64,000 bases of DNA from contig CANJNI010000002.1 in NCBI GenBank assembly GCA_947475995.1, positions 124,001 through 188,000 of the forward strand, written 5' to 3'. Shown here in pieces: positions 1 through 64,000 of the stretch. The notes under the pieces were generated by a model. The model saw nothing but the letters and a program-made list of their open reading frames with translations. It ran no database searches and had not been told where the DNA came from. Position numbers and translations under genes: made by a program. Origin of the DNA: Beijerinckiaceae bacterium. GTDB taxonomy: Bacteria; Pseudomonadota; Alphaproteobacteria; Rhizobiales; Beijerinckiaceae. The stretch's first letter is position 1. Each line of letters opens with the position of its first letter.

Positions 1-1
1 C

Positions 2-1159
2 GTCTCCGCCATCTACGCCGACCGTATCCGCGAGGCGCATTTCGAGCGCGATCCGCAACAGGAACAGATCGCTCGACGTTTTGACCGCCTGATTGATGAC
101 TTGAGCGGCTACAGGCTGGACAGACGGTCCAGCCGCTTCGGCTGGCTTTTCGGTCAGCGCCGCCAGGCTCCGTCTCCCCGTGGCATTTACCTTTGGGGCA
201 AGGTCGGACGCGGGAAGACCATGCTGATGGATCTGTTTTTTGAGGCGGCGGAAGTCGACCGCAAGCGACGGGTTCATTTCCATGGGTTCATGGCGGATGT
301 TCATGCGCGAATTCATGCGTGGCGGCAACGCAAACGCGAAGGATTGGAAAGAGGCGACGATCCAATCGCCCCGGTCGCGGAGCAGATTTCTTCCGAAGCC
401 TGGCTCCTGTGCTTCGATGAGTTCAGCGTCAACGATATTGCGGATGCGATGATCCTCGGCCGTCTGTTTCAGGCGTTGTTCGCAGCAGGCGTCGTGGTCG
501 TCGCGACTTCTAATGTCGAGCCTTCGCGCCTGTATGAAGGTGGACTGAACCGAGCGCTTTTTCTGCCCTTCATCGGCATGATCACCGACAGGATGGAAAT
601 CCTGGAGCTCGATTCGCGTACGGATTTCCGGCTTGAAAAATTGTCGGGGGCCCCAGTCTATTACTCGCCTCTGGGCCCGGCGGCCGATGCGGGGTTGGAT
701 CGCGCGTTTCTCGCCCTGACCGGCCGGCAGCGAGGCGAGCGCTTGACGCTTCCCCTTCTGGGTCGTGAACTTGCCGTTCCGCAAGCAGCTTCACATACGG
801 CGCGTTTCGCATTCGCAGACTTATGTGAAGCGGCGCTTGGCTCGCCCGATTATCTTGCAGTGGCGGAAAACTTCCAGACCGTCTTCATCGACGGAATTCC
901 GGTTTTTCAGGTTTACCAGCGCAATGAGGCCAAACGTTTCATCAACCTGATCGACACGCTTTACGACCAGAAGGTGAAGCTGGTCGTGTCGGCAGCTGCC
1001 GAGCCGGACAAACTAGGGGTTGATCTCGAAGGGCGTGAGGCATTCGAATTCGAACGCACTGCTTCGCGTTTGATCGAAATGCGTTCCACGGACTATCTTG
1101 CCTTGCCGCACGGCCAGACCGCCCCGTCCGGTGATACAGGCGGACTGGTTGAAACCTGA
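2..1159 (+). CDS. zapE: ZapE/AFG1-family ATPase, 5'-truncated by the window
   Basis: AFG1/ZapE AAA+-like P-loop ATPase; in E. coli ZapE acts at the Z-ring under stress and the mitochondrial relatives act in inner-membrane protein quality control. The frame is open from base 2, where the reading begins VSAIYADRIREAHFERD, which looks like the usual family N-terminus, so only a few codons are missing upstream; a TTG at 101 is not the true start. Walker A GKVGRGKT is encoded at about 197-220 and Walker B CFDEFSVND about 70 residues later, with the family's PSRLYEGG and FIDGIPV segments downstream. About 385 residues are visible, near full family length. The TetR gene follows after 10 bases. In rhizobia zapE usually sits directly before mdh. 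Confidence 0.93.
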   Translation, partial: VSAIYADRIREAHFERDPQQEQIARRFDRLIDDLSGYRLDRRSSRFGWLFGQRRQAPSPRGIYLWGKVGRGKTMLMDLFFEAAEVDRKRRVHFHGFMADVHARIHAWRQRKREGLERGDDPIAPVAEQISSEAWLLCFDEFSVNDIADAMILGRLFQALFAAGVVVVATSNVEPSRLYEGGLNRALFLPFIGMITDRMEILELDSRTDFRLEKLSGAPVYYSPLGPAADAGLDRAFLALTGRQRGERLTLPLLGRELAVPQAASHTARFAFADLCEAALGSPDYLAVAENFQTVFIDGIPVFQVYQRNEAKRFINLIDTLYDQKVKLVVSAAAEPDKLGVDLEGREAFEFERTASRLIEMRSTDYLALPHGQTAPSGDTGGLVET

Positions 1160-1169
1160 AGGGTCACGC

Positions 1170-1814
1170 ATGGCGCGCGCGCCCGTATCCGAGCCCATCG
1201 ACGTCCGTCTTGTTGATCTCGCAGCCGAGCACGTGCGCCGTTATGGCTTGCGCCGCACCACCATTGTGGGGATTGCGCAGGAAGCCGGGATGTCCCACGC
1301 AAACGTCTATCGGTATTTTCCATCGAAGGAGGCGCTGATCGACGCAGTGCTGGACCAATGGCTCAAGCCTATCGAGAAGGGGGCGCGAGACATTGCAGAT
1401 GGTCCCGACCCTGCTGTCGACAAGCTGGAAAGGTTGGCGAGCGCGGTTTTCCGGGCCTACCGTCGCAAACTCGACGAGGACACGGCCATTTTCCAGATCT
1501 TTGCGGAAGCCAGCGCCGCAGGTCGCCCGATCGCGCGGAGACACCGGAACCGGATCGGGGCGGAGTTCCATCGTGTAGTCGAAGAAGGAACCTCGGGCGG
1601 CTCGTTTCAGGTGGGCGACCAGCGGGGCGCCGTTTTTCTCCTGGCTGATGCTCTGGGTCGGTTTCTCAACCCCGTCAATGTAGCCTTGGACCGCGAGGTC
1701 CCGGCTTCCCAACTCGAAAACCGAATGGATCAGATCGTCCGGATTCTGCTGAATGCCTTTACCGGTGGGCAGTTAGCCTCGCAAAAAATCGGCGACAACT
1801 TACAATATTTGTAG
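1170..1814 (+). CDS. TetR/AcrR-family transcriptional regulator
   Basis: A 214-residue repressor-type protein. The N-terminal helix-turn-helix is visible at about residues 25-60 (RTTIVGIAQEAGMSHANVYRYF followed by SKEALIDAVL, the classic TetR helix 3/4 pattern), followed by a helical ligand-binding/dimerisation half without a recognisable ligand signature. I chose ATG 1170 because AAGGG at 1159-1163 lies 6 bases upstream; an upstream in-frame TTG at 1098 would run into zapE. It is co-directional with zapE (10-base gap) and lies 251 bases before mdh. Its target is unknown; an AT-rich inverted repeat overlaps its stop codon (see 1800-1821). The gene is not part of the usual zapE-mdh junction, so it may be a lineage-specific insertion. 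Confidence 0.9.
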   Translation: MARAPVSEPIDVRLVDLAAEHVRRYGLRRTTIVGIAQEAGMSHANVYRYFPSKEALIDAVLDQWLKPIEKGARDIADGPDPAVDKLERLASAVFRAYRRKLDEDTAIFQIFAEASAAGRPIARRHRNRIGAEFHRVVEEGTSGGSFQVGDQRGAVFLLADALGRFLNPVNVALDREVPASQLENRMDQIVRILLNAFTGGQLASQKIGDNLQYL

Positions 1815-1821
1815 ATTGTAA
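1800..1821. promoter_or_regulatory. AT-rich inverted repeat over the tetR stop codon (possible operator)
   Basis: TTACAAT (1800-1806) and ATTGTAA (1815-1821) form a perfect 7-bp inverted repeat with an 8-base spacer that contains the tetR stop codon. A nested pseudo-palindrome TACAA-TAT-TTGTA occupies 1801-1813. The stretch is AT-rich in a GC-rich background. The symmetry and length would suit a TetR-type operator, but as RNA it could also form a weak hairpin; there is no T-run after it to support a terminator. Confidence 0.3.
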
Positions 1822-2023
1822 CAGCAGATTGCATAGGGCCGGACTCTCCGCGCCCCGGCATCATTGGATTTCAAGTCTCTGTTTTTACGCGAATTTTTCC
1901 CGACAACAGCGCGGAGTCGCTGCCTCGAGTCCTCGCCAAAGTCTGAAAATCCTTAGCCTTTCGCCCGACTTGAAAGCGCCCAACGATAAGAGCAAACAGA
2001 CGCCGCTCAAGATGTTGCGGTGA

Positions 2024-3031
<1,008 letters not shown>

Positions 3032-3042
3032 GCTGATTGGGG

Positions 3043-3070
3043 GACCGGCGCGACGCAAGTCGCCCCGGTC
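3043..3070 (+). other. Stem-loop with GCAA tetraloop between mdh and sucC
   Basis: GACCGG (3043-3048) pairs with CCGGTC (3065-3070) and CGAC (3051-3054) with GTCG (3059-3062), separated by a 2x2 internal mismatch, closing on a GNRA-type loop GCAA (3055-3058). Only TTCATC follows, not a T-run, so a strong intrinsic terminator is unlikely; an mRNA-processing or stability element within the TCA operon is an inference. Confidence 0.45.
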
Positions 3071-3112
3071 TTCATCAACCCGCCCGCGCGTCGGCCCGGA
3101 GGAAAAGCACCA

Positions 3113-4312
3113 ATGAATATTCATGAATATCAGGCGAAAGCCGTATTGAAAGAATTCGGCGTCCCGGTTTCGCGCGGCGTTCCGGTCATGGACGCCAGCC
3201 AGGCTGAAGCAGCAGCCAAAGAACTCGGCGGACCACTCTGGGTGGTCAAGTCACAGATTCACGCTGGCGGTCGCGGCAAGGGCAAGTTCAAGGAAGCAGC
3301 GGCTGGCGAAAAGGGCGGCGTACGCCTCGCCAAGTCGGTCGAGGAGGTGAAAACCTTCGTCCAGCAGATGCTGGGCAACACGCTCGTCACCGTGCAAACC
3401 GGTCCGGCCGGCAAGCAGGTCAACCGACTCTACATCGAAGACGGCTCCGACATCGAAAAGGAATTCTATCTGTCGGCGCTTGTCGATCGCGAAACTTCTC
3501 GGGTGGCTTTCGTGGTGTCGACAGAAGGCGGTATGGACATCGAAACCGTCGCCCATGATACACCGGAAAAGATCCTGACCTTCTCGGTCGATCCAGCCAC
3601 CGGCATCATGCCGCATCACGGCCGCACGGTAGCCAGGGCGCTTGGCCTGACGGGCGACCTCGCCAAACAGGCCGCCAAGCTGCTGGGTCAGCTCTATACG
3701 GCATTCGTCGCCAAGGACATGGCGATGCTTGAGATCAATCCGCTGATCATCACCAAGCAGGGCCAGCTCAAGTGCCTGGACGCAAAAGTATCGTTCGATT
3801 CGAACGCTCTTTATCGCCAGCCCGACATCGTCGCGCTCCGTGACGAGACCGAAGAGGACGCCAAGGAAATCGAAGCTTCGAAGCATGATCTCGCCTATAT
3901 CGCGCTCGACGGCACGATCGGCTGCATGGTGAACGGCGCAGGCCTCGCAATGGCCACGCTCGACATCATCAAGCTCTACGGAGAATCGCCCGCGAACTTC
4001 CTTGACGTAGGCGGCGGCGCTTCTGAAGAAAAGGTGACGGCGGCATTCAAGATCATCACTGCCGATCCGAACGTCAAAGGCATTCTGGTCAATATTTTCG
4101 GCGGCATCATGAAGTGCGACGTCATCGCGCGCGGCGTGCTCGCAGCCGTGAAAGCAGTCGGCCTGCAGGTTCCGCTCGTGGTTCGTCTCGAAGGGACAAA
4201 CGTCGAGGAAGGCAAACAGATCATCCGCACGTCGGGCCTTAACGTAATTCCGGCTGACGATCTCGACGACGCCGCCCAGAAAATTGTCGCTGCCGTAAGG
4301 GGAGCCGCCTGA
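3113..4312 (+). CDS. sucC: Succinyl-CoA synthetase (ADP-forming) beta subunit
   Basis: Beta chain of succinate-CoA ligase, which with SucD converts succinyl-CoA to succinate with substrate-level phosphorylation (TCA cycle). 399 residues, standard for bacterial SucC. It begins MNIHEYQAK as in the family, has the N-terminal ATP-grasp half ([14 protein letters not shown], about residues 45-60; LEINPL about 205) and the C-terminal CoA-ligase half with FLDVGGGA and the glycine-rich segment [16 protein letters not shown] 3113 follows GGAGG in the leader (3100-3104). Its TGA stop (4310-4312) overlaps the sucD ATG by one base, indicating translational coupling and 1:1 subunit production. Confidence 0.98.
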
Positions 4313-5199
4313 TGTCCATCCTGATCGACAAGAACACCAAGATCATCACGCAAGGCTTCACCGGCAAGAACGGCACGTTCCATTCGGAACAGGCTCTTGC
4401 CTACGGATCGAAAGTCGTCGGCGGCGTAACTCCCGGCAAGGGCGGCACAAGCCACATCGGGTTGCCAGTATACGACACCGTAGCCGAAGCGCGCGACGCG
4501 ACAGGCGCCGACGCTTCGGTCGTTTATGTTCCGCCGCCGTTTGCGGCCGACTCGATCTGCGAGGCCATCGACGCCCAGATCCCGCTGATCGTCTGCATCA
4601 CGGAAGGAATTCCGGTCGCCGACATGGTGCGCGTAAAGCGCTCGCTGTCGGGTTCTAAGTCGCGGCTTATCGGACCGAACTGCCCCGGCATCGTGACGGC
4701 CGGCGAATCTAAGATCGGCATCATGCCGGCCAATATCTTCAAGCGAGGCAACGTGGGCATCGTGTCCCGTTCGGGCACGCTGACCTATGAGGCTGTGTTC
4801 CAGACTTCGCAGGAAGGCCTCGGCCAAACGACGGCTGTCGGCATTGGCGGCGACCCCGTCAAGGGCACCGAGTTCATCGACATGCTGGAAATGTTCCTCG
4901 CGGACCCCAAGACCGAGTCAATCGTGATGATCGGCGAGATCGGCGGCTCTGCCGAAGAGGACGCTGCGCAGTTCCTCCGGGATGAAGCGAAGCGCGGGCG
5001 CAAGAAGCCGATGGTGGGCTTCATCGCCGGCCGTACGGCTCCTCCGGGGCGCCGCATGGGCCATGCAGGCGCGATCATCTCTGGTGGCAAGGGCGGCGCG
5101 GAAGACAAGATCGCCGCCATGGAAGCCGCCGGCATCCGGGTATCGCCTTCGCCTGCACGACTGGGCAAGACACTCGTAGAAGTTCTCGCTGGCCGGTAA
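4312..5199 (+). CDS. sucD: Succinyl-CoA synthetase alpha subunit
   Basis: Alpha chain carrying the CoA-binding Rossmann domain and the active-site phosphohistidine. 295 residues. CoA-binding motif near [13 protein letters not shown] (residues 12-24), the SRSGTLTYE segment (about 152-160) and the catalytic His251 in [10 protein letters not shown] are all present, so the enzyme should be active. Start overlaps the sucC stop by one base. It is followed by a 108-base gap with two stable hairpins before sucA. Confidence 0.98.
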
Positions 5200-5201
5200 C
5201 C

Positions 5202-5225
5202 GGGTGATCGCTTCGGCGATCATCC
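5202..5225 (+). other. Stable UUCG-tetraloop hairpin after sucD
   Basis: TGATCGC (5205-5211), loop TTCG (5212-5215), GCGATCA (5216-5222) is a perfect 7-bp stem closed by C-G on a UUCG tetraloop, an exceptionally stable RNA loop; outer pairs G5204-U5223 (wobble), G5203-C and G5202-C extend it to 10 bp. It begins 3 bases after the sucD stop. No T-run follows, so it more likely protects the sucCD transcript or marks a processing point than terminates it (inference). Confidence 0.55.
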
Positions 5226-5239
5226 ACTCGAACAAGTCA

Positions 5240-5279
5240 GCATGCCTCTCCTCACTTCCGTCGAAGTCGAGAGGCATGC
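5240..5279 (+). other. Long imperfect hairpin in the sucA leader
   Basis: An 11-bp perfect inverted repeat, GCATGCCTCTC (5240-5250) with GAGAGGCATGC (5269-5279), encloses a second 5-bp stem ACTTC/GAAGT (5254-5258 and 5263-5267) on a four-base loop, with a small asymmetric internal loop. The structure ends 28 bases before the sucA ATG at 5308. The upstream in-frame ATG at 5242 lies inside the stem. It could be a cis-regulatory or RNase-resistant element; I do not recognise it as a named riboswitch. Confidence 0.5.
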
Positions 5280-5307
5280 CTACGGCAGTCAACCTTCAGG
5301 TGCATTC

Positions 5308-8268
5308 ATGGCTCGCCAGGATCTGAATTCCGCACTTCTACATACCTCTTTCCTGTACGGCGCGAACGCCGGTTACATCGAAGATCTGCAGGCTCGCTAC
5401 GAGCGCGATCCCTCCAGCGTCGACGCCGAATGGCGCGAGTTCTTCGCCGCCCTCAACGAACAGAAGGGCGCGGCGGAACAGAACGCACGCGGCGCGTCGT
5501 GGGAAAAGCCGAACTGGCCGATCCACGCCAACGGCGAACTCGTTTCGGCGCTCGACGGCAACTGGTCACAGGTAGAGAAGTCGCTGGGCGACAAGATCAA
5601 CGCCAAGGCCGCCGCCAAGGGCGCGCAGGTCAGCGTCGCGGATGTGCAGCGCTCGACTCGCGACAGTGTGCGAGCATTGATGATGATCCGCGCGTACCGT
5701 ATGCGCGGCCATCTGCACGCCAATCTGGACCCTCTTGGGCTCGAGCCCGCCAAGGATCACGAAGAGCTGCATCCATCGAGCTACGGCTTCACGGAGGCCG
5801 ACTACGATCGCAAGATTTTCATCGACCATGTGCTGGGTCTGGAATTTGCGACGATTCCCGAAATGCTGGCGATCCTGCGTCGGACATACTGCGACACGAT
5901 CGGCTTTGAATTCATGCACATCTCCGACCCGGCCGAGAAGGCCTGGATGCAGGAGCGCATCGAGGGACCGGACAAGACGATTGAATTCACCAAGGAAGGC
6001 AAGCGGGCCATTCTGCACAAGCTGGTCGAGGCGGAAGGCTTCGAGAAGTTCTGCGATCTGCGTTTCCGCGGCACAAAGCGTTTCGGTCTCGACGGCGGCG
6101 AGGCCATGGTGCCGGCGCTGGAGCAGATCATCAAGCGCGGCGGTGCGCTTGGCGTTCGCGAGATCGTCATCGGCATGTCCCATCGCGGCCGCCTCAACGT
6201 TCTGGCGCAAGTGATGGGAAAACCCCACAGGGCCATTTTCCACGAATTCAAGGGCGGATCGTTCGCTCCCGATGAGGTGGAAGGTTCAGGAGACGTGAAA
6301 TATCACCTCGGCGCTTCGTCGGACAGAGAGTTTGACGGAAACAGGGTGCATCTGTCTTTGACGGCCAATCCGTCCCATCTCGAAATCGCTGATCCGGTTG
6401 TGCTCGGGAAGGTGCGCGCCAAACAGGACCAGCTGCACGATGTCGTTGAGCGCACGCAAGTGCTTCCGCTTCTGATTCACGGCGATGCGGCTTTCGCCGG
6501 TCAAGGCGTAGTTGCAGAATGCTTCGGCCTTTCGGGCTTGAAAGGGCATCGCACCGGCGGATCGATCCACTTCATCGTCAACAACCAGATCGGTTTCACA
6601 ACCTATCCGCGTTACTCGCGCTCCTCGCCATACCCGTCCGATGTCGCCAAGATGATCGAGGCTCCGATCATTCATGTGAATGGCGACGATCCGGAAGCGG
6701 TCGTGTATGCCGCCAAGATCGCCATCGAGTTCCGGCAGAAGTTCCACAAGCCGGTAGTGATCGACATGTTCTGTTATCGCCGGTTCGGACACAACGAAGG
6801 CGACGAGCCCGGCTTCACACAGCCGCTCATGTACAAGTCGATCCGCAACCACAAGCCGACGCTGGACATTTATACGGACAAGTTGGTGGCCGAGGGAGTG
6901 ATCGCGCGCGGCGAGGCCGACAAACAGGTCTCAGATTGGCGCGAACGCCTGGACGCGGAATTTGAAGCAGCCCAGAGCTACAAGCCCAACAAGGCAGACT
7001 GGCTCGACGGCCGCTGGGCCGGAATGCGTCCCGCGAGCGACGCCGTCGACGATGCGCGCCGCGGCCAGACCGGTGTTGATCTCGCAAAATTGAAGGCGCT
7101 TGGCGAAAAGCTTGCCAGCGTCCCGGCGGATTTCAACGCGCACAAGACCATCCAGAGGTTCATGGATGGCCGACGGCAGATGGTCGAAACGGGGCAGGAT
7201 CTCGATTGGGCCATGGCGGAAGCTTTTGCTTTCGCAACTCTGGTCGACGAAGGCCATCCGGTTCGGCTCTCCGGGCAGGATTCCGAGCGCGGAACGTTTT
7301 CGCAACGCCATTCGGTGCTGATCGATCAGGAAACCGAAGCCCGCTATGTGCCGCTCAATAATATTCGCGACGGGCAGGCTCGCTACGAGGTCATCAACTC
7401 GATGCTCTCGGAGGAAGCCGTGCTGGGCTTCGAATACGGCTACTCGCTGACAGAGCCAAATGCGCTCACCATGTGGGAAGCCCAATTCGGCGACTTCGCC
7501 AACGGGGCACAGGTTTTGTTCGACCAGTTCATCTCGTCTGGCGAACGCAAGTGGCTGCGCATGTCGGGTCTCGTGTGCCTTCTGCCCCACGGCTACGAAG
7601 GACAGGGTCCGGAGCACTCGTCGGCGCGCCTGGAGCGCTATCTTCAGATGTGTGCGGAAGACAACATGCAGGTCGCCAACTGCACGACGCCCGCGCAATA
7701 TTTCCACATTCTGCGCCGTCAGTTGAAGCGCGACATTCGCAAGCCGCTGATTCTGATGACCCCCAAGTCCCTGCTGCGGCATAAGAAGGCCGTGTCGACG
7801 CTGGCCGACCTTGGACCTAATTCGTCGTTTCACCGACTCATCTGGGATGATGCCGAGCGCAAGAAGGACGACAAGACCAAACTTGTGCGCGACGACAAGA
7901 TCCGTCGCGTGATCTTGTGCAGCGGCAAGGTCTATTACGACCTTTACGAGGAGCGCGAGCGGCTCGGCATCGACGATGTGTATCTGGTCCGCGTCGAGCA
8001 GCTCTATCCGTTCCCCCTGAAGGCGCTTCTCACCGGCCTGTCACGCTTCAAGAAGGCCGATATCGTGTGGTGCCAGGAAGAACCCAAAAACATGGGTTCG
8101 TGGAGCTTTGTTGAGCCCTATATCGAGTGGGTTCTCGGTCAGGCGGGCGGAAAGGCCAAGCGGGCGCGCTACGTTGGCCGCCCGGCGTCGGCCGCAACCG
8201 CAACGGGACTCATGTCCCGGCATCTCGCGCAACTCAAGGCGTTCCTGGAAGAGGCCTTCGCGGCCTGA
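5308..8268 (+). CDS. sucA: 2-oxoglutarate dehydrogenase E1 component
   Basis: Thiamine-diphosphate-dependent E1 of the 2-oxoglutarate dehydrogenase complex (2-oxoglutarate plus lipoyl-E2 to succinyl-dihydrolipoyl-E2 and CO2). 986 residues, normal for alphaproteobacteria. The N-terminal E2-binding arm ([18 protein letters not shown]), the ThDP fold with [12 protein letters not shown] and the GDDPEAV stretch, and the pyrimidine-binding half with [14 protein letters not shown] are visible, as is the C-terminal [12 protein letters not shown] chose ATG 5308 ([11 protein letters not shown]) because homologues start so; the in-frame ATG at 5242 adds residues unlike the family and sits in a hairpin. 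Its Shine-Dalgarno is weak (AGG about 5297). Followed by sucB. Confidence 0.97.
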
Positions 8269-8324
8269 TCCCGGAACAGCATTCGTATCATTCAACCGGA
8301 AGGCCGCCCTGCGCGGACGTCACC

Positions 8325-9542
8325 ATGGCAACGGAAATTCGTGTCCCTACCCTCGGCGAGTCAGTCTCCGAGGCCACCATCGGCAAGTGGTTCAAGAAGC
8401 CCGGCGACGTCGTGAAAGCCGACGAGCCATTGGTGGAGCTTGAAACCGACAAGGTGACTCTTGAGGTGAACGCACCCGCCGCCGGGGTGCTGGCGGAAAT
8501 CACCGCCAGGGACGGCGAGACAGTCGCGCCGGGCGCGTTGCTCGGCCAGATCACCGCAGGCGGAGCTGGCGCCGCCGCTGCTCCGGCTCCGGCCGCCAAA
8601 CCCGCTGCGACGCCTGCCGCAACCGCGCCTGCTTCAGCTCCTGCGAAGTCTGGCCCCGCCATGCCGCCATCGCCGGCCGCGGCCAAGATCGCCGCGGACA
8701 ACAAGGTCGATCCAGCCACTGTAACCGGCAGCGGTGTTCGTGGTCAGGTCTTGAAAAGCGATGTGCTCGCGGCCGTTGCGGCTCCTGGCCCCGTGCCGGC
8801 CGCGCCTGTGGCGGTGCGTGCGCCTTCCGTCGCCGATGATGCTTCGCGCGAAGAACGAGTACGCATGACCAAGCTGCGCCAGACGATCGCGCGGCGTCTC
8901 AAGGATGCGCAGAATACCGCCGCCATGCTGACAACCTTCAACGAGGTCGACATGACCGAGGTGATGTCGCTGCGCAATCGCTACAAGGACGTGTTCGAGA
9001 AGAAGCACGGCGCCAAACTCGGCTTCATGGGCTTCTTCGCCAAGGCTGTCGTGCAGGCGCTCAAGGACGTGCCGGCGGTCAATGCCGAGGTCGACGGTCA
9101 GGACCTCATCTACAAGAACTATTACCACATCGGCATTGCGGTCGGCACCGATCGTGGCCTTGTGGTTCCGGTGGTGCGTGACTCCGACAAGCTGAGCATC
9201 TCCGGCATCGAGAAGTCGATCGCCGATTTCGGCAAGCGCGCCCGCGACGGCCAGCTCAAGATCGACGAGATGCAGGGCGGCACCTTCACGATCACCAACG
9301 GCGGCATCTATGGCTCGCTGATGTCGACCCCGATCCTGAATGCTCCGCAGTCCGGCATTCTGGGCATGCACAAGATTCAGGAGCGGCCAATGGTGGTGGG
9401 GGGCAAGATCGAAGCGCGTCCCATGATGTATCTGGCGCTGAGCTACGATCACCGCATCGTCGACGGCAAGGAAGCCGTGACGTTCCTGGTGCGCGTCAAG
9501 GAGGCGCTTGAAGATCCTGCGCGTCTCGTTCTGGATCTCTGA
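8325..9542 (+). CDS. sucB: Dihydrolipoyllysine-residue succinyltransferase (E2o)
   Basis: Core E2 of the 2-oxoglutarate dehydrogenase complex, transferring the succinyl group to CoA. 405 residues. One lipoyl domain (residues 1-76) with the lipoylated lysine Lys43 in ETDKVTLE; an Ala/Pro linker (about 80-115); the peripheral subunit-binding domain (about 120-160, [27 protein letters not shown]); and the CAT-fold catalytic domain to the end with active-site His376 and Asp380 in DHRIVDG. ATG 8325 opens the canonical [12 protein letters not shown]. No strong Shine-Dalgarno is close to it, so it may depend on coupling with sucA, which ends 56 bases upstream. Confidence 0.97.
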
Positions 9543-9599
9543 TTTCCATCTGGCATTGCTAGCGTTCGGCAATTGCCGGATGCGTTTCTGGAGACCATC

Positions 9600-10997
9600 A
9601 TGGCCTACGACCTCGTCGTCATCGGCACCGGCCCAGGCGGCTATGTGTGCGCTATCCGCGCCGCACAGCTCGGCATGAAGGTTGCCGTGGTCGAAAAGCG
9701 CAAGACGCACGGCGGCACTTGCCTCAACGTCGGCTGCATTCCGTCGAAGGCGCTGCTGCATGCGTCGGAAATGTTCGATCTGGCAGGGCATGACTTTGCG
9801 CCGCTCGGCATCGTGGTCGGCAAGCCTCAGCTCGATCTGCCCGCCATGATGAAACACAAGCAGGATACGGTTGCGGCCAACGTCAACGGCGTCGGGTTTC
9901 TTTTGAAGAAGAACAAGGTCGACTCTTTCACCGGATCAGGCTCGATCAAGTCCGCCGGCAGGGTCGACGTGACGGCGGCGGACGGCGTCATCACAACACT
10001 TGAAACCAGGAACATCGTGATCGCAACCGGCTCGGAAGTGACGCCGCTGCCGGGCGTGACGATTGACGAGAAGATCATCGTGTCTTCAACGGGATCGCTC
10101 GAACTGGACCGCGTGCCGGGCAACATCGTGGTCGTCGGCGCGGGCGTTATCGGCCTCGAACTCGGGTCCGTCTGGCGGCGTCTCGGCGCCGAGGTGACCG
10201 TGGTCGAATTCCTCGACCGCATCCTGCCAGGCACGGACGCCGAAGTCGCTAAGCAGTTCCAGCGCACGCTCGAAAAGCAGGGCGTCAAGTTCATCCTTGG
10301 CCACAAGGTCTCAAAGGTCGATACCGGCAAGAAGGGCGCGACCATTAAGGTTGAACCTGCGGCGGGCGGCGAGGCGAGGACAATGGACGCCGAAATTGTG
10401 CTCGTCGCCATTGGTCGTCGTCCCCATACGGAAGGCCTGGGGCTTGAAGCCCTCGGAGTCGCCATGGAGCGTGGCCGGGTGGTGATCGACGATCATTTCG
10501 CCACCAATGTTCCGGGTGTTTACGCCATCGGCGATGTGGTGCGCGGCCCGATGCTGGCGCACAAGGCGGAGGACGAGGGCGTTGCGATGGCCGAAATCCT
10601 CGCCGGTCAGCACGGCCATGTGAACTACAACACGATTCCGGGCGTCGTTTACACGCAGCCGGAGATCGCCACGGTCGGCAAGACCGAAGAGGATCTCAAG
10701 GCGGCGGGCGTCGCCTACAAGATCGGCAAGTTTCCGTTCACCGCCAATGGCCGCGCGCGTGCGATGCGTCATAGCGAGGGCTTTGTGAAGATCCTCGCCG
10801 ATGCGGCGACCGACCGGGTGCTGGGCGTTCACATCCTGGGCGCCGGGGCTGGCGAACTCATTGCCGAAGCCGTGGTGCTGATGGAGTTCGGCGGCTCGGC
10901 TGAAGATCTGGCGCGCATCTGCCACGCCCATCCGACCATGTCCGAGGCCGTGCGCGAGGCGGCGCTCAACGTCGACAAGCGCGCCATTCACGTCTGA
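9600..10997 (+). CDS. lpdA: Dihydrolipoyl dehydrogenase (E3)
   Basis: FAD-dependent lipoamide dehydrogenase that reoxidises the lipoyl groups of E2 using NAD+. 465 residues. FAD-binding GTGPGGYV at residues 9-16, redox disulfide Cys41/Cys46 in [16 protein letters not shown]-binding [10 protein letters not shown] in the middle, and the C-terminal catalytic His444/Glu449 in [11 protein letters not shown] 9600 has GGAG at 9590-9593, 6 bases upstream. Last clear member of the TCA run; being next to sucB suggests it serves the 2-oxoglutarate complex, though such an E3 can be shared with pyruvate dehydrogenase. Confidence 0.97.
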
Positions 10998-11083
10998 GGT
11001 CAATGCCCGGTTGCGGCCGGTCATGATTTGCTCAACCTTTGCATCCAGACTGGCTCCCATGGCGAGAGCGCCGGAGCCCTTTC

Positions 11084-11638
11084 ATGCACAGTTGGACACG
11101 GCCCTTCTGGATCGTTCTGGCAGCTTTCTTCCTGTTCGAGGCATGGATCTGGGATCTCTGCGTTGGAGCTGGTCGCTGGCTCACATCGCGCTTTCCGCTT
11201 GAACCTTTCAGACGTGCGATGCGGAAGGTTGTGGAGCGTCTCCCGGCGCAAGTGGTCCTGCTGATCTTTCTGATCCCTTTAGCGATTCTTGAGCCTCTCA
11301 AGTTCGCTGCATTATGGCTCATCGCCACACATCACTGGTTCTGGGGCATCGCCCTTTTTGTCGTCGCCAAATTTGTGGGCTTCGGGCTCGTGGCCTTCCT
11401 GTTCGATCTGACGCGCGACAAACTTATGTCGATGCAATGGATGACGCGACTCTACAGCCTGACGCTTCGGGCTCTCGATTGGGCGCACCAGCTTGTTGAG
11501 CCTTACAAACGGATTGTTCGCGAGCATGCGGCCCGGATCAAGTCGGTAATGGCGGTCGCTCTGAAGTCTCGCGCCGGCCAGTCAACCTTTCTTGGCAAGA
11601 TCCTGCGCCTGCGAGCCCGACTGCGCCGTCAGGCGTAA
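11084..11638 (+). CDS. Conserved inner-membrane protein of unknown function
   Basis: 184 residues. One hydrophobic segment near residues 6-27 (FWIVLAAFFLFEAWIWDL) and a longer hydrophobic stretch at about 55-108 that can hold two membrane spans (VVLLIFLIPLAILEP; FWGIALFVVAKFVGFG), followed by a basic, helical C-terminal tail of about 75 residues rich in Arg/Lys. I recall similar proteins after lpd in rhizobial genomes, but no function. ATG 11084 is preceded by GGAG at 11072-11075, 8 bases away. It ends one base before the convergent xerC stop. Confidence 0.8.
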   Translation: MHSWTRPFWIVLAAFFLFEAWIWDLCVGAGRWLTSRFPLEPFRRAMRKVVERLPAQVVLLIFLIPLAILEPLKFAALWLIATHHWFWGIALFVVAKFVGFGLVAFLFDLTRDKLMSMQWMTRLYSLTLRALDWAHQLVEPYKRIVREHAARIKSVMAVALKSRAGQSTFLGKILRLRARLRRQA

Positions 11639-11639
11639 G

Positions 11640-12605
11640 TCAGGCGCGCGGATGGGCCGACCGATAGGCGTCCAGCAGACGCCCCCGGTCAACTGCCGTA
11701 TAAACCTGCGTGGTCGACAGAGAAGCGTGGCCGAGCAATTCCTGAATGCTTCTCAGATCACCGCCCCGCGCAAGAAGATGAGTGGCGAAGGAGTGTCGCA
11801 ACGCGTGGGGCGTGGCATTCGACGGCAAGCCCAGCGATCCGCGCAGTTGCGCCATGCGTAGCTGAATGATTCGGGCCCGCAGGGGTCCGCCCTGGGCGCC
11901 AACGAAAAGTGGGCTCTCGTGCTCCAGTCGATAGGGACAAATATCCAGATAGGCCTGGACCGCCCGCCGAACCGGTTCGATAACGGGAACGAGACGAGTC
12001 TTGCGGCCCTTGCCGATGACGCGCAGATGATCCCGGTCTCCGACCGGAGCGTCAGACCGCACGATTCCCAACGCTTCGGAAATGCGCAAGCCTGCCCCAT
12101 AAAGAAGACCCAGCACGGCGGCGTCCCTGGCGTCGATCCATGGATCCTGCGACTCCTGGATCGAGTCCCCCTCCGCGACGCGGCGCGCGGCCTCCATCCC
12201 GAGGGGTTTCGGCAAGCTGCGCGCGACCTTCGGGGTTCTGACTGCCAGAAGAGCTGGCATCTGGCCATGACCGTCGCGCTCAAGAAATCGAGCCAGGGAC
12301 CGGATGCCGGCCAAGGAACGAAGGATGGAGCGCCCACCAACGCCCGATTGACGGCGGGCCGCAAGGAAGGACCTGATCTCCAAAGCTTCGAGCGACAGCA
12401 GGTCGCCAACGTCGACAGGCTGATGACGGCGACCCGCCAGAAAACCCAGAAATTGCCGGGCATCGCGCCCGTAAGCTTCGAGCGTATTGGCCGACGAACG
12501 CCGCACGCCCGCCATATGGGCGAGCCATCCGGACATCAGCGCCCGCAGCGCGGGCGCCAGGATTTCGTGGCCGTAGTCTTGGTCGGTGGTGGACGGGGCG
12601 CTCAT
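11640..12605 (-). CDS. xerC: Tyrosine recombinase XerC
   Basis: Site-specific tyrosine recombinase that, with XerD, resolves chromosome dimers at dif. 321 residues, a usual length. N-terminal SAM-like core-binding domain (about 20-115: SANTLEAYGRDARQFL) and C-terminal catalytic domain with the full set of active residues: Arg174 (GAGLRISEAL), Lys199 or Lys202, His267 and Arg270 (HALRHSFATHLL), His293 (LLGHASLSTTQ) and nucleophile Tyr302. The intact catalytic set and housekeeping surroundings favour XerC over a phage or integron integrase. Convergent with the membrane protein gene; 43 bases separate its start from the stop of the next minus-strand gene. Confidence 0.93.
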   Translation of the reverse strand: MSAPSTTDQDYGHEILAPALRALMSGWLAHMAGVRRSSANTLEAYGRDARQFLGFLAGRRHQPVDVGDLLSLEALEIRSFLAARRQSGVGGRSILRSLAGIRSLARFLERDGHGQMPALLAVRTPKVARSLPKPLGMEAARRVAEGDSIQESQDPWIDARDAAVLGLLYGAGLRISEALGIVRSDAPVGDRDHLRVIGKGRKTRLVPVIEPVRRAVQAYLDICPYRLEHESPLFVGAQGGPLRARIIQLRMAQLRGSLGLPSNATPHALRHSFATHLLARGGDLRSIQELLGHASLSTTQVYTAVDRGRLLDAYRSAHPRA

Positions 12606-12648
12606 GCCCCGACCATCGCCCGGACCCTTTTAAGACGCCGTTAAGGCT

Positions 12649-12972
12649 TCAGGCCCCTGTCTTGATCGCCTCAACCGCCTGGGAAAGCAGCTCATCCATC
12701 GTGCGACGAATCTGGTGGTCGGAAATCGAGACGCTCGCGGCGTCGAAATCCTTCCGGACCTTGCGGAACACGTCATCGTCGCCAGCTTCCTCGAAGTCCG
12801 CCATGATGACAGTCTTAGCATAGGCGTCGGCGTCGGCGCCCGTCTTGCCAAGCTTTTCGGCGACCCACAGGCCAAGCAGCTTGTTGCGGCGAGCAGTCGC
12901 CTTGAAGCGAAGCTCCTCGTCATGCGCGAACTTCTTTTCGAAACCTTCTCCGCGCTTGTCCAAACCGCTCAT
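12649..12972 (-). CDS. DUF1476 / F1-ATPase inhibitor zeta-subunit family protein
   Basis: 107-residue, charged, mostly helical protein of the DUF1476 family. In Paracoccus denitrificans the family member is the zeta subunit, which inhibits ATP hydrolysis by the F1FO ATP synthase; other members may act differently. The N-terminus SGLDKRGEGFEKKFAHDEEL is the family hallmark (the inhibitory N-terminal segment in Paracoccus). ATG 12972 follows AGGAGTG about 6-10 bases upstream; a longer in-frame start at 13029 is not supported. Divergent from purC across 253 bases, a placement seen in other rhizobia. Confidence 0.9.
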   Translation of the reverse strand: MSGLDKRGEGFEKKFAHDEELRFKATARRNKLLGLWVAEKLGKTGADADAYAKTVIMADFEEAGDDDVFRKVRKDFDAASVSISDHQIRRTMDELLSQAVEAIKTGA

Positions 12973-13225
12973 GCCAGGCACTCCTCTCCGTCCGAACCAT
13001 CCGCAGGACCCGGCGCAGCATATAGCCATTGGCTGGGCTTTTTCCTAGACCTCGTTCGGTCGGGATCGATGCGCAGAGTGGCTCGGCCCGCGGGGCGGGT
13101 TGTGCTTGAGGCAGGAAAGGCGTACCACGCCGGTTCGGCGCCGTGGCTTTTCGGCGGCCCCGGCGCATGGCCGGGCGTCCCCGCGACACGGCCCGTTCAG
13201 ACTTCTCGAACTACGGTTGCACCCC

Positions 13226-13987
13226 ATGAACCGCCGTCGTCGCATTTACGAAGGCAAGGCCAAGGTCCTTTACGAGGGCCCGGAACCCGGAACCCTCATC
13301 CAGCACTTCAAGGATGATGCGACGGCTTTCAACGCCAAGAAGCGCGAAATTATCGACGGCAAGGGCGTGCTGAACAACCGGATATCGGAATTCATCTTCC
13401 AGCACCTCAACAATATCGGCGTTCCGACGCACTTCATCCGCCGTCTCAACATGCGCGAGCAACTGATTCGCGAAGTCGAGATCATTCCTCTTGAAGTCGT
13501 GGTTCGGAACGTTGCGGCGGGCTCATTGTCGCAGCGCCTCGGCCTTGAGGAAGGTACGCAACTCCCGCGCTCGATCATCGAGTTCTATTACAAGAACGAC
13601 GCCTTGAACGATCCGATGGTGTCCGAAGAGCACATCACCGCATTCGGTTGGGCGAATCCTCAGGAAATCGACGACATCATGGCTCTGGCGATCAGGGTCA
13701 ACGACTTCCTGTCTGGCATCTTCCTTGGCGTAGGCATACGCCTGGTCGACTTCAAGATGGAGTGCGGCCGTCTCTGGGAAGGGGACATGATGCGCATCGT
13801 GGTTGCAGACGAGATTTCCCCGGACTCCTGCCGTCTCTGGGACATCAAGTCGAACGACAAGCTCGACAAGGACCGCTTCCGCCGCGACATGGGCGGACTG
13901 GTGGAAGCCTATACGGAAGTCGCCCGCCGCCTCGGCATCCTGCAGGAGAACGAGACTGCGCAGGCCGGTCCCCGGCTGGTTCAGTAA
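13226..13987 (+). CDS. purC: Phosphoribosylaminoimidazole-succinocarboxamide (SAICAR) synthase
   Basis: Adds aspartate to CAIR with ATP, purine biosynthesis. 253 residues, as usual. Begins [18 protein letters not shown] (ATP-binding strand), then the SAICAR synthetase signatures VVRNVAAGS and [12 protein letters not shown] and the metal/ATP site [15 protein letters not shown] 13226 fits homologues; the in-frame extension upstream is GC-rich and unlike the family. First gene of a purC-purS-purQ run (28- and 10-base gaps), interrupted by an opposite-strand gene before purL. Confidence 0.97.
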
Positions 13988-14014
13988 GTACGATCGCGAA
14001 TATCTGGAGCTAGG

Positions 14015-14254
14015 ATGAAGGCCCGAGTCACCGTCACCCTCAAGACCGGCGTCCTCGACCCGCAGGGCAAGGCCATTGAAGGCGCATTGCGTTCCCTCGA
14101 TGTGGAGGGAGTGGCAAGTGTCCGTCAGGGCAAGGTGTTCGACATCGAGCTCGACACGACGGATCGTGAAAAGGCCGGCAAATCGCTTGCCGCTGCTTGC
14201 GAGAAATTGCTCGCCAACACGGTCATCGAAAATTATCGCGTCGAAATTCTCTGA
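14015..14254 (+). CDS. purS: FGAM synthase small subunit PurS
   Basis: 79-residue PurS, which bridges PurL and the glutaminase PurQ in the three-part formylglycinamidine ribonucleotide synthase. The sequence starts MKARVTVTLKTGVLDPQGKA and carries VRQGKVFDIEL and the C-terminal LLANTVIENYRVE typical of the family. ATG 14015 has GGAG at 14006-14009. Located 27 bases after purC and 9 bases before purQ. Confidence 0.96.
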   Translation: MKARVTVTLKTGVLDPQGKAIEGALRSLDVEGVASVRQGKVFDIELDTTDREKAGKSLAAACEKLLANTVIENYRVEIL

Positions 14255-14263
14255 CGGTCCGAC

Positions 14264-14962
14264 ATGAAACCCGCCATCGTTCTTTTCCCGGGCTCCAATC
14301 GCGAAGGCGATGCTGCGCGCGCCCTTGAACTGACGACCGGACGTGCGCCGGCGATTGTCTGGCACGCGGATCATGAATTGCCGCCCGGAACCGATCTGGT
14401 GGTCCTGCCGGGCGGCTTCAGCTATGGCGACTACCTGCGCTGCGGCGCCATTGCGGCGCGCGCACCCATGATGGATGCGGTGCGCAAACACGCGGCGAGT
14501 GGCGGCCTCGTCCTCGGCATCTGCAACGGCTTCCAGATTCTCGTCGAGTCCGGTCTTCTCCCTGGCGTCCTGATGCGCAACGCTGGCCTGCGTTTCATCT
14601 GCCGGATGCAGCACCTTCGGGTAGAACGCAACGATACGGTATTTACGCGTGGCTACCGGCAGCATCAGACGATCAAGGTCGCCATTGCGCACGGCGAAGG
14701 CAATTACGAAGCGGATGACGAAACAATCACGCGCCTCGAAGGCGATGGGCGCGTCGCCTTCCGCTACAGCGACCCCGACGGCAATGTGACTGACCTGTCG
14801 AACCCCAATGGATCGACCCATTCCATCGCCGGAATCTATTCCGAGAAATTCAATGTTCTCGGCCTCATGCCCCATCCCGAGAACCTCATCGACCCGCTGA
14901 TCGGAGGAGTCGACGGATTGCCGATGTTCCAGAGTCTGGCTGGGTTTTCTCGCGCTGCCTGA
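14264..14962 (+). CDS. purQ: FGAM synthase glutaminase subunit PurQ
   Basis: Class I glutamine amidotransferase subunit that supplies ammonia to PurL. 232 residues. Nucleophile Cys87 in LGICNGFQIL and the His204/Glu206 dyad in MPHPEN complete the catalytic triad; the oxyanion strand VLPGGFSYGDYLRCG is also present. Follows purS closely. It stops 3 bases before the end of the convergent, frameshifted VWA gene that lies between purQ and purL. Confidence 0.97.
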   Translation: MKPAIVLFPGSNREGDAARALELTTGRAPAIVWHADHELPPGTDLVVLPGGFSYGDYLRCGAIAARAPMMDAVRKHAASGGLVLGICNGFQILVESGLLPGVLMRNAGLRFICRMQHLRVERNDTVFTRGYRQHQTIKVAIAHGEGNYEADDETITRLEGDGRVAFRYSDPDGNVTDLSNPNGSTHSIAGIYSEKFNVLGLMPHPENLIDPLIGGVDGLPMFQSLAGFSRAA

Positions 14963-14965
14963 TGA

Positions 14966-16215
14966 TCACATCGTCAGACGCGGCATCACGATCTGATTGA
15001 GAATTTTCTCGAAAGCCGGTGCGATCTCGCTCGCGCTGGTGGCTGAATAATACATGCCGGGCTCTGTCGCGCAGCCCCTCAGCAGAGATTCATTGCCGGC
15101 GATCACCCGGACGGTAAAAACCTGCACGCGGCTGGCGCGCGCCTTGGAGCAGGCCTGTCCGAGCCTGTTGTCGATATCCCATGTGTAGCTGTTGCCTTCG
15201 CTGCCGTTGCCGCCGAAGCGGTTTTGCGTGTTGTTGCCATCTGTCAGAAGGATCACGAACTTCTGCAGGTCGGGATCGTTCGAACTGGCATCTCCGAAGG
15301 GCGAGTCGGCGCGAAGCGTCGCAAGTCCAATCGTCACATTGGTCGCGCCGGTCGGAGTCATGGCATTGACCACTGCACGAACCGCCACAAAGTTGCCGGT
15401 CAGCGGCATCACCTGCGCCACAGAGCCATACTGGCAGTTAGCCGCCACATAGCCCGACAGGCGCCACTCGGAGGCTCTCCTGAAATATCGTAGTCCTGAT
15501 TGCGGTCGCTCAGACACCCGTTCCAGGCAGTCTGGGTCGGAGCCGCCGCAACCGCACCCGCGATGTTCGGGTTCTCAAGCTTCACTCCCCAGCGCAGCCA
15601 GGTGGCATAGCGGTTTGCAGGATCGATCCGCACCTGCGTGTTGAACGGCACCAGCGCAACCTTCACGTCGCCGGGATTGGCGTTCACCGCCTGCAGTTTG
15701 TCCAGCAGGTCATTGGTGGCCTGCTTGAGCGCGTCCATCTTGCCCATCGATCCCATCGATCCGGTATTATCCAGAACGAGGGAAATCTGGAGCTTGGGCT
15801 GGCCGAAAGCCGCAACTGAATTGACCCCGATGGTGACGTCATCCTGCCGCACGAGGCGCAGAAACGAAGTTGACATCCGGGCCGTTGCGGCGACGCGGAT
15901 CGATTTTGCTTCCTTCGTCACCGTGATGGAAACCGTCGACCCGGGTTCCTGTCGCACCATGGCGCTGAACTTCCGTTCGGCCGCCTCCTGCAACTGTACG
16001 TTCGTCAGGGTGCGGGGTTCGCGTACGAGCGCCAGAGCCACCGCGTCGGCGGCAGACTGAAGCCGGACCCGCGTTTGGGACGCGCCCGCATAGTCCATCG
16101 CGGCTCCTGCGAAGAGCATCATCGGCATTGCGGCGACGGCGAAGAGAGTCCCAACGTTCCCGCCTGAATGGCTGAGAAAGCTACCGGTCCGTTCAAGGAT
16201 GCGATTTTGAAACAT
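14966..16215 (-). pseudogene. Tad-type pilus-assembly/VWA protein (TadG-like), frameshifted
   Basis: Two overlapping minus-strand frames encode one protein. The first (start 16215, AGGAGG Shine-Dalgarno) has the N-terminal Tad segment GGNVGTLFAVAAMPMML plus the TadE-like AGASQTRVRLQSAADA and the VWA MIDAS DNTGSMGSMGKM. The second (to 14966) carries the rest of the VWA domain: GATNVTIG, FVILLTDGNNTQN and the C-terminal EIAPAFEKILNQI. The switch falls near 15440-15490, about where frame one reads WNGCLSDRNQDYDIS and continues out of phase; a one-base loss (or two-base gain) would explain it. No slippery heptamer for programmed -1 shifting is seen. Such proteins are secreted or pilus-associated. 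Whether this is a true pseudogene or a sequence error cannot be decided here. It sits inside the purine gene block on the opposite strand. Confidence 0.85.
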
Positions 16216-16219
16216 TGCG

Positions 16220-16237
16220 GCCTCCTGACGGGGAGGC
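16220..16237 (-). promoter_or_regulatory. Hairpin covering the Shine-Dalgarno of the TadG-like gene
   Basis: On the minus strand GCCTCC (16237-16232) is followed by a 6-base loop and GGAGGC (16225-16220). The second arm contains the AGGAGG Shine-Dalgarno of the gene starting at 16215, so the ribosome-binding site can be sequestered in a 6-bp stem. A short GC stem can occur by chance in this genome. Confidence 0.3.
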
Positions 16238-16437
16238 TGCAAAGGGCGGGCCGACATGTCTTGGATGAATTGCTGTCGCAATTCGGGACTGGCTCACCCG
16301 AAAGCCGACGGGCGCAATCAGGCAGCGTTCCTGTGCGATCGAATGTTCCAAATTGGATCACTGTTGCCTTCCGCGGGTCCGGGCTTTAAGCGACAGCATC
16401 GACAACGCCTTCGGGCGCGTCAGGCAGAGGCTCTTTC

Positions 16438-18645
16438 GTGCTGCGCAACGAACCCCAGATCACCCCCGAACTCGTCGCCCAGCACGGGCTGAAACCGGAC
16501 GAGTACCAGCGCATTCTGGCGCTGATCGGCCGCACGCCGACCTTCACGGAACTCGGCATTTTTTCCGCCATGTGGAACGAACATTGTTCGTACAAGTCTT
16601 CGCGCTTGCACTTGCGGGGCCTGCCGACGAAAGCCCCTTGGGTTATTCAGGGGCCGGGGGAGAACGCGGGCGTCATCGGCATCGGCGAAGGTCTCGCCTG
16701 TGTCTTCAAGATGGAAAGCCACAACCACCCCTCCTACATCGAACCCTATCAGGGGGCCGCAACAGGCGTCGGTGGCATTCTGCGCGACGTCTTCACAATG
16801 GGCGCGCGACCTGTGGCCTGTCTTAACTTGCTGCGCTTCGGCGCCCCGGAGCATCCCAAAACTCGCCATCTGGTCAGCGGCGTCGTCGCGGGCATTGCGG
16901 GCTACGGCAATTCCTTCGGTGTTCCGACGGTCGCGGGTTCGGTGAATTTTCACAACCGTTATGACGGCAATATTCTCGTCAACGCCATGGCGGTGGGCAT
17001 CGCAAAGGCGAATGAAATATTTTATGCGAAGGCCACAGGCGTTGGCCGTCCCATCGTCTATCTCGGCTCAAAGACGGGTCGCGATGGAATCCACGGGGCC
17101 ACGATGGCCTCTGCGGAATTCGACGATAAAAGCGAAGAAAAGCGCCCCACCGTTCAGGTCGGCGACCCGTTTTCGGAAAAGCTGCTGCTCGAAGCCTGTC
17201 TGGAGATCATGCAGAAGGGCTGCGTGATCGCCATCCAGGACATGGGCGCGGCTGGCCTCACCAGCTCCGCGGTCGAGATGGGCGCCAAGGGCGATCTTGG
17301 AATCGAGCTTGATCTTGACAAGGTCCCTTGCCGCGAGACCGGCATGACGGCCTACGAGATGATGTTGTCGGAGAGCCAGGAGCGAATGCTCATGGTGCTG
17401 GACCCGTCACGTGAGGCAGAGGCCGAAGCGATCTTCACGAAATGGGGCTTGGATTTTGCAGTAATCGGCAAAACTACCGATACGCTTCGCTTCGTCATCA
17501 AGCACGGCGGTGAGGTGAAGGCCGACCTGCCCATCAAGGAGCTGGGCGATCAGGCGCCGCTCTATGACCGCCCATGGGTTCCGACGCCTGCAAGACCGGT
17601 GATCGAGCCCGACAGCGTATCTCCACCCCTCTCCAATTCGGATGCGCTTCTAAAGCTGATGGGCTCTCCCGACCAGAGCTCGAAGCGCTGGGTGTGGGAG
17701 CAGTATGATCACCTGATCCTCGGCAATTCCATTCAGCAGCCCGGTGGCGACGCCGCCGTGATCAGGATCGGCAATGGCCCCAAGGGTCTGGCGCTTTGCA
17801 CCGACGTCACGCAACGTTATTGCGAAGCAGACCCGTTCGAAGGCGGCAAGCAGGCAGTAGCGGAGGCATGGCGCAATCTGACGGCGGTCGGGTCCTTGCC
17901 GCTGGCGCTGACAGACAACCTGAATTTCGGCAATCCCGAGCGTCCCGAGATCATGGGCCAGTTCGTGCTGGCTGTCCGGGGCATCGGCGAAGCCGCCAGC
18001 GCGCTCGACTTCCCCATCGTTTCCGGAAACGTGTCGCTTTACAACGAAACGCAGGGACGCGGCATTCTGCCGACGCCATCGATCGGCGGGGTTGGTCTTG
18101 TGGAGGACGTGACCCGCACGGCCACACTCGCGTTCAAGCAGGAGGACGAATCGATCATTCTGGTCGGCGAGACGGTCGGCTGGCTCGGCCAGTCGGTCTA
18201 TTTGCGCGATGTCTGCAACCGCGAGGAGGGCGCTCCGCCGCCCGTCGATCTGCCAAGGGAACGCAAGGCCGGCGACGCCGTGCGCAAGCTGATCGTCAAT
18301 CGAAAAGTGTCGGCCGTTCACGATCTTTCGGATGGAGGCCTGGCGCTCGCCGTAGCCGAAATGGCCGTCGCTTCGAACATTGGGGCACGCCTCGAAACGC
18401 CGGTGAATACCTTGCCGCTTCACGCGTGGCTGTTCGGCGAAGATCAGGGCCGCTATGTGCTGACCTGTGCGACCAAAGAAACGGATTCCGTGATTGCGGA
18501 AATCATGAACGCAGGTGTTGTGGCTAAGAAAATCGGCGTCACCGGGGGTGATTCCTTAACGCTGCCGGGCGAAGCTCCGGTTCCGCTGGCCCGCTTGCGA
18601 TCCGCCCACGAAAACTGGCTACCGGATTACATGCAGGCCAGATAG
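16438..18645 (+). CDS. purL: FGAM synthase large subunit PurL
   Basis: ATP-dependent formylglycinamidine ribonucleotide synthase II subunit (small PurL type, works with PurS and PurQ). 735 residues. Catalytic region [11 protein letters not shown] (His49), the GPGENAG and [12 protein letters not shown] segments, the AIR-synthase-like [14 protein letters not shown] and the C-terminal ATP/metal segment [12 protein letters not shown] are visible. Start is GTG 16438, with AGAGG about 9 bases upstream; no ATG nearby fits the family. 222 bases separate it from the divergent TadG-like gene, so it likely has its own promoter. Confidence 0.97.
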
Positions 18646-18661
18646 CTCGATCGGAGCCTGC

Positions 18662-18871
18662 ATGATCTACATTGAGTTGAAATCGCTAGCCGGCAGCAAT
18701 TATGTAAAGGCGCTGGACGTTATTGCCGTTCAGTACACCGATTCCACGCGCTGCGCTGTGATGATGCAGGGGGGCACCACGTTGCCCTGTAATGAATCAG
18801 CCAAGAGTGTCGTGGAAAAGCTCGAAAAGGCGATCACCGACATGGCGTCCGCCTCGTCACAGACAAGGTAG
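18662..18871 (+). CDS. Small protein of unknown function, FlbD-like pattern
   Basis: 69 residues, start ATG 18662 with GGAG at 18653-18656. Layout suggests several beta-strands followed by a C-terminal amphipathic helix (IYIELKSLAGSNY, IAVQYTDSTRCAVMM, then SAKSVVEKLEKAI). The spacing of hydrophobic residues, the G-G-T turn and the ES-x-x-S-V-V-E-K pattern resemble the small FlbD family, but the similarity is by eye only. It lies 16 bases after purL and 12 before bolA on the same strand, so it is probably co-transcribed. Two cysteines (31 and 43) could matter next to the BolA/glutaredoxin pair (speculation). Confidence 0.7.
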   Translation: MIYIELKSLAGSNYVKALDVIAVQYTDSTRCAVMMQGGTTLPCNESAKSVVEKLEKAITDMASASSQTR

Positions 18872-18883
18872 TGGAGACTTCTC

Positions 18884-19117
18884 ATGGCTATGCAGGCCAG
18901 CGAAATCGAACGGCTTATCAAGCTGGCATTGCCGGACGCGCAGGTTGAAATACGCGATCTGGCCGGTGACGGCGATCATTATGCCGCCACGGTGATTTCG
19001 TCAGCCTTCACGGGCAAAACTCGCTTGCAGCAGCATCAGATCGTCTATGCAGCGCTCAAGGGCCAGATGGGTGGCGAACTGCACGCCCTGGCCTTGCAGA
19101 CCGGCGTCCCTGCCTGA
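18884..19117 (+). CDS. BolA/IbaG-family protein
   Basis: 77-residue BolA-fold protein. In this family the protein pairs with a CGFS monothiol glutaredoxin to coordinate a [2Fe-2S] cluster; IbaG-type members act in iron/acid responses and cluster trafficking. The invariant histidine is in RLQQHQIVYAALKGQMG and the conserved segment is DLAGDGDHYAATVIS. ATG 18884, GGAG at 18873-18876. A matching glutaredoxin gene (grxD) follows after 82 bases, supporting a functional pair. The DGDHY and short length fit IbaG-type more than E. coli BolA. Confidence 0.93.
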   Translation: MAMQASEIERLIKLALPDAQVEIRDLAGDGDHYAATVISSAFTGKTRLQQHQIVYAALKGQMGGELHALALQTGVPA

Positions 19118-19199
19118 ACCCGTCTGGCGGCTTCTTCGGTTCGACGCTATATTGACCACTCAGGCGGACCCTTGACCTCCGCCAGGAAGGACCTCGGCC

Positions 19200-19535
19200 A
19201 TGTCAGACATTCAAGAACAGATCCGCCAGGAAGTCGCCGGCAACGACGTCGTGCTTTTCATGAAGGGCACTCCACAGGCGCCAATGTGCGGATTCTCAGG
19301 CCAGGTGGTGCAGATTCTTGATCATCTGGGCGTGCCCTACAAGGGCGTGAACGTTCTGGCGGATGAAGAAATCCGGCAGGGCATCAAGGAATTCTCCAAC
19401 TGGCCGACGATCCCGCAGCTTTACGTGAAGGGCGAGTTTGTCGGCGGCTGCGACATCATCCGCGAGATGTTCCAGGCGGGCGAACTCGGACCACATTTCA
19501 CCCAGAACGGGATCACGGTGAAGCAGGAAGCCTGA
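19200..19535 (+). CDS. grxD: Monothiol glutaredoxin, Grx4/GrxD type
   Basis: 111-residue monothiol glutaredoxin that binds a bridging [2Fe-2S] cluster with glutathione, usually with BolA proteins. The CGFS active site is at Cys30 (APMCGFSGQ); glutathione-binding [19 protein letters not shown] is also clear. ATG 19200 with GGAAGG about 12 bases upstream. The leader has CTATAT (19147-19152), like an alphaproteobacterial -10 but without a good -35, and a 6-bp stem GGCGGA/TCCGCC (19163-19168, 19178-19183). Partner of the preceding bolA-type gene. Confidence 0.96.
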
Positions 19536-19543
19536 CAAGCTTC

Positions 19544-20449
19544 CTATTTGCGAAGCCCCATCAGGCCTAGCATCGCATAGCCGAGCAGGCCGTAGGGATT
19601 TCCCATCGTTTCGACGATCTCGAAATGGTTGTATCCCTCGGCCACGACCAGTTCGGCGAGTTTCCCTTTCGCCGCAACCGCCTTCGCGAGGTCGCGTGAC
19701 TGGCGCTGGAATTCGGGCGTTTCCTGCGTACCATAGGCCACGACCAGCGGACAATGCAGCCGATCCAGATGACGGATCGAGCTAAGTTCTTCTTCCATCC
19801 GGTCCGTGAAATTCACATAACGCGAGCGAGCCGAAAGCCGCACGGGTTTGAGATCATACATGCCCGATGCAAGCAGGCCGCCTTTCAGGATTGAAAACGG
19901 CACATCGAAATCGCGCGGCCAGTCCGTCGTCACGATGTTGCCGGTCAGATGTCCTCCCGACGAATGGCCGGATACGAAGAGCCGATCGGCGTCACCGCCG
20001 AACCCGTTGGCATTTCGATAGACCCAGGCGACAGATCTGCGGACCTGTTCAACCATTGGAAACAGGTCGCCACCGGCGGCGTCTACCGAAGTGAAGTCAG
20101 GCACAATAAAATGCGCGCCTGCATGAATGAAAGTCTCGGCAAATCCGGCAAAATCCGCTGCTGCGCCGGTTCGCCAGGCGCCGCCGTGGATGAACATGCA
20201 GATGGGCGCATGCGGCTTGTCTGACAGGTAGACGTCGAGGCCCTCGATCTCCGTGGGACCATACTGGTACCGCAATGGCGCCGGCAGGCGTTTGCGGGCA
20301 ATCTCGGCGCTGGAGGCTCGCCTCAGTCGCAAGAGCTCATGGTTCGGGGCATATTTTGTCTGGTCATAGGCGGCATCTAACGCCGCCTGATCCATTTCGA
20401 GCCAAATCTTCGGCGATTCCACGGCAGCTTCGGACACCAGATCCCCCAA
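19544..20449 (-). CDS. Alpha/beta hydrolase, kynurenine-formamidase/carboxylesterase-like
   Basis: About 300-residue esterase-like protein. Oxyanion-hole motif HGGAW follows a beta-strand (MFIHGGAWRTG), the nucleophile elbow is GHSSGGH, and a late His (GYNHFEIVE) completes a plausible Ser-Asp-His triad. The N-terminal LEMDQAALDAAYDQ is characteristic of the arylformamidase-like group in Rhizobiales. No signal peptide. No tryptophan-degradation genes are nearby, so the substrate is unknown. Start uncertain: TTG 20449, GTG 20437 (GGGGGA just upstream) and ATG 20395 are all in frame. Convergent with grxD (8-base gap). Confidence 0.85.
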   Translation of the reverse strand: MGDLVSEAAVESPKIWLEMDQAALDAAYDQTKYAPNHELLRLRRASSAEIARKRLPAPLRYQYGPTEIEGLDVYLSDKPHAPICMFIHGGAWRTGAAADFAGFAETFIHAGAHFIVPDFTSVDAAGGDLFPMVEQVRRSVAWVYRNANGFGGDADRLFVSGHSSGGHLTGNIVTTDWPRDFDVPFSILKGGLLASGMYDLKPVRLSARSRYVNFTDRMEEELSSIRHLDRLHCPLVVAYGTQETPEFQRQSRDLAKAVAAKGKLAELVVAEGYNHFEIVETMGNPYGLLGYAMLGLMGLRK

Positions 20450-20470
20450 TATTCCAGCGACCCGCGATGT

Positions 20471-20956
20471 TCAGTTCCGGTCCTCGGGTAATTCGGGAAC
20501 CGGCATGAGCGGAATGCCTTCCTCGATCAATTCGCGGGCTTCAGCCAGGGAAGCCTTGCCGTAAATCGACCGCGCAGGCGCGTCGCCTTCATGCATTTTG
20601 CGGGCCTCTTCTGGAAAACTCTCACCCACATCGACCGAATTCTCGATGATCCTGCTACGCAACTCGCGAACGGCTTCGCGCAACGCGACGTCACGCTCGT
20701 CAAGCAACGCCATCGGCTGGACAGAAGGAACAACAGGCGTTTGCGCCACCGGAAGCGCAGGAACAGCGCTGACAATCGCCGGTTCGCGATCCTTGCGGGC
20801 GACCTGCGGGGCCATGATGGCCTTGCTGACCTTGAAGGAATTGCAGACAGGGCAGGTTACGAGTCCGCGTTTGGATTGCGTGTCAAACGCATCGCTATTG
20901 GGAAACCAGCTTTCGAACTCGTGCCCGGTTTCACAAACGAGAGCGTACTTGATCAT
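20471..20956 (-). CDS. DUF1178 family protein
   Basis: 161-residue protein of unknown function. The N-terminal third looks like a zinc ribbon: MIKYALVCETGHEFESWF, then a CPVC knuckle (residues 35-38) with VSKAIMAP. A Pro/Val-rich linker (about 58-85) leads to a helical, acidic C-terminal half with VDVGESFPEEARKMHEGD, a conserved family segment. ATG 20956. Typical rhizobial neighbourhood with grxC and comF upstream; a nitrilase-family gene usually found between grxC and this gene is not present here. Confidence 0.88.
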   Translation of the reverse strand: MIKYALVCETGHEFESWFPNSDAFDTQSKRGLVTCPVCNSFKVSKAIMAPQVARKDREPAIVSAVPALPVAQTPVVPSVQPMALLDERDVALREAVRELRSRIIENSVDVGESFPEEARKMHEGDAPARSIYGKASLAEARELIEEGIPLMPVPELPEDRN

Positions 20957-20960
20957 TCCG

Positions 20961-21218
20961 TCAGGCCGACAACATCAGGTCGAGCTTGCCGGCCCGCTCG
21001 AGTGCGTAAAGGTCGTCGCAGCCGCCGACGTGCTGGCTTCCGATGAAGATCTGGGGAACCGTCATGCGACCTCCCGCCTTCTCGGACATCTGCTTCTGCT
21101 TTGCAGGATCGCCATCGACCGAAATTTCGGTGAATTTCGCCTGCTTCTGCCGCAGGAGGTCCTTGGCGGCATGGCAATAGCCGCAGGTGCTTTTGGTGTA
21201 GATGGTAATGTCGGCCAT
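20961..21218 (-). CDS. grxC: Glutaredoxin 3
   Basis: 85-residue dithiol glutaredoxin with active site Cys12-Gly-Tyr-Cys15 and glutathione-binding segments TVPQIFIG and VGGCDDLYALE. Reduces protein disulfides with glutathione in the cytosol. ATG 21218 (MADITIYTKS) fits the family and has AGAGGA in its leader. It lies 35 bases after comF and 4 bases before the DUF1178 gene, so comF-grxC-DUF1178 is probably an operon. Confidence 0.95.
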   Translation of the reverse strand: MADITIYTKSTCGYCHAAKDLLRQKQAKFTEISVDGDPAKQKQMSEKAGGRMTVPQIFIGSQHVGGCDDLYALERAGKLDLMLSA

Positions 21219-21253
21219 CGGCAAAATCCTCTTGAAGCCGACTATATGGCGAC

Positions 21254-22024
21254 TCAACTGTCCGGAACAACCCTTGCAAAAACGAGCACGTCCACCCGAG
21301 CTGCCCCTGCTCGCAACAAGGCTCTAGCAGCCGCGTCTGTCGTTGCCCCGGACGTCAGCACATCATCAACCAGAACAATGTTCCGGCCGGCCACACGGGA
21401 ACGCGCCTCAGCAGGCACGGACATAGCCCCCTGCACATTGAGAGCGCGCTGGGAACGGGTCAGGCCGACCTGCGGGATCGTAGGCTTCACCCGCTTCAGC
21501 GCCAGCGGGTCCACCTGCACAGGCCGGATCCGCGAGATCGCGCGGGCCAGCACGGCTGCTTGATTGAAGCGCCGGGCAAACAACCTCCGGCGATGCAACG
21601 GCACCGGAACGAGCAGAGAATCGGCTGCGAGGAATTCTGTGCCGGCCCGCGCCATCCATCGCCCCATGGCGTCGGCCAATTCGACATGGTCGGCATACTT
21701 CAACCGGTGAACCAATCTGGACACCGGCCCTGTTTCGTAACGGGCGACGGCCCGCGCGCGCGAATATGCAGGGGGATCCGCAATCGCCTCCGGCGACAGG
21801 ACGCCGGGACCCAGATCGTGCGAGAATGGCGTGCCGAGCTTTTCGCAGAATGGGCGCTCGATGAACCGGATCTGTTTCCAGCAATCGGCGCATACAGTGC
21901 CGGGCTCATGGGTAGTGGCCCTGCAGGAGATGCAAACCGGCGGATAGGTCAGGTCGAGGCCATGCCGCAGGAGCGATCGGCCAAGTGCGCGAAAGTTGAA
22001 ATGTGGCTTCGCCGCCGACGCCAT
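21254..22024 (-). CDS. comF: ComF-family phosphoribosyltransferase-like protein
   Basis: 256-residue ComF/GntX-type protein, linked to DNA uptake in naturally competent bacteria and widespread without proven function in others. N-terminal zinc-finger pattern CISC...CADC (about residues 32-50: PPVCISC, GTVCADCWKQ) and the C-terminal PRPP-binding motif VLVDDVLTSGATTDAAARAL. ATG 22024 has GGAG about 12 bases upstream; a longer in-frame N-terminus from 22108 would overlap the divergent promoter area. Divergent from the methyltransferase gene at 22129. Confidence 0.92.
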   Translation of the reverse strand: MASAAKPHFNFRALGRSLLRHGLDLTYPPVCISCRATTHEPGTVCADCWKQIRFIERPFCEKLGTPFSHDLGPGVLSPEAIADPPAYSRARAVARYETGPVSRLVHRLKYADHVELADAMGRWMARAGTEFLAADSLLVPVPLHRRRLFARRFNQAAVLARAISRIRPVQVDPLALKRVKPTIPQVGLTRSQRALNVQGAMSVPAEARSRVAGRNIVLVDDVLTSGATTDAAARALLRAGAARVDVLVFARVVPDS

Positions 22025-22128
22025 AGTATCGCCGCTCCGGGCTGATCGTTCGTTCTGAAGTCTAGTCGCATGCGTCCAGCCGTAAAGCCATTTTGACGCG
22101 GGACCCAAGGCGGCTCATAGGAATTCCG

Positions 22129-23010
22129 ATGGCGCACTCTGGCGGACCCACGCAGATTTTCGACTCCCGTTTGCTGCGCGTGCGGCTTCAGCGCGCGGCC
22201 CGGGAGGCTGGCGAAAACTTCCTGTTGCCCGGCCTGACGGCGGACCTGATCGAACGGCTCGGGATGGTCCGGAGGGATTTCTCGAATGTCATGGACATCG
22301 CGAGCCCCGCCGACATCAGGCCACAGATCGGACAGCTCCTGCCCGACGCGCGGTTGCGAAGAATTGCAGCGATTCTCCCGACTCCGCCCGACGAATGTGA
22401 CGAGATCGTCCAGGAAGAACGCCTTCCGGATTTTCCGGAACCTTTTGATCTGGCTGTTTCGCTCCTCGCGTTCCATCTGGTCAACGATCTCCCCGGCCTC
22501 CTCGTCCAGATCCATCGCGCCTTGAAACCCGATGGCTTGTTGATAGCCGCAATGCTTGGTGGCCAGACTCTTCGCGAGCTTCGAAACGCATTTACGGTCG
22601 CAGAGTCCGAAATCACAGGCGGCGCATCACCCCATGTCGCTCCATTTCCGGATGTTCGGGACATGGGCGCACTTCTTCAGCGGGCCGGCTTTGCATTGCC
22701 GGTTGCTGATTCGGAGACGCTGACGGTGCGCTACTCGGAACCTATGGGTTTGCTTCGCGACCTGCGCCTCATGGGAGGCACGAACATCCTCACGGAGCGC
22801 CTGCGGAAGCCCATGCGCCGTGCTGTTCTGGGGCGAGCTATGGAAGTCTATCGCCGGGATTTCTCGGATTCCGACGGTCGGGTTCGCGCCACGTTCGAGA
22901 TCATCTGGCTCTCGGGCTGGCGGCCCCACGAAAGCCAGCAAAAGCCGTTGAAACCCGGATCCGCGCGGACTCGACTGGCTGATGTTCTGCCGACAAAGGC
23001 GTATGATTGA
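22129..23010 (+). CDS. SAM-dependent methyltransferase-fold protein, NDUFAF5/BioC-like
   Basis: 293 residues. Starts with the family signature IFDSRLLRVRLQRAA, followed by a Rossmann-like methyltransferase core; the middle FDLAVSLLAFHLVNDLPGLL and HRALKPDGLLIAAMLGGQTL segments match the post-I/II motifs. The orthologous group includes human NDUFAF5, a complex-I assembly factor that hydroxylates an arginine of the Q-module. The classical glycine-rich SAM motif I is weak (VMDIASPADIRP), as in that group, which suits a non-methylating activity. ATG 22129 follows AGGAA at about 22119. A role in complex I assembly is inference from family. Confidence 0.85.
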   Translation: MAHSGGPTQIFDSRLLRVRLQRAAREAGENFLLPGLTADLIERLGMVRRDFSNVMDIASPADIRPQIGQLLPDARLRRIAAILPTPPDECDEIVQEERLPDFPEPFDLAVSLLAFHLVNDLPGLLVQIHRALKPDGLLIAAMLGGQTLRELRNAFTVAESEITGGASPHVAPFPDVRDMGALLQRAGFALPVADSETLTVRYSEPMGLLRDLRLMGGTNILTERLRKPMRRAVLGRAMEVYRRDFSDSDGRVRATFEIIWLSGWRPHESQQKPLKPGSARTRLADVLPTKAYD

Positions 23011-23034
23011 AATTCACGAGCGAGCTCTTTCAAG

Positions 23035-23853
23035 ATGAATCTGAAAATCACCTCCTGGAACATCAATTCGGTGCGACTGCGCATTTCGCTGGTCGAGAAG
23101 TTTTTGCGCGAGCATCAACCTGACGTTCTTTGCCTGCAGGAAACCAAATGTCGGGATAGCGAATTTCCGTTTTCAAACTTTCGGAAGCTTGGATACGAGC
23201 ACATCGCGATCCACGGCCAGAAGGGCTACCACGGCGTTGCAACCATTTCGCGCATCCCGTTCGGAATCGTTGACCGCAAAGGGTTCTGCGACAAAGGTGA
23301 TTGTCGGCACATCTCCGTCGAGCTCGCGGTGCAGGACCCGCATCAACCGATCACTTTGCACAACTTCTATATACCGGCCGGTGGCGACGAGCCTGATCCC
23401 GAAGTGAATGAAAAATTCGCCCACAAACTTCAGTTTCTCGACGAGCTGGCACATTGGACCGAAAGTGGTTCACTGGCTGCGAATCATGCGGTGCTGGTGG
23501 GAGACCTCAATATCGCGCCACTGGAAACTGACGTATGGAGCCACAAGTCTCTGCTGTCAGTAGTCAGCCATACCCCGATCGAAGTCGAGAAGCTGCAGAA
23601 GGCCTTTTCGTCGGGACCTTGGGTCGACGCACTTCGGACGAAAATTCCTCCGGCGGAAAAACTTTTCACCTGGTGGAGCTATCGGTCTCCCAATTGGGAA
23701 GCGGCCAACAAGGGACGCCGGCTGGATCACATCTGGCTAAGCCAGAGCCTGGAATCGTCGCTTGCTGGCGTCGAAGTTCTGAAAGAAGCACGGGGGTGGG
23801 AGCGACCCTCGGACCACGTTCCCGTGTCGGCGATGCTGAACCTGCGCGGTTAG
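23035..23853 (+). CDS. xth: Exodeoxyribonuclease III
   Basis: 272-residue AP endonuclease/3'-5' exonuclease of the ExoIII (XthA-like) family, base-excision repair. Metal and catalytic motifs in order: SWNINSVR near the N-terminus, LQETKC (Glu34 area), HNFYIPAGG, VLVGDLNIAP, RRLDHIWLS and the terminal SDHVPVSAML. ATG 23035. Its TAG stop overlaps the end of the convergent cyclic-nucleotide-binding gene by 4 bases. The neighbourhood with that gene and a response regulator recurs in rhizobia. Confidence 0.96.
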   Translation: MNLKITSWNINSVRLRISLVEKFLREHQPDVLCLQETKCRDSEFPFSNFRKLGYEHIAIHGQKGYHGVATISRIPFGIVDRKGFCDKGDCRHISVELAVQDPHQPITLHNFYIPAGGDEPDPEVNEKFAHKLQFLDELAHWTESGSLAANHAVLVGDLNIAPLETDVWSHKSLLSVVSHTPIEVEKLQKAFSSGPWVDALRTKIPPAEKLFTWWSYRSPNWEAANKGRRLDHIWLSQSLESSLAGVEVLKEARGWERPSDHVPVSAMLNLRG

Positions 23854-24299
23854 CCTGGTTTCAGTGTTTGTGCATTTGCGAGTGCGGCGAAATTGGCAAG
23901 GCGCGTCTCGATAGCTGCCTGCAGCCGCGCTGCAGCGCCCGGGAATTCTCGCAACACGCGATGAAACAATTCGCGCGAGATGGAGAGCACCACTGTCGGC
24001 TGACGGGCGAGGGCAGTTACCGGCCGCTCGGTCTCGGTGATAAGCGCCATTTCGCCAATGAGCGAATCGGGTCCCACGATTTCAGCGGCGGCGCGGCCAT
24101 CGCCGTATGGATCGAGAGCGATCGCACCACTGACCACCACAAAACCGCCCGAAGCGCGCTCACCCTTGCTGAACAGAATATCTCCGGCGCGGAGAATTCT
24201 TGTCTCGGCAGAAAAAGCTATCAGCCGCAAGGCTTCGACATCGAGCTCGCTTAACAGCGGGACCGACGACAATCGCCTTATGTCTGTATCGAGCGCCAT
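23850..24299 (-). CDS. Single-domain cyclic nucleotide-binding protein (Crp-like, no HTH)
   Basis: 149 residues comprising little more than one cNMP-binding beta-roll (residues 12-130): GDILFSKGERASGGFVVVSGAI, the phosphate-binding-cassette-like SLIGEMALITETERPVTALA and a C-terminal helix. The cassette ends in ERPVT rather than the Arg-Ser/Thr of strong cAMP binders, so nucleotide binding is uncertain. There is no DNA-binding domain, so it probably acts through protein contact. It starts 14 bases after the stop of the response-regulator gene on the same strand, suggesting co-transcription. Confidence 0.9.
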   Translation of the reverse strand: MALDTDIRRLSSVPLLSELDVEALRLIAFSAETRILRAGDILFSKGERASGGFVVVSGAIALDPYGDGRAAAEIVGPDSLIGEMALITETERPVTALARQPTVVLSISRELFHRVLREFPGAAARLQAAIETRLANFAALANAQTLKPG

Positions 24300-24313
24300 G
24301 CTGATGAAGGCTT

Positions 24314-25000
24314 TCAGGGAACGAGTTTGTACCCGCCAGCGTCCGTGACGAGAAGCTGCGCGTTGGCAGGGTCACGTTCGATCTTTTGCCGCAAGCGATA
24401 GATATGTGTTTCGAGCGTATGCGTGGTGACGTTGGCATTGTAGCCCCACACCTCCCGCAGCAGAATCTCGCGTGAGACAACCTGGGGTCCGGCGCGGTAG
24501 AGGAAGCGAAGGATCGCGGTTTCCTTCTCGGTCAGCCTGAGCTTCGCGCCCTTGTCATTGACGAGATGTTTCGAACTCGGGCGAAACGTATACTGGCCAA
24601 TCTGGAAGATCGCGTCGTCGCTGGCTTCATGCTGGCGCAACTGGGCCCGGATGCGCGCCAGCAAGACGGCAAACCTGAATGGTTTGTTGACGTAATCGTT
24701 CGCGCCCGACTCGAGTCCCAGAATCGCGTCTGCATCCGAAACGTGTCCGGTCAGCATGATGATGGGGTTCTTGAAACCGTCCTTTCGAACCAGTTTCACG
24801 GCCTCTCGCCCATCCATATCCGGCAAGCCGACATCCAGAATCACGATGTCGGGTTGCTGGGTCCGCATGATATTGATGGCCTTGGTTGCCGAATCGGCCT
24901 GAATCGGCTCGAACTCTTCGTGCAACGCCAGTTGTTCTGCGAGAGCATCGCGCAAATCATTGTCGTCATCGGCAATCAGGATCTTCCGAACCTGGGTCAT
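24314..25000 (-). CDS. OmpR/PhoB-family response regulator (orphan)
   Basis: 228 residues. Receiver domain (1-120) with acidic pocket ADDDND, phospho-acceptor Asp56 (VILDVGLPDMDG), Thr84 region (MLTGH) and Lys106 (NKPF); winged-helix DNA-binding domain (about 130-228) with LTEKETAILRFL, SREILLREVWGY and THTLETHIYRLRQKI. ATG 25000 follows GGAAG. No histidine kinase is adjacent. The combination with an L,D-transpeptidase gene on the other side of the shared 132-base promoter region suggests a cell-envelope role; it could be the alphaproteobacterial CenR regulator, but I cannot confirm this from sequence alone. Confidence 0.93.
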   Translation of the reverse strand: MTQVRKILIADDDNDLRDALAEQLALHEEFEPIQADSATKAINIMRTQQPDIVILDVGLPDMDGREAVKLVRKDGFKNPIIMLTGHVSDADAILGLESGANDYVNKPFRFAVLLARIRAQLRQHEASDDAIFQIGQYTFRPSSKHLVNDKGAKLRLTEKETAILRFLYRAGPQVVSREILLREVWGYNANVTTHTLETHIYRLRQKIERDPANAQLLVTDAGGYKLVP

Positions 25001-25132
25001 AAAGATCTTCCGGCCAGTGTGTTTCCTTGCCAACGGGCGTCCGCCCGGGGCAACTCGGGGCAGGCGCAACGTGGGGCAGATCGACCTTATCCGCAAGGGC
25101 TACGAAAACCGGCAGGCGGGATACACGAAAAA

Positions 25133-25699
25133 ATGAGAAGACGGACCATTGCGGAAAAGAACCGGACATCCTCCGGCACGATCACCTTCATCCGGGTCTG
25201 CCATTTGCCAGGTCAGCCGCCAGAGCGCGGGCGCCTGATTGCCGGCCCGTCCGTCGTTGGTTGTTCGCTGGGACGATCGGGGATAAGCGCCGCCAAGCGC
25301 GAAGGGGACGGAGCGACGCCCCGGGGCGCTTTCAGAATTTTGTCTTTGCTGTATCGCCCCCGGCCGGGAGGGCCCCCTCGTTCGGGAATTCCGCCCCACC
25401 CCATCTTGCGGTCATCCGGCTGGTGCGACGACCCCGCCGCTCGCTCGTACAATCGCCCGATCCGGCTGCCCTTCGAGGCGGGGCATGAGCAGTTGTGGCG
25501 CCAAGACGGGCTTTATGACCTCATCGTCATACTGGACTACAATATTTCGCCGAGACGGAGAGGACGCGGTAGCGCCATTTTTTTTCATCTCCAGCGCGAG
25601 GATCTTGGCCATACCGAAGGCTGCGTGGCCATACCCGCTGCCGCGATGCGCCGCTTGCTCCCAAGGATAGGCAAAACGTCCGTCATGGTCATCCGTTAG
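25133..25699 (+). CDS. L,D-transpeptidase (YkuD-like) family protein
   Basis: 188 residues. Catalytic motif FFHL...HTEGCVAIP gives His152 and Cys164, the L,D-transpeptidase arrangement of an upstream His and a Gly-Cys nucleophile, with SIM-type segments KREGDGATPRGAFRIL, GWCDDPAARSYNRPI and YDLIVILDYN before it. Such enzymes make 3-3 peptidoglycan crosslinks or attach proteins to the wall. No clear signal peptide or membrane segment precedes the domain, which is usual for this short subgroup but leaves its export unexplained. ATG 25133 lacks a good Shine-Dalgarno. Divergent from the response regulator; overlaps the convergent yggS stop by 4 bases. Confidence 0.87.
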   Translation: MRRRTIAEKNRTSSGTITFIRVCHLPGQPPERGRLIAGPSVVGCSLGRSGISAAKREGDGATPRGAFRILSLLYRPRPGGPPRSGIPPHPILRSSGWCDDPAARSYNRPIRLPFEAGHEQLWRQDGLYDLIVILDYNISPRRRGRGSAIFFHLQREDLGHTEGCVAIPAAAMRRLLPRIGKTSVMVIR

Positions 25700-26370
25700 G
25701 TGCGGGCTCCGAAGATTGCCGTCCCCAACCGGATGCAAGTGGCCCCCAACTGGATGGCCAGTTCGTAGTCGGCGCTCATTCCCATCGACAGTTCCGCCAA
25801 GCCATTGCGTTTAGCAATCTGGGCGAGGAGCGCAAAATGCGGCGAAGCCTGTTCACCGGCCGGCGGGATACACATCAAGCCGACCACCGGAAGTCCGTAA
25901 GTCTCGAGGCAGATCCTGATGAATTGATCGGCTTCGGCGGGCAGTATCCCTGCTTTCTGCGGTTCGGCCCCGGTATTGACCTCGACCATGAATCGCGGCG
26001 CGCGGCCTGCCCGCTGGACTTCATGCGCCAGGGCTTCCACCAAACGAAGCCGGTCAACCGTCTCGATGACATCGAACAGCTCAACGGCGTCCCGGACCTT
26101 GTTGGTCTGAAGAGGGCCTATCAGATGTAATTCCGCATCCGGAAATCGGGATCGCAGCTCCGGCCATTTTTTCGGGGCTTCCTGAACCCGATTTTCCCCA
26201 AACAGACGCTGGCCGGCGATCAAGGCTTCCTGAACGGCATCGGACGGCTGTGTCTTCGAGACGCACATGAGGCGCACGCTGCCGGGTTCACGGCCAGAGC
26301 GCCGCTCGATGCGGGAAATCTCTTCCCGCGTGGAAGCCAATCGTTCAGCGACCGTGGGAGTGTTCACCAT
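25696..26370 (-). CDS. YggS-family pyridoxal phosphate homeostasis protein
   Basis: 224-residue PLP-binding protein (PLPBP/YggS), a single TIM barrel without known catalytic turnover that influences vitamin B6 and amino-acid pools. The PLP lysine is Lys39 in MCVSKTQP; FGENRVQEA, HLIGPLQTNK and the phosphate-binding ELSMGMSADYELAIQLGAT are all present. ATG 26370 fits homologues; a longer in-frame start at 26460 would reach into the leuS promoter region. Divergent from leuS. Confidence 0.95.
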   Translation of the reverse strand: MVNTPTVAERLASTREEISRIERRSGREPGSVRLMCVSKTQPSDAVQEALIAGQRLFGENRVQEAPKKWPELRSRFPDAELHLIGPLQTNKVRDAVELFDVIETVDRLRLVEALAHEVQRAGRAPRFMVEVNTGAEPQKAGILPAEADQFIRICLETYGLPVVGLMCIPPAGEQASPHFALLAQIAKRNGLAELSMGMSADYELAIQLGATCIRLGTAIFGART

Positions 26371-26490
26371 CGAAGCTAGCTTCTTTCGATTGTTGTGCGA
26401 GCGGCCAAGGGCGTTGACCGGGCCGCAGAAAAAATGTTCAGGTGCGGATGTCCTCACCAACCTACGATCGATTGGGCCGAACGAAAAGAC

Positions 26491-29121
26491 ATGACGGCTG
26501 AGCGGTACAATCCACGCGAATCTGAAGCCAAATGGCAGGCCGTTTGGGAAGCCCGAAAGACCTTCCAGACAAGCAATGAGGACCCGCGTCCGAAATATTA
26601 CGTGCTTGAGATGTTCCCCTATCCGTCAGGGCGCATCCACATGGGGCACGTTCGCAACTATGCGATGGGAGACGTTGTCGCCCGCTACAAGCGCGCGCGC
26701 GGATTTAATGTTCTTCATCCGATGGGATGGGATGCTTTCGGCATGCCTGCCGAGAATGCGGCCATGCAGAACAAGTCGCATCCGGCGCGGTGGACTTATA
26801 CGAACATCGACACGATGCGCGGACAGCTCAAATCGATGGGACTGTCGCTTGACTGGTCTCGCGAGGTAGCGACCTGCGATCCAAGCTATTATCGACATCA
26901 GCAGAAGATGTTTCTGGATTTTCTGTCGGCAGGACTCGTCGACCGCAAAAAATCCAAGGTGAACTGGGATCCAGTCGACCATACCGTTCTGGCCAACGAG
27001 CAAGTCATTGACGGGCGTGGATGGCGTTCCGGCGCTATCGTCGAACAGCGCGAATTGACCCAGTGGTTCCTCAAGATTTCGAAATATTCGCAGGAATTGC
27101 TCGACGGTCTCGACACTCTGGATCGCTGGCCGGAGAAGGTCCGGCTGATGCAGCGCAACTGGATCGGCAAGTCGGAAGGCCTGCTGGTCCGGTTCGAAGT
27201 TGCGGCCGCAACCGCGCCTGCAGGTCTGACCGAACTGGAAATCTTTACCACGCGCCCAGATACTTTATTCGGCGCGAAGTTCATGGCAATCGCCCCTGAC
27301 CACCCCATGGCGGCCGCCGTTGCTGCGGGAAATCCGGAGCTTAAGGCGTTCATCGAGGAATGCCGCAGGGGCGGCACATCCGTCGTTGCACTCGAAACCG
27401 CAGAAAAAATGGGATTCAACACGGGCGTTCGGGTCCAGCACCCGTTTGATCCCGATTGGCTCCTGCCGGTTTACGTGGCGAATTTCATCCTGATGGAATA
27501 CGGCACCGGGGCGATATTCGGTTGTCCTGCGCATGATCAGCGCGACCTTGATTTTGTCAATAAATATGGGCTGGGGAACACGCCAGTCGTCTGCCCTGCG
27601 GAGGTCCATCCGGCGAACTTCAAAATAACGGACGTCGCCTACGACGGTGACGGTCGCATGATCAATTCGCGGTTCCTGGACGGCATGTCCGTTCCGGAAG
27701 CCAAGGAGGAAGTTTCACGGCGCCTTGAAAGCTCCGTTTGGGGCGATCGTCCGCGCGCCCGACGTCAGGTCAATTTCAAGTTGCGCGACTGGGGTATCTC
27801 GCGGCAGCGCTATTGGGGCTGCCCGATCCCGGTCATCCACTGCGACGCTTGCGGCGTTGTTCCGGTTCCGGAAAAGGACTTGCCGGTCCAACTCCCGGAC
27901 GATGTGACTTTTGACCAGCCCGGCAACGCGCTGGAACGGCATCCGTCGTGGAAGTTCGTCAAATGCCCGTCGTGCAGCCACGACGCCCGCCGCGAGACGG
28001 ACACCATGGACACCTTCGTGGATTCGTCCTGGTATTTCGCTCGCTTCACGGATCCCTGGAACAAGGACACACCGACGACACGAAGTGCGGTCGATCACTG
28101 GTTGCCGGTAGATCAGTACATCGGCGGAATCGAACACGCGATTTTGCATCTGCTGTATTCGCGTTTCTTCACGCGCGCGATGCGCATTACGGGACATTGT
28201 GAAGTCAGCGAGCCGTTTCGCGGTCTCTTCACACAAGGCATGGTGGTTCATGAGACCTACCGGGCTCAGGATGGCGCCTGGCTGACCCCGAATGAAGTGA
28301 AGTTTTCCTCCGACGCCGCCGGTCGCCGTGCATTCTCGCTTGCAACAAGCGCTGAAGTGCAGATCGGACCGTCCGAAAAAATGTCCAAGTCGAAGCGCAA
28401 CACGGTCGATCCGGACGACATTATCGGGACCTTCGGAGCCGACACAGCGCGCTGGTTCATGCTTTCAGATTCGCCGCCGGAGCGCGATGTCGCCTGGACA
28501 GAGGAAGGCGTGCAAGGTTCAGCGCGTTATGTCCAGCAACTCTGGCGTCTTGTTCATGATCTTGCCGGAGTCGCAGCGCCGATCGGAACCCGGCCGTTGT
28601 CCGCTATGACCGCTGAAGCTACAGCGATCCGGAAGGCAGCCCACACGCATCTGATGCACGTGCAGGAAAATATCGAGCGGTTACGTTTCAACACAGCGAT
28701 CGCCGAAATCAGAAAATTCTCCAACACGCTGCTGTCGCTGCTCTCAAACGCCGAGGCGGCGCCTGACGACGCCTCTCGTGCAGCCTATCGCGAAGCTGCC
28801 GACATATTGGTTTGCATGTTCGCTCCCATGATGCCCCACCTCGCAGAGGAATGTTGGGCAGTTCTGGGTTATTCCTCGCCTGTATCCGAGTCTGCCTGGC
28901 CGGTTTTGGATATGTCGTTGACGAAAAACGACATGATCAGCCTTCCGATCCAGATCAACGGCAAGAAGCGCGCAGACCTGACGATCGACGCAGACGCCGA
29001 TGATGCAGCGGTGCAATCGGCGACATTGAAGCTCGAGGCGGTGCAAAAGGCGCTTGAGGGAAAAGCAGTCAGAAAGATCATTGTCGTGCCGAAAAGGATC
29101 GTCAATGTCGTTGTCGCCTAG
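26491..29121 (+). CDS. leuS: Leucyl-tRNA synthetase
   Basis: Class I aminoacyl-tRNA synthetase, 876 residues. HIGH signature HMGH at residues 50-53 ([15 protein letters not shown]), CP1 editing domain with [12 protein letters not shown] and [18 protein letters not shown], and KMSKS at residues 630-634 ([17 protein letters not shown]), then the anticodon-binding helical domain. ATG 26491 ([12 protein letters not shown]) fits the family. The last 17 bases overlap lptE, so leuS-lptE-holA is likely an operon, as in other rhizobia. Confidence 0.98.
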
Positions 29122-29629
29122 CCATCACCCGAAAGTCTCTCGCTTGCTCCTCTTGGCCGCAGTGAGCGGGATGCTGGGCGGGTGCTTTCAACCGCTTTAC
29201 GGCGGATCGACGGGCGCGGCGCTCCAGGCGGAACTGGCGGCGATTGCGATTGAGCCGGTTCCAGACCGGCTCGGACACTACCTCGGCAATGAGTTGCGGT
29301 TTGCGCTGAACGGGGCGGGGTCTTCGGTAGCTCCGCGCTACCGGCTGTTTCTGACGCCGCGAGAGCGTGTGCAATCTCCGGTCATCGATACGATCAGCGG
29401 GCGCGCAACCGCCGGGACGATCGTGGTGGACGTCGATTATCGGCTCATTCCCGCCGCTGGCGGCGAACCGGTCGCTCAGGGAGTCGCATTTGCGGCGGCG
29501 AGCTATGATCGGACGAATCAGCGCTTTGCAAACATTCGCGCAGCTCGAGATGCTGAAATAAGAGACGCGAAAGCGCTGGCGGATCAGATCAAGACGCGAT
29601 TGGCCGCGACTCTATCCACTGGTCGTTGA
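29105..29629 (+). CDS. lptE: LPS-assembly lipoprotein LptE
   Basis: 174-residue lipoprotein that plugs the LptD outer-membrane channel for lipopolysaccharide insertion. A signal sequence (residues 12-26) ends in the lipobox LGGC with Cys27, followed by FQPLYGGS, a pattern typical of alphaproteobacterial LptE. Downstream it has the low-complexity beta-strand pattern of the family ([34 protein letters not shown]). ATG 29105 lies within the end of leuS and is preceded by AAGGA (29093-29097). The holA gene follows after 3 bases. Confidence 0.9.
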
Positions 29630-29632
29630 GCG

Positions 29633-30664
29633 GTGGTTGCCTTCAAGTCTGCGGAGGCGGATCGGGTGCTGGCGAACCCGCCGGCACATATTTCTGGTTA
29701 TCTGGTCTATGGTCTGGACGTCGGCCTTGTTCATGAGCGAGCCGTCGGGCTTTTTCGGAAATTTGGTGGTTCAGACGACGAGTCTTTTTCGAAGATCCGC
29801 CTCGCCGGAGACGACATCGCGAATGACCCCGGTTTATTGGCCGACGAGTTTTTCGCGACGGGATTGTTTGGAGGGAAGCGGGTCGTTCTCGTTGCCGCCG
29901 GTTCAAAGAATTTCCTTCCCTCCGTTGAAGCTGTCCTGGCGGATCCGCCGCCAGAAAGCGTATTGATTGTCGAAGCTGGAAATTTGCGCCGGGACGCGCC
30001 GTTGCGAATTTTATTTGAGCGCGGGCGAGCAACCGCGACTGTCGAGTGCTATCCTGACAGCCCGCAAGAATTGCTGAGACTTGTCAAAACCGAAGCTCAG
30101 CGCGCGGGACTTTCAATTTCGGACGAAACCGCCTCCGAATTCATCGCGCATCTTGGATCCGACAGAGCCGCATCACGATCGGAGATTGAAAAGCTCCTTC
30201 TCTACGCCAGTGGATCGGGAAGCATTACCGGACGCGACATCGAGGCGATTACCGCGGATGCATCAGCGCTGGCGCTAGACCGTGCGATCACAAGCGCGTT
30301 TTTAGGGCTTCGCTCGATGGTTACAGAAACAGCGATTCGGGCTTTCGAGACTGGAAATGATCCAGGCGTGCTGCTTGGCTTTGCGTTGCGGCACGCCAGC
30401 GCGTTGCATCGGGCAAAGGAAAGTATGGAGCAGGGCGCGCCGTTCGAAAGGGCGGCGGGATTCCTGCTTCGCGGTCAACATACTTCGACTGCCCAGAAAG
30501 CCGTTCGCGACCAGATGGGACTATGGTCCGCAGCGAGGCTGCTGCGCGCGATCGAGCTGGTTTCGGAGGCGATTCGGAAGTGCCGGCGGGAGCCACGACT
30601 TGGACAACTGGTCGCGATTCGAACGATGTGGTCTATCGCTCAAGCCGCGAAGGCACGAGGATAG
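29633..30664 (+). CDS. holA: DNA polymerase III delta subunit
   Basis: Clamp-loader delta subunit, which opens the beta sliding clamp. 343 residues in the family's three-domain layout: N-terminal AAA+-like domain (YLVYGLDVGLVHERA, DDESFSKIRLAGDDIANDP, LLADEFFATGLFGGKRVVLV), helical lid and collar. As usual for delta there is no functional Walker A. Start is GTG 29633, 3 bases after the lptE stop, consistent with coupling. Convergent with parB (21-base gap). Confidence 0.94.
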   Translation: MVAFKSAEADRVLANPPAHISGYLVYGLDVGLVHERAVGLFRKFGGSDDESFSKIRLAGDDIANDPGLLADEFFATGLFGGKRVVLVAAGSKNFLPSVEAVLADPPPESVLIVEAGNLRRDAPLRILFERGRATATVECYPDSPQELLRLVKTEAQRAGLSISDETASEFIAHLGSDRAASRSEIEKLLLYASGSGSITGRDIEAITADASALALDRAITSAFLGLRSMVTETAIRAFETGNDPGVLLGFALRHASALHRAKESMEQGAPFERAAGFLLRGQHTSTAQKAVRDQMGLWSAARLLRAIELVSEAIRKCRREPRLGQLVAIRTMWSIAQAAKARG

Positions 30665-30685
30665 GCGGAGCGTCCGAAAGCTACC

Positions 30686-31546
30686 CTAACCTTTAAGTTT
30701 GTTGCACAGGGAGTCGAGCTGATCGAGGCTCTTGTAGCGAATGGTGACATCGCCCGTCTCTCCCCGATGGCGGATTACTACCATCAGACCCAATAACTCT
30801 GAAAGCGCGCTTTCCAGCGCCCTAGTATCTGGGTCTTTCTCTGGCTTCGGGGGCTTTGCGCCTGCGGCCCGCTCGCGCTGATCGCCTTGGGCCAGATGCT
30901 CAATGTCGCGGACCGTCAGTCCCTGCTCGACGATTTGGCGTGCTACATGCTCAGGGTCGTGAACTGATAGAAGCGCCCTTGCGTGTCCGGCGGATAGCTG
31001 CCCGGAAACCACGCGCTGCCGGGTCGATTCCGGCAGCTTCAGCAACCGGACGGTATTGGCCACATGGCTGCGGCTCTTTCCGGTAATCTTTGCGATATCT
31101 CCCTGTGAATAGGAGAATTCCGCACCCAGGCGCTCGTAGCCCAGAGCCTCTTCAATAGGATTCAGATCCGCGCGTTGGACATTTTCGACGATCGCGAGCT
31201 CAAGCGCCTCCCGATCTGTTGCTTCAACGAGCCGTACGGGAACCTGATGCAGTCCCGCCTTCTGCGCTGCGCGCCAACGGCGCTCACCTGCGATAATCTC
31301 ATAGACGTCCGGGAAGTCCTTGAGAGGTCGCGCCAGAATTGGCTGAATGACGCCCTTTTCCCGTATCGAGTCGGCGAGCTCAGCGATAGCCTCTTCGTCG
31401 AACTGCTTTCGAGGATTCCGGGGGTTCGGGCGCAGGAACTCAATCGGGGCCATTTTGGTCCGATCCGAGGATTTCGGATCCGAATCGGCGTCGCCGATGA
31501 GGGCGGCCAGCCCGCGACCCAGCCTTGGACGATTCTCTTCTACCAT
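30686..31546 (-). CDS. parB: Chromosome-partitioning protein ParB
   Basis: parS-binding CTP clamp that loads SMC and segregates the origin. 286 residues. N-terminal ParA-stimulating peptide PRLGRGLAALIG, the CTP-binding ParB/sulfiredoxin fold with GERRWRA at about 87-93 and ENVQRADLNPIEEA, the parS-reading helix-turn-helix (YSQGDIAKITGKSRSHVANTVRLL cut at about 145-168) and a C-terminal dimerisation region. Starts 15 bases after parA on the same strand. Its targets are very likely the two perfect parS sites at 32956 and 34855. Confidence 0.97.
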   Translation of the reverse strand: MVEENRPRLGRGLAALIGDADSDPKSSDRTKMAPIEFLRPNPRNPRKQFDEEAIAELADSIREKGVIQPILARPLKDFPDVYEIIAGERRWRAAQKAGLHQVPVRLVEATDREALELAIVENVQRADLNPIEEALGYERLGAEFSYSQGDIAKITGKSRSHVANTVRLLKLPESTRQRVVSGQLSAGHARALLSVHDPEHVARQIVEQGLTVRDIEHLAQGDQRERAAGAKPPKPEKDPDTRALESALSELLGLMVVIRHRGETGDVTIRYKSLDQLDSLCNKLKG

Positions 31547-31561
31547 TTCATCCTACCGAAA

Positions 31562-32362
31562 CTACGCCGCCCGCAGAATACGTTCGCGCTGGATAAGCTC
31601 TGACGCCAACTTCAAGTAGGCTTGGCTCCCAGCACACTTCAGGTCGTATAGCAGCGCAGGCTTGCCGTGGGAGGGCGCCTCGGAGATACGGACATTCCGC
31701 GGGATGATCGTGTCGTAAACCTTGTCGCCCATGAACTTTCGGACATCGGCAACAACCTGGGTGGCCAGATTATTCCGGGGGTCGAACATCGTCAGCACGA
31801 CGCCATGAATAGAAAGTTTCGGATTCAGCGACCGCTTCACTTGGTCGACGGTGGAAAGAAGTTGCGACAATCCCTCCAAAGCAAAAAACTCGCATTGCAG
31901 CGGGACGAGCACACTGTCTGCGGAAGCCAAGGCATTTATGGTCAGGAGATTCAGGGACGGAGGGCAATCAACCAAGACATAAGTATACGGCTGCGCACTG
32001 TCCTGCTGGATCAAATCGCGCAATGCAGCGCGCAACTTGAAAGCGCGATCTTGGGCCGAAGCGATTTCCAGTTCAACGCCTAACAGATCAAGAGTGGATG
32101 GAGCGACCGAAAGATTAGGCACTGCTGTAGGCAGCGCGACTTCTTCTAGGCCCTTCTCACCGATCATCACGTCGTAGGTTGAGTAGCGGCGGCTTTTGCG
32201 ATCAATACCCAGCCCGGTCGACGCATTCCCTTGGGGATCAAGATCAATGATGAGAACCTTTTCACCAATTGCGGCCAAAGCCGTTCCCAGATTGATCGTG
32301 GTTGTGGTTTTTCCCACGCCACCCTTCTGGTTAGCCACCACCAAGGTACGAAGCGAATTCAT
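31562..32362 (-). CDS. parA: Chromosome-partitioning ATPase ParA
   Basis: Deviant-Walker ParA ATPase that forms the nucleoid-bound gradient moving ParB-parS complexes. 266 residues from ATG 32362. Deviant Walker A KGGVGKTTT with signature Lys13 and Lys18, Walker A' LIIDLDPQGNAST and Walker B VLVDCPPSL. The ATG overlaps the rsmG TGA by one base (TGATG), indicating coupling; a GTG three bases earlier is possible. The short N-terminus without HTH marks a chromosomal (type Ib-like) ParA rather than a plasmid one. Confidence 0.97.
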   Translation of the reverse strand: MNSLRTLVVANQKGGVGKTTTTINLGTALAAIGEKVLIIDLDPQGNASTGLGIDRKSRRYSTYDVMIGEKGLEEVALPTAVPNLSVAPSTLDLLGVELEIASAQDRAFKLRAALRDLIQQDSAQPYTYVLVDCPPSLNLLTINALASADSVLVPLQCEFFALEGLSQLLSTVDQVKRSLNPKLSIHGVVLTMFDPRNNLATQVVADVRKFMGDKVYDTIIPRNVRISEAPSHGKPALLYDLKCAGSQAYLKLASELIQRERILRAA

Positions 32363-32985
32363 CACTGTTCTGGCCCCGTATGCGGGGTAAGACCCGCTGT
32401 GACTACCACGACAGCGGCATCCGAGGCAGTCATACTCGGAACCAGTCTATATTGAAGACTACTATATTTCGCCATTTCGGTCAATTCGACCCCTACATCT
32501 CGTCCCTTTAAAAATAGTCCGGTAGCGCCTTTCTCGATCATCGGGCCACCCCACTCCACCAGTTTCGACAGCGGAGCGAGAGCTCTGGCAGAGATAGTGT
32601 CAGGGACATCGAGTGTTGGAAGGATATCTTCGATCCGCCCGAAATGCACGACAGTGGGGGAGCCCGTTTCGCGCGCTACTGCGCGGAGGAATGCGCACTT
32701 TCGGTGATCGCTTTCGATCAGATCCACCCGCGCTCCCGGGATGCCCTTGAGATGAATGGCAGCGACGAGCCCGGGAAAGCCCGCCCCTGAACCCAGATCG
32801 ATCCAGTGGCGCGTATCCCTCGGCGCCAGTGGAATGAGTTGCAAAGAATCGACGATATGGCGACTGTGCGCTTCCTCCAACGTCGATGGAGCGACCAAGT
32901 TCTTGACGAGTTGCCATTTGGACAGCAACCGCAGATAGGTCTTGAAGTCCCGCTCTGTTTCACGTGAAACACCAACAGAAACCAT
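32362..32985 (-). CDS. rsmG: 16S rRNA (guanine-N7) methyltransferase RsmG
   Basis: Methylates G527 of 16S rRNA using SAM (GidB family). 207 residues. SAM motif DLGSGAGFPG at residues 63-72, then VDLIESDHRKCAFLR. The N-terminal VSRETE codons (6-11) coincide with a perfect parS site (32956-32971), so DNA-level selection and protein sequence are linked here. ATG 32985 lies 8 bases after the mnmG stop. Confidence 0.96.
   Translation of the reverse strand: MVSVGVSRETERDFKTYLRLLSKWQLVKNLVAPSTLEEAHSRHIVDSLQLIPLAPRDTRHWIDLGSGAGFPGLVAAIHLKGIPGARVDLIESDHRKCAFLRAVARETGSPTVVHFGRIEDILPTLDVPDTISARALAPLSKLVEWGGPMIEKGATGLFLKGRDVGVELTEMAKYSSLQYRLVPSMTASDAAVVVVTAGLTPHTGPEQ
32956..32971. promoter_or_regulatory. 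parS site 1 (ParB-binding), inside rsmG
   Basis: Perfect 16-bp palindrome TGTTTCACGTGAAACA, identical to the consensus parS of chromosomal ParB proteins. It covers the last base of codon 5 to codon 10 of rsmG. parA and parB lie next to it and the putative origin is about 6.2 kb away, the usual distance range for parS in alphaproteobacteria. Confidence 0.93.
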
Positions 32986-32993
32986 GCCGTTCC

Positions 32994-34871
32994 TCAGGTT
33001 GATTTCGTAGCCGACTCGACACGCCGAGCCTCAGCAATCAGGATCGATAAGGCGGCAGGGGTGACGCCCTCTATGCGCCGAGCCTGGCCCAAGGTACGAG
33101 GGGCAACGGTCGAAAGACGGGACCGCACCTCGTTGGAAAGACCCGGGACTGCATTGTAGTCGATCCTATCGATCATAACCGCTTCATCGCGCGAGATCGA
33201 CGCCATCTCGCCGATCTGCCTATCCAGATAGACGGCGTAATGAGCCTCGTTCTCCAACTGGCAGGCCGCCCACACCGGAACGGCGCCTAGCTCAGGCCAT
33301 ATGTCCCGAAGATCACCGAAAACCACCCCCGGATACCCGAGCAACTCCCACGCGCTCCGTCTGACACCATCAAGCTTGACGTTTAGGCCGGATAGACTCG
33401 CTTCATTTGGCGTCAATGACAGGGAGTACAACCGCGACCTCCAATGGTTCAGCACTCCAATCTTTTCGGCGTAAGCCTTGGCACGATAGTTCCCGACGAC
33501 GCCCAGTTCTACACCCCTGGACGTGAGTCGCTGATCTGCATTATCCGGCCTGAGGGACAGACGGAACTCCGCGCGCGACGTAAACATCCGGTAAGGTTCC
33601 GTAACTCCCTTTGTCACAAGATCATCAATCATGACCCCGATGTAGCTCTCGGTCCGGCTAAACTCGACCGTCTGGCCTCCCGAAGATGCAAGAGCGGCGT
33701 TGAGGCCCGCAACGATCCCTTGGCCCGCCGCCTCCTCATAGCCCGTCGTTCCATTGATCTGCCCAGCCAGAAAGAGACCCTTTAGGCGCTTTGTCTCCAA
33801 CGAAGCGTGCAACTCGCGCGGATCTATGAAGTCGTACTCTATTGCATAGCCAGGGCGGACCATTTCGACTTGGGACAGACCCGGTATCGTCCGCAGGAAT
33901 TCTAGCTGAACGCCTGCAGGCAACGATGTAGATATGCCATTCGGATAGACCAACTCGGTATCCAGACCTTCGGGTTCAAGAAAAATCTGATGCCCATCCC
34001 GGTCACCGAATCGCGAAATCTTATCCTCGATTGAGGGGCAATACCTTGGGCCACGACTTTCGATCGCCCCGGAGAACACTGCGGAAAGGTGCAAATTTCG
34101 CCGGACCACATCGTGAGAGGCCGCAACAGTTCGAGTGATAAGGCAGTCGACCTGTTTCCGGCGGAGTGGCTTGTCGGCAAGAAACGAAAACAACTCAGGC
34201 GGGTCATCTCCGACCTGCCGTTCCAGTCCCGAATCGATAGTGCGCCCGTCCAGCCGGGGAGGCGTGCCAGTCTTTAGCCGACCGACGGCAAAATCCAACT
34301 TGCGGAAGGCTTGGGACAGCAACTCACTGGCTCTATCCCCGACCCTGCCCGCCTTCCATGTCATGTCTCCGAGGTGGATCAAACCACCAAGAAAAGTTCC
34401 AGTCGTGCAGACCGCCGCACCACAGGGGTACAACTCTCCTCCGATGTAAATGCCCCGGAGCCGACCGTTCTCGGCTTCAAGCCCAGTCACTTCGCCTTCA
34501 AGAAGACTCAACCCGGAATAGCTCTCCAGCAGCTCCCGCATCTCCTTCCGGTAAAGCGCGCGATCAGCCTGCGCGCGTGGTCCGCGAACAGCCGGGCCTC
34601 TGGAGCGGTTGAGGACTTTGAACTGGATCCCGGCGGCGTCGATCACGCGGCCCATCAGCCCATCGAGAGCGTCAACTTCTCGTACAAGGTGACCCTTCCC
34701 GACCCCTCCCACGGCGGGGTTACAGGACATCTCACCAATCGCCGAAAGCCGTTGCGTGACGAGCAAGGTCGACGCCCCCATGCGAGCAGCAGCGGCTGCA
34801 GCCTCGCAGCCGGCGTGACCCCCTCCAATGATTACGACGTCGAATCGTTTTGACTGTTTCACGTGAAACAC
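32994..34871 (-). CDS. mnmG: tRNA U34 carboxymethylaminomethyl-modifying enzyme MnmG (GidA)
   Basis: FAD-dependent partner of MnmE installing cmnm5 on U34 of certain tRNAs. 625 residues. FAD-binding [10 protein letters not shown] at residues 16-25, family blocks [22 protein letters not shown] (in parts), [29 protein letters not shown] and a C-terminal helical domain for MnmE and tRNA contact. Start is GTG 34871, whose first codons (M-F-H-V-K-Q) are largely the parS palindrome 34855-34870. mnmE ends 7 bases upstream. Confidence 0.97.
34855..34870. promoter_or_regulatory. parS site 2 (ParB-binding), at the start of mnmG
   Basis: A second perfect TGTTTCACGTGAAACA. It spans codons 1-6 of mnmG (the initiating GTG shares two of its bases), coding F-H-V-K-Q. 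About 1.9 kb from parS site 1 and 4.3 kb from the putative origin. Confidence 0.93.
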
Positions 34872-34878
34872 TCTCTCC

Positions 34879-36195
34879 CTACTTGCCTATGCAGAAACGG
34901 GAAAAGATTTCTCCCAACACCTCTTCAGTGTCGACACGACCAACGAGGCTATCCAGCGATCTCCCACAGCGGCGCAGGTCTTCAGCGCAGATTTCCGGTT
35001 CGGCGCTCCAGGTGTCTAGAGCTCGTAATGCCTCTTCTAAGCAACGCCGATGGCGATTCCTGACGATAATTGCCGGTTCGACGGGATTGGAAAAAGTCTC
35101 CGCGCATAACTGAACGGCAGCTATAAGCCCGGCGAGCCCCGCACCCGTGACTGCAGAGATGGCAAAGTCGGTGTCCTTAACCAAGACCGGGAAGAGGTCT
35201 GACTTCGTCCAAACCGAAATCCGCTTCACGCTCGATTGAACCGGAGCCGACTCAATTCCAAGCGTGTGCAGGTCGAGGATCAAGTTCGCGGTTTCCGCAA
35301 CCTCGCGCGTACGCCTTATGCCTTCGATTTCGACAGGGTCCGAAGTCGGGCGCACTCCCGCTGTGTCGAAGAAACGAACCAAGAGTCCCCCTAGATCTAC
35401 AAGGACTTCGATTACATCACGCGTCGTTCCCGGAATCTCCGTAACGATTGCTGCGGGGCGCTGCGCGATAGCATTCAGAAGACTAGACTTGCCGGCGTTC
35501 GGTGCTCCGACGATGGCTACACGAAATCCATCCCGGATGATCTCGCCACGGGCGCCGTCTTCCAACGCTGCGGATAGATCTCCTCGCAGCTGCCGTAGCC
35601 GGTCAAAAAATCTCTCATCGAGACCTCCCGGGGCATCAGCTTCGTCAGGAAAATCCAGCGCCGCCTCCGCCCGCGCCAACAACTCCAGCAGGATTGCCCT
35701 CCAGTGGCCTACCTTGGCTGACAGAAATCCTGAGGCGTGGGCAATGCTCTGGCGGCGCTGCTCTTCGGTCTGAGATGCAAGGAGGTCCGAAAGCCCCTCG
35801 AGAGCGCCGAGGTCCATCTTGCCATTCAAAAACGCCCGCCGGGAAAACTCGCCGGGCTCAGCCGGCCTCGCGCGACCGGATGAGCCTAGGGCTTCCACAA
35901 ATGCAGAAATAACTGCGCGTCCACCATGGACATGCAGTTCAAGATAGTCCTCACCGGTGTATGTCTGTGGCCCCGGGAACCAGACGACAAAGCCGCGGTC
36001 AAGAACTTCGTCTTTGTCCGGATGCCGAATGGCGGCGAGTCGAAGTTCTCGCGGCTTCAAGGACCCGGGAGCCATCGCCCGGACCAGTTCCCCAGCCCTC
36101 GGCCCTGAAATGCGAAGCACCGCTATTGCGGACGGAACTGAGCCCGTCGCAAGTGCGAAGATCGTGTCGCCGTCATTTGGACCAGGAGCGAACAC
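34879..36195 (-). CDS. mnmE: tRNA modification GTPase MnmE (TrmE)
   Basis: Potassium-stimulated GTPase acting with MnmG on tRNA wobble uridines. About 438 residues. N-terminal tetrahydrofolate-binding domain ([36 protein letters not shown]), helical domain, and inserted G domain with P-loop GAPNAGKSS (about 231-239), switch EIPGTTRD and DTAGVR; it ends in the catalytic FSRFCIGK with its conserved Cys. I prefer GTG 36195 because GGAG lies 6 bases upstream; GTG 36207 is the alternative. rho ends 28 bases upstream. Confidence 0.96.
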
Positions 36196-36223
36196 AGCTC
36201 TCTCCACATCCAGCCAAGACCTG

Positions 36224-37492
36224 CTACGTATTCATGGAATCGAAGAACGTAGCATTCCCCTTCGGGGTCTCCCTGAGCTTGCCCAGAAGGAACTCGATCG
36301 CGTCGACAGTCCCCATCGGATTGAGAATACGCCTGAGCACATACATTTTCTTGAGAATGTCCGAAGGAACCAGAAGCTCTTCCTTGCGGGTGCCGGATCT
36401 CGTGATGTCGATGGCCGGGAACGTCCGTTTGTCGGCCACTTTCCGATCCAAAATGATTTCCGAGTTGCCCGTTCCCTTGAACTCTTCGAAAATAACTTCA
36501 TCCATGCGCGACCCCGTATCGATGAGAGCCGTAGCTATGATGGTCAAGGAGCCGCCCTCTTCGATATTCCGGGCGGCGCCGAAAAATCGCTTGGGCCGCT
36601 GCAAGGCATTGGCGTCGACACCACCGGTCAAAACCTTGCCTGAGGACGGGACCACAGTGTTATAGGCACGACCTAGACGAGTGATCGAATCCAGCAGGAT
36701 CACGACATCGCGTCCATGCTCGACGAGCCTCTTCGCCTTCTCGATGACCATCTCGGCGACTTGCACGTGCCGGACTGCAGGTTCATCAAATGTCGAGGAA
36801 ACGACTTCGCCTTTCACCGACCTCTGCATGTCCGTCACTTCTTCCGGACGCTCGTCGATCAAAAGAACGATCAGGTAGCATTCAGGATGATTTGCTGTGA
36901 CAGACTGGGCGATATTCTGCAGCAAAACCGTTTTGCCGGTGCGAGGGGGCGCGACGATCAGTGCGCGCTGCCCCTTCCCGATGGGAGCTACAATGTCGAT
37001 GACGCGGGACGAAAAATCCTTGCGAGTTGGATCTTCGATTTCGAGCTTTAGCCGCTGATCGGGATAGAGGGGAGTCAGATTGTCAAAATGAACCTTATGG
37101 CGAACTTTTTCCGGGTCTTCGAAGTTGATCGTGTTGACCTTCAAAAGTGCGAAATAGCGCTCGCCCTCTTTGGGGCTTCTGATCAGACCCTCGACCGTAT
37201 CGCCTGTCCGCAGGCCAAACCGCCGTATCTGCGATGGCGAGACGTAGATATCGTCAGGTCCGGCGAGATAATTGGCGTCTGAAGAACGCAGAAAGCCAAA
37301 CCCGTCTTGAAGCACCTCGACGACACCCTCGCCGACAATCTCAATGTCACGGCTAGCAAGCTGCTTCAGAATCGCAAACATCAACTCCTGCTTGCGCATG
37401 ATCGACGCATTCTCGACCTCATGCTCTTCGGCGAATGCCAGCAATTCGGTCGGAGACTTCGCCTTAAGCTCCTGAAGCTTGATTTCCCGCAT
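36224..37492 (-). CDS. rho: Transcription termination factor Rho
   Basis: Hexameric RNA helicase ending Rho-dependent transcription. 422 residues. N-terminal helical/CSD RNA-binding region ([26 protein letters not shown] with the RNP-like pattern), P-loop APPRTGKT at 181-188, [12 protein letters not shown] (catalytic Glu region), Q-loop SSTFDEPA and the R-loop/arginine-finger part [23 protein letters not shown] 37492 with AGGA 8 bases upstream is preferred over ATG 37501, which lacks spacing. A 180-base leader with a triplicated octamer precedes it, suggesting autoregulation as known for rho elsewhere (inference). Confidence 0.97.
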
Positions 37493-37530
37493 GGGAATCA
37501 TCCTGTTCTTTCACAGCGCCGGAAACCGGT

Positions 37531-37588
37531 ATCGCTTTTCGTAAGGGGATTGGGCGGTGAGATCGCTTTCCATGAAGCAATCGCTTTC
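37531..37588. repeat. Three copies of ATCGCTTT in the rho leader
   Basis: On the + strand ATCGCTTT occurs at 37531-37538, 37562-37569 and 37580-37587 (AAAGCGAT in the rho transcript sense), within the 180-base gap between hemJ and rho. A short imperfect palindrome CCGGAAACCGG (37520-37530) adjoins the first copy. Function unknown; could be a protein-binding repeat or chance in a short region. Confidence 0.4.
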
Positions 37589-37672
37589 GACCTGTTCGCT
37601 GAGAAAAGGTCTACTCACCCATCAAATGGAAGGTGGAGGGACCCTAGTCCGATTCCTGGATCAATACAAGAG

Positions 37673-38098
37673 TCAGAAAGGCCTGAAGACCACGAGCAGG
37701 ACAATGCCGATCATCAAGACGGTCGGAACCTCATTTAGAATTCGAAAGAATCGCGCCTCGCGAGAGCGTTGTCCGGCCGCGAACGACAACTGAAACCGTC
37801 GCAGATAGATATGAACGGCGGTCATGCCTATGACGAGCAGAAATTTGATTTGAAACCATATTTCCCGATGAAACCCGCTTTCCACTGCCAGATACAGGCC
37901 GGACCCCCACGCTACCATCATCGCCGGCGCCATGATCGCCTTCAGAAGCCGGCGCTCCATGACCTTGAACAACTCGTCCGGTTGCGAACCCACCATAGTA
38001 TCGCAATGATAAACAAAGAGGCGCGGCAAATATAAAAGTCCAGCCATCCAAGATATGACAGCAATGATATGGATAGACTTAACCGACAGATAAAACAT
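37673..38098 (-). CDS. hemJ: HemJ-type protoporphyrinogen IX oxidase
   Basis: 141-residue membrane protein of the HemJ family (formerly UPF0093), which oxidises protoporphyrinogen IX in bacteria lacking HemG/HemY. Four hydrophobic segments (about 4-25, 55-75, 83-102, 120-139). Conserved His10 (KSIHIIAVISWMAGLLYLPRLFVYH) and the conserved lysine in IWFQIKFLL are present. ATG 38098, two bases after the hemE stop, so it is co-transcribed with hemE, placing two haem-pathway steps together. Confidence 0.94.
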   Translation of the reverse strand: MFYLSVKSIHIIAVISWMAGLLYLPRLFVYHCDTMVGSQPDELFKVMERRLLKAIMAPAMMVAWGSGLYLAVESGFHREIWFQIKFLLVIGMTAVHIYLRRFQLSFAAGQRSREARFFRILNEVPTVLMIGIVLLVVFRPF

Positions 38099-38100
38099 GA

Positions 38101-39135
38101 CTATGAATTCCTGACTTTTTTGACCAAGTCATAGACGTGTTGGACGGGAGTTTGGGGTAAAATGCCGTGGCCAAGATTGAAAACATGCGGTCTCCCACGC
38201 ATTTTTTCCAATATATGATCGACGGAACTCCCGAGCGCCGAACCACCGGTTATCAGCGCCAGCGGATCCAGATTGCCCTGGAGGGCGATGGGCGAACTTA
38301 CGGCGCCTCGGGCGAAATCCAGACCCGTGCTGGTATCAAGACCGATCGCCGCTATGCCGGGAATCGCCGATACTTCCGCAAGATATGACGCCGCGCTTCG
38401 CGGGAAAGCGATGATAGGAGCGCCCGGTACGCGCTCTCGGACCCCTTCTACAATCTGTCGCAGGGGATGCAGACACCATCGCTCAAATTCTGGTTGCGGC
38501 AAGACGCCCGACCATGAATCGAAGATCTGTGCAGCGTCGATCCCAGCATGAAACTGGGCCACCAGATAATCGATCGACGATTGGACCAAAAGTTGGATGA
38601 GACGCTGAAATTCTGCCGGATAGCGATACGCGAACAACCGGGCGGGAGCCTGATCTGGCGTTCCCCGACCGGCTATCATGTAGCTGGCAACAGTCCAGGG
38701 AGCGCCGCAGAAGCCCAAAAAGGTAGTCTCGTCATCCAACGCGCCTTTGACGATCTGGATGGTCTCGAACACAGCGGAAAGTCGCGAGATGTCGACTTGA
38801 TCCCTCAAGATGCTCATCCCGCTCGGTTCGGAGATAGGAGCCAGTCTGGGACCTTCGCCTGTCTCGAATGACACTTTCTGTCCCAGAGCTTCTGGAATGA
38901 CCAGAATATCGCTGAACAGGATAGCAGCGTCGAACCCGAAGCGGCGGATTGGTTGGAGAGTGACTTCAGAAGCCTTCTTGGGCGTGAAGCAGAATTCTAT
39001 GAAACTCGGCGCAGTTGCGCGAATTTCCCGGTATTCAGGCAGATACCGGCCAGCCTGCCTCATCAACCAGATAGGTGGCTTTTCGAGCGTTTCGCCTCTC
39101 AGAACTCTGAGAACTTTTTTAGAGGGGGACTGCAT
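38101..39135 (-). CDS. hemE: Uroporphyrinogen decarboxylase
   Basis: Decarboxylates uroporphyrinogen III to coproporphyrinogen III. 344 residues. Signature PIWLMRQAGRYLPEYRE (residues 21-37), catalytic Asp region AILFSDILVIPEALG, and GFCGAPWTVASYM are present, as well as the C-terminal NLGHGILPQTP. ATG 39135 is the last gene start on the left side of the origin gap. hemE next to oriC is a conserved alphaproteobacterial arrangement. Confidence 0.97.
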   Translation of the reverse strand: MQSPSKKVLRVLRGETLEKPPIWLMRQAGRYLPEYREIRATAPSFIEFCFTPKKASEVTLQPIRRFGFDAAILFSDILVIPEALGQKVSFETGEGPRLAPISEPSGMSILRDQVDISRLSAVFETIQIVKGALDDETTFLGFCGAPWTVASYMIAGRGTPDQAPARLFAYRYPAEFQRLIQLLVQSSIDYLVAQFHAGIDAAQIFDSWSGVLPQPEFERWCLHPLRQIVEGVRERVPGAPIIAFPRSAASYLAEVSAIPGIAAIGLDTSTGLDFARGAVSSPIALQGNLDPLALITGGSALGSSVDHILEKMRGRPHVFNLGHGILPQTPVQHVYDLVKKVRNS

Positions 39136-39529
39136 GCGGGCTCCGTGCGACGCCGCCTCTATATCTGAATCGAATCATTTCTGGTGGTGTTTTTTGTTAT
39201 GCTGTGGAAAGCGGCAATTAATTGTTTGTTCTCCATCGCCGGCGCTTTTCGCAGATGATTCCCGCAATTCACAGGGATGTCAGACGCTTTGGACGATTAA
39301 CGTTTTGTTAGGATTTACAGATCGTTAACCAATCAGCCGCGTAATCAGTTCGCATCTCGTTCACCTTGTCCCCGACATTGACAAGCAAGCCTGTCAGAAA
39401 CCATCCAGGCAAATTGGCCGTGCATGAATGGAACGTGATATTCATGAATTACGGGAACGACAGCCTCGGCTCATGCTCTCGCTGGCGCTTACCCACACAT
39501 ATCCGCCGGGCCGCCCACAGGATCGATGC
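39136..39529. other. Putative chromosomal replication origin (oriC) region
   Basis: 394 bases without a gene between divergent hemE and the PPSR-type gene, the longest gap in the window. 39161-39350 is about 43% GC by hand count, far below the flanking genes. It holds T-rich GTTTTTTGTTAT (39189-39200), CTTTCCACA on the minus strand (39203-39211), TTACCCACA (39489-39497), the weaker CAATTCACA (39265-39273), a CtrA-like TTAA-N7-TTAG (39297-39311) and TTAACC (39325-39330). oriC lies between hemE and this same neighbour gene in Caulobacter and Rickettsia, and beside hemE in Sinorhizobium. Strand switch of genes and nearby parABS support the call. DnaA boxes are imperfect. Confidence 0.75.
39297..39330. 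promoter_or_regulatory. CtrA-like binding sites in the origin region
   Basis: TTAA-CGTTTTG-TTAG (39297-39311) matches the CtrA consensus TTAA-N7-TTAA with one mismatch, and GTTAACC (39324-39330) resembles the CtrA half-site TTAACC. In Caulobacter CtrA binds such sites in the origin and silences replication. Whether CtrA does so in this organism is not known. Confidence 0.45.
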
Positions 39530-40360
39530 GTGACCAGAAACTATTTTCACCTCCATCTTGTTTCAGACGCGACAGGAGAAACGTTGATCGCTGTCAGCCG
39601 GGCAGTCGCGGCCCAATATCAGGGCGTGGCCTCAATCGAACACGTTTATCCTTTGGTTCGAACGAGAGCACAGCTGGACAGGGCCATTGATGAAATCGAG
39701 GCCGCGCCGGGAATCGTCCTTTTCACTCTGGTGGACAGCGAACTCTCGGGCGTTCTCGAAAAAGCCTGTCAGGAAAACGGCAGCCCATGCCTTTCCGTTC
39801 TTCAGCCCATACTGGGTGTCTTCGAATCCTATCTGGGCACAGCGTCGATCTCCCGACCGGGCGCCCAGCACATGCTGAACGCCGACTATTTCAAGCGGAT
39901 CGACGCGCTCAACTTCACCATGATGCATGACGACGGCCAACAGCCCGAGAACCTTGAGCAGGCCGATGTTGTATTGCTGGGTGTAAGCCGGACCTCCAAG
40001 ACTCCTACCTCCATCTATCTCGCCAATCGTGGAATCAAGACGGCCAACGTACCGCTCGTGCCGGACGTACCGCCGCCCGCAGCCTTGGAGAATCTCCGGA
40101 AACCACTCGTCGTCGGTCTCCTCGCCTCTCCAGAGAGGATCGTCCAGATCCGACAGAACAGACTGCTTGCATTGAATGCGGATCAGGAAACCCCGTACGT
40201 CGACCGCATGTCGGTTGCGGAGGAAGTCGCCCATTCGAGACGCCTGTTCGCGCAGCATGGTTGGCCGTTCATAGATGTCACGCGGCGATCCATCGAAGAA
40301 ACCGCAGCCGCTATAATCGACCTCTACAAGGCGCACAAACTGAAGCTGATGGCGCAATGA
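39530..40360 (+). CDS. Pyruvate,phosphate dikinase / PEP synthase regulatory protein (DUF299)
   Basis: 276-residue bifunctional kinase/pyrophosphorylase that switches PPDK or PEP synthase off and on by ADP-dependent phosphorylation and Pi-dependent dephosphorylation. Begins [15 protein letters not shown]; the nucleotide-binding loop [15 protein letters not shown] is central, and [15 protein letters not shown] is near the end. I chose GTG 39530 (AGGA 7 bases upstream) because homologues start within a few residues of YFHLHLVSD; an upstream in-frame start at 39428 would extend into the origin region. First gene to the right of the putative oriC, as RP001 is in Rickettsia. Overlaps maf by 4 bases. 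Confidence 0.95.
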
Positions 40361-40968
40361 GTCGTCTGTGGCTTTCGGACAGACCTCTAGTCTTGGCCTC
40401 CCAGAGCTCAGCGCGTCGCAAGTTGCTGGAGGCGGCCGGTCTGCCCTTCGAGGTCGTGCCGGCCGAAATTGATGAGGAAGCTTTCAGGGGCGCCCATCAA
40501 CATCTCGCGGCGAGCGAACTCGCGCAACACCTTGCTTTTGAAAAAGCCAAAGCCGTCTCCCGTACCCTTCCGGATCACCTTGTCCTTGGCAGCGACCAGA
40601 CTCTGGAACATTCGGGCCAAATATTCTCAAAATCTGGCTCTGTGGAAAATGCAGCGCTTCAGTTGAGGACCCTGTCGGGCAGTTCCCACATGCTTTGGTC
40701 CGCAGCCTCGGTGGTGCGGAATAGCGAGGAAATTTTCCGCTGCGTCTCGCAGGCGACAGTCACTATCCGGTCGCTTTCAGACGACATGATTGCCACCTAT
40801 ATCGAAGCCGCAGATTCCTCCATCGTTCAATCTGTTGGTGGCTATCAGATGGAAGCGGCCGGGTTGCATCTGTTCGATCGGGTGGACGGAGACTATTGGA
40901 CGATTCTCGGTTTGCCGATGCTCCAGATCTGTCAACAGATGCGGAGACACGGTTTGTTGGCGGAATGA
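40357..40968 (+). CDS. maf: Maf-family nucleoside triphosphate pyrophosphatase
   Basis: 203-residue Maf/YceF-type housecleaning pyrophosphatase for non-canonical or modified nucleoside triphosphates. N-terminal [18 protein letters not shown], then [10 protein letters not shown] and [11 protein letters not shown] correspond to the family motifs (YceF-like: the third motif lacks the dTTP/UTPase pattern, so specificity is uncertain). ATG overlaps the previous TGA (ATGA). In most rhizobia aroE follows maf; here coaE follows after 8 bases. Confidence 0.93.
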
Positions 40969-40976
40969 CGTAAAAC

Positions 40977-41561
40977 ATGTTGATCGTGGGTCTGACCGGT
41001 TCAATCGGGATGGGGAAATCGGCAACCAGCGACCTGTTTCGCCTGCAGGGCATACCGGTCCACGACTCGGACAGCACGGTCCATGATCTCTATGCTGGCG
41101 AAGCGGCGCCGTTGATAGAAGCGGCCTTTCCGGGAACGACGCGCGAGGGCATTGTCGACCGCTCCTTGTTGTCGCCGAAGGTCATCGGAAATCCCGAGGC
41201 GCTTCGCCGTCTTGAGGCGATCGTGCATCCCTTGGTCCGGAGGAAAGAGCAGGACTTCCTGAAACTGCACTCGGGAAGGAACGCCCGGCTTGTGCTGGTG
41301 GATATTCCGCTCCTGTTCGAGACGCGCGATCCCACCAGTTTCCGGGCGATTGTGGTCGTCACTGCGCCGGCTCACGTACAGGCCGAGCGGGTCCTGGCAC
41401 GACCGGGTATGACCCGAGAAAAGATGGACACGATTCTGGCTAAACAAATGCCCGATGTGGAAAAGCGCAGGCGTGCTCATTTTGTGGTGGACACGAGTCG
41501 GGGTTTTGATGTCGCTTCGTCGCAGGTCGCCGCCATTCTGCGCTGCCTCGCGGCACCATAA
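40977..41561 (+). CDS. coaE: Dephospho-CoA kinase
   Basis: Last step of CoA synthesis. 194 residues. P-loop GSIGMGKS at residues 8-15, HDSDSTVHDLY (substrate Asp), HPLVR and LVDIPLLFET follow in family order. ATG 40977, 8 bases after maf. The C-terminal part (KQMPDVEKRRRAHFVVDT) is standard. Confidence 0.96.
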   Translation: MLIVGLTGSIGMGKSATSDLFRLQGIPVHDSDSTVHDLYAGEAAPLIEAAFPGTTREGIVDRSLLSPKVIGNPEALRRLEAIVHPLVRRKEQDFLKLHSGRNARLVLVDIPLLFETRDPTSFRAIVVVTAPAHVQAERVLARPGMTREKMDTILAKQMPDVEKRRRAHFVVDTSRGFDVASSQVAAILRCLAAP

Positions 41562-41575
41562 TTTGTCGGGATCAG

Positions 41576-42271
41576 ATGCGGGAAATCATTCTGGACACTG
41601 AAACCACCGGGCTGGATCCCCAGACAGGGGACAGGCTCGTGGAGATCGGCTGCCTTGAGCTGTTGAATTCGATCCCGACTGGAGCGGTTTTTCACCAATA
41701 CCTCGACCCACAGCGCGATATGCCCGAGGAGGCTTTCCGGGTTCACGGATTGTCACGAGAATTTCTCGCGGGAAAGCCGCTATTTGCCGACGTCGCGGAC
41801 GAGTTCCTGAGCTTCGTCGGTGAAGACGTGCTGGTTATTCACAACGCTGAATTCGACATGCGCTTCATCAATGCGGAGCTCGCTCGGATTGGGCGCGCAC
41901 CGCTGCAAATGAGCCGCGTTATCGATACGCTCGCCCTCGCTCGCAAGAAACATCCCGGCGCATCCAACAGTCTCGATGCCCTGTGCGCGCGTTACAAGAT
42001 CGACAACTCCCGCCGCACCAAGCATGGAGCGTTGCTCGATTCGGAAATTTTGGCTGACGTCTATGCTGAGCTGACCGGTGGAAGGCAGACGGCATTGGTC
42101 CTGCAGACCGCTGTCGTCACCAAGGTAGTCGAGGAAATCAAGGCTTTTATCGGCGTCCGCCCGGAACCGTTGCCGAGCTTATTGAGCCCGGCGGAGGCCG
42201 AAGCCCACGCTGCCCTTATCGCCCAGATGGGTGATAAGGCGCTATGGAACACCTACGGTCAGGAAAGCTGA
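41576..42271 (+). CDS. dnaQ: DNA polymerase III epsilon subunit
   Basis: 3'-5' proofreading exonuclease of the replicase, 231 residues. DEDDh catalytic residues Asp7 and Glu9 (ILDTETTG), Asp94 (HNAEFDMRF), His150 and Asp155 (KHGALLDSE) are all intact. C-terminal segment after about 175 would bind the alpha subunit. ATG 41576. Its stop directly abuts the stop of convergent secB. Confidence 0.96.
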   Translation: MREIILDTETTGLDPQTGDRLVEIGCLELLNSIPTGAVFHQYLDPQRDMPEEAFRVHGLSREFLAGKPLFADVADEFLSFVGEDVLVIHNAEFDMRFINAELARIGRAPLQMSRVIDTLALARKKHPGASNSLDALCARYKIDNSRRTKHGALLDSEILADVYAELTGGRQTALVLQTAVVTKVVEEIKAFIGVRPEPLPSLLSPAEAEAHAALIAQMGDKALWNTYGQES

Positions 42272-42748
42272 TCAGGCGATAGCCGGATTGCCCTGACTGG
42301 CTGCTGCACGCTGCACGTAAAGAGCGTGGAAGTCGATCGGATCAATGAACAGGGGCGGGAAGCCTCCGTTGCGAACCGCATCGCCAACAATCTGGCGGCC
42401 AAACGGGAAGAGCAGCCGCGGACATTCGATCAGCAGGACCGGGGCGATATCGTTGGCAGGAATGTTCTGCAGGCGGAAGACGCCGCAATAGTTCAATTCG
42501 AACTTGAACAGGGTCTCCGCGCCCTCTCCCGCCGAGCCTTCGAGCGCCAGGGACACCTCATAATCGGTCTCCGACAGCTGTCTGGCGTTCACATTGACCT
42601 GGATATTGATGTTCGGAGCCTTTTCCTGCGGCCCTAGCGATTGCGGCGCGTTGGGATTCTCGAAGGAAAGATCCTTGATGTATTGCACGAGAACGTTGAG
42701 CTGCGGGGCCGCGCCTGTTCCGGGAGCCGTACCGTTACCTTCCGCCAT
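42272..42748 (-). CDS. secB: Protein-export chaperone SecB
   Basis: 158-residue tetrameric chaperone handing precursors to SecA. Family features: [19 protein letters not shown] near the N-terminus, [36 protein letters not shown] and [14 protein letters not shown] 42748 has AGGAGA about 6 bases upstream; the in-frame extension to 42850 is not supported. Divergent from the Tim44-like gene (185 bases). Confidence 0.97.
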
Positions 42749-42933
42749 TTCGTTCTCCTGCGGCCCCTCGAACGGCGGCCTGCTGATCATCAACCGGGCT
42801 GGCGGGTACCATGGAAGAAGAAACGAAACAAGCCAGCGCCGACCTGGCATCCGGCACGGGAAATTGCGAAAGGAACGAACTATATTAAAACCTCTATGGC
42901 TTAGCCGAACTCTTAGCAGACAGGCCGACTCGA

Positions 42934-43656
42934 ATGTTTGACGTCACAACGGTCATTTTCGCCATTCTGGCGGTTTTTGTGGTCTGGAAGCTGCGTTCGG
43001 TGCTTGGGACCCGCACCGGGAGCGAAAAGCCCCCCCACGACCCATTCTCCCGTCCGTCCCGCAACCCGGACGACCGCGAGGTTGGCAACGACAATGGAAA
43101 CGTGATTCGCCTGCCCGGGGCGGCGAACAGCAAGCCGGTCGGGGAAGCTGATGATGCGGTTTCTGCGGCGGATCGCTGGGCGGGTTACGCCGAGCCGGGT
43201 TCGCCGAGTTGGAACGGACTTGAAGCAATTGCGGCCGGCGAACCCGATTTCTCGCCCCGGATGTTCATCGAAGGCGCCACGGCAGCCTATGAGATGATCG
43301 TCGTGGCGTTTGCGGCGGGGGACAGGAACACTCTTCGCAATCTTCTGGTCAAGGATGTCTTTGACAGCTTTTCTCAAGCCATCACGGAACGTGAAGCGCG
43401 TGGTGAAAAGGTTCAGTCGACCTTTGTTTCCATCGACAAGACCGTAATTGATGATGCGGCGGTTCGTGGCAGGTCGGCCCAGATCAGTGTTCGTTTCCAG
43501 TCCAAGCTGATCACCGCGACGCGCGATGCAGCGGGCAACATCATCGACGGCAATGCCGAAAAGGTCGTCGACATGATCGACGTCTGGACCTTTACGAGGG
43601 AACTCGGATCTCGCGATCCCAACTGGCGCTTGATGGCGACGGATTCCGCGCATTAG
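42934..43656 (+). CDS. Tim44-like membrane-anchored protein
   Basis: 240 residues. One N-terminal membrane segment (about 3-20, [16 protein letters not shown]), a polar, Pro-rich spacer (21-90), and a C-terminal Tim44/TIM44-like alpha/beta domain (about 95-235: [53 protein letters not shown]). The bacterial relatives are inner-membrane-anchored proteins of envelope or mitochondrial-import-like lineage with no settled function. ATG 42934. The placement secB-Tim44-mltA-smr is a conserved rhizobial block. Confidence 0.92.
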
Positions 43657-43666
43657 TGGCTCGACG

Positions 43667-44794
43667 ATGGAAGATGCCGGGGACATCGAAAAGTCAGGAG
43701 CTGTTCTGACTCCTTTTCCGTTCTCGGGTTTGCGTGGCTTCGCGGACGATCACCTTTTGTCCGCATTCGCGACTTTTAAGCGATCATCTCTGCGGATGTT
43801 GAGCAGTCACCCAGTTTTGCGACAGGCTCATTCTCCACATGCCGGGCTGCATGATGTTTGCGCCGCCGCAAGTGGCGCGACAATCAGCTCCAACGAGGAG
43901 GCGCGGGATTTTTTCCAGCACCACTTCAGGGCTTTCAGGATCGGAGCCATCGGGAAGGAAACAGGGTTTCTGACTGGCTATTATGAACCTGTGGTGGACG
44001 CTTCTCCGCAAAGAAATGCCGCCTTTGCAGAGCCTGTTTACGGTTTGCCGCCCGACCTGTTTTCACTGCCGCTTGAAGACAGGCGAGGATCGGATGATCT
44101 TTCCGGCGGTTTTTTCCAGGAAGGAATCCTGAAGCCATATCCGGACCGCGCTGCAATTTACGCCGGCGCCTTGCACGGCCGCGCACCGGTGCTGATGTGG
44201 CTGCGCGACAAGATCGAGCTTTTCATGATTCAGGTTCAGGGAAGCGCGAGGGTGCGGCTACCGGACAAAACGATCGGCCGTCTTGTCTATGCAGGCCGGA
44301 ACGGGCGTCCCTATTCGTCGATCGGCCGCAAACTGATCGAAATCGGCGCTGTCAAATCCGCCGAAATGTCTCTCGAGAATCTGAAAGCGTGGGTCAGGCA
44401 GGCCGGGCAGCATGATGGTGCGCCGGGTCGTTGCTTGCTGGAAACCAACGCTTCCTATGTCTTTTTTGATTTCCAGCCGATGCACAATTCGGACGATGGC
44501 CCTATTGGCGGTGAAGGAGTTCCGTTGACGGAGCTTCGTTCCATAGCGGTTGATCGCCATATCTGGAGCTATGGCTTGCCATTCTGGGTCGATGCAAGAC
44601 TGCCGTGGGAGGAATCGAAGCCGACGAGCTTTTCACGATTGATGATTGCGCAGGATACCGGATCGGCGATCCTTGGGCCGTCCCGCCTCGATCTCTATTT
44701 TGGTTCAGGCGATAGGGCGGGCAGTCTGGCGGGACGCATCCGGCACGATGCTGATGTCTTCGTACTCCTCCCGCGCCGTGGAACATCCGCGTGA
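43667..44794 (+). CDS. mltA: MltA-domain membrane-bound-type lytic transglycosylase
   Basis: 375-residue lytic transglycosylase A homologue that cleaves peptidoglycan with 1,6-anhydro-muramyl product. MltA beta-barrel (TGYYEPVVDAS; LFMIQVQGSARVRLPD; GRNGRPYSSIGRKLIE) plus the 3D domain at the end with SRLMIAQDTGSAILGPSRLDLYFGSGDRAGSLAG in parts, which carries the family's catalytic aspartates. No signal peptide or lipobox is visible at the N-terminus, so export is unexplained. ATG 43667, 10 bases after the Tim44-like gene; the stop overlaps the next GTG. Confidence 0.94.
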   Translation: MEDAGDIEKSGAVLTPFPFSGLRGFADDHLLSAFATFKRSSLRMLSSHPVLRQAHSPHAGLHDVCAAASGATISSNEEARDFFQHHFRAFRIGAIGKETGFLTGYYEPVVDASPQRNAAFAEPVYGLPPDLFSLPLEDRRGSDDLSGGFFQEGILKPYPDRAAIYAGALHGRAPVLMWLRDKIELFMIQVQGSARVRLPDKTIGRLVYAGRNGRPYSSIGRKLIEIGAVKSAEMSLENLKAWVRQAGQHDGAPGRCLLETNASYVFFDFQPMHNSDDGPIGGEGVPLTELRSIAVDRHIWSYGLPFWVDARLPWEESKPTSFSRLMIAQDTGSAILGPSRLDLYFGSGDRAGSLAGRIRHDADVFVLLPRRGTSA

Positions 44795-45399
44795 AACGAG
44801 AGCCCGGACAGCGAAAGACTCGCGATCTCACTCGACATGAACTTGATCTGTGGCTGCATGTGACGCGCGATGTCAGGAGGTCCCGCTCCGCCGCCGCTAC
44901 TCCTCAATTCGTTCCAGCAATTGACCCGGCTTCCCTGTCCGCCCCAAAATCTGGACCGAGCAGGGCGGTATCAATTCCGGCGACTTCCCCTGCGGTCGGC
45001 AAGCAGGTTTTGCGCTTGCCGCCGCTTGCACCAATTGAACCGAAAATCCGTCGCCGGCTGTCACGTCGACAGATCAGCGTGGATGCTGTGCTGGATCTGC
45101 ACGGCATGCGCCAAGACCAGGCACATTTGGCGGTCCAGCGCTTCCTGCATCAATGCCATGAAGATGGAGGCAGGCTGGTTCTCATCGTGACCGGGAAAGG
45201 CGACGCGCCCGATGGCGCATGGGATGATTTTCGCCGAACCGGCGTGCTGCGGCAAATTGTGCCCCATTGGCTGCGTGAGCCCGCATTAAGAAAGTTCGTC
45301 ATTGGCTTCGAGGAAGCCGCGCCATCCCAGGGTGGTTATGGGGCGTTATATGTCCGCATACGCCGGCCCGACGGACATCCGGGAATGGGCGCGCGATGA
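44791..45399 (+). CDS. Smr-domain protein
   Basis: 202 residues: basic, disordered N-terminal region (1-85) and a C-terminal Smr domain (about 95-190) with DLHGMRQDQA and VLIVTGKG, the two signatures of Smr/MutS2-C nucleases. Stand-alone Smr proteins can nick nucleic acid or act on stalled ribosomes; the role here is unknown. GTG 44791 overlaps the mltA TGA (GTGA), and the stop overlaps the next ATG (ATGA), so mltA-smr-xre are tightly coupled. Confidence 0.92.
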   Translation: MKREPGQRKTRDLTRHELDLWLHVTRDVRRSRSAAATPQFVPAIDPASLSAPKSGPSRAVSIPATSPAVGKQVLRLPPLAPIEPKIRRRLSRRQISVDAVLDLHGMRQDQAHLAVQRFLHQCHEDGGRLVLIVTGKGDAPDGAWDDFRRTGVLRQIVPHWLREPALRKFVIGFEEAAPSQGGYGALYVRIRRPDGHPGMGAR

Positions 45400-45773
45400 C
45401 GCCTTTCGGACAGAGGCTGCGGCAGTTGCGGGCTGCAAAAGGCGTCACGCTTAAGGAGATGGCCGCTGAAATCGGTGTTTCGTCCGCATACCTTTCAGCG
45501 CTGGAGCATGGCAAGCGCGGTGTTCCGGCCTGGCTTCTGGTCCAGCGGATCATTTCCTACTTCAATGTGATCTGGGACGATGCCGAAGAGCTGGAGCGAC
45601 TGGCCCAGATTTCCAATCCCCGGATGACTGTCGAGACAGCGGGTCTTTGCCCGGAGGCCACCGAATATGCCAACAGACTCTCCCAGCAAATTGACCAGCT
45701 GGAGCCGGACGACATCAGGGAAATGCTTCGATTCCTGGATGAAAAGGTGCGGAAACCGCGTCGGCAAACCTGA
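45396..45773 (+). CDS. Small XRE-family helix-turn-helix regulator
   Basis: 125 residues with an N-terminal Cro/CI-type HTH at residues 6-60 (RLRQLRAAKGVTLKEMAAEIG, then SSAYLSALEHGKRG). The C-terminal half is helical and acidic without a known sensor. ATG 45396 overlaps the smr stop by 4 bases. The gene usually stands before gyrB in rhizobia; here an adenosine-kinase-like gene follows after 56 bases. Confidence 0.92.
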   Translation: MTPFGQRLRQLRAAKGVTLKEMAAEIGVSSAYLSALEHGKRGVPAWLLVQRIISYFNVIWDDAEELERLAQISNPRMTVETAGLCPEATEYANRLSQQIDQLEPDDIREMLRFLDEKVRKPRRQT

Positions 45774-45829
45774 CTTGACCGCCGACCAGCGCGGTGCGAA
45801 ACGACGCCACGTCTGATCAGGAGCAAGAA

Positions 45830-46831
45830 ATGGCCGCCGGTAGCATCGATATTTTGGGTATTGGAAATGCAATCGTCGATGTGGTGGCGACAGCAGACGA
45901 TGATTTCCTGGTCCGGGAAAAGCTGAACAAGGGCGGCATGACCCTGATTGACGAGCCGCGCGCGCAGCAGCTTTATGGCTCCATGGGCGCCGGAACGGTG
46001 ATTTCGGGAGGTTCGGCAGCCAACACGATTGTCGGCGTCGCATCCTTCGGGCTTTCATCCGCCTTTATCGGCAAGGTGAAGGCTGACGAGACCGGCGCTG
46101 CCTTCACGCACGATATTCGGGCCATGAAGGTACGGTTCGAGACCCCACACGCAAAGGATGGTCCGTCAACCGCAAGGTGCCTCGTTCTGGTCACGCCGGA
46201 CGGCGAGCGCACGATGAACACATATCTGGGCGCATGCCAGAACCTCACCCCTGCGGATGTTGACGAAAACCTCGTGCGCAGCGCCGGCATCACGTATCTT
46301 GAAGGGTATCTGTGGGACCCGCCCGAAGCCAAAAAGGCATTTGTCAAAGCTGCGGAAGTCGCCCATGCGGCGGGCAACAAGGTCGCGTTGACCCTGTCCG
46401 ACGCCTTTTGTGTCGATCGATACCGCGCCGAGTTTCTGGATTTGATCCGTTCCAGAACAGTCGACATCATCTTCGCCAATCAGCATGAGCTGAGGTCGCT
46501 TTACGAAACTGCCGATTTCGACACGGCTGTATCGGCGCTCCGGGAGGAAGGAATCCTGGCGGCGGTCACCCGGTCCGAGCTTGGCTCGCTGGTCGTTTCG
46601 CGCGAGCAGACCTACGCAGTGCCAGCCTATCCGATCGAAAAACTCGTCGATACGACCGGCGCCGGCGACCTCTATGCAGCGGGCTTCCTTTCAGGTCTTG
46701 CGCGCGGCGCATCGCTTGAGGATTGTGCGAGGCTCGGGGCCCTCGCCGCATCCGAGATCATCCAGCACTACGGTGCGCGCCCTGTTGTGCGCCTGTCCGA
46801 TCTCGCTTCGCAAAATGGTCTCAGCTACTAG
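45830..46831 (+). CDS. PfkB-family carbohydrate/nucleoside kinase (adenosine kinase-like)
   Basis: 333-residue ribokinase-fold kinase. Substrate-side motif GGSAANTIVGVASFG and the ATP/anion-hole signature DTTGAGDLYAAGFLSG with catalytic Asp near residue 281. The overall pattern (ILGIGNAIVDVVA at the start, TYLGACQNLTP, FANQHELRSLY) is that of the adenosine kinase group seen in alphaproteobacteria, phosphorylating adenosine to AMP; other sugar substrates cannot be excluded. ATG 45830 with AGGAG at 45819. Convergent with coaA (11-base gap). Confidence 0.92.
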   Translation: MAAGSIDILGIGNAIVDVVATADDDFLVREKLNKGGMTLIDEPRAQQLYGSMGAGTVISGGSAANTIVGVASFGLSSAFIGKVKADETGAAFTHDIRAMKVRFETPHAKDGPSTARCLVLVTPDGERTMNTYLGACQNLTPADVDENLVRSAGITYLEGYLWDPPEAKKAFVKAAEVAHAAGNKVALTLSDAFCVDRYRAEFLDLIRSRTVDIIFANQHELRSLYETADFDTAVSALREEGILAAVTRSELGSLVVSREQTYAVPAYPIEKLVDTTGAGDLYAAGFLSGLARGASLEDCARLGALAASEIIQHYGARPVVRLSDLASQNGLSY

Positions 46832-46842
46832 AGCGCAACCGA

Positions 46843-47802
46843 TCACAGCTTTCGCAAGGCAACTTCCTGGATGCTGTGATCGGCGCCTTTGGTCAGAACG
46901 AGGCTGGCGCGGGCGCGGGTCGGCGCAACATTCTCGTGAAGATTTCGCAGATTGATCCGTCGCCAGATGTCGCGAGCAGTCTCGACGGCTTCCGCGTCAG
47001 TTAAATCCGCATATTTGCGAAAGTAAGAACGAGCGTCGCGAAACGCTGTTTCTCGCAAACGGCGGAAGCGCTCAATGTACCATTGCTCGAGACTTGCATC
47101 ATCGGCATGCAGATAGATCGAGAAGTCCAGAAAATCCGACACGAACGGCGTTGCGCTTCCCTGTCGGCTGGGAAGCAGCACATTGAGTCCTTCAACGATC
47201 AGAATGTCCGGCCGGTCCACGACGATATGTTCACCGGGTACGACATCATAGCTCAGATGCGAATAGACAGGCGCGGCGACGTTTCTCTTTCCAGCCTTCA
47301 CATCGCTCAGGAACCTCAACAGGGCCGCACCGTCGTAGCTTTCCGGAAAGCCCTTGCGGTTCATCAAATCGTCGCGCTGGAGGACCGCGTTGGGAAAGAG
47401 AAACCCGTCCGTCGTGATCAGCTCTACCTTCGGGGTGTTGGGCCAACGGGACATCAGCGCCTTGAGGACGCGAGCGGTGGTGGATTTTCCTACAGCGACT
47501 GACCCGGCGACCGCGACGATATAAGGCATCTTGCCGTCTTCGGCCCCCAGAAAGCGCTGGGTGGCTTTGAAAAGGCCCTGTGTAGCCGCAACATAAAGCG
47601 CCAGAAGGCGCGACAGCGGCAGATAAATAGCCACAACCTCTTCAACCGAAATGCGATCGTTCATCGATTGGAGGCGGCCGAGATCGTCAACCGTAAGCGT
47701 CAGCGGCGTATCTGCCCGCAATCGCGCCCATTCAGCGCGCGTGAAATGTCGATATGGCGACAAATCTGCCGGGTCCGGTGACTTTTCGATCCGTTCGTCC
47801 AT
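46843..47802 (-). CDS. coaA: Pantothenate kinase (type I)
   Basis: First step of CoA synthesis. 319 residues. P-loop GSVAVGKST (about 99-107), then [17 protein letters not shown] and VEGLNVLLP typical of type I PanK. Start ATG 47802 ([10 protein letters not shown]). It follows hisE by 30 bases in the same direction, the standard rhizobial end of the his cluster. coaE is also in this window, so the first and last steps of CoA synthesis are both close to the origin. Confidence 0.96.
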
Positions 47803-47832
47803 TGGCGATCCATCATGCGCGACCGAAGCAAG

Positions 47833-48153
47833 TCAGCTCCCACGCGACATTTTTTCCTCAATGCCTGATTTGAAAGTCCGGCGTCGCAACTCTTCCATCA
47901 CGTCCGGCAGAGCGATGTCCGCCGCCTGCAGCATCACAAGGAGGTGGTAGAATACGTCTGCAGATTCCGAAATCAGCGCGCCACGGTCACCCTGCATGGC
48001 GGCGATGACGGCTTCTACCGATTCCTCGCCGAACTTTTTTGCAATGCGTCCCATGCCAGCGTCCAGCAAGGATCTGGTGTAGGACTTCTCCCCGTTTGAG
48101 GCTGTCCGCTCCCGAATGATGGCTGCTAGGTCTTCGAGACGGAACTCACTCAC
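47833..48153 (-). CDS. hisE: Phosphoribosyl-ATP pyrophosphatase
   Basis: 106-residue HisE hydrolysing PR-ATP to PR-AMP, second step of histidine synthesis, as a stand-alone protein rather than the HisIE fusion. Visible motifs: RSLLDAGMGRIAKKFGEESVEAVIAAM in parts, with the metal-binding acidic cluster EES and the ESADVFYHLLVML segment. GTG 48153 (MSEFRLEDLA) fits the family length; an AGAGAG lies upstream. 22 bases after hisF. Confidence 0.94.
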   Translation of the reverse strand: MSEFRLEDLAAIIRERTASNGEKSYTRSLLDAGMGRIAKKFGEESVEAVIAAMQGDRGALISESADVFYHLLVMLQAADIALPDVMEELRRRTFKSGIEEKMSRGS

Positions 48154-48175
48154 GGCTGCAACTCTCTCTGGAAGG

Positions 48176-48937
48176 TCAGTCCATCCGCATCGGCACGCCA
48201 GCGGCGGCCATATGCTGCTTTGCCTGACGGATCGTAAATTCACCGAAATGGAAAATAGACGCCGCCAGGACGGCAGTGGCGTGCCCGTCGCGGACACCTT
48301 CCACCAGATGGTCCAGCGTGCCGACGCCGCCCGACGCAATCAGCGGAACCGCGACGGAATCCGCGATCGCCCGCGTCAGTTCGAGATCGAATCCCGACCG
48401 CGTGCCGTCACGATCCATAGAGGTGAGCAGTATCTCGCCAGCCCCGAGTGACACAACTTCCTGCGCATACGCGATGGCGTCGAGACCAGTCGGTTTGCGA
48501 CCGCCGTGTGTGAAAATCTCCCAACGTTCCGGACCCGTCTTCTTGGCGTCGATAGCGACCACGGTGCATTGGCTGCCAAATTTCTCGGCGGCTTCGCGCA
48601 CAAAATTGCGATCATGCACGGCCGCCGTCATGATCGAAACCTTGTCGGCTCCGGCAAGCAGAAGCTTGCGAATGTCTTCGATGGTCCGGACGCCGCCGCC
48701 GACCGTCAACGGCATGAAGCAAGCTTCGGCGGTGCGTTGGACTACATCCAGAATGGTCCCGCGGTTCTCGTGGCTGGCGGTAATGTCGAGGAAGCAGAGT
48801 TCGTCGGCTCCGGCGGCGTCATACGCCATGGCGGATTCCACCGGATCGCCAGCATCCCGGAGGTCGACGAAGTTGACGCCCTTGACCACCCGGCCGTCCT
48901 TGACGTCCAGGCATGGGATGACGCGGTACTTAAGCAC
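48176..48937 (-). CDS. hisF: Imidazole glycerol phosphate synthase, cyclase subunit
   Basis: TIM-barrel cyclase making IGP and AICAR with ammonia from HisH. 253 residues. Catalytic Asp11 (PCLDVKDG) and Asp130 (VAIDAKK), phosphate-binding VGGGVRT and ASGGVG loops. GTG 48937; the start overlaps the end of hisA by 8 bases. Confidence 0.97.
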
Positions 48938-49685
48938 CAGCCTTGCTCCGTGCGGCGCTGATGAGTTTCAGGGCCTCTCTCGGGTCCAGCCTGCCATCGT
49001 AGAGCGCGCGGCCTGTAATGGCACCGGCAAGACGCGAGCAATCGGGCTGCAACAGGCGCTGGACATCGTCGAGGGAAGCCAGCCCGCCCGATGCAATGAC
49101 TGGAATCGTCAGCGCCTCGGCGAGCTCGAGCGTCGATTCGATGTTGAGTCCCTTGAGGTCGCCGTCGCGCGCAATGTCAGTGTAAATGATCGCCGATACG
49201 CCAGCGTCCTCAAATCTCCGGCCGAGATCGATCGCCGCGACTTCGGACACTCGCGCCCAGCCTTCCACCGCCACCTTTCCGGCGCGCGCGTCGATGCCGA
49301 CCGCAATCCGCCCCGGATTAAGCCGGGCCGCCTCCCGCACAAGATCAGGATCCTTGACGGCCGCCGTGCCGATGATCACCCGGCTCACCCCGTTCGAGAG
49401 CCAGCCGTCGATGGTCCGCATATCGCGGATGCCGCCACCGAGCTGGACCGGGATCTTGATCGCTTTCAGAATCGCATTGACCGCCTTGGCGTTCATGGGC
49501 TTGCCGGCGAAAGCCCCATCGAGATCGACGACGTGCAGATATTCGAAGCCCTGATCCTCGAAAGTTTTGGCCTGATGCGGCGGGTCCAGACTGAAAACAG
49601 TGGCGCGCGCCATGTCGCCATGCACGAGGCGTACACATTCGCCGTCTTTGAGATCGATAGCCGGATACAGGATCAAGGACGCCAC
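48930..49685 (-). CDS. hisA: ProFAR isomerase (HisA)
   Basis: Phosphoribosylformimino-AICAR-phosphate ribosyl isomerase, 251 residues, TIM barrel homologous to HisF. Catalytic Asp11 (YPAIDLKDG) and Asp132 (VGIDARAG), phosphate loops LGGGIRD and ASGGLAS. GTG 49685; overlaps hisH by 13 bases and hisF by 8. Confidence 0.97.
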
Positions 49686-50323
49686 CCGAGGAAGTTTGCG
49701 ATCAACGCCAGCCCCAGCTTCTGACTTTTTTCAGGATGAAACTGCGTACCCGCAATGTTGTCGCGGCCTACCATGGCGACGATTTCGCCGCCATACGTCG
49801 TCCGGGCAATAACGTCGTCGCGAGAGACAGGATTGATCTGGAAGGAATGCACGAAATAGGCGTGCAGCCCGACTTCACCCAGTCTTATCCCGTCCAGCAG
49901 GGGGTGCTGGCGCGCCGGCGTCAACGTGTTCCAGCCCATATGGGGGATTTTCAGCGCCGGATCTGCAAGCCTGATTTGCTCGACGTCGCCATGAATCCAG
50001 TCCAGTCCCCTCGAAACCTCATGCTCAAGCCCGCGAGTGGCCAGCAACTGCATTCCGACGCAAATGCCCAGGAACGGCGTGCCGCGCTTCAAGACGGCTT
50101 CGCTCATGCTGTCGATCATGCCCGGCACGGCATCCAGTCCGCGGCGACAGTCCGCGAAGGCGCCCACGCCGGGCAGAACGATCCGCTCGGCGCGCCGGAC
50201 GACATCAGGATCTGCGGTCACCACAATCCTGTCATCGCGTCCCGCATTGCGGACCGCCAACTCAAAAGCCTTGCCGGCCGAGTGCAGATTGCCTGAACCG
50301 TAATTGATGATCGCGACCGTCAT
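49673..50323 (-). CDS. hisH: Imidazole glycerol phosphate synthase, glutaminase subunit
   Basis: Class I glutamine amidotransferase supplying ammonia to HisF. 216 residues. Oxyanion strand LPGVGAF, nucleophile Cys88 ([10 protein letters not shown]) and His196/Glu198 (TQFHPEKS). ATG 50323 overlaps the DUF2628 gene's stop by 4 bases; its end overlaps hisA. Confidence 0.97.
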
Positions 50324-50787
50324 GACCGGACCTCACTCATCGGAAAGAGGCCGATAATTGCATCTGAAGGGGGCGCAAAGCCGGTTGAAACCGCAGGACG
50401 CGGAGGTTCCTGCCGCCGCATCACGGCGCGGCGGAAAAAAATGCGTTCTGCCTCCCGCAGACTATCGCCGGTGACGACGTCGATCACCTCGTAGCGCCGG
50501 CGCTGCAGGGCGGCTTCGATCAGCGACTGGCCCTGGACGCCGAGAAACAGCGCGATCGCCTCGACCAGCCAGAGCATCGACGGGGCGTGCAGGAAGCCAA
50601 CACCCCAAAGCACTAGGATCATGACAAAAATCAACAGCCAACCGGCAAGAGCCCGCCAGTTGCGGTGATAGGCCAGCCAGAGCGGACCGAGGGCGGCCGC
50701 CCAGAAGCGAAAACCCTCCCGGACAAGGACGGCATCCGCAATGGCTGATTCTGCGCTTTTGAGCGCCATCACCGAATAGGTCGCCAT
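50320..50787 (-). CDS. DUF2628 family membrane protein in the his cluster
   Basis: 155-residue protein of unknown function. N-terminal soluble part with [23 protein letters not shown], hydrophobic segments at about 46-66 and 70-86, and a soluble basic tail. DUF2628 between hisB and hisH is a conserved rhizobial arrangement, but no histidine-pathway role has been shown to my knowledge. ATG 50787, 7 bases after hisB; stop overlaps hisH ATG. Confidence 0.88.
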
Positions 50788-50794
50788 CCGGTCC

Positions 50795-51382
50795 TCACAG
50801 CGTTCCTTTGGTCGACGGGATGCGTCCGCTTTGGCGGGGGTCGATCGTCGCCGCGACCCGCAACGCCCGAGCGACCGCCTTGAAGCAGGACTCCGCGATA
50901 TGGTGGTCGTTGACGCCGTAGAACGTCTCCAGATGCAGGGTCATGCCGGCATTCATTGCAAACGCCTGGAAAAACTCCCGCACGAGCTGCGTGTCGAATT
51001 CACCGATCTTGCCACGGCCGAACTCCGTGCGGAACACCAGAAAGGGCCGGCCGGAAATGTCGATTGCCGCGCGCGTCAGGGTCTCGTCCATCGGAAGATG
51101 GACGTCCGCATAGCGTGTAATGCCCTTCAGATCTCCGAAAGCCTGCCGGAGCGCCTGCCCGAGGGCGATTCCCGTGTCTTCCACGGTGTGGTGGAAGTCG
51201 ATATGCAGATCCCCCTTGGCGGCGATGGAAATGTCGATCAATGAATGGCGCGCCAACTGGTCGAGCATGTGGTCGAAAAAGCCGATACCGGTCGAAATCG
51301 CCGAATGTCCGGTCCCATCGATATCGACTGAGACGGAAATCTCGGTTTCGCGGGTTTTGCGCTGAATGGTGGCGCTGCGCAT
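50795..51382 (-). CDS. hisB: Imidazoleglycerol-phosphate dehydratase
   Basis: Manganese enzyme making imidazole acetol phosphate; 195 residues, monofunctional (no HisB phosphatase domain). Metal-binding motifs [26 protein letters not shown] and the second half-repeat [17 protein letters not shown] 51382 with GAGAG upstream. First gene of hisB-DUF2628-hisHAFE-coaA, divergent from hslVU. The remaining his genes (G, D, C, I) are not in this window. Confidence 0.96.
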
Positions 51383-51450
51383 GGGGGGCTCTCGTTGCGG
51401 TTGAGGGGCTTCTAGCAAGCTGGTGCTGATGTGGCTACCCTTTCGGTTGC

Positions 51451-51479
51451 CTTGCGGTCACGGCCACCAGCCCCTAGAT
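51451..51479 (+). promoter_or_regulatory. Candidate RpoH (heat-shock sigma) promoter of hslVU
   Basis: CTTG (51451-51454), an 18-base spacer, and CCTAGAT (51473-51479) match the alphaproteobacterial RpoH consensus CTTG-N17/18-CYTATNT with one mismatch. It would start transcription near 51486, leaving a leader of about 43 bases before the proposed hslV TTG. hslVU is a classical RpoH-controlled operon, which agrees. Confidence 0.6.
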
Positions 51480-51528
51480 GGTCGCTCACCGGCGGTTAAA
51501 TCCGCGCCAATTTTCCGGAACTTCGATC

Positions 51529-52095
51529 TTGTCCCAATCTTCCGCCGACCAATGGCACGCCACCACAATCCTGATGGTGCGCAAGAACGCGCGCACCGTG
51601 ATAGGCGGCGACGGGCAGGTCAGCCTCGGCCAGACGATCATCAAGGCAAATGCACGGAAGGTCCGGCGTTTGGGGAAAGGCGATGTCATCGCCGGCTTTG
51701 CGGGCGCGACCGCCGACGCTTTCACGCTTTTCGAGCGTCTGGAGGCCAAGCTCGACCAATACCCGGGCCAGTTGCTGCGCGCCTGCGTGGAACTGGCCAA
51801 GGACTGGCGGACGGACCGCTATTTGCGGCGGCTGGAAGCCATGATGCTCGTCGCCGACGCCCGCACGTGTCTGGTTCTCACCGGGAATGGCGATGTACTC
51901 GAGCCGGAAGCCACCGAACACGGCAGCGTCATGGCCATTGGCTCCGGCGGAAACTATGCGCTGGCGGCGGCGCGCGCGCTTTTGCCCGTCGAGCCGTCTC
52001 CGGATGAGATTGTGCGGCGCTCCATGGCGATAGCAGCCGATATCTGTGTCTATACGAACCGCAGCCTCGTGCTCGAATCCATCGACGCCGCGTAA
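51529..52095 (+). CDS. hslV: ATP-dependent protease subunit HslV
   Basis: Threonine peptidase of the HslVU (ClpQY) proteasome-like protease. About 188 residues, with a short propeptide of 11 residues removed before the nucleophile Thr12 ([10 protein letters not shown]). Family segments [35 protein letters not shown] and [16 protein letters not shown] are intact. Start chosen as TTG 51529 (CCGGAA upstream): the ATG at 51478 lies within the -10 of the candidate heat-shock promoter and would give an unusually long propeptide. hslU follows 10 bases downstream. Confidence 0.93.
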
Positions 52096-52105
52096 GGATT
52101 TTGGA

Positions 52106-53413
52106 ATGACCGACCTGTCTCCCCGCGAGATCGTTTCGGAACTTGACCGGTTCATCGTTGGCCAGAAGGCAGCGAAGCGCGCGGTCGCAATCGCCTTGCG
52201 AAACCGCTGGCGGCGGTTGCGTCTGGAAGGCGCAATGCGTGACGAGGTCCTGCCGAAAAACATCCTCATGATTGGCCCGACCGGCTGCGGCAAGACCGAA
52301 ATCTCCCGCCGTCTGGCAAAGCTGGCCGGTGCTCCGTTTCTGAAGGTCGAAGCGACCAAATTCACCGAAGTGGGCTATGTGGGCCGCGACGTCGAACAGA
52401 TCATCCGCGACCTGCTGGAAGTAGGAATTTCGCTCGTTAAGGAAAACAAGCGAAAAGGTCTCGAAGCCCGCGCTCACCTGGCGGCCGAAGAGCGGATGCT
52501 CGACGCGCTCGTGGGCGCCACGGCCTCCCCTGCAACGCGTGATTCCTTTCGCAAGAAACTCCGCGCTGGCGAACTCGACGACAAGGAAGTCGAGATCGAG
52601 ATCGCTCAGGGCGGCGGTAATGTGCCTTTCTTCGAACTGCCCAACATGCCGGGCGCATCGGTCGGGGCGATTTCGATCGGCGACATTTTCGGGAAGGCTT
52701 TAGGCGGCAAGGCGAAGATCCGAAAGACATCCGTCCGGGAAGCTTATGCGCCGCTGATCGCCGAGGAGAGCGATAAGATGCTCGACCAGGATCAGGTCGT
52801 GCAGGAAGCGATCCGGGACGTGGAAAACAATGGTATCGTGTTCCTGGACGAGATCGACAAGATCTGCGCCCGCGAGGGCCGCACCGGGGGCGACGTCTCA
52901 CGTGAAGGCGTCCAGCGCGACTTGCTGCCGCTGATCGAGGGGACAAGCGTTTCCACCAAGCACGGCACAGTCAAGACCGACCATATCCTGTTCATCGCAT
53001 CGGGCGCATTTCACGTGTCCAAGCCGTCGGACCTTCTGCCGGAATTACAGGGCAGGCTGCCGATCCGTGTCGAACTGCAGCCCCTGGGAGAGGACGATTT
53101 CCGCCGCATCCTGACAGAGACGGAAGTCAATCTGATCAAGCAATATGCGGCGCTGATGGAAACCGAGGGCGTGAAGCTGGAATTTACCAGCGATGCAATC
53201 GACGCGTTGGCGCGCATCGCCGTGCAGGTCAACTCGACTGTCGAGAACATCGGCGCGCGTCGGCTACAAACCGTGATGGAGCGGGTGCTGGACGAAATCA
53301 GCTTTTCAGCGCCCGACAAATCAGGAGAGACCATCGCGGTCGATGCATCCTTCGTGGAGCGCAACCTCGGCGACCTGGCCCGGAACGCAGATCTCAGCCG
53401 TTTCATCCTCTGA
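52106..53413 (+). CDS. hslU: ATP-dependent protease ATPase subunit HslU
   Basis: AAA+ unfoldase partner of HslV. 435 residues, normal. Walker A GPTGCGKT at 57-64, pore motif GYVGRDVE, intermediate (I) domain about 110-230, Walker [11 protein letters not shown], sensor region, and C-terminal RFIL tail that docks into HslV. ATG 52106 ([10 protein letters not shown]). Co-transcribed with hslV. Confidence 0.97.
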
Positions 53414-53479
53414 AAGTCGGCCACTTGCGTTGGCGGAAACCGGTTGCCATAAGGCGTCCACCAAGTGGAGACGCGCGAC

Positions 53480-54514
53480 ATGGCCACCTTTCCCGAGCTC
53501 GTTTTTTCAGGCGTGCAGCCGACCGGGAATCTGCATCTCGGCAACTATCTCGGGGCGATCACGAAGTTCGTCGATCTGCAAGAGACGCATGACTGCATCT
53601 ACTGTGTGGTTGATCTGCACGCGATCACCGTTGCGCAAAACCCTGCGGAACTGACGTCGAACATCCGTGAAGTGACGGCTGCCTTCATCGCAGCCGGAAT
53701 CGATCCGAAGAAGCACATCATATTCAACCAGAGCCAGGTGGCCGAACACGCAGAGCTCGCCTGGGTGTTCAACTGTATCGCCCGCATCGGCTGGCTGAAC
53801 CGCATGACGCAGTTCAAGGAAAAGGCCGGCAAGGATCGCGAGAATGCCTCCGTCGGTCTCTATGCCTACCCGACCCTGATGGCTGCCGACATTCTGGTCT
53901 ATCGCGCAACCCATGTGCCTGTCGGCGAGGACCAGAAACAGCATCTTGAACTGGCGCGCGACATTGCCCAGAAGTTCAACAACGATTTTGCGGAGACGAT
54001 CCGCAATGTCGTCGGGGCCGATGCCTATTTTCCCCAGCCTGAACCCCTGATTCAGGGGCCGGCTACACGGGTCATGAGCCTGCGCGACGGCACGAAAAAA
54101 ATGTCCAAGTCGGACCCCTCGGATTATTCACGCATCAACCTTACGGACGATGCGGATACGATTGCCCAGAAGGTCCGCAAGGCGAAGACCGATCCGGAAC
54201 CTCTCCCGTCGGAATTGCCGGGGCTCGCCAAGCGTCCGGAGGCAGACAATCTTGTCGGCATTTTCGCAGCGCTGAACAAGCAGTCGAAAGAGGATGTCCT
54301 CACCCAGTTCGGCAGCGCCAATTTCTCAACCTTCAAGTCTGCGCTGGTTGATCTAGCGGTCTCCAAGCTTGGCCCGATCGGCGCCGAAATGAAGCGCCTT
54401 CAGGCTGACAAGAGCTACATCGATGGAGTTCTGTCCGACGGGTCGGCGCGCGCCAAGGTTCTTGCTGCCGGCACGATGCAGGATGTGAAGGACATGCTGG
54501 GCTTCATCCGCTAA
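53480..54514 (+). CDS. trpS: Tryptophanyl-tRNA synthetase
   Basis: Class I synthetase, 344 residues. Starts with [18 protein letters not shown] (HIGH-like HLGN), [18 protein letters not shown], and KMSKS as [15 protein letters not shown] 53480 with GGAG at 53467-53470; GTG 53465 is an alternative. In many rhizobia trpS follows mviN; here it follows hslU by 66 bases, a rearranged junction. Confidence 0.97.
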
Positions 54515-54601
54515 CTCCCCGTGTTTGATGGCGAGCACGGCAATCTGCTACTATACGCAGGCAACCGACATCGGCCTTGAACCGACTGGCTGGAGACCCG
54601 C

Positions 54602-55165
54602 ATGTTTATTCAGACTGAAGCCACGCCAAATCCTGCCACACTCAAGTTTTTGCCCGGTCGTCCGGTGCTGCCCGACGGCTCGCTCGATATCCGCGACGAG
54701 AGATCGGCTGAAAAATCACCGCTCGCGCAGGCGCTTTTCGCCATCAACGACGTCTCCAGCGTGTTTTTCGGCTCCGACTTCATCTCTGTAACCAAGAAAG
54801 CCGGGGAGTGGCAGCATCTGAAGCCTGCCATTCTGGGCGCTATCATGGAGCATTTCAGCTCCGGCAATCCGATCCTGATTGCGGGCGAAACCGGGGCTGC
54901 CGGCGACGACTCGGAGGAGTTTTTTGCCCCTGACGACGCCGAAACCGTCGAGACCATCAAGGAATTGCTGGAAACCCGAGTGCGTCCGGCCGTCGCCGGA
55001 GACGGCGGCGACATCACCTTCCGGGGTTTCCGGGACGGCACCCTGTTTGTGACCATGAAAGGGTCCTGCTCTGGTTGCCCGTCCTCGACAGCGACGCTCA
55101 AGAACGGCATACAGAACCTGATGCGGCATTTTGTGCCCGAGGTGCGGTCGGTCGAACAGATCTGA
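54602..55165 (+). CDS. NifU-like (Nfu-type) Fe-S scaffold/carrier protein
   Basis: 187 residues with an N-terminal Nfu domain (1-88: MFIQTEATPNPATLKFLPG) and a C-terminal NifU domain whose CxxC Cys156/Cys159 (KGSCSGCPSS) binds a [4Fe-4S] cluster delivered to target enzymes. Matches the mitochondrial NFU1 and alphaproteobacterial Nfu architecture. ATG 54602. 86 bases after trpS; a universal stress protein gene commonly between them is absent. Confidence 0.95.
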   Translation: MFIQTEATPNPATLKFLPGRPVLPDGSLDIRDERSAEKSPLAQALFAINDVSSVFFGSDFISVTKKAGEWQHLKPAILGAIMEHFSSGNPILIAGETGAAGDDSEEFFAPDDAETVETIKELLETRVRPAVAGDGGDITFRGFRDGTLFVTMKGSCSGCPSSTATLKNGIQNLMRHFVPEVRSVEQI

Positions 55166-55194
55166 CGGGAGCGCCTGTCGCAAAGACGGACCGG

Positions 55195-55884
55195 ATGAGA
55201 ATTCTCGCAATCGACACTGCCTTGCCGAGTGTCAGCGTCTGCGTGATGGACGCGGGTAGTACGGACGCGCTCGCCGTAGAACGCGCACAAATGTCCCGCG
55301 GGCACGCCGAGGCGCTGATGCCGATCGTGCGCTCGGTGGTCTCCATGATTGAAGGGGGATTCGGGACTCTCGATCGGGTCGCGGTTTCTGTCGGTCCCGG
55401 TTCCTTCACCGGCATACGAGTCGGGCTGGCGGCCGCCAGAGCCATTGGACTTGCACGTGGAATTCCGGTTGTGGGCGTTTCTACGCTGGCCGCTTTTGCT
55501 GCTCCCATCATCGGCGCGGCAGGCCCCGATGTGGTTGCAAGTTCCATAGACGCCCGCCACGGCAATCTTTTTCTTCAGGTTTTCGATCGCGGCGGCCGCA
55601 CCATCGTCACGCCCCGGATCGTGTCCATACGGGATGCAGTCCGGACCCTCGGCTCGGGTCCGGTGCGGCTCGTTGGTAACGGCGCGCCCTTGATGGCAAT
55701 CGAAGCCTGGTCTGTCGGAATGGAGGCCGAGATCGATGGCGAGGCAGATGCACCGGACATCGCTTTTGTGGCTCGGTTGGGCCTTCTGGCGGACCCAACC
55801 TACGCGCCGCCCCGCCCGCTTTACCTGAAGGCTCCGGACGCAAAGGTAGCTCAGCAGTCAGAGACGCTTCGGGCTCCGGTCTAG
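55195..55884 (+). CDS. tsaB: tRNA t6A biosynthesis protein TsaB
   Basis: Non-catalytic ASKHA-fold partner of TsaD in threonylcarbamoyladenosine (t6A37) synthesis. 229 residues. Begins RILAIDTALPSVSVCV; GPGSFTGIRVGLAAARAIG is the signature. ATG 55195 (ACGGA upstream). Followed 5 bases later by rimI, a common tsaB-rimI pairing. Confidence 0.95.
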   Translation: MRILAIDTALPSVSVCVMDAGSTDALAVERAQMSRGHAEALMPIVRSVVSMIEGGFGTLDRVAVSVGPGSFTGIRVGLAAARAIGLARGIPVVGVSTLAAFAAPIIGAAGPDVVASSIDARHGNLFLQVFDRGGRTIVTPRIVSIRDAVRTLGSGPVRLVGNGAPLMAIEAWSVGMEAEIDGEADAPDIAFVARLGLLADPTYAPPRPLYLKAPDAKVAQQSETLRAPV

Positions 55885-55889
55885 ATACG

Positions 55890-56366
55890 ATGTTGTTCGG
55901 CTCTTTCTGGTCCCGCCCGGTCGCCGAATATCTGGCCTTGCAAACAAGCCAGGCGGCAGATTGCGCGCGCCTGCACGCCACTTCGTTTGCGCATCCCTGG
56001 AGCTCTACCGAGTTCGAGAACCTGATTTCTGCCGAAAACATATTGGCTGACGGGGCCTTTTTGCGCGGCAAGCTGATTGGTTTCGCGCTTTCCCGTCAGG
56101 CATTGGACGAGGCCGAGCTGCTCACGATCGTTATCGAACCCAACCGCCGTCAGGGCGGGGTCGGGTCCCGGCTCTTGTCGGCCCATATCGAAACTCTTAT
56201 CCGCCGCAAGGCGCGTCAGATCTTTCTCGAGGTCGATGAAACCAACAAGGCCGCCCGAAAGCTTTATGCGGCACAACGTTTCGAACAGGTGGGACGCCGC
56301 GAAGCCTACTACAGGCGACCGGGCGAAGCGCCGGTCGCAGCGTTGGTGTTGCAGAAAAATATTTGA
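55890..56366 (+). CDS. rimI: Ribosomal-protein-alanine acetyltransferase RimI-type
   Basis: GNAT N-acetyltransferase, 158 residues. Acetyl-CoA loop RRQGGVGSRLL and downstream IFLEVDETNKAARKLYAAQRFEQVGRREAYY in parts identify RimI-like enzymes. Acts on N-termini (S18 in E. coli); substrate here is inferred. ATG 55890. fur, which usually follows in rhizobia, is absent; 115 bases separate it from miaB. Confidence 0.93.
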   Translation: MLFGSFWSRPVAEYLALQTSQAADCARLHATSFAHPWSSTEFENLISAENILADGAFLRGKLIGFALSRQALDEAELLTIVIEPNRRQGGVGSRLLSAHIETLIRRKARQIFLEVDETNKAARKLYAAQRFEQVGRREAYYRRPGEAPVAALVLQKNI

Positions 56367-56481
56367 ATCAATGGAGTAATTCGGACGTTTGACTCCGGAC
56401 GGCCTGCGCGCAACAAACAGCCATGGAGCAAGTCGTCGGCGTGGCCGCAGCCCAGTCCCAATAAAGGCGTGTTTGAGAACC

Positions 56482-57900
56482 ATGACGGACGTGATGCCAG
56501 ACAGAGCCGCAGGCGACGAGCCGCAGAAGGTGTTCGTCAAGTCCTATGGCTGCCAGATGAACGTATACGACTCGGCTCGAATGGTGGACAGCCTGGCGGG
56601 TGCGGGCTTTTCGGAGACCGCCGTCATCGAGGACGCAGATCTCGTTATTTTGAACACCTGCCATATCCGCGAAAAAGCATCAGAAAAAATCTTTTCCGAA
56701 CTGGGCAAGATAAAACTGCTGAAACAGGATCGGCTTGCATCGGGAAAGAACACGACCATCGCGGTCGCTGGTTGCGTGGCGCAGGCAGAAGGCGGCGAAA
56801 TCCTTCGCAGGCAGAAGGCCGTCGATCTGGTGGTCGGACCACAAAACTATCACCGGTTACCGGATCTGGTTGCCCGCGCGAGAGCGACGCCGCACATCGT
56901 CGACACCGAATTCCCGGCCGAACAGAAGTTCGATTTTCTTCCTCATGCGAGCGCGCAAGTTACCCGCGCGCGCGGCGTGTCGGCTTTCGTGACCATCCAG
57001 GAAGGATGCGACAAGTTCTGCTCGTTTTGCGTCGTGCCCTATACGCGAGGCGCCGAAACCTCCCGGACGCCGCAACAGATCCTGGAAGAGATTTCAATCC
57101 TCGCGCGGGCGGGCGTTCGTGAGGTAACCTTGCTTGGCCAGAATGTGAACGCTTATCATGGCGAAAACCCTGATGGGTCCGTGGTGAGTCTCGCCGGTTT
57201 GGCGAACATGGTGGCCAAGATCCCCGGCATCTGCAGAATCCGCTATACCACCAGTCATCCCAATGACATGGCTGACGACTTGTTGGAGGCGCACGCGACC
57301 CAAAAGGCCTTGATGCCGTTCCTCCATCTGCCTGTTCAATCCGGGTCGGATCGTATCCTTTCAGCCATGAACCGCAGGCATACCGCCCGTGCCTACATCG
57401 AACTGATCCGGCGAGTTCGGGCGTCGCGGCCGGACATCGCATTGTCTTCGGATTTCATTGTGGGGTTCCCCGGCGAAACGGAAGAAGACTTTCTGGAGAC
57501 GCTCAAGCTGATTGAGTATGTCGGATACGCGAGCACATTTTCGTTCAAATATTCGCCAAGACCCGGGACTCCGGGCGCAGATCTGACGGATCAGGTTCCC
57601 GAGGACGTGAAACAGGACAGGCTGCGCAAGTTGCAGGATCTCGTGGAGCGCCAGCGCGCCCAGTTCAATCAGGCGATGCTGGGCCGCCGAATTTCGATAC
57701 TGCTGGAAAAAGCCGGACGCCTTGCGGGTCAGATTGTCGGAAAGACCCCCTATCTCCAGACGGTGCAGGTGAATGCCGACTCGAGTATGATAGGAGAAGT
57801 GGTCGACGTTATAATCTCCAGAGTTGGAACGAATTCGCTCTTTGGAGAGATGATCCGGACAGGCGACAATGCAGGAGCGAGACGGCTTGAAAACGTCTGA
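56482..57900 (+). CDS. miaB: tRNA-2-methylthio-N6-dimethylallyladenosine synthase
   Basis: Radical-SAM methylthiotransferase converting i6A37 to ms2i6A37 in tRNA. 472 residues. Auxiliary cluster cysteines Cys24, Cys60 and Cys98 and radical-SAM Cys176/Cys180/Cys183 ([10 protein letters not shown]) are present; C-terminal TRAM domain about 400-465. ATG 56482 ([10 protein letters not shown]) lacks a strong Shine-Dalgarno. Its last 32 bases overlap phoH. Confidence 0.97.
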
Positions 57901-58936
57901 CCGGAATGACCGTTCGACTGAAAGGCCGGCAGGTCGCGGACCTTTTGGAGCACCGGTTGCCGCGGACTCGGAAGTCACGATTGCCTTCGAGGACAATCGA
58001 CTGGCTTCCCTTGTGTTCGGTCAATACGACCAGAATCTCGCGAAGATAGAGCGCAGGCTTGGTGTGTCGGCGCACGCGAACGGAAATCACATTACGCTGC
58101 GAGGCCCTGCCGATTCCTGCGAAAACGCCCGGCGTGTCCTCGAAAATCTCTACGCTCGCGTGAAGCTTGGACAGGCTGTCACCTTGGGTGATGTCGATGG
58201 CGCCATTCAGGAAGGCGCACTGCAGGGTTCTCTTTTCCCCGGAGAAGCCGAAGCCGGCCGGCAGGCCTTTGAGCAACTGGTGACGCGCAAGCGCGGCGCT
58301 GTCAGAGCCCGCAACGCAGCGCAGGACCAATATCTAAAATTGCTCAAGAAGCACGAACTTGTATTCGCGGAAGGGCCCGCCGGAACCGGCAAGACCTGGC
58401 TGGCCGTTGGACATGCAGTTTCGCTGCTCGAAAAGGGCGTGGTGGAGCGGCTTATTCTTTCGCGTCCCGCCGTCGAGGCCGGCGAGCGACTGGGTTTCTT
58501 GCCGGGCGACATGAAAGACAAGGTCGACCCTTACTTGCGACCGATCTATGACGCCCTGCACGATTTCATGGAAGGACGAATTGTCGAAAGAGGCATGCAG
58601 ACCGGCATGATCGAAGTGGCGCCGCTTGCCTTCATGCGCGGTCGCACCTTGACTAATTCCTGCATTCTGCTCGATGAGGCGCAAAATGCGACTTCGATGC
58701 AGATGAAGATGTTTCTGACGCGGCTTGGCGAAAACTCGCGAATGATCATTACGGGCGATCCCACCCAGACAGATCTGCCGCCTGGCCAGAAATCAGGATT
58801 GGCCGAAGCAATCGGCCTCCTATCAGGACTCGAGGGGATCGGTCACGTGGTCTTTCGTGAAGGCGACGTTGTTCGACACGATTTGGTGCGACGCATCGTG
58901 GGCGCCTACGAGGCGGCTGCACGCCGCTCTCCCTGA
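57869..58936 (+). CDS. phoH: PhoH-family ATPase (YbeZ-like)
   Basis: 355-residue PhoH-like ATPase/helicase-type protein, usually next to ybeY and tied to RNA or ribosome maturation. N-terminal KH-like segment (about 35-100), P-loop GPAGTGKT at 169-176 and Walker [13 protein letters not shown]. Start uncertain: ATG 57869 within miaB, or TTG 57887 with AGGAG about 10 bases upstream. First of phoH-ybeY-corC-lnt. Confidence 0.94.
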
Positions 58937-58945
58937 GGACCTGAC

Positions 58946-59443
58946 GTGCTGATCGACGTTGATATCATCGACGAAACCGAAAGCTGGACGGGGTTGCCCG
59001 AACGCGCGGAAGTCATTTCAATCGCAATCAGGAATGTTGAAGCGGAATGTTTTTCCGACGGCGGCGCGCCATCTTCGGTGTCGGTGCTGCTTTGCGACGA
59101 CGCGAAGATCCGGCAGCTCAACAGGGATTTTCGGAACATCGACAAGGCCACTAACGTCCTGTCTTTTCCGTCAGCAGCTTCGCCCGGTTTCCCAAAGCAT
59201 CTGGGCGATCTGGCGATAGCATTTGAAACCGTCCAGTTCGAGGCGCGCGCTGAAGCGAAATCCTTGAAAGATCATACGGCCCACATGGTTGTACACGGAA
59301 TGTTGCATTTGCTTGGATACGACCACGAGAACTCTGTCGACGCGGATCGCATGGAGCAGCTGGAGGTGCGAATCCTCGCGCGTTTCGGCGTTGCAGATCC
59401 TTACAGCGACACGATCCCGATTATGTCGTCGAAGTCCAAATGA
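58946..59443 (+). CDS. ybeY: Endoribonuclease YbeY
   Basis: Zn-dependent rRNA maturation and quality-control nuclease, 165 residues. Zinc ligands His117, His121 and His127 in HGMLHLLGYDH; family ATNVLSFP segment present. GTG 58946 with GAGGA just upstream. ATGA overlap with the next gene. YbeY is important in rhizobia (known for Sinorhizobium). Confidence 0.96.
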   Translation: MLIDVDIIDETESWTGLPERAEVISIAIRNVEAECFSDGGAPSSVSVLLCDDAKIRQLNRDFRNIDKATNVLSFPSAASPGFPKHLGDLAIAFETVQFEARAEAKSLKDHTAHMVVHGMLHLLGYDHENSVDADRMEQLEVRILARFGVADPYSDTIPIMSSKSK

Positions 59444-60468
59444 GCGATCAGAGATCATCGTCCGGCTCCGACAGCCGGAATGAAAAAAACCTCATGGGCC
59501 GAATCAAGGCTCTGTTCGGACTGAGCGAAGCGTCGGTGCGAGAGGATCTGGAAGAGGTTCTGGAGGAGTCGGACGCAGACGCCGAGCTTTCTCCTCATGA
59601 GCGGTCGATGCTCAAGAATGTGCTCAACCTCCATGAGGTGCGGGTCCGGGATATCATGATCCCCAGAGCGGACATCATCGGTGTTTCGCTTGAAGCGGAT
59701 CTCGGAGAAGTTCTGGCGATCTTCCGCGCAGCAGAGCATTCAAGGCTGCCGGTTTATAACGAGACACTCGACGACCCTCGCGGCATGATTCACATCCGTG
59801 ATTTTGTCGATCACATCGCCAAAGTTGCGCAAACTCCGGAGACGGGCAAAGTGTCTGTTTCGGACGATGCGGATGAATCCGTTGCCCGGAAGGCAGCGCG
59901 CCCGCGCTTTGGTCGTGTTGATTTTTCTGCCGCTCTTTCATCAGCGAAGATTGTTCGACCTGTGCTGTTCGTTCCCGGCTCCATGCCGGCTCTCGATCTG
60001 CTGGTAAAGATGCAATCGTCCCGGACTCATATGGCGCTTGTCATCGACGAATACGGGGGTACGGACGGACTCGTGTCGCTCGAGGACATCGTCGAGGTCG
60101 TGGTCGGCGACATCGAGGATGAGCACGATGAGGCGGAGCCGCCACCCATGGAAGCATCCGGGGACGGATCCTTCGTGGTCGACGCGCGCGCTCCTCTGGG
60201 AGAAGTTGAAGCCGCTCTCGGTCAGAGCTTCGCGGATCTGATCGAAAGCGACGAGATCGAAACCATTGGCGGGCTGGTTGCAACTCTGGCCGGCAGGGTC
60301 CCGGCTCGCGGCGAAATCATCCCGATCGGCGAGACGCTTGAAGCCGAGATTTTGGATGCCGACCCAAGAAAGCTGAAGCGTCTGCGGTTGCGCCGCAAGC
60401 GGTTGCCGGCGGCAAGCACATCCGAGATTTCCAAATCTGCTGGCTCGTCGTCGGCTGAACCTGCATAA
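59440..60468 (+). CDS. CorC/HlyC-family CBS-domain protein
   Basis: 342 residues, no membrane segment: this is the soluble CorC type. N-terminal helical part, two CBS domains (about 70-215: VRVRDIMIPRADIIGV, MALVIDEYGGTDGLVSLEDI) and a C-terminal CorC_HlyC domain (about 235-325). Implicated in Mg/Co efflux control, exact role unknown. The region between the CBS motifs holds an insert of about 30 residues (TPETGKVSVSDDADESVARK). Overlaps ybeY by 4 bases; lnt follows after 36 bases. Confidence 0.93.
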   Translation: MSDQRSSSGSDSRNEKNLMGRIKALFGLSEASVREDLEEVLEESDADAELSPHERSMLKNVLNLHEVRVRDIMIPRADIIGVSLEADLGEVLAIFRAAEHSRLPVYNETLDDPRGMIHIRDFVDHIAKVAQTPETGKVSVSDDADESVARKAARPRFGRVDFSAALSSAKIVRPVLFVPGSMPALDLLVKMQSSRTHMALVIDEYGGTDGLVSLEDIVEVVVGDIEDEHDEAEPPPMEASGDGSFVVDARAPLGEVEAALGQSFADLIESDEIETIGGLVATLAGRVPARGEIIPIGETLEAEILDADPRKLKRLRLRRKRLPAASTSEISKSAGSSSAEPA

Positions 60469-60504
60469 CCGACAGCAGACTGATTCGAGCCGGATTCATA
60501 TTCG

Positions 60505-62142
60505 ATGCTGATTGCGCTCGCGCAGGCGGTTGTTCTTTCGTGGGGCTGGAAGCGGCGCGCTATCGCATTCGCCGCGGGCGCAATTGGAGCCTTGGCGCTC
60601 GCGCCAATCGACTTTGCTCCTGCGATGGCCGTGCCACTTTCCATCGCAGTCTGGTTGATCGACGGGTGCATCGGGCAGCCGAGTCAGAACAGCGGGAGGC
60701 GGTCGGGATTTTTTGCCGGTGTGCTGGACGCCGGCGTTGCTGGCTGGTGGCTGGGCTTCGGTTACTTCGTGGCCGGCCTCTGGTGGCTCGGCGCCGCATT
60801 TCTGGTCGAAGCCGATCAGTTCGCTTGGGCTCTTCCGCTGGGTGTGCTTGGTCTGCCCGCTCTGCTGGCGTTCTTTTTCGCATTCGGGTTCATGCTCGCG
60901 CGAATCCTGTGGTCCCCCGGACCTTTTCGGATATTCGCGCTCGTTGCCGGACTTGGTTTGGCCGAATGGCTCAGGGGAAACCTGCTGTCGGGCTTTCCAT
61001 GGAACGCCATCGGCATGGCGCTGGGTGGAAACGACGTCACCGTCCAGGCTGCAAGCCTGATGGGTCTGTATGGCCTGACTCTTTTCTGCATCGCGATTTT
61101 CGCCGCACCGGCGACCGTGGTCGACGTGAGGGTCTCTCGCTCCAGTCCGTCGACATTCCGGGCCTTTGGTATTGCCGTAGCGGCTTTGGCCATACTGGTC
61201 GGTTTCGGGGCAATTCGGCTCTGGCGCGCCGAAGCCACCTTCGATTCGTCAGTGAAACTGCGAATTGTGCAGCCCAATCTTCCACAGGACGACAAATTTC
61301 GGCCCGAGCGTCGCGACCAGATCCTGTCTCATTATCTGTCGCTCTCCGACCGCGCGACCTCTCCGACCATAAGCGGTCTCGCGGACGTGACGCATGTCGT
61401 CTGGCCCGAATCTCCTTTCCCGTTCATTCTCGGCCGCGATCCGGAGGCGGTTCGGCGCATTGCGGGCGCGCTGCCGGTCGGCGCAACATTGATCACCGGC
61501 GCGGCTCGGCAAATTCAGTCAGGCGTCGGTTCATCACGGAGCCAATTCTTCAACTCGATCCAGCTGTTGAGTTCGGATGGCTTGTTGAGCGAGTCCTATG
61601 ACAAGATGCATCTTGTGCCCTTCGGTGAGTATCTGCCGCTGGCGCGATTGTTCGAGAAGGTTGGACTTCGTCAGTTTGTGCACATACCCGGTGGTTTCGA
61701 CGCGGGCGCTGGTCCCAGGACGCTGATGGTTCCAGGTCTCAAGCCTGCAATTCCCCTGATCTGCTACGAGGCGATCTTTCCGGAAATTTTCTCTCCGGCC
61801 GACGTTCGCGCTGGCTGGATCCTGAACGTCACCAACGACGGATGGTTCGGAATTACGTCCGGTCCCTACCAGCATCTCGCTCAAGCGCGGATGAGATCGG
61901 TCGAGCAAGGATTGCCGATGATACGGGCGGCGAACACCGGGATCTCGGCTGTCATTGACCCTTACGGACGCATAACCTCGCGTCTTGGGCTTGGAGTCGA
62001 AGGAGTTCTGGACAGCGCGATGCCGAATGCCCTTGATAAGCCGCCTCCGGTCACCAGCGCTCCGCTGCTCATCCCTGTCGGGCTCTGGGCGCTGTCTCTG
62101 CTTCTTGCCCTGTTGGGTCGATACAACCGTTACAACTTTTAA
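60505..62142 (+). CDS. lnt: Apolipoprotein N-acyltransferase
   Basis: Integral inner-membrane enzyme adding the third acyl chain to lipoproteins. 545 residues. About six hydrophobic segments in the first 240 residues, then the nitrilase-like periplasmic domain with catalytic Glu302 (WPESPFPF), Lys367 (YDKMHLVPFGEY) and Cys420 (LICYEAIFPE); last membrane helix at 520-540. ATG 60505. Serves lipoproteins such as LptE. Confidence 0.96.
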   Translation: MLIALAQAVVLSWGWKRRAIAFAAGAIGALALAPIDFAPAMAVPLSIAVWLIDGCIGQPSQNSGRRSGFFAGVLDAGVAGWWLGFGYFVAGLWWLGAAFLVEADQFAWALPLGVLGLPALLAFFFAFGFMLARILWSPGPFRIFALVAGLGLAEWLRGNLLSGFPWNAIGMALGGNDVTVQAASLMGLYGLTLFCIAIFAAPATVVDVRVSRSSPSTFRAFGIAVAALAILVGFGAIRLWRAEATFDSSVKLRIVQPNLPQDDKFRPERRDQILSHYLSLSDRATSPTISGLADVTHVVWPESPFPFILGRDPEAVRRIAGALPVGATLITGAARQIQSGVGSSRSQFFNSIQLLSSDGLLSESYDKMHLVPFGEYLPLARLFEKVGLRQFVHIPGGFDAGAGPRTLMVPGLKPAIPLICYEAIFPEIFSPADVRAGWILNVTNDGWFGITSGPYQHLAQARMRSVEQGLPMIRAANTGISAVIDPYGRITSRLGLGVEGVLDSAMPNALDKPPPVTSAPLLIPVGLWALSLLLALLGRYNRYNF

Positions 62143-62170
62143 GCTACATCATCTTGCCTTTTCAACCGAA

Positions 62171-62185
62171 GGTGATAGCTTCACC
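62171..62185. promoter_or_regulatory. Short palindrome upstream of the XRE gene
   Basis: GGTGA (62171-62175) and TCACC (62181-62185) form a 5-bp inverted repeat with a 5-base spacer (TAGCT), 29 bases before the XRE start. It could be an autoregulatory operator; the length is too short to be sure. Confidence 0.25.
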
Positions 62186-62213
62186 GAAAGGATCGCCAGT
62201 TGGGGGCGCAGCC

Positions 62214-62666
62214 ATGGGCAAGAATCCAAACTTGATTGATCAGTACGTGGGGAGTCGCGTCAAGGCGCGACGGAACTCTCTACGCTTCAGCCAAAGTAAA
62301 CTTGCTTCTGCGGTTGATATCAGTTTTCAGCAGATACAGAAATATGAGAAGGGGACCAATCGCATTGGAGCCAGTCGGCTGCAGGCCATTGCGAAATTCC
62401 TTCAGACGACGCCATCCTACTTCTTCGAGGGCGCGCCTGTACCAGACCATACGATTGAAGTTGGCTTTGCAGAGGGAAAAGACAGTCAGAATGCGACGGA
62501 TTTTCTCGCCACAACCGAAGGGCGTGTGCTGGTTGAATCGTTCTGCATGATTTCGGACTCAAATGTCCGGAAGAGATTGCTCGATCTTATGACTGCTCTT
62601 GCCCAGGCGATTGCTCAAAGCCAATCATCCGGGGCGTCCGACGAAAAGTCTCCGGACGCCCGATAG
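62214..62666 (+). CDS. XRE-family helix-turn-helix regulator upstream of metK
   Basis: 150 residues. HTH at about 20-75 (QYVGSRVKARRNSLRFSQSKLA split: VKARRNSLRFSQSKLAS, VDISFQQIQKYEKGTNRI) of the Cro/CI (SinR-like) type; the rest is helical with no known effector domain. ATG 62214, with GGGGG 8 bases upstream. The xre-metK pair is conserved in rhizobia. Target genes unknown; repeats of CGAACG follow in the xre-metK gap. Confidence 0.93.
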   Translation: MGKNPNLIDQYVGSRVKARRNSLRFSQSKLASAVDISFQQIQKYEKGTNRIGASRLQAIAKFLQTTPSYFFEGAPVPDHTIEVGFAEGKDSQNATDFLATTEGRVLVESFCMISDSNVRKRLLDLMTALAQAIAQSQSSGASDEKSPDAR

Positions 62667-62716
62667 CGTTCGATTTAACGAACGAAACGCCCCCAAATCG
62701 CTTGACGAAACGAACG
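62667..62716. repeat. CGAACG repeats and possible operator between xre and metK
   Basis: CGTTCG (62667-62672) and CGAACG (62679-62684) form an inverted repeat; a third copy CGAACG lies at 62711-62716. The last copy is just downstream of TTGACG (62702-62707), a candidate -35 for metK (a weak -10, TAAAAC, lies 16 bases on). The layout would suit an operator for the adjacent XRE protein; this is inference. Confidence 0.35.
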
Positions 62717-62807
62717 GCCTCTGTAAAACAGGCGCGCCTTGCGCCTAGGCTTCAGGCTGGCCGATCCACTGTGTTTCTGGCTCGCCAAACCAACCGGAGA
62801 AGTTTCC

Positions 62808-63995
62808 GTGGCCCGTAAAAGTTACCTGTTCACCAGCGAATCCGTTTCCGAAGGTCATCCGGACAAGGTTTGCGACCGCATTTCCGACGAAGTCGTGGAT
62901 CTGTTCTTCCGCGAAGGCGCCAAGGCGGGCATCGACCCCTACCAGATCCGCGTCGCTTGCGAGACGCTTGCCACCACCAATCGCGTAGTGATCGCCGGCG
63001 AAGTTCGTGGTCCGAAGATCACCGAAGACACGATCATCCATGCGGCCCGCAAGGCCATCAAGGACATCGGCTACGAGCAGGACGGTTTCCATCACCAGAA
63101 TGCCAAGATCGAGGTTTTGCTGCACGCCCAGTCCGCCGACATCGCCCAGGGCGTCGATGCGTCGAGCAACAAGGATGAAGGCGCAGGCGACCAGGGCATC
63201 ATGTTCGGCTACGCCTGCCGCGAGACGCCCGAGCTGATGCCGGCCCCGATTTATTATGCACACAAGATTCTGCGCCTGATCTCCGAGGCCCGTCACGCGG
63301 GCGTTGAAAAGGTTCTCGGACCCGACGCCAAGAGCCAGGTGACGGTACGCTACGAGGACGGAAAGCCGGTTGGCGTCACGCAGATCGTGGTTTCCCACCA
63401 GCATATCGTGGAGGATATTTCGTCCTCGCAGATCCGGGAGATCGTCGAGCCTTATGTCCGCAAGGCGCTTCCTGCTGACTGGATCAGCAAGGAAACGGTC
63501 TGGCACATTAACCCGACCGGCAAGTTCTACATTGGCGGACCTGATGGCGACTGTGGTTTGACGGGTCGAAAGATCATCGTCGACACCTACGGCGGCGCGG
63601 CTCCGCATGGCGGTGGCGCCTTCTCCGGCAAGGACCCGACCAAGGTGGATCGTTCCGCCGCCTATGCGGCCCGCTATCTCGCAAAGAACGTTGTCGCAGC
63701 CGGTCTGGCGGATCGCTGCACGCTGCAGCTCTCATATGCCATCGGAGTCGCCCAGCCGCTGTCGATCTATGCCGACCTCCATGATACCGGCAAGGTCGAT
63801 ACCGACAAGCTCGAGAAGGTTCTGATCGATATCATGAGCCTGTCGCCGCGCGGCATCCGCGAGCATCTCCAGCTCAACAAGCCGATCTATGCCCGCACGT
63901 CGGCTTTCGGTCATTTCGGCCGTGCGCCGGACGCCGAGGGCGGCTTCTCGTGGGAAAAGACGGACCTCGTCGAAAAGCTCAAGGCTCAGTTCTGA
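62808..63995 (+). CDS. metK: S-adenosylmethionine synthetase
   Basis: Makes SAM from methionine and ATP. 395 residues, complete. Family motifs: [19 protein letters not shown] near the N-terminus, [12 protein letters not shown], the P-loop-like [19 protein letters not shown] and DLHDTGKVD. Start is GTG 62808 (reads M-A-R-K-S-Y-L-F), with GGAGA at 62796-62800; the upstream in-frame start at 62739 has no family resemblance. A small stem AGGCGC/GCGCCT (62730-62746) lies in the leader. No SAM-II riboswitch was recognised. Confidence 0.97.
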
Positions 63996-64000
63996 GTTTG

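Follow-up and report, generated by a model that had tools for sequence, protein, structure and literature searches.

The window, that is, the whole stretch of DNA that we analysed, comprises 64,000 nucleotides (C2:124001-188000) of a 4.14-Mb genome in 73 contigs; contig C2 measures 217 kb. Among named records, those nearest to it are Beijerinckiaceae and 'Rhizobiales' MAGs, within the order Hyphomicrobiales. A sequence-only reading of the window had pointed to the region between hemE and a PPSR-type gene as a probable chromosomal replication origin. The region is composed as follows:

38101-39135, minus strand: hemE, uroporphyrinogen decarboxylase, left boundary gene (Pfam URO-D, E 2.7e-109)
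39136-39529, no strand: probable oriC, the whole hemE/PPSR intergenic region (skew in 4/4 same-genus relatives, motif enrichment in 94 orthologous gaps)
39161-39235, no strand: AT-rich stretch that contains a T run and may serve as unwinding element (the best 60 nt begin at 39176, 65% AT)
39167-39176, no strand: directly adjoining pair of CcrM-type GANTC sites within the AT-rich stretch, both GAATC (39167 and 39172)
39203-39211, minus strand: weak DnaA-box-like 9-mer CTTTCCACA with 2 mismatches to TTATCCACA, next to the AT-rich tract
39257: third GANTC site, GATTC
39265-39273: DnaA-box-like 9-mer (3 mismatches to TTATCCACA)
39297-39311, no strand: CtrA-type site TTAACGTTTTGTTAG, 1 mismatch, in the position range of the relatives' perfect sites
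39314-39328, no strand: second CtrA-type site TTTACAGATCGTTAA, 1 mismatch
39489-39497, plus strand: DnaA box TTACCCACA with 1 mismatch, close to the start of PPSR; many relatives have TTATCCAC-type boxes here
39530-40360, plus strand: PPSR / COG1806 kinase-pyrophosphorylase gene, right boundary, GTG start (Pfam Kinase-PPPase, E 5.1e-93)

The Kinase-PPPase match begins at residue 42 of the ORF that starts with ATG 39428, which makes GTG 39530 a plausible PPSR start. With this start, the gap between hemE on the minus strand and PPSR on the plus strand spans 394 bp (39136-39529), as had been stated, and both the switch of gene orientation between the divergent genes and the T-rich tract are present. 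The GC content of 39161-39350, previously put at about 43% by hand count, was calculated as 0.426, compared to 0.510 for the gap and 0.593 for the window. This stretch is among the lowest-GC 190-bp stretches of the window, with 38031-38220 being lower (0.405). Leftward from the gap, the gene order is hemE, a UPF0093 gene (called hemJ), rho, mnmE, mnmG/gidA, rsmG, parA, parB and holA, and rightward it is PPSR, maf, coaE, an RNase_T exonuclease gene (called dnaQ) and secB. Between secB and a murein-transglycosylase-like gene lies a 257-aa ORF (42913-43686, minus strand) without an NCBIfam match at E 0.001. Searches against Rfam at gathering thresholds gave no match in the window.

Alphaproteobacterial origins of the Caulobacter type occupy a divergent hemE/COG1806 intergenic region of several hundred bp, hold an AT-rich, low-GC stretch and have parS within about 10 kb. 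The 394-bp gap is such a region and holds such a stretch, and its distance from the two perfect parS sites is 4.3 and 6.2 kb (0.14 matches are expected when up to three mismatches are allowed). A parABS system had been placed near the gap, and we indeed found parAB at 30686-32365 on the minus strand beside the two perfect parS sites, with parA named from matches below cut-off:

30686-31546, minus strand: parB (NCBIfam TIGR00180 parB_part, E 9.3e-54, above cut-off)
31562-32365, minus strand: parA, beside parB (ParA/MinD-type NCBIfam matches, all below curated cut-offs)
32956-32971, no strand: parS, perfect 16-mer, inside the start of rsmG
34855-34870, no strand: parS, perfect 16-mer, at the start of mnmG/gidA

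The dnaA gene is encoded on the same contig (C2:202813-204261), about 40 kb from the gap. The presence of dnaA, mnmG, rho, hemE and parABS on the contig points to the main chromosome rather than to a secondary replicon.

The gap taken by itself is a weak case for an origin; it is the relatives that make it an oriC. The three DnaA-box-like 9-mers that had been listed are all present as written, but their number is within chance: using the E. coli consensus, the single box with up to one mismatch was matched or exceeded in 90/1000 shuffles and the two boxes with up to two mismatches in 286/1000. Likewise, at least one one-mismatch copy of TTAA-N7-TTAA occurred in 91/1000 shuffles, and the gap's two such copies, taken alone, are no more than suggestive. 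None of the 28 perfect TTAA-N7-TTAA sites of the genome lies in the gap.

A GC-skew minimum at the gap had been named as a check of the origin reading. This check gave no support on the own contig, 217 kb of the 4.14-Mb genome, where the cumulative minimum was at 214 kb and not at the gap (163.1-163.5 kb of the contig). The mean skew climbs from -0.0104 on the left of the gap to -0.0016 on the right, and no GC-skew changepoint was significant on this contig; the best, at 90 kb, was matched by 187/500 block permutations. We also trained k-mer models on relatives. In leave-one-out runs these located each of the four control origins with an error of no more than about 6 kb; on the own contig they detected no significant switch at k 4 (best point 90 kb, 161/500), k 6 (117 kb, 96/500) or k 8 (117 kb, 48/500). 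The motif GGGNAGGG, the E. coli KOPS motif, a pattern that GGGCAGGG fits as well, is distributed in agreement with the gap, with 2 copies on the plus and 14 on the minus strand to the left of it and 2 on the plus and none on the minus strand to the right (one-sided p 0.039, uncorrected for the three variants tried). The other variants showed no significant bias on this contig (GGGCAGG p 0.57, GGGCAGGG p 0.11), and among the four relatives taken singly the GGGNAGGG bias was significant in G040 only. The most strand-biased octamer in the pooled stretches of G015, G036, G040 and G018 was GGGCAGGG (106 versus 22).

We analysed the skew of four same-genus relatives, which were picked for long contigs with their skew unseen at the time of choice. 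In all four (4/4), the best GC-skew changepoint was found 0.5-5 kb from the orthologous gap (1-kb bins):

G015: changepoint 96 kb, gap 97.3-97.8 kb, 0/500 block permutations as good
G036: changepoint 105 kb, gap 99.6-100.0 kb, 0/500 block permutations as good
G040: changepoint 190 kb, gap 188.4-188.8 kb, 0/500 block permutations as good
G018: changepoint 201 kb, gap 200.1-200.5 kb, 3/500 block permutations as good

The cumulative minimum was close to the gap in G036 (103.8 versus 100.0 kb) and G040 (189.7 versus 188.8 kb). In G015 it missed the gap by 9 kb (88 versus 97 kb of the stretch), and in G018 it lay far away (15 kb versus the gap at 200 kb); there, the skew is positive on both sides and only grows at the gap. 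G015 is a single contig of 5.94 Mb, and 60 sampled 20-kb stretches revealed a two-arm GC skew with a minimum at 4.51 Mb, the gap being located at 4.517 Mb. The AT skew of G015 had no minimum at the gap.

The gap is conserved. Within the genus, 35 of 51 genomes (own included) have the PPSR gene; 30 of these 35 matches had loci and were used, and 16 duplicates of named records were left out. The 14 same-genus gaps, including the own gap, and 80 named loci form a set of 94 gaps. On the left side hemE, hemJ and rho were sought, and gap length was taken to the nearest of these by tblastn ends irrespective of intervening genes; for L045, L050 and the 14 same-genus loci, a fixed 420 bp upstream was taken as the gap. 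PPSR is preceded by a gap of 343-698 bp in 78/80 named loci, and the nearest left gene is hemE in 63, hemJ in 12, rho in 3 and none of these in 2. The comparison of hemE covered 38101-39135 of the window and loci L314-L327: the gene is absent from the origin junction at 12/30 genus loci, and where it is present there its identity to the hemE of the window is about 56-67%, compared to about 79-93% for PPSR. An order-level search matched 247/297 genomes, and 58 gaps from 25 families were chosen among the matches listed for family spread before any sequence was seen; G056 was left out because it lies at a contig end. The two sets share one gap (L256, identical to L057, without N7 site), leaving 57 independent order-level gaps with 30 perfect sites.

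The family of gaps is rich in DnaA boxes. We counted 103 boxes with up to one mismatch in the 94 gaps, 70 of which hold at least one, versus 6.8 in shuffles, and box density was 2.51/kb in the gaps versus 0.13/kb in the coding flank. The plus strand carries 78 of the boxes, and 39 of those lie in the last 75 bp before PPSR. Of the 500-bp box clusters along the long stretches of the relatives, the largest lay in the gap in G015 (3 boxes) and G040 (4); the gap tied for first place in G018 (2) and did not lead in G036, with one box, or on the own contig, where the largest clusters, of two boxes, are elsewhere. Mean AT content in the named relatives peaks 20-80 bp from the upstream gene.

GANTC sites are enriched as well (413 in the 94 gaps versus 208 in shuffles), with a density of 10.05/kb compared to 2.58/kb in the coding flank; this corresponds to a 3.9-fold difference, while seven other interrupted palindromes reached at most 2-fold. 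The GANTC cluster of the own gap is not exceptional on its contig: out of 707 60-bp stretches that begin with such a site, 19 contain more. The genome encodes a CcrM-type methyltransferase, a RAMA-domain ORF that matches the CcrM model over the last 92 positions in the part scanned. For origins of Caulobacter, the cited part of PMC3973325 likewise describes several GANTC motifs. Outside the window, G000:C2:32924-33323 contains a GANTC cluster with 16 sites in 400 bp, compared to a contig mean of 3.26 per kb.

The CtrA-type motif TTAA-N7-TTAA stood out further. Perfect copies were found in 57/94 gaps, while shuffles had a mean of 0.6 loci and a maximum of 3 in 30 rounds; other spacers occurred in 17 (N3), 10 (N6), 2 (N8) and 0 (N9) of the 94 gaps. 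After similar gaps had been thinned, N7 remained in 46/81, versus 5 for N6 and 1 for N8. Outside the gap, the 80 named loci contain one perfect N7 site in 912,658 bases. At the order level, perfect N7 sites occur in 30/58 gaps and 15 of 25 families, or in 27/51 gaps and 14/24 families when the window's own family is omitted. The families f21 (0/3), f30 (0/3) and f17 (0/2) showed none. An unguided count of all tetramer pairs with spacers 0-14 ranked TTAA-N7-TTAA first in both samples. Sorted by genus according to record titles, perfect sites are present in Methylobacterium (5/5), Bosea (4/4), Microvirga (14/16), Enterovirga (1/2) and Methylocapsa (1/4), in six genera or groups of one or two records (7/7) and in 25/56 of all others. 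Perfect sites 180-320 bp before PPSR were seen in 50/94 gaps near the window's lineage and in 16/58 across the order, and the two one-mismatch copies of the own gap fall in this range. We rejected the idea that a DnaA box regularly abuts the N7 site: this was the case for 10/69 sites near the window's lineage (1.0 expected) and for 0/32 at the order level (0.8 expected).

Could the gap be simply a long divergent hemE/PPSR promoter region, in which the boxes and TTAA-N7-TTAA serve as transcriptional control sites? The genes hemE and PPSR are transcribed divergently, a role as transcription factors is described for both CtrA and DnaA (PMC4468827 and PMC2877005, in the passages drawn on), and a site located some 180-320 bp in front of PPSR could influence a promoter. 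We consider this explanation very improbable. In every relative analysed (4/4), the best skew changepoint lies beside the gap. At 12/30 genus loci, hemE was not found in the 1.5 kb upstream, and the 600 bp upstream of displaced hemE lack a perfect N7 site or DnaA box at 13/13 loci (12 genomes), which identifies the gap and not the hemE promoter as the conserved element. These were 14 displaced-hemE loci, one of them lacking upstream sequence; G022 is supported by a weak match of 25 residues, and G039 carries an N7 site with one mismatch. Conversely, perfect N7 sites are kept in 6/15 gaps beside hemJ (5/12) or rho (1/3), compared to 44/63 beside hemE. PPSR is split from rho in two same-genus genomes, G017:C30 (L010, L045, L254) and G029:C43 (L030, L050, L255), and in these two genomes, the only such cases, no N7 site with up to one mismatch accompanies PPSR. 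Here, N7 sites with up to one mismatch and DnaA boxes are absent both from the 4 kb that follow rho and from 600 bp in front of hemE, and the PPSR side (L045, L050) has one one-mismatch DnaA box in G017 and none in G029. The origin of G017 and G029, not found at the rho side or upstream of hemE, may have moved or decayed. That the origin lies elsewhere on the own contig, for instance near dnaA, is suggested by the skew minimum at 214 kb and by the distance of 40 kb between dnaA and the gap, and is extremely improbable nonetheless: C2:204200-205200 is devoid of DnaA boxes with up to one mismatch, and the changepoint of the relatives is at the orthologous gap.

We conclude, with a probability of about 0.93, that 39136-39529 is the chromosomal oriC of a Beijerinckiaceae-type alphaproteobacterium and belongs to the hemE/PPSR (COG1806) junction type. 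The origin reading is thereby supported through the skew of the relatives and the motif enrichment in the gap family, and not through the skew test in the own genome.

We wondered whether the conserved site reflects control by CtrA. The genome encodes CtrA, as NCBIfam CtrA is matched over positions 1-190 (347 bits) and 152-224 (148 bits) at two contig ends, with neither part alone reaching the 350-bit cut-off that applies to the complete protein. The gene is split by a contig break, and the ends of G000:C3 and G000:C50 share at least 31 bases. A spacer of N7 is the CtrA spacing given in the cited part of PMC4285127. In the passages used here, a 2015 review states that CtrA sites were not seen in origins beyond Caulobacter and perhaps Rickettsia (PMC4468827), CtrA of Brucella is reported not to bind the origin (PMC2877005), and in S. 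meliloti CtrA is described as acting on initiation indirectly, if at all (PMC4433202); CtrA sites have been predicted in Wolbachia and Rickettsia (PMC1914354). Among the matches listed by our searches of open-access titles and abstract openings, with queries that were rarely genus-specific, none dealt with CtrA sites in origins of Methylobacterium, Microvirga, Bosea or Beijerinckiaceae.

An origin in which TTAA-N7-TTAA is bound by another protein, or is a by-product of AT-rich origin sequence, would need no CtrA at all. Such an origin would fit the 28/58 order-level gaps that lack a perfect site, the relatives G040 and G018, which have their skew changepoint at the gap and no site even at one mismatch (G015 and G036 carry perfect ones), and the absence of DnaA boxes next to the N7 site in the order-level set. 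We regard it as unlikely, given how specific the spacing is (N7 in 30/58 order-level gaps versus 0-2/58 for each of N3-N6 and N8-N11), that this tetramer pair comes first among all pairs in both sets and that its spacer is that of CtrA. The pattern of sites suggests, and we hold it to be reasonably likely, that direct CtrA control is common in Hyphomicrobiales origins and acts via the conserved TTAA-N7-TTAA. Control of the Caulobacter kind would then be ancestral or widespread in the order and missing in S. meliloti and Brucella, and the window would represent a member with a weakened site.

From the features of the gap we infer how initiation might proceed. DnaA, whose gene lies about 40 kb away, would attach to the boxes, which are few and for the most part weak, and unwind the AT-rich tract at the hemE end of the gap, after which forks would depart in both directions. 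CtrA, sitting on the central TTAA-N7-TTAA-type sites of the gap, would probably hold off initiation, and the GANTC sites in the AT-rich tract may report the methylation state. A ParB-parS complex 4-6 kb away would segregate the new origins.

If CtrA control is indeed common in the order, the opposite rule was drawn from lineages that lack it, namely S. meliloti and Brucella. Control of the origin by CtrA is described as a trait of Caulobacter and possibly of Rickettsia in the cited part of PMC4468827, and we find the spacing-specific motif in 30/58 sampled origins of the order. Genera that are easy to grow, Methylobacterium and Microvirga among them, would allow a direct test of this question. 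In Caulobacter, loss of the CtrA sites disturbed replication only mildly during constant culture (PMC4468827).

Known systems, for which we draw on parts of the published accounts, show both likenesses to the window and differences from it. For Methylocystis sp. SC2, a genus with a record among the relatives of the window (L083), Ori-Finder predicted an oriC with three DnaA boxes and a GC content 10% below that of the chromosome; it differs in being a 1063-bp prediction and in that GC skew was uninformative there. Sinorhizobium meliloti belongs, like Beijerinckiaceae, to the NCBI order Hyphomicrobiales, and its chromosomal origin adjoins hemE. Unlike the window, this origin is reported to have no CtrA motif and not to be bound by CtrA (PMC4433202, in the part cited). 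Hyphomonas neptunium, a member of the Hyphomonadales and in this respect unlike the window, has its replication peak near hemE according to marker frequency and its parAB about 7 kb away; a CtrA ChIP-seq peak adjoins its origin (PMC7200025). A further parallel is offered by Cori of Caulobacter crescentus, a hemE - COG1806 junction with DnaA G- and W-boxes, CtrA sites and an IHF site. Cori has five CtrA sites where the window has two imperfect N7 sites, and its G-box TGATCCACA is not among the matches of the own gap. The two share the boundary genes, few weak DnaA boxes, an AT-rich stretch, CtrA-type TTAA-N7-TTAA sites (imperfect in the window), GANTC sites and parS within 8 kb. The very probable origin in the window is an ordinary member of the hemE-PPSR type, and as such an ordinary origin for Alphaproteobacteria.
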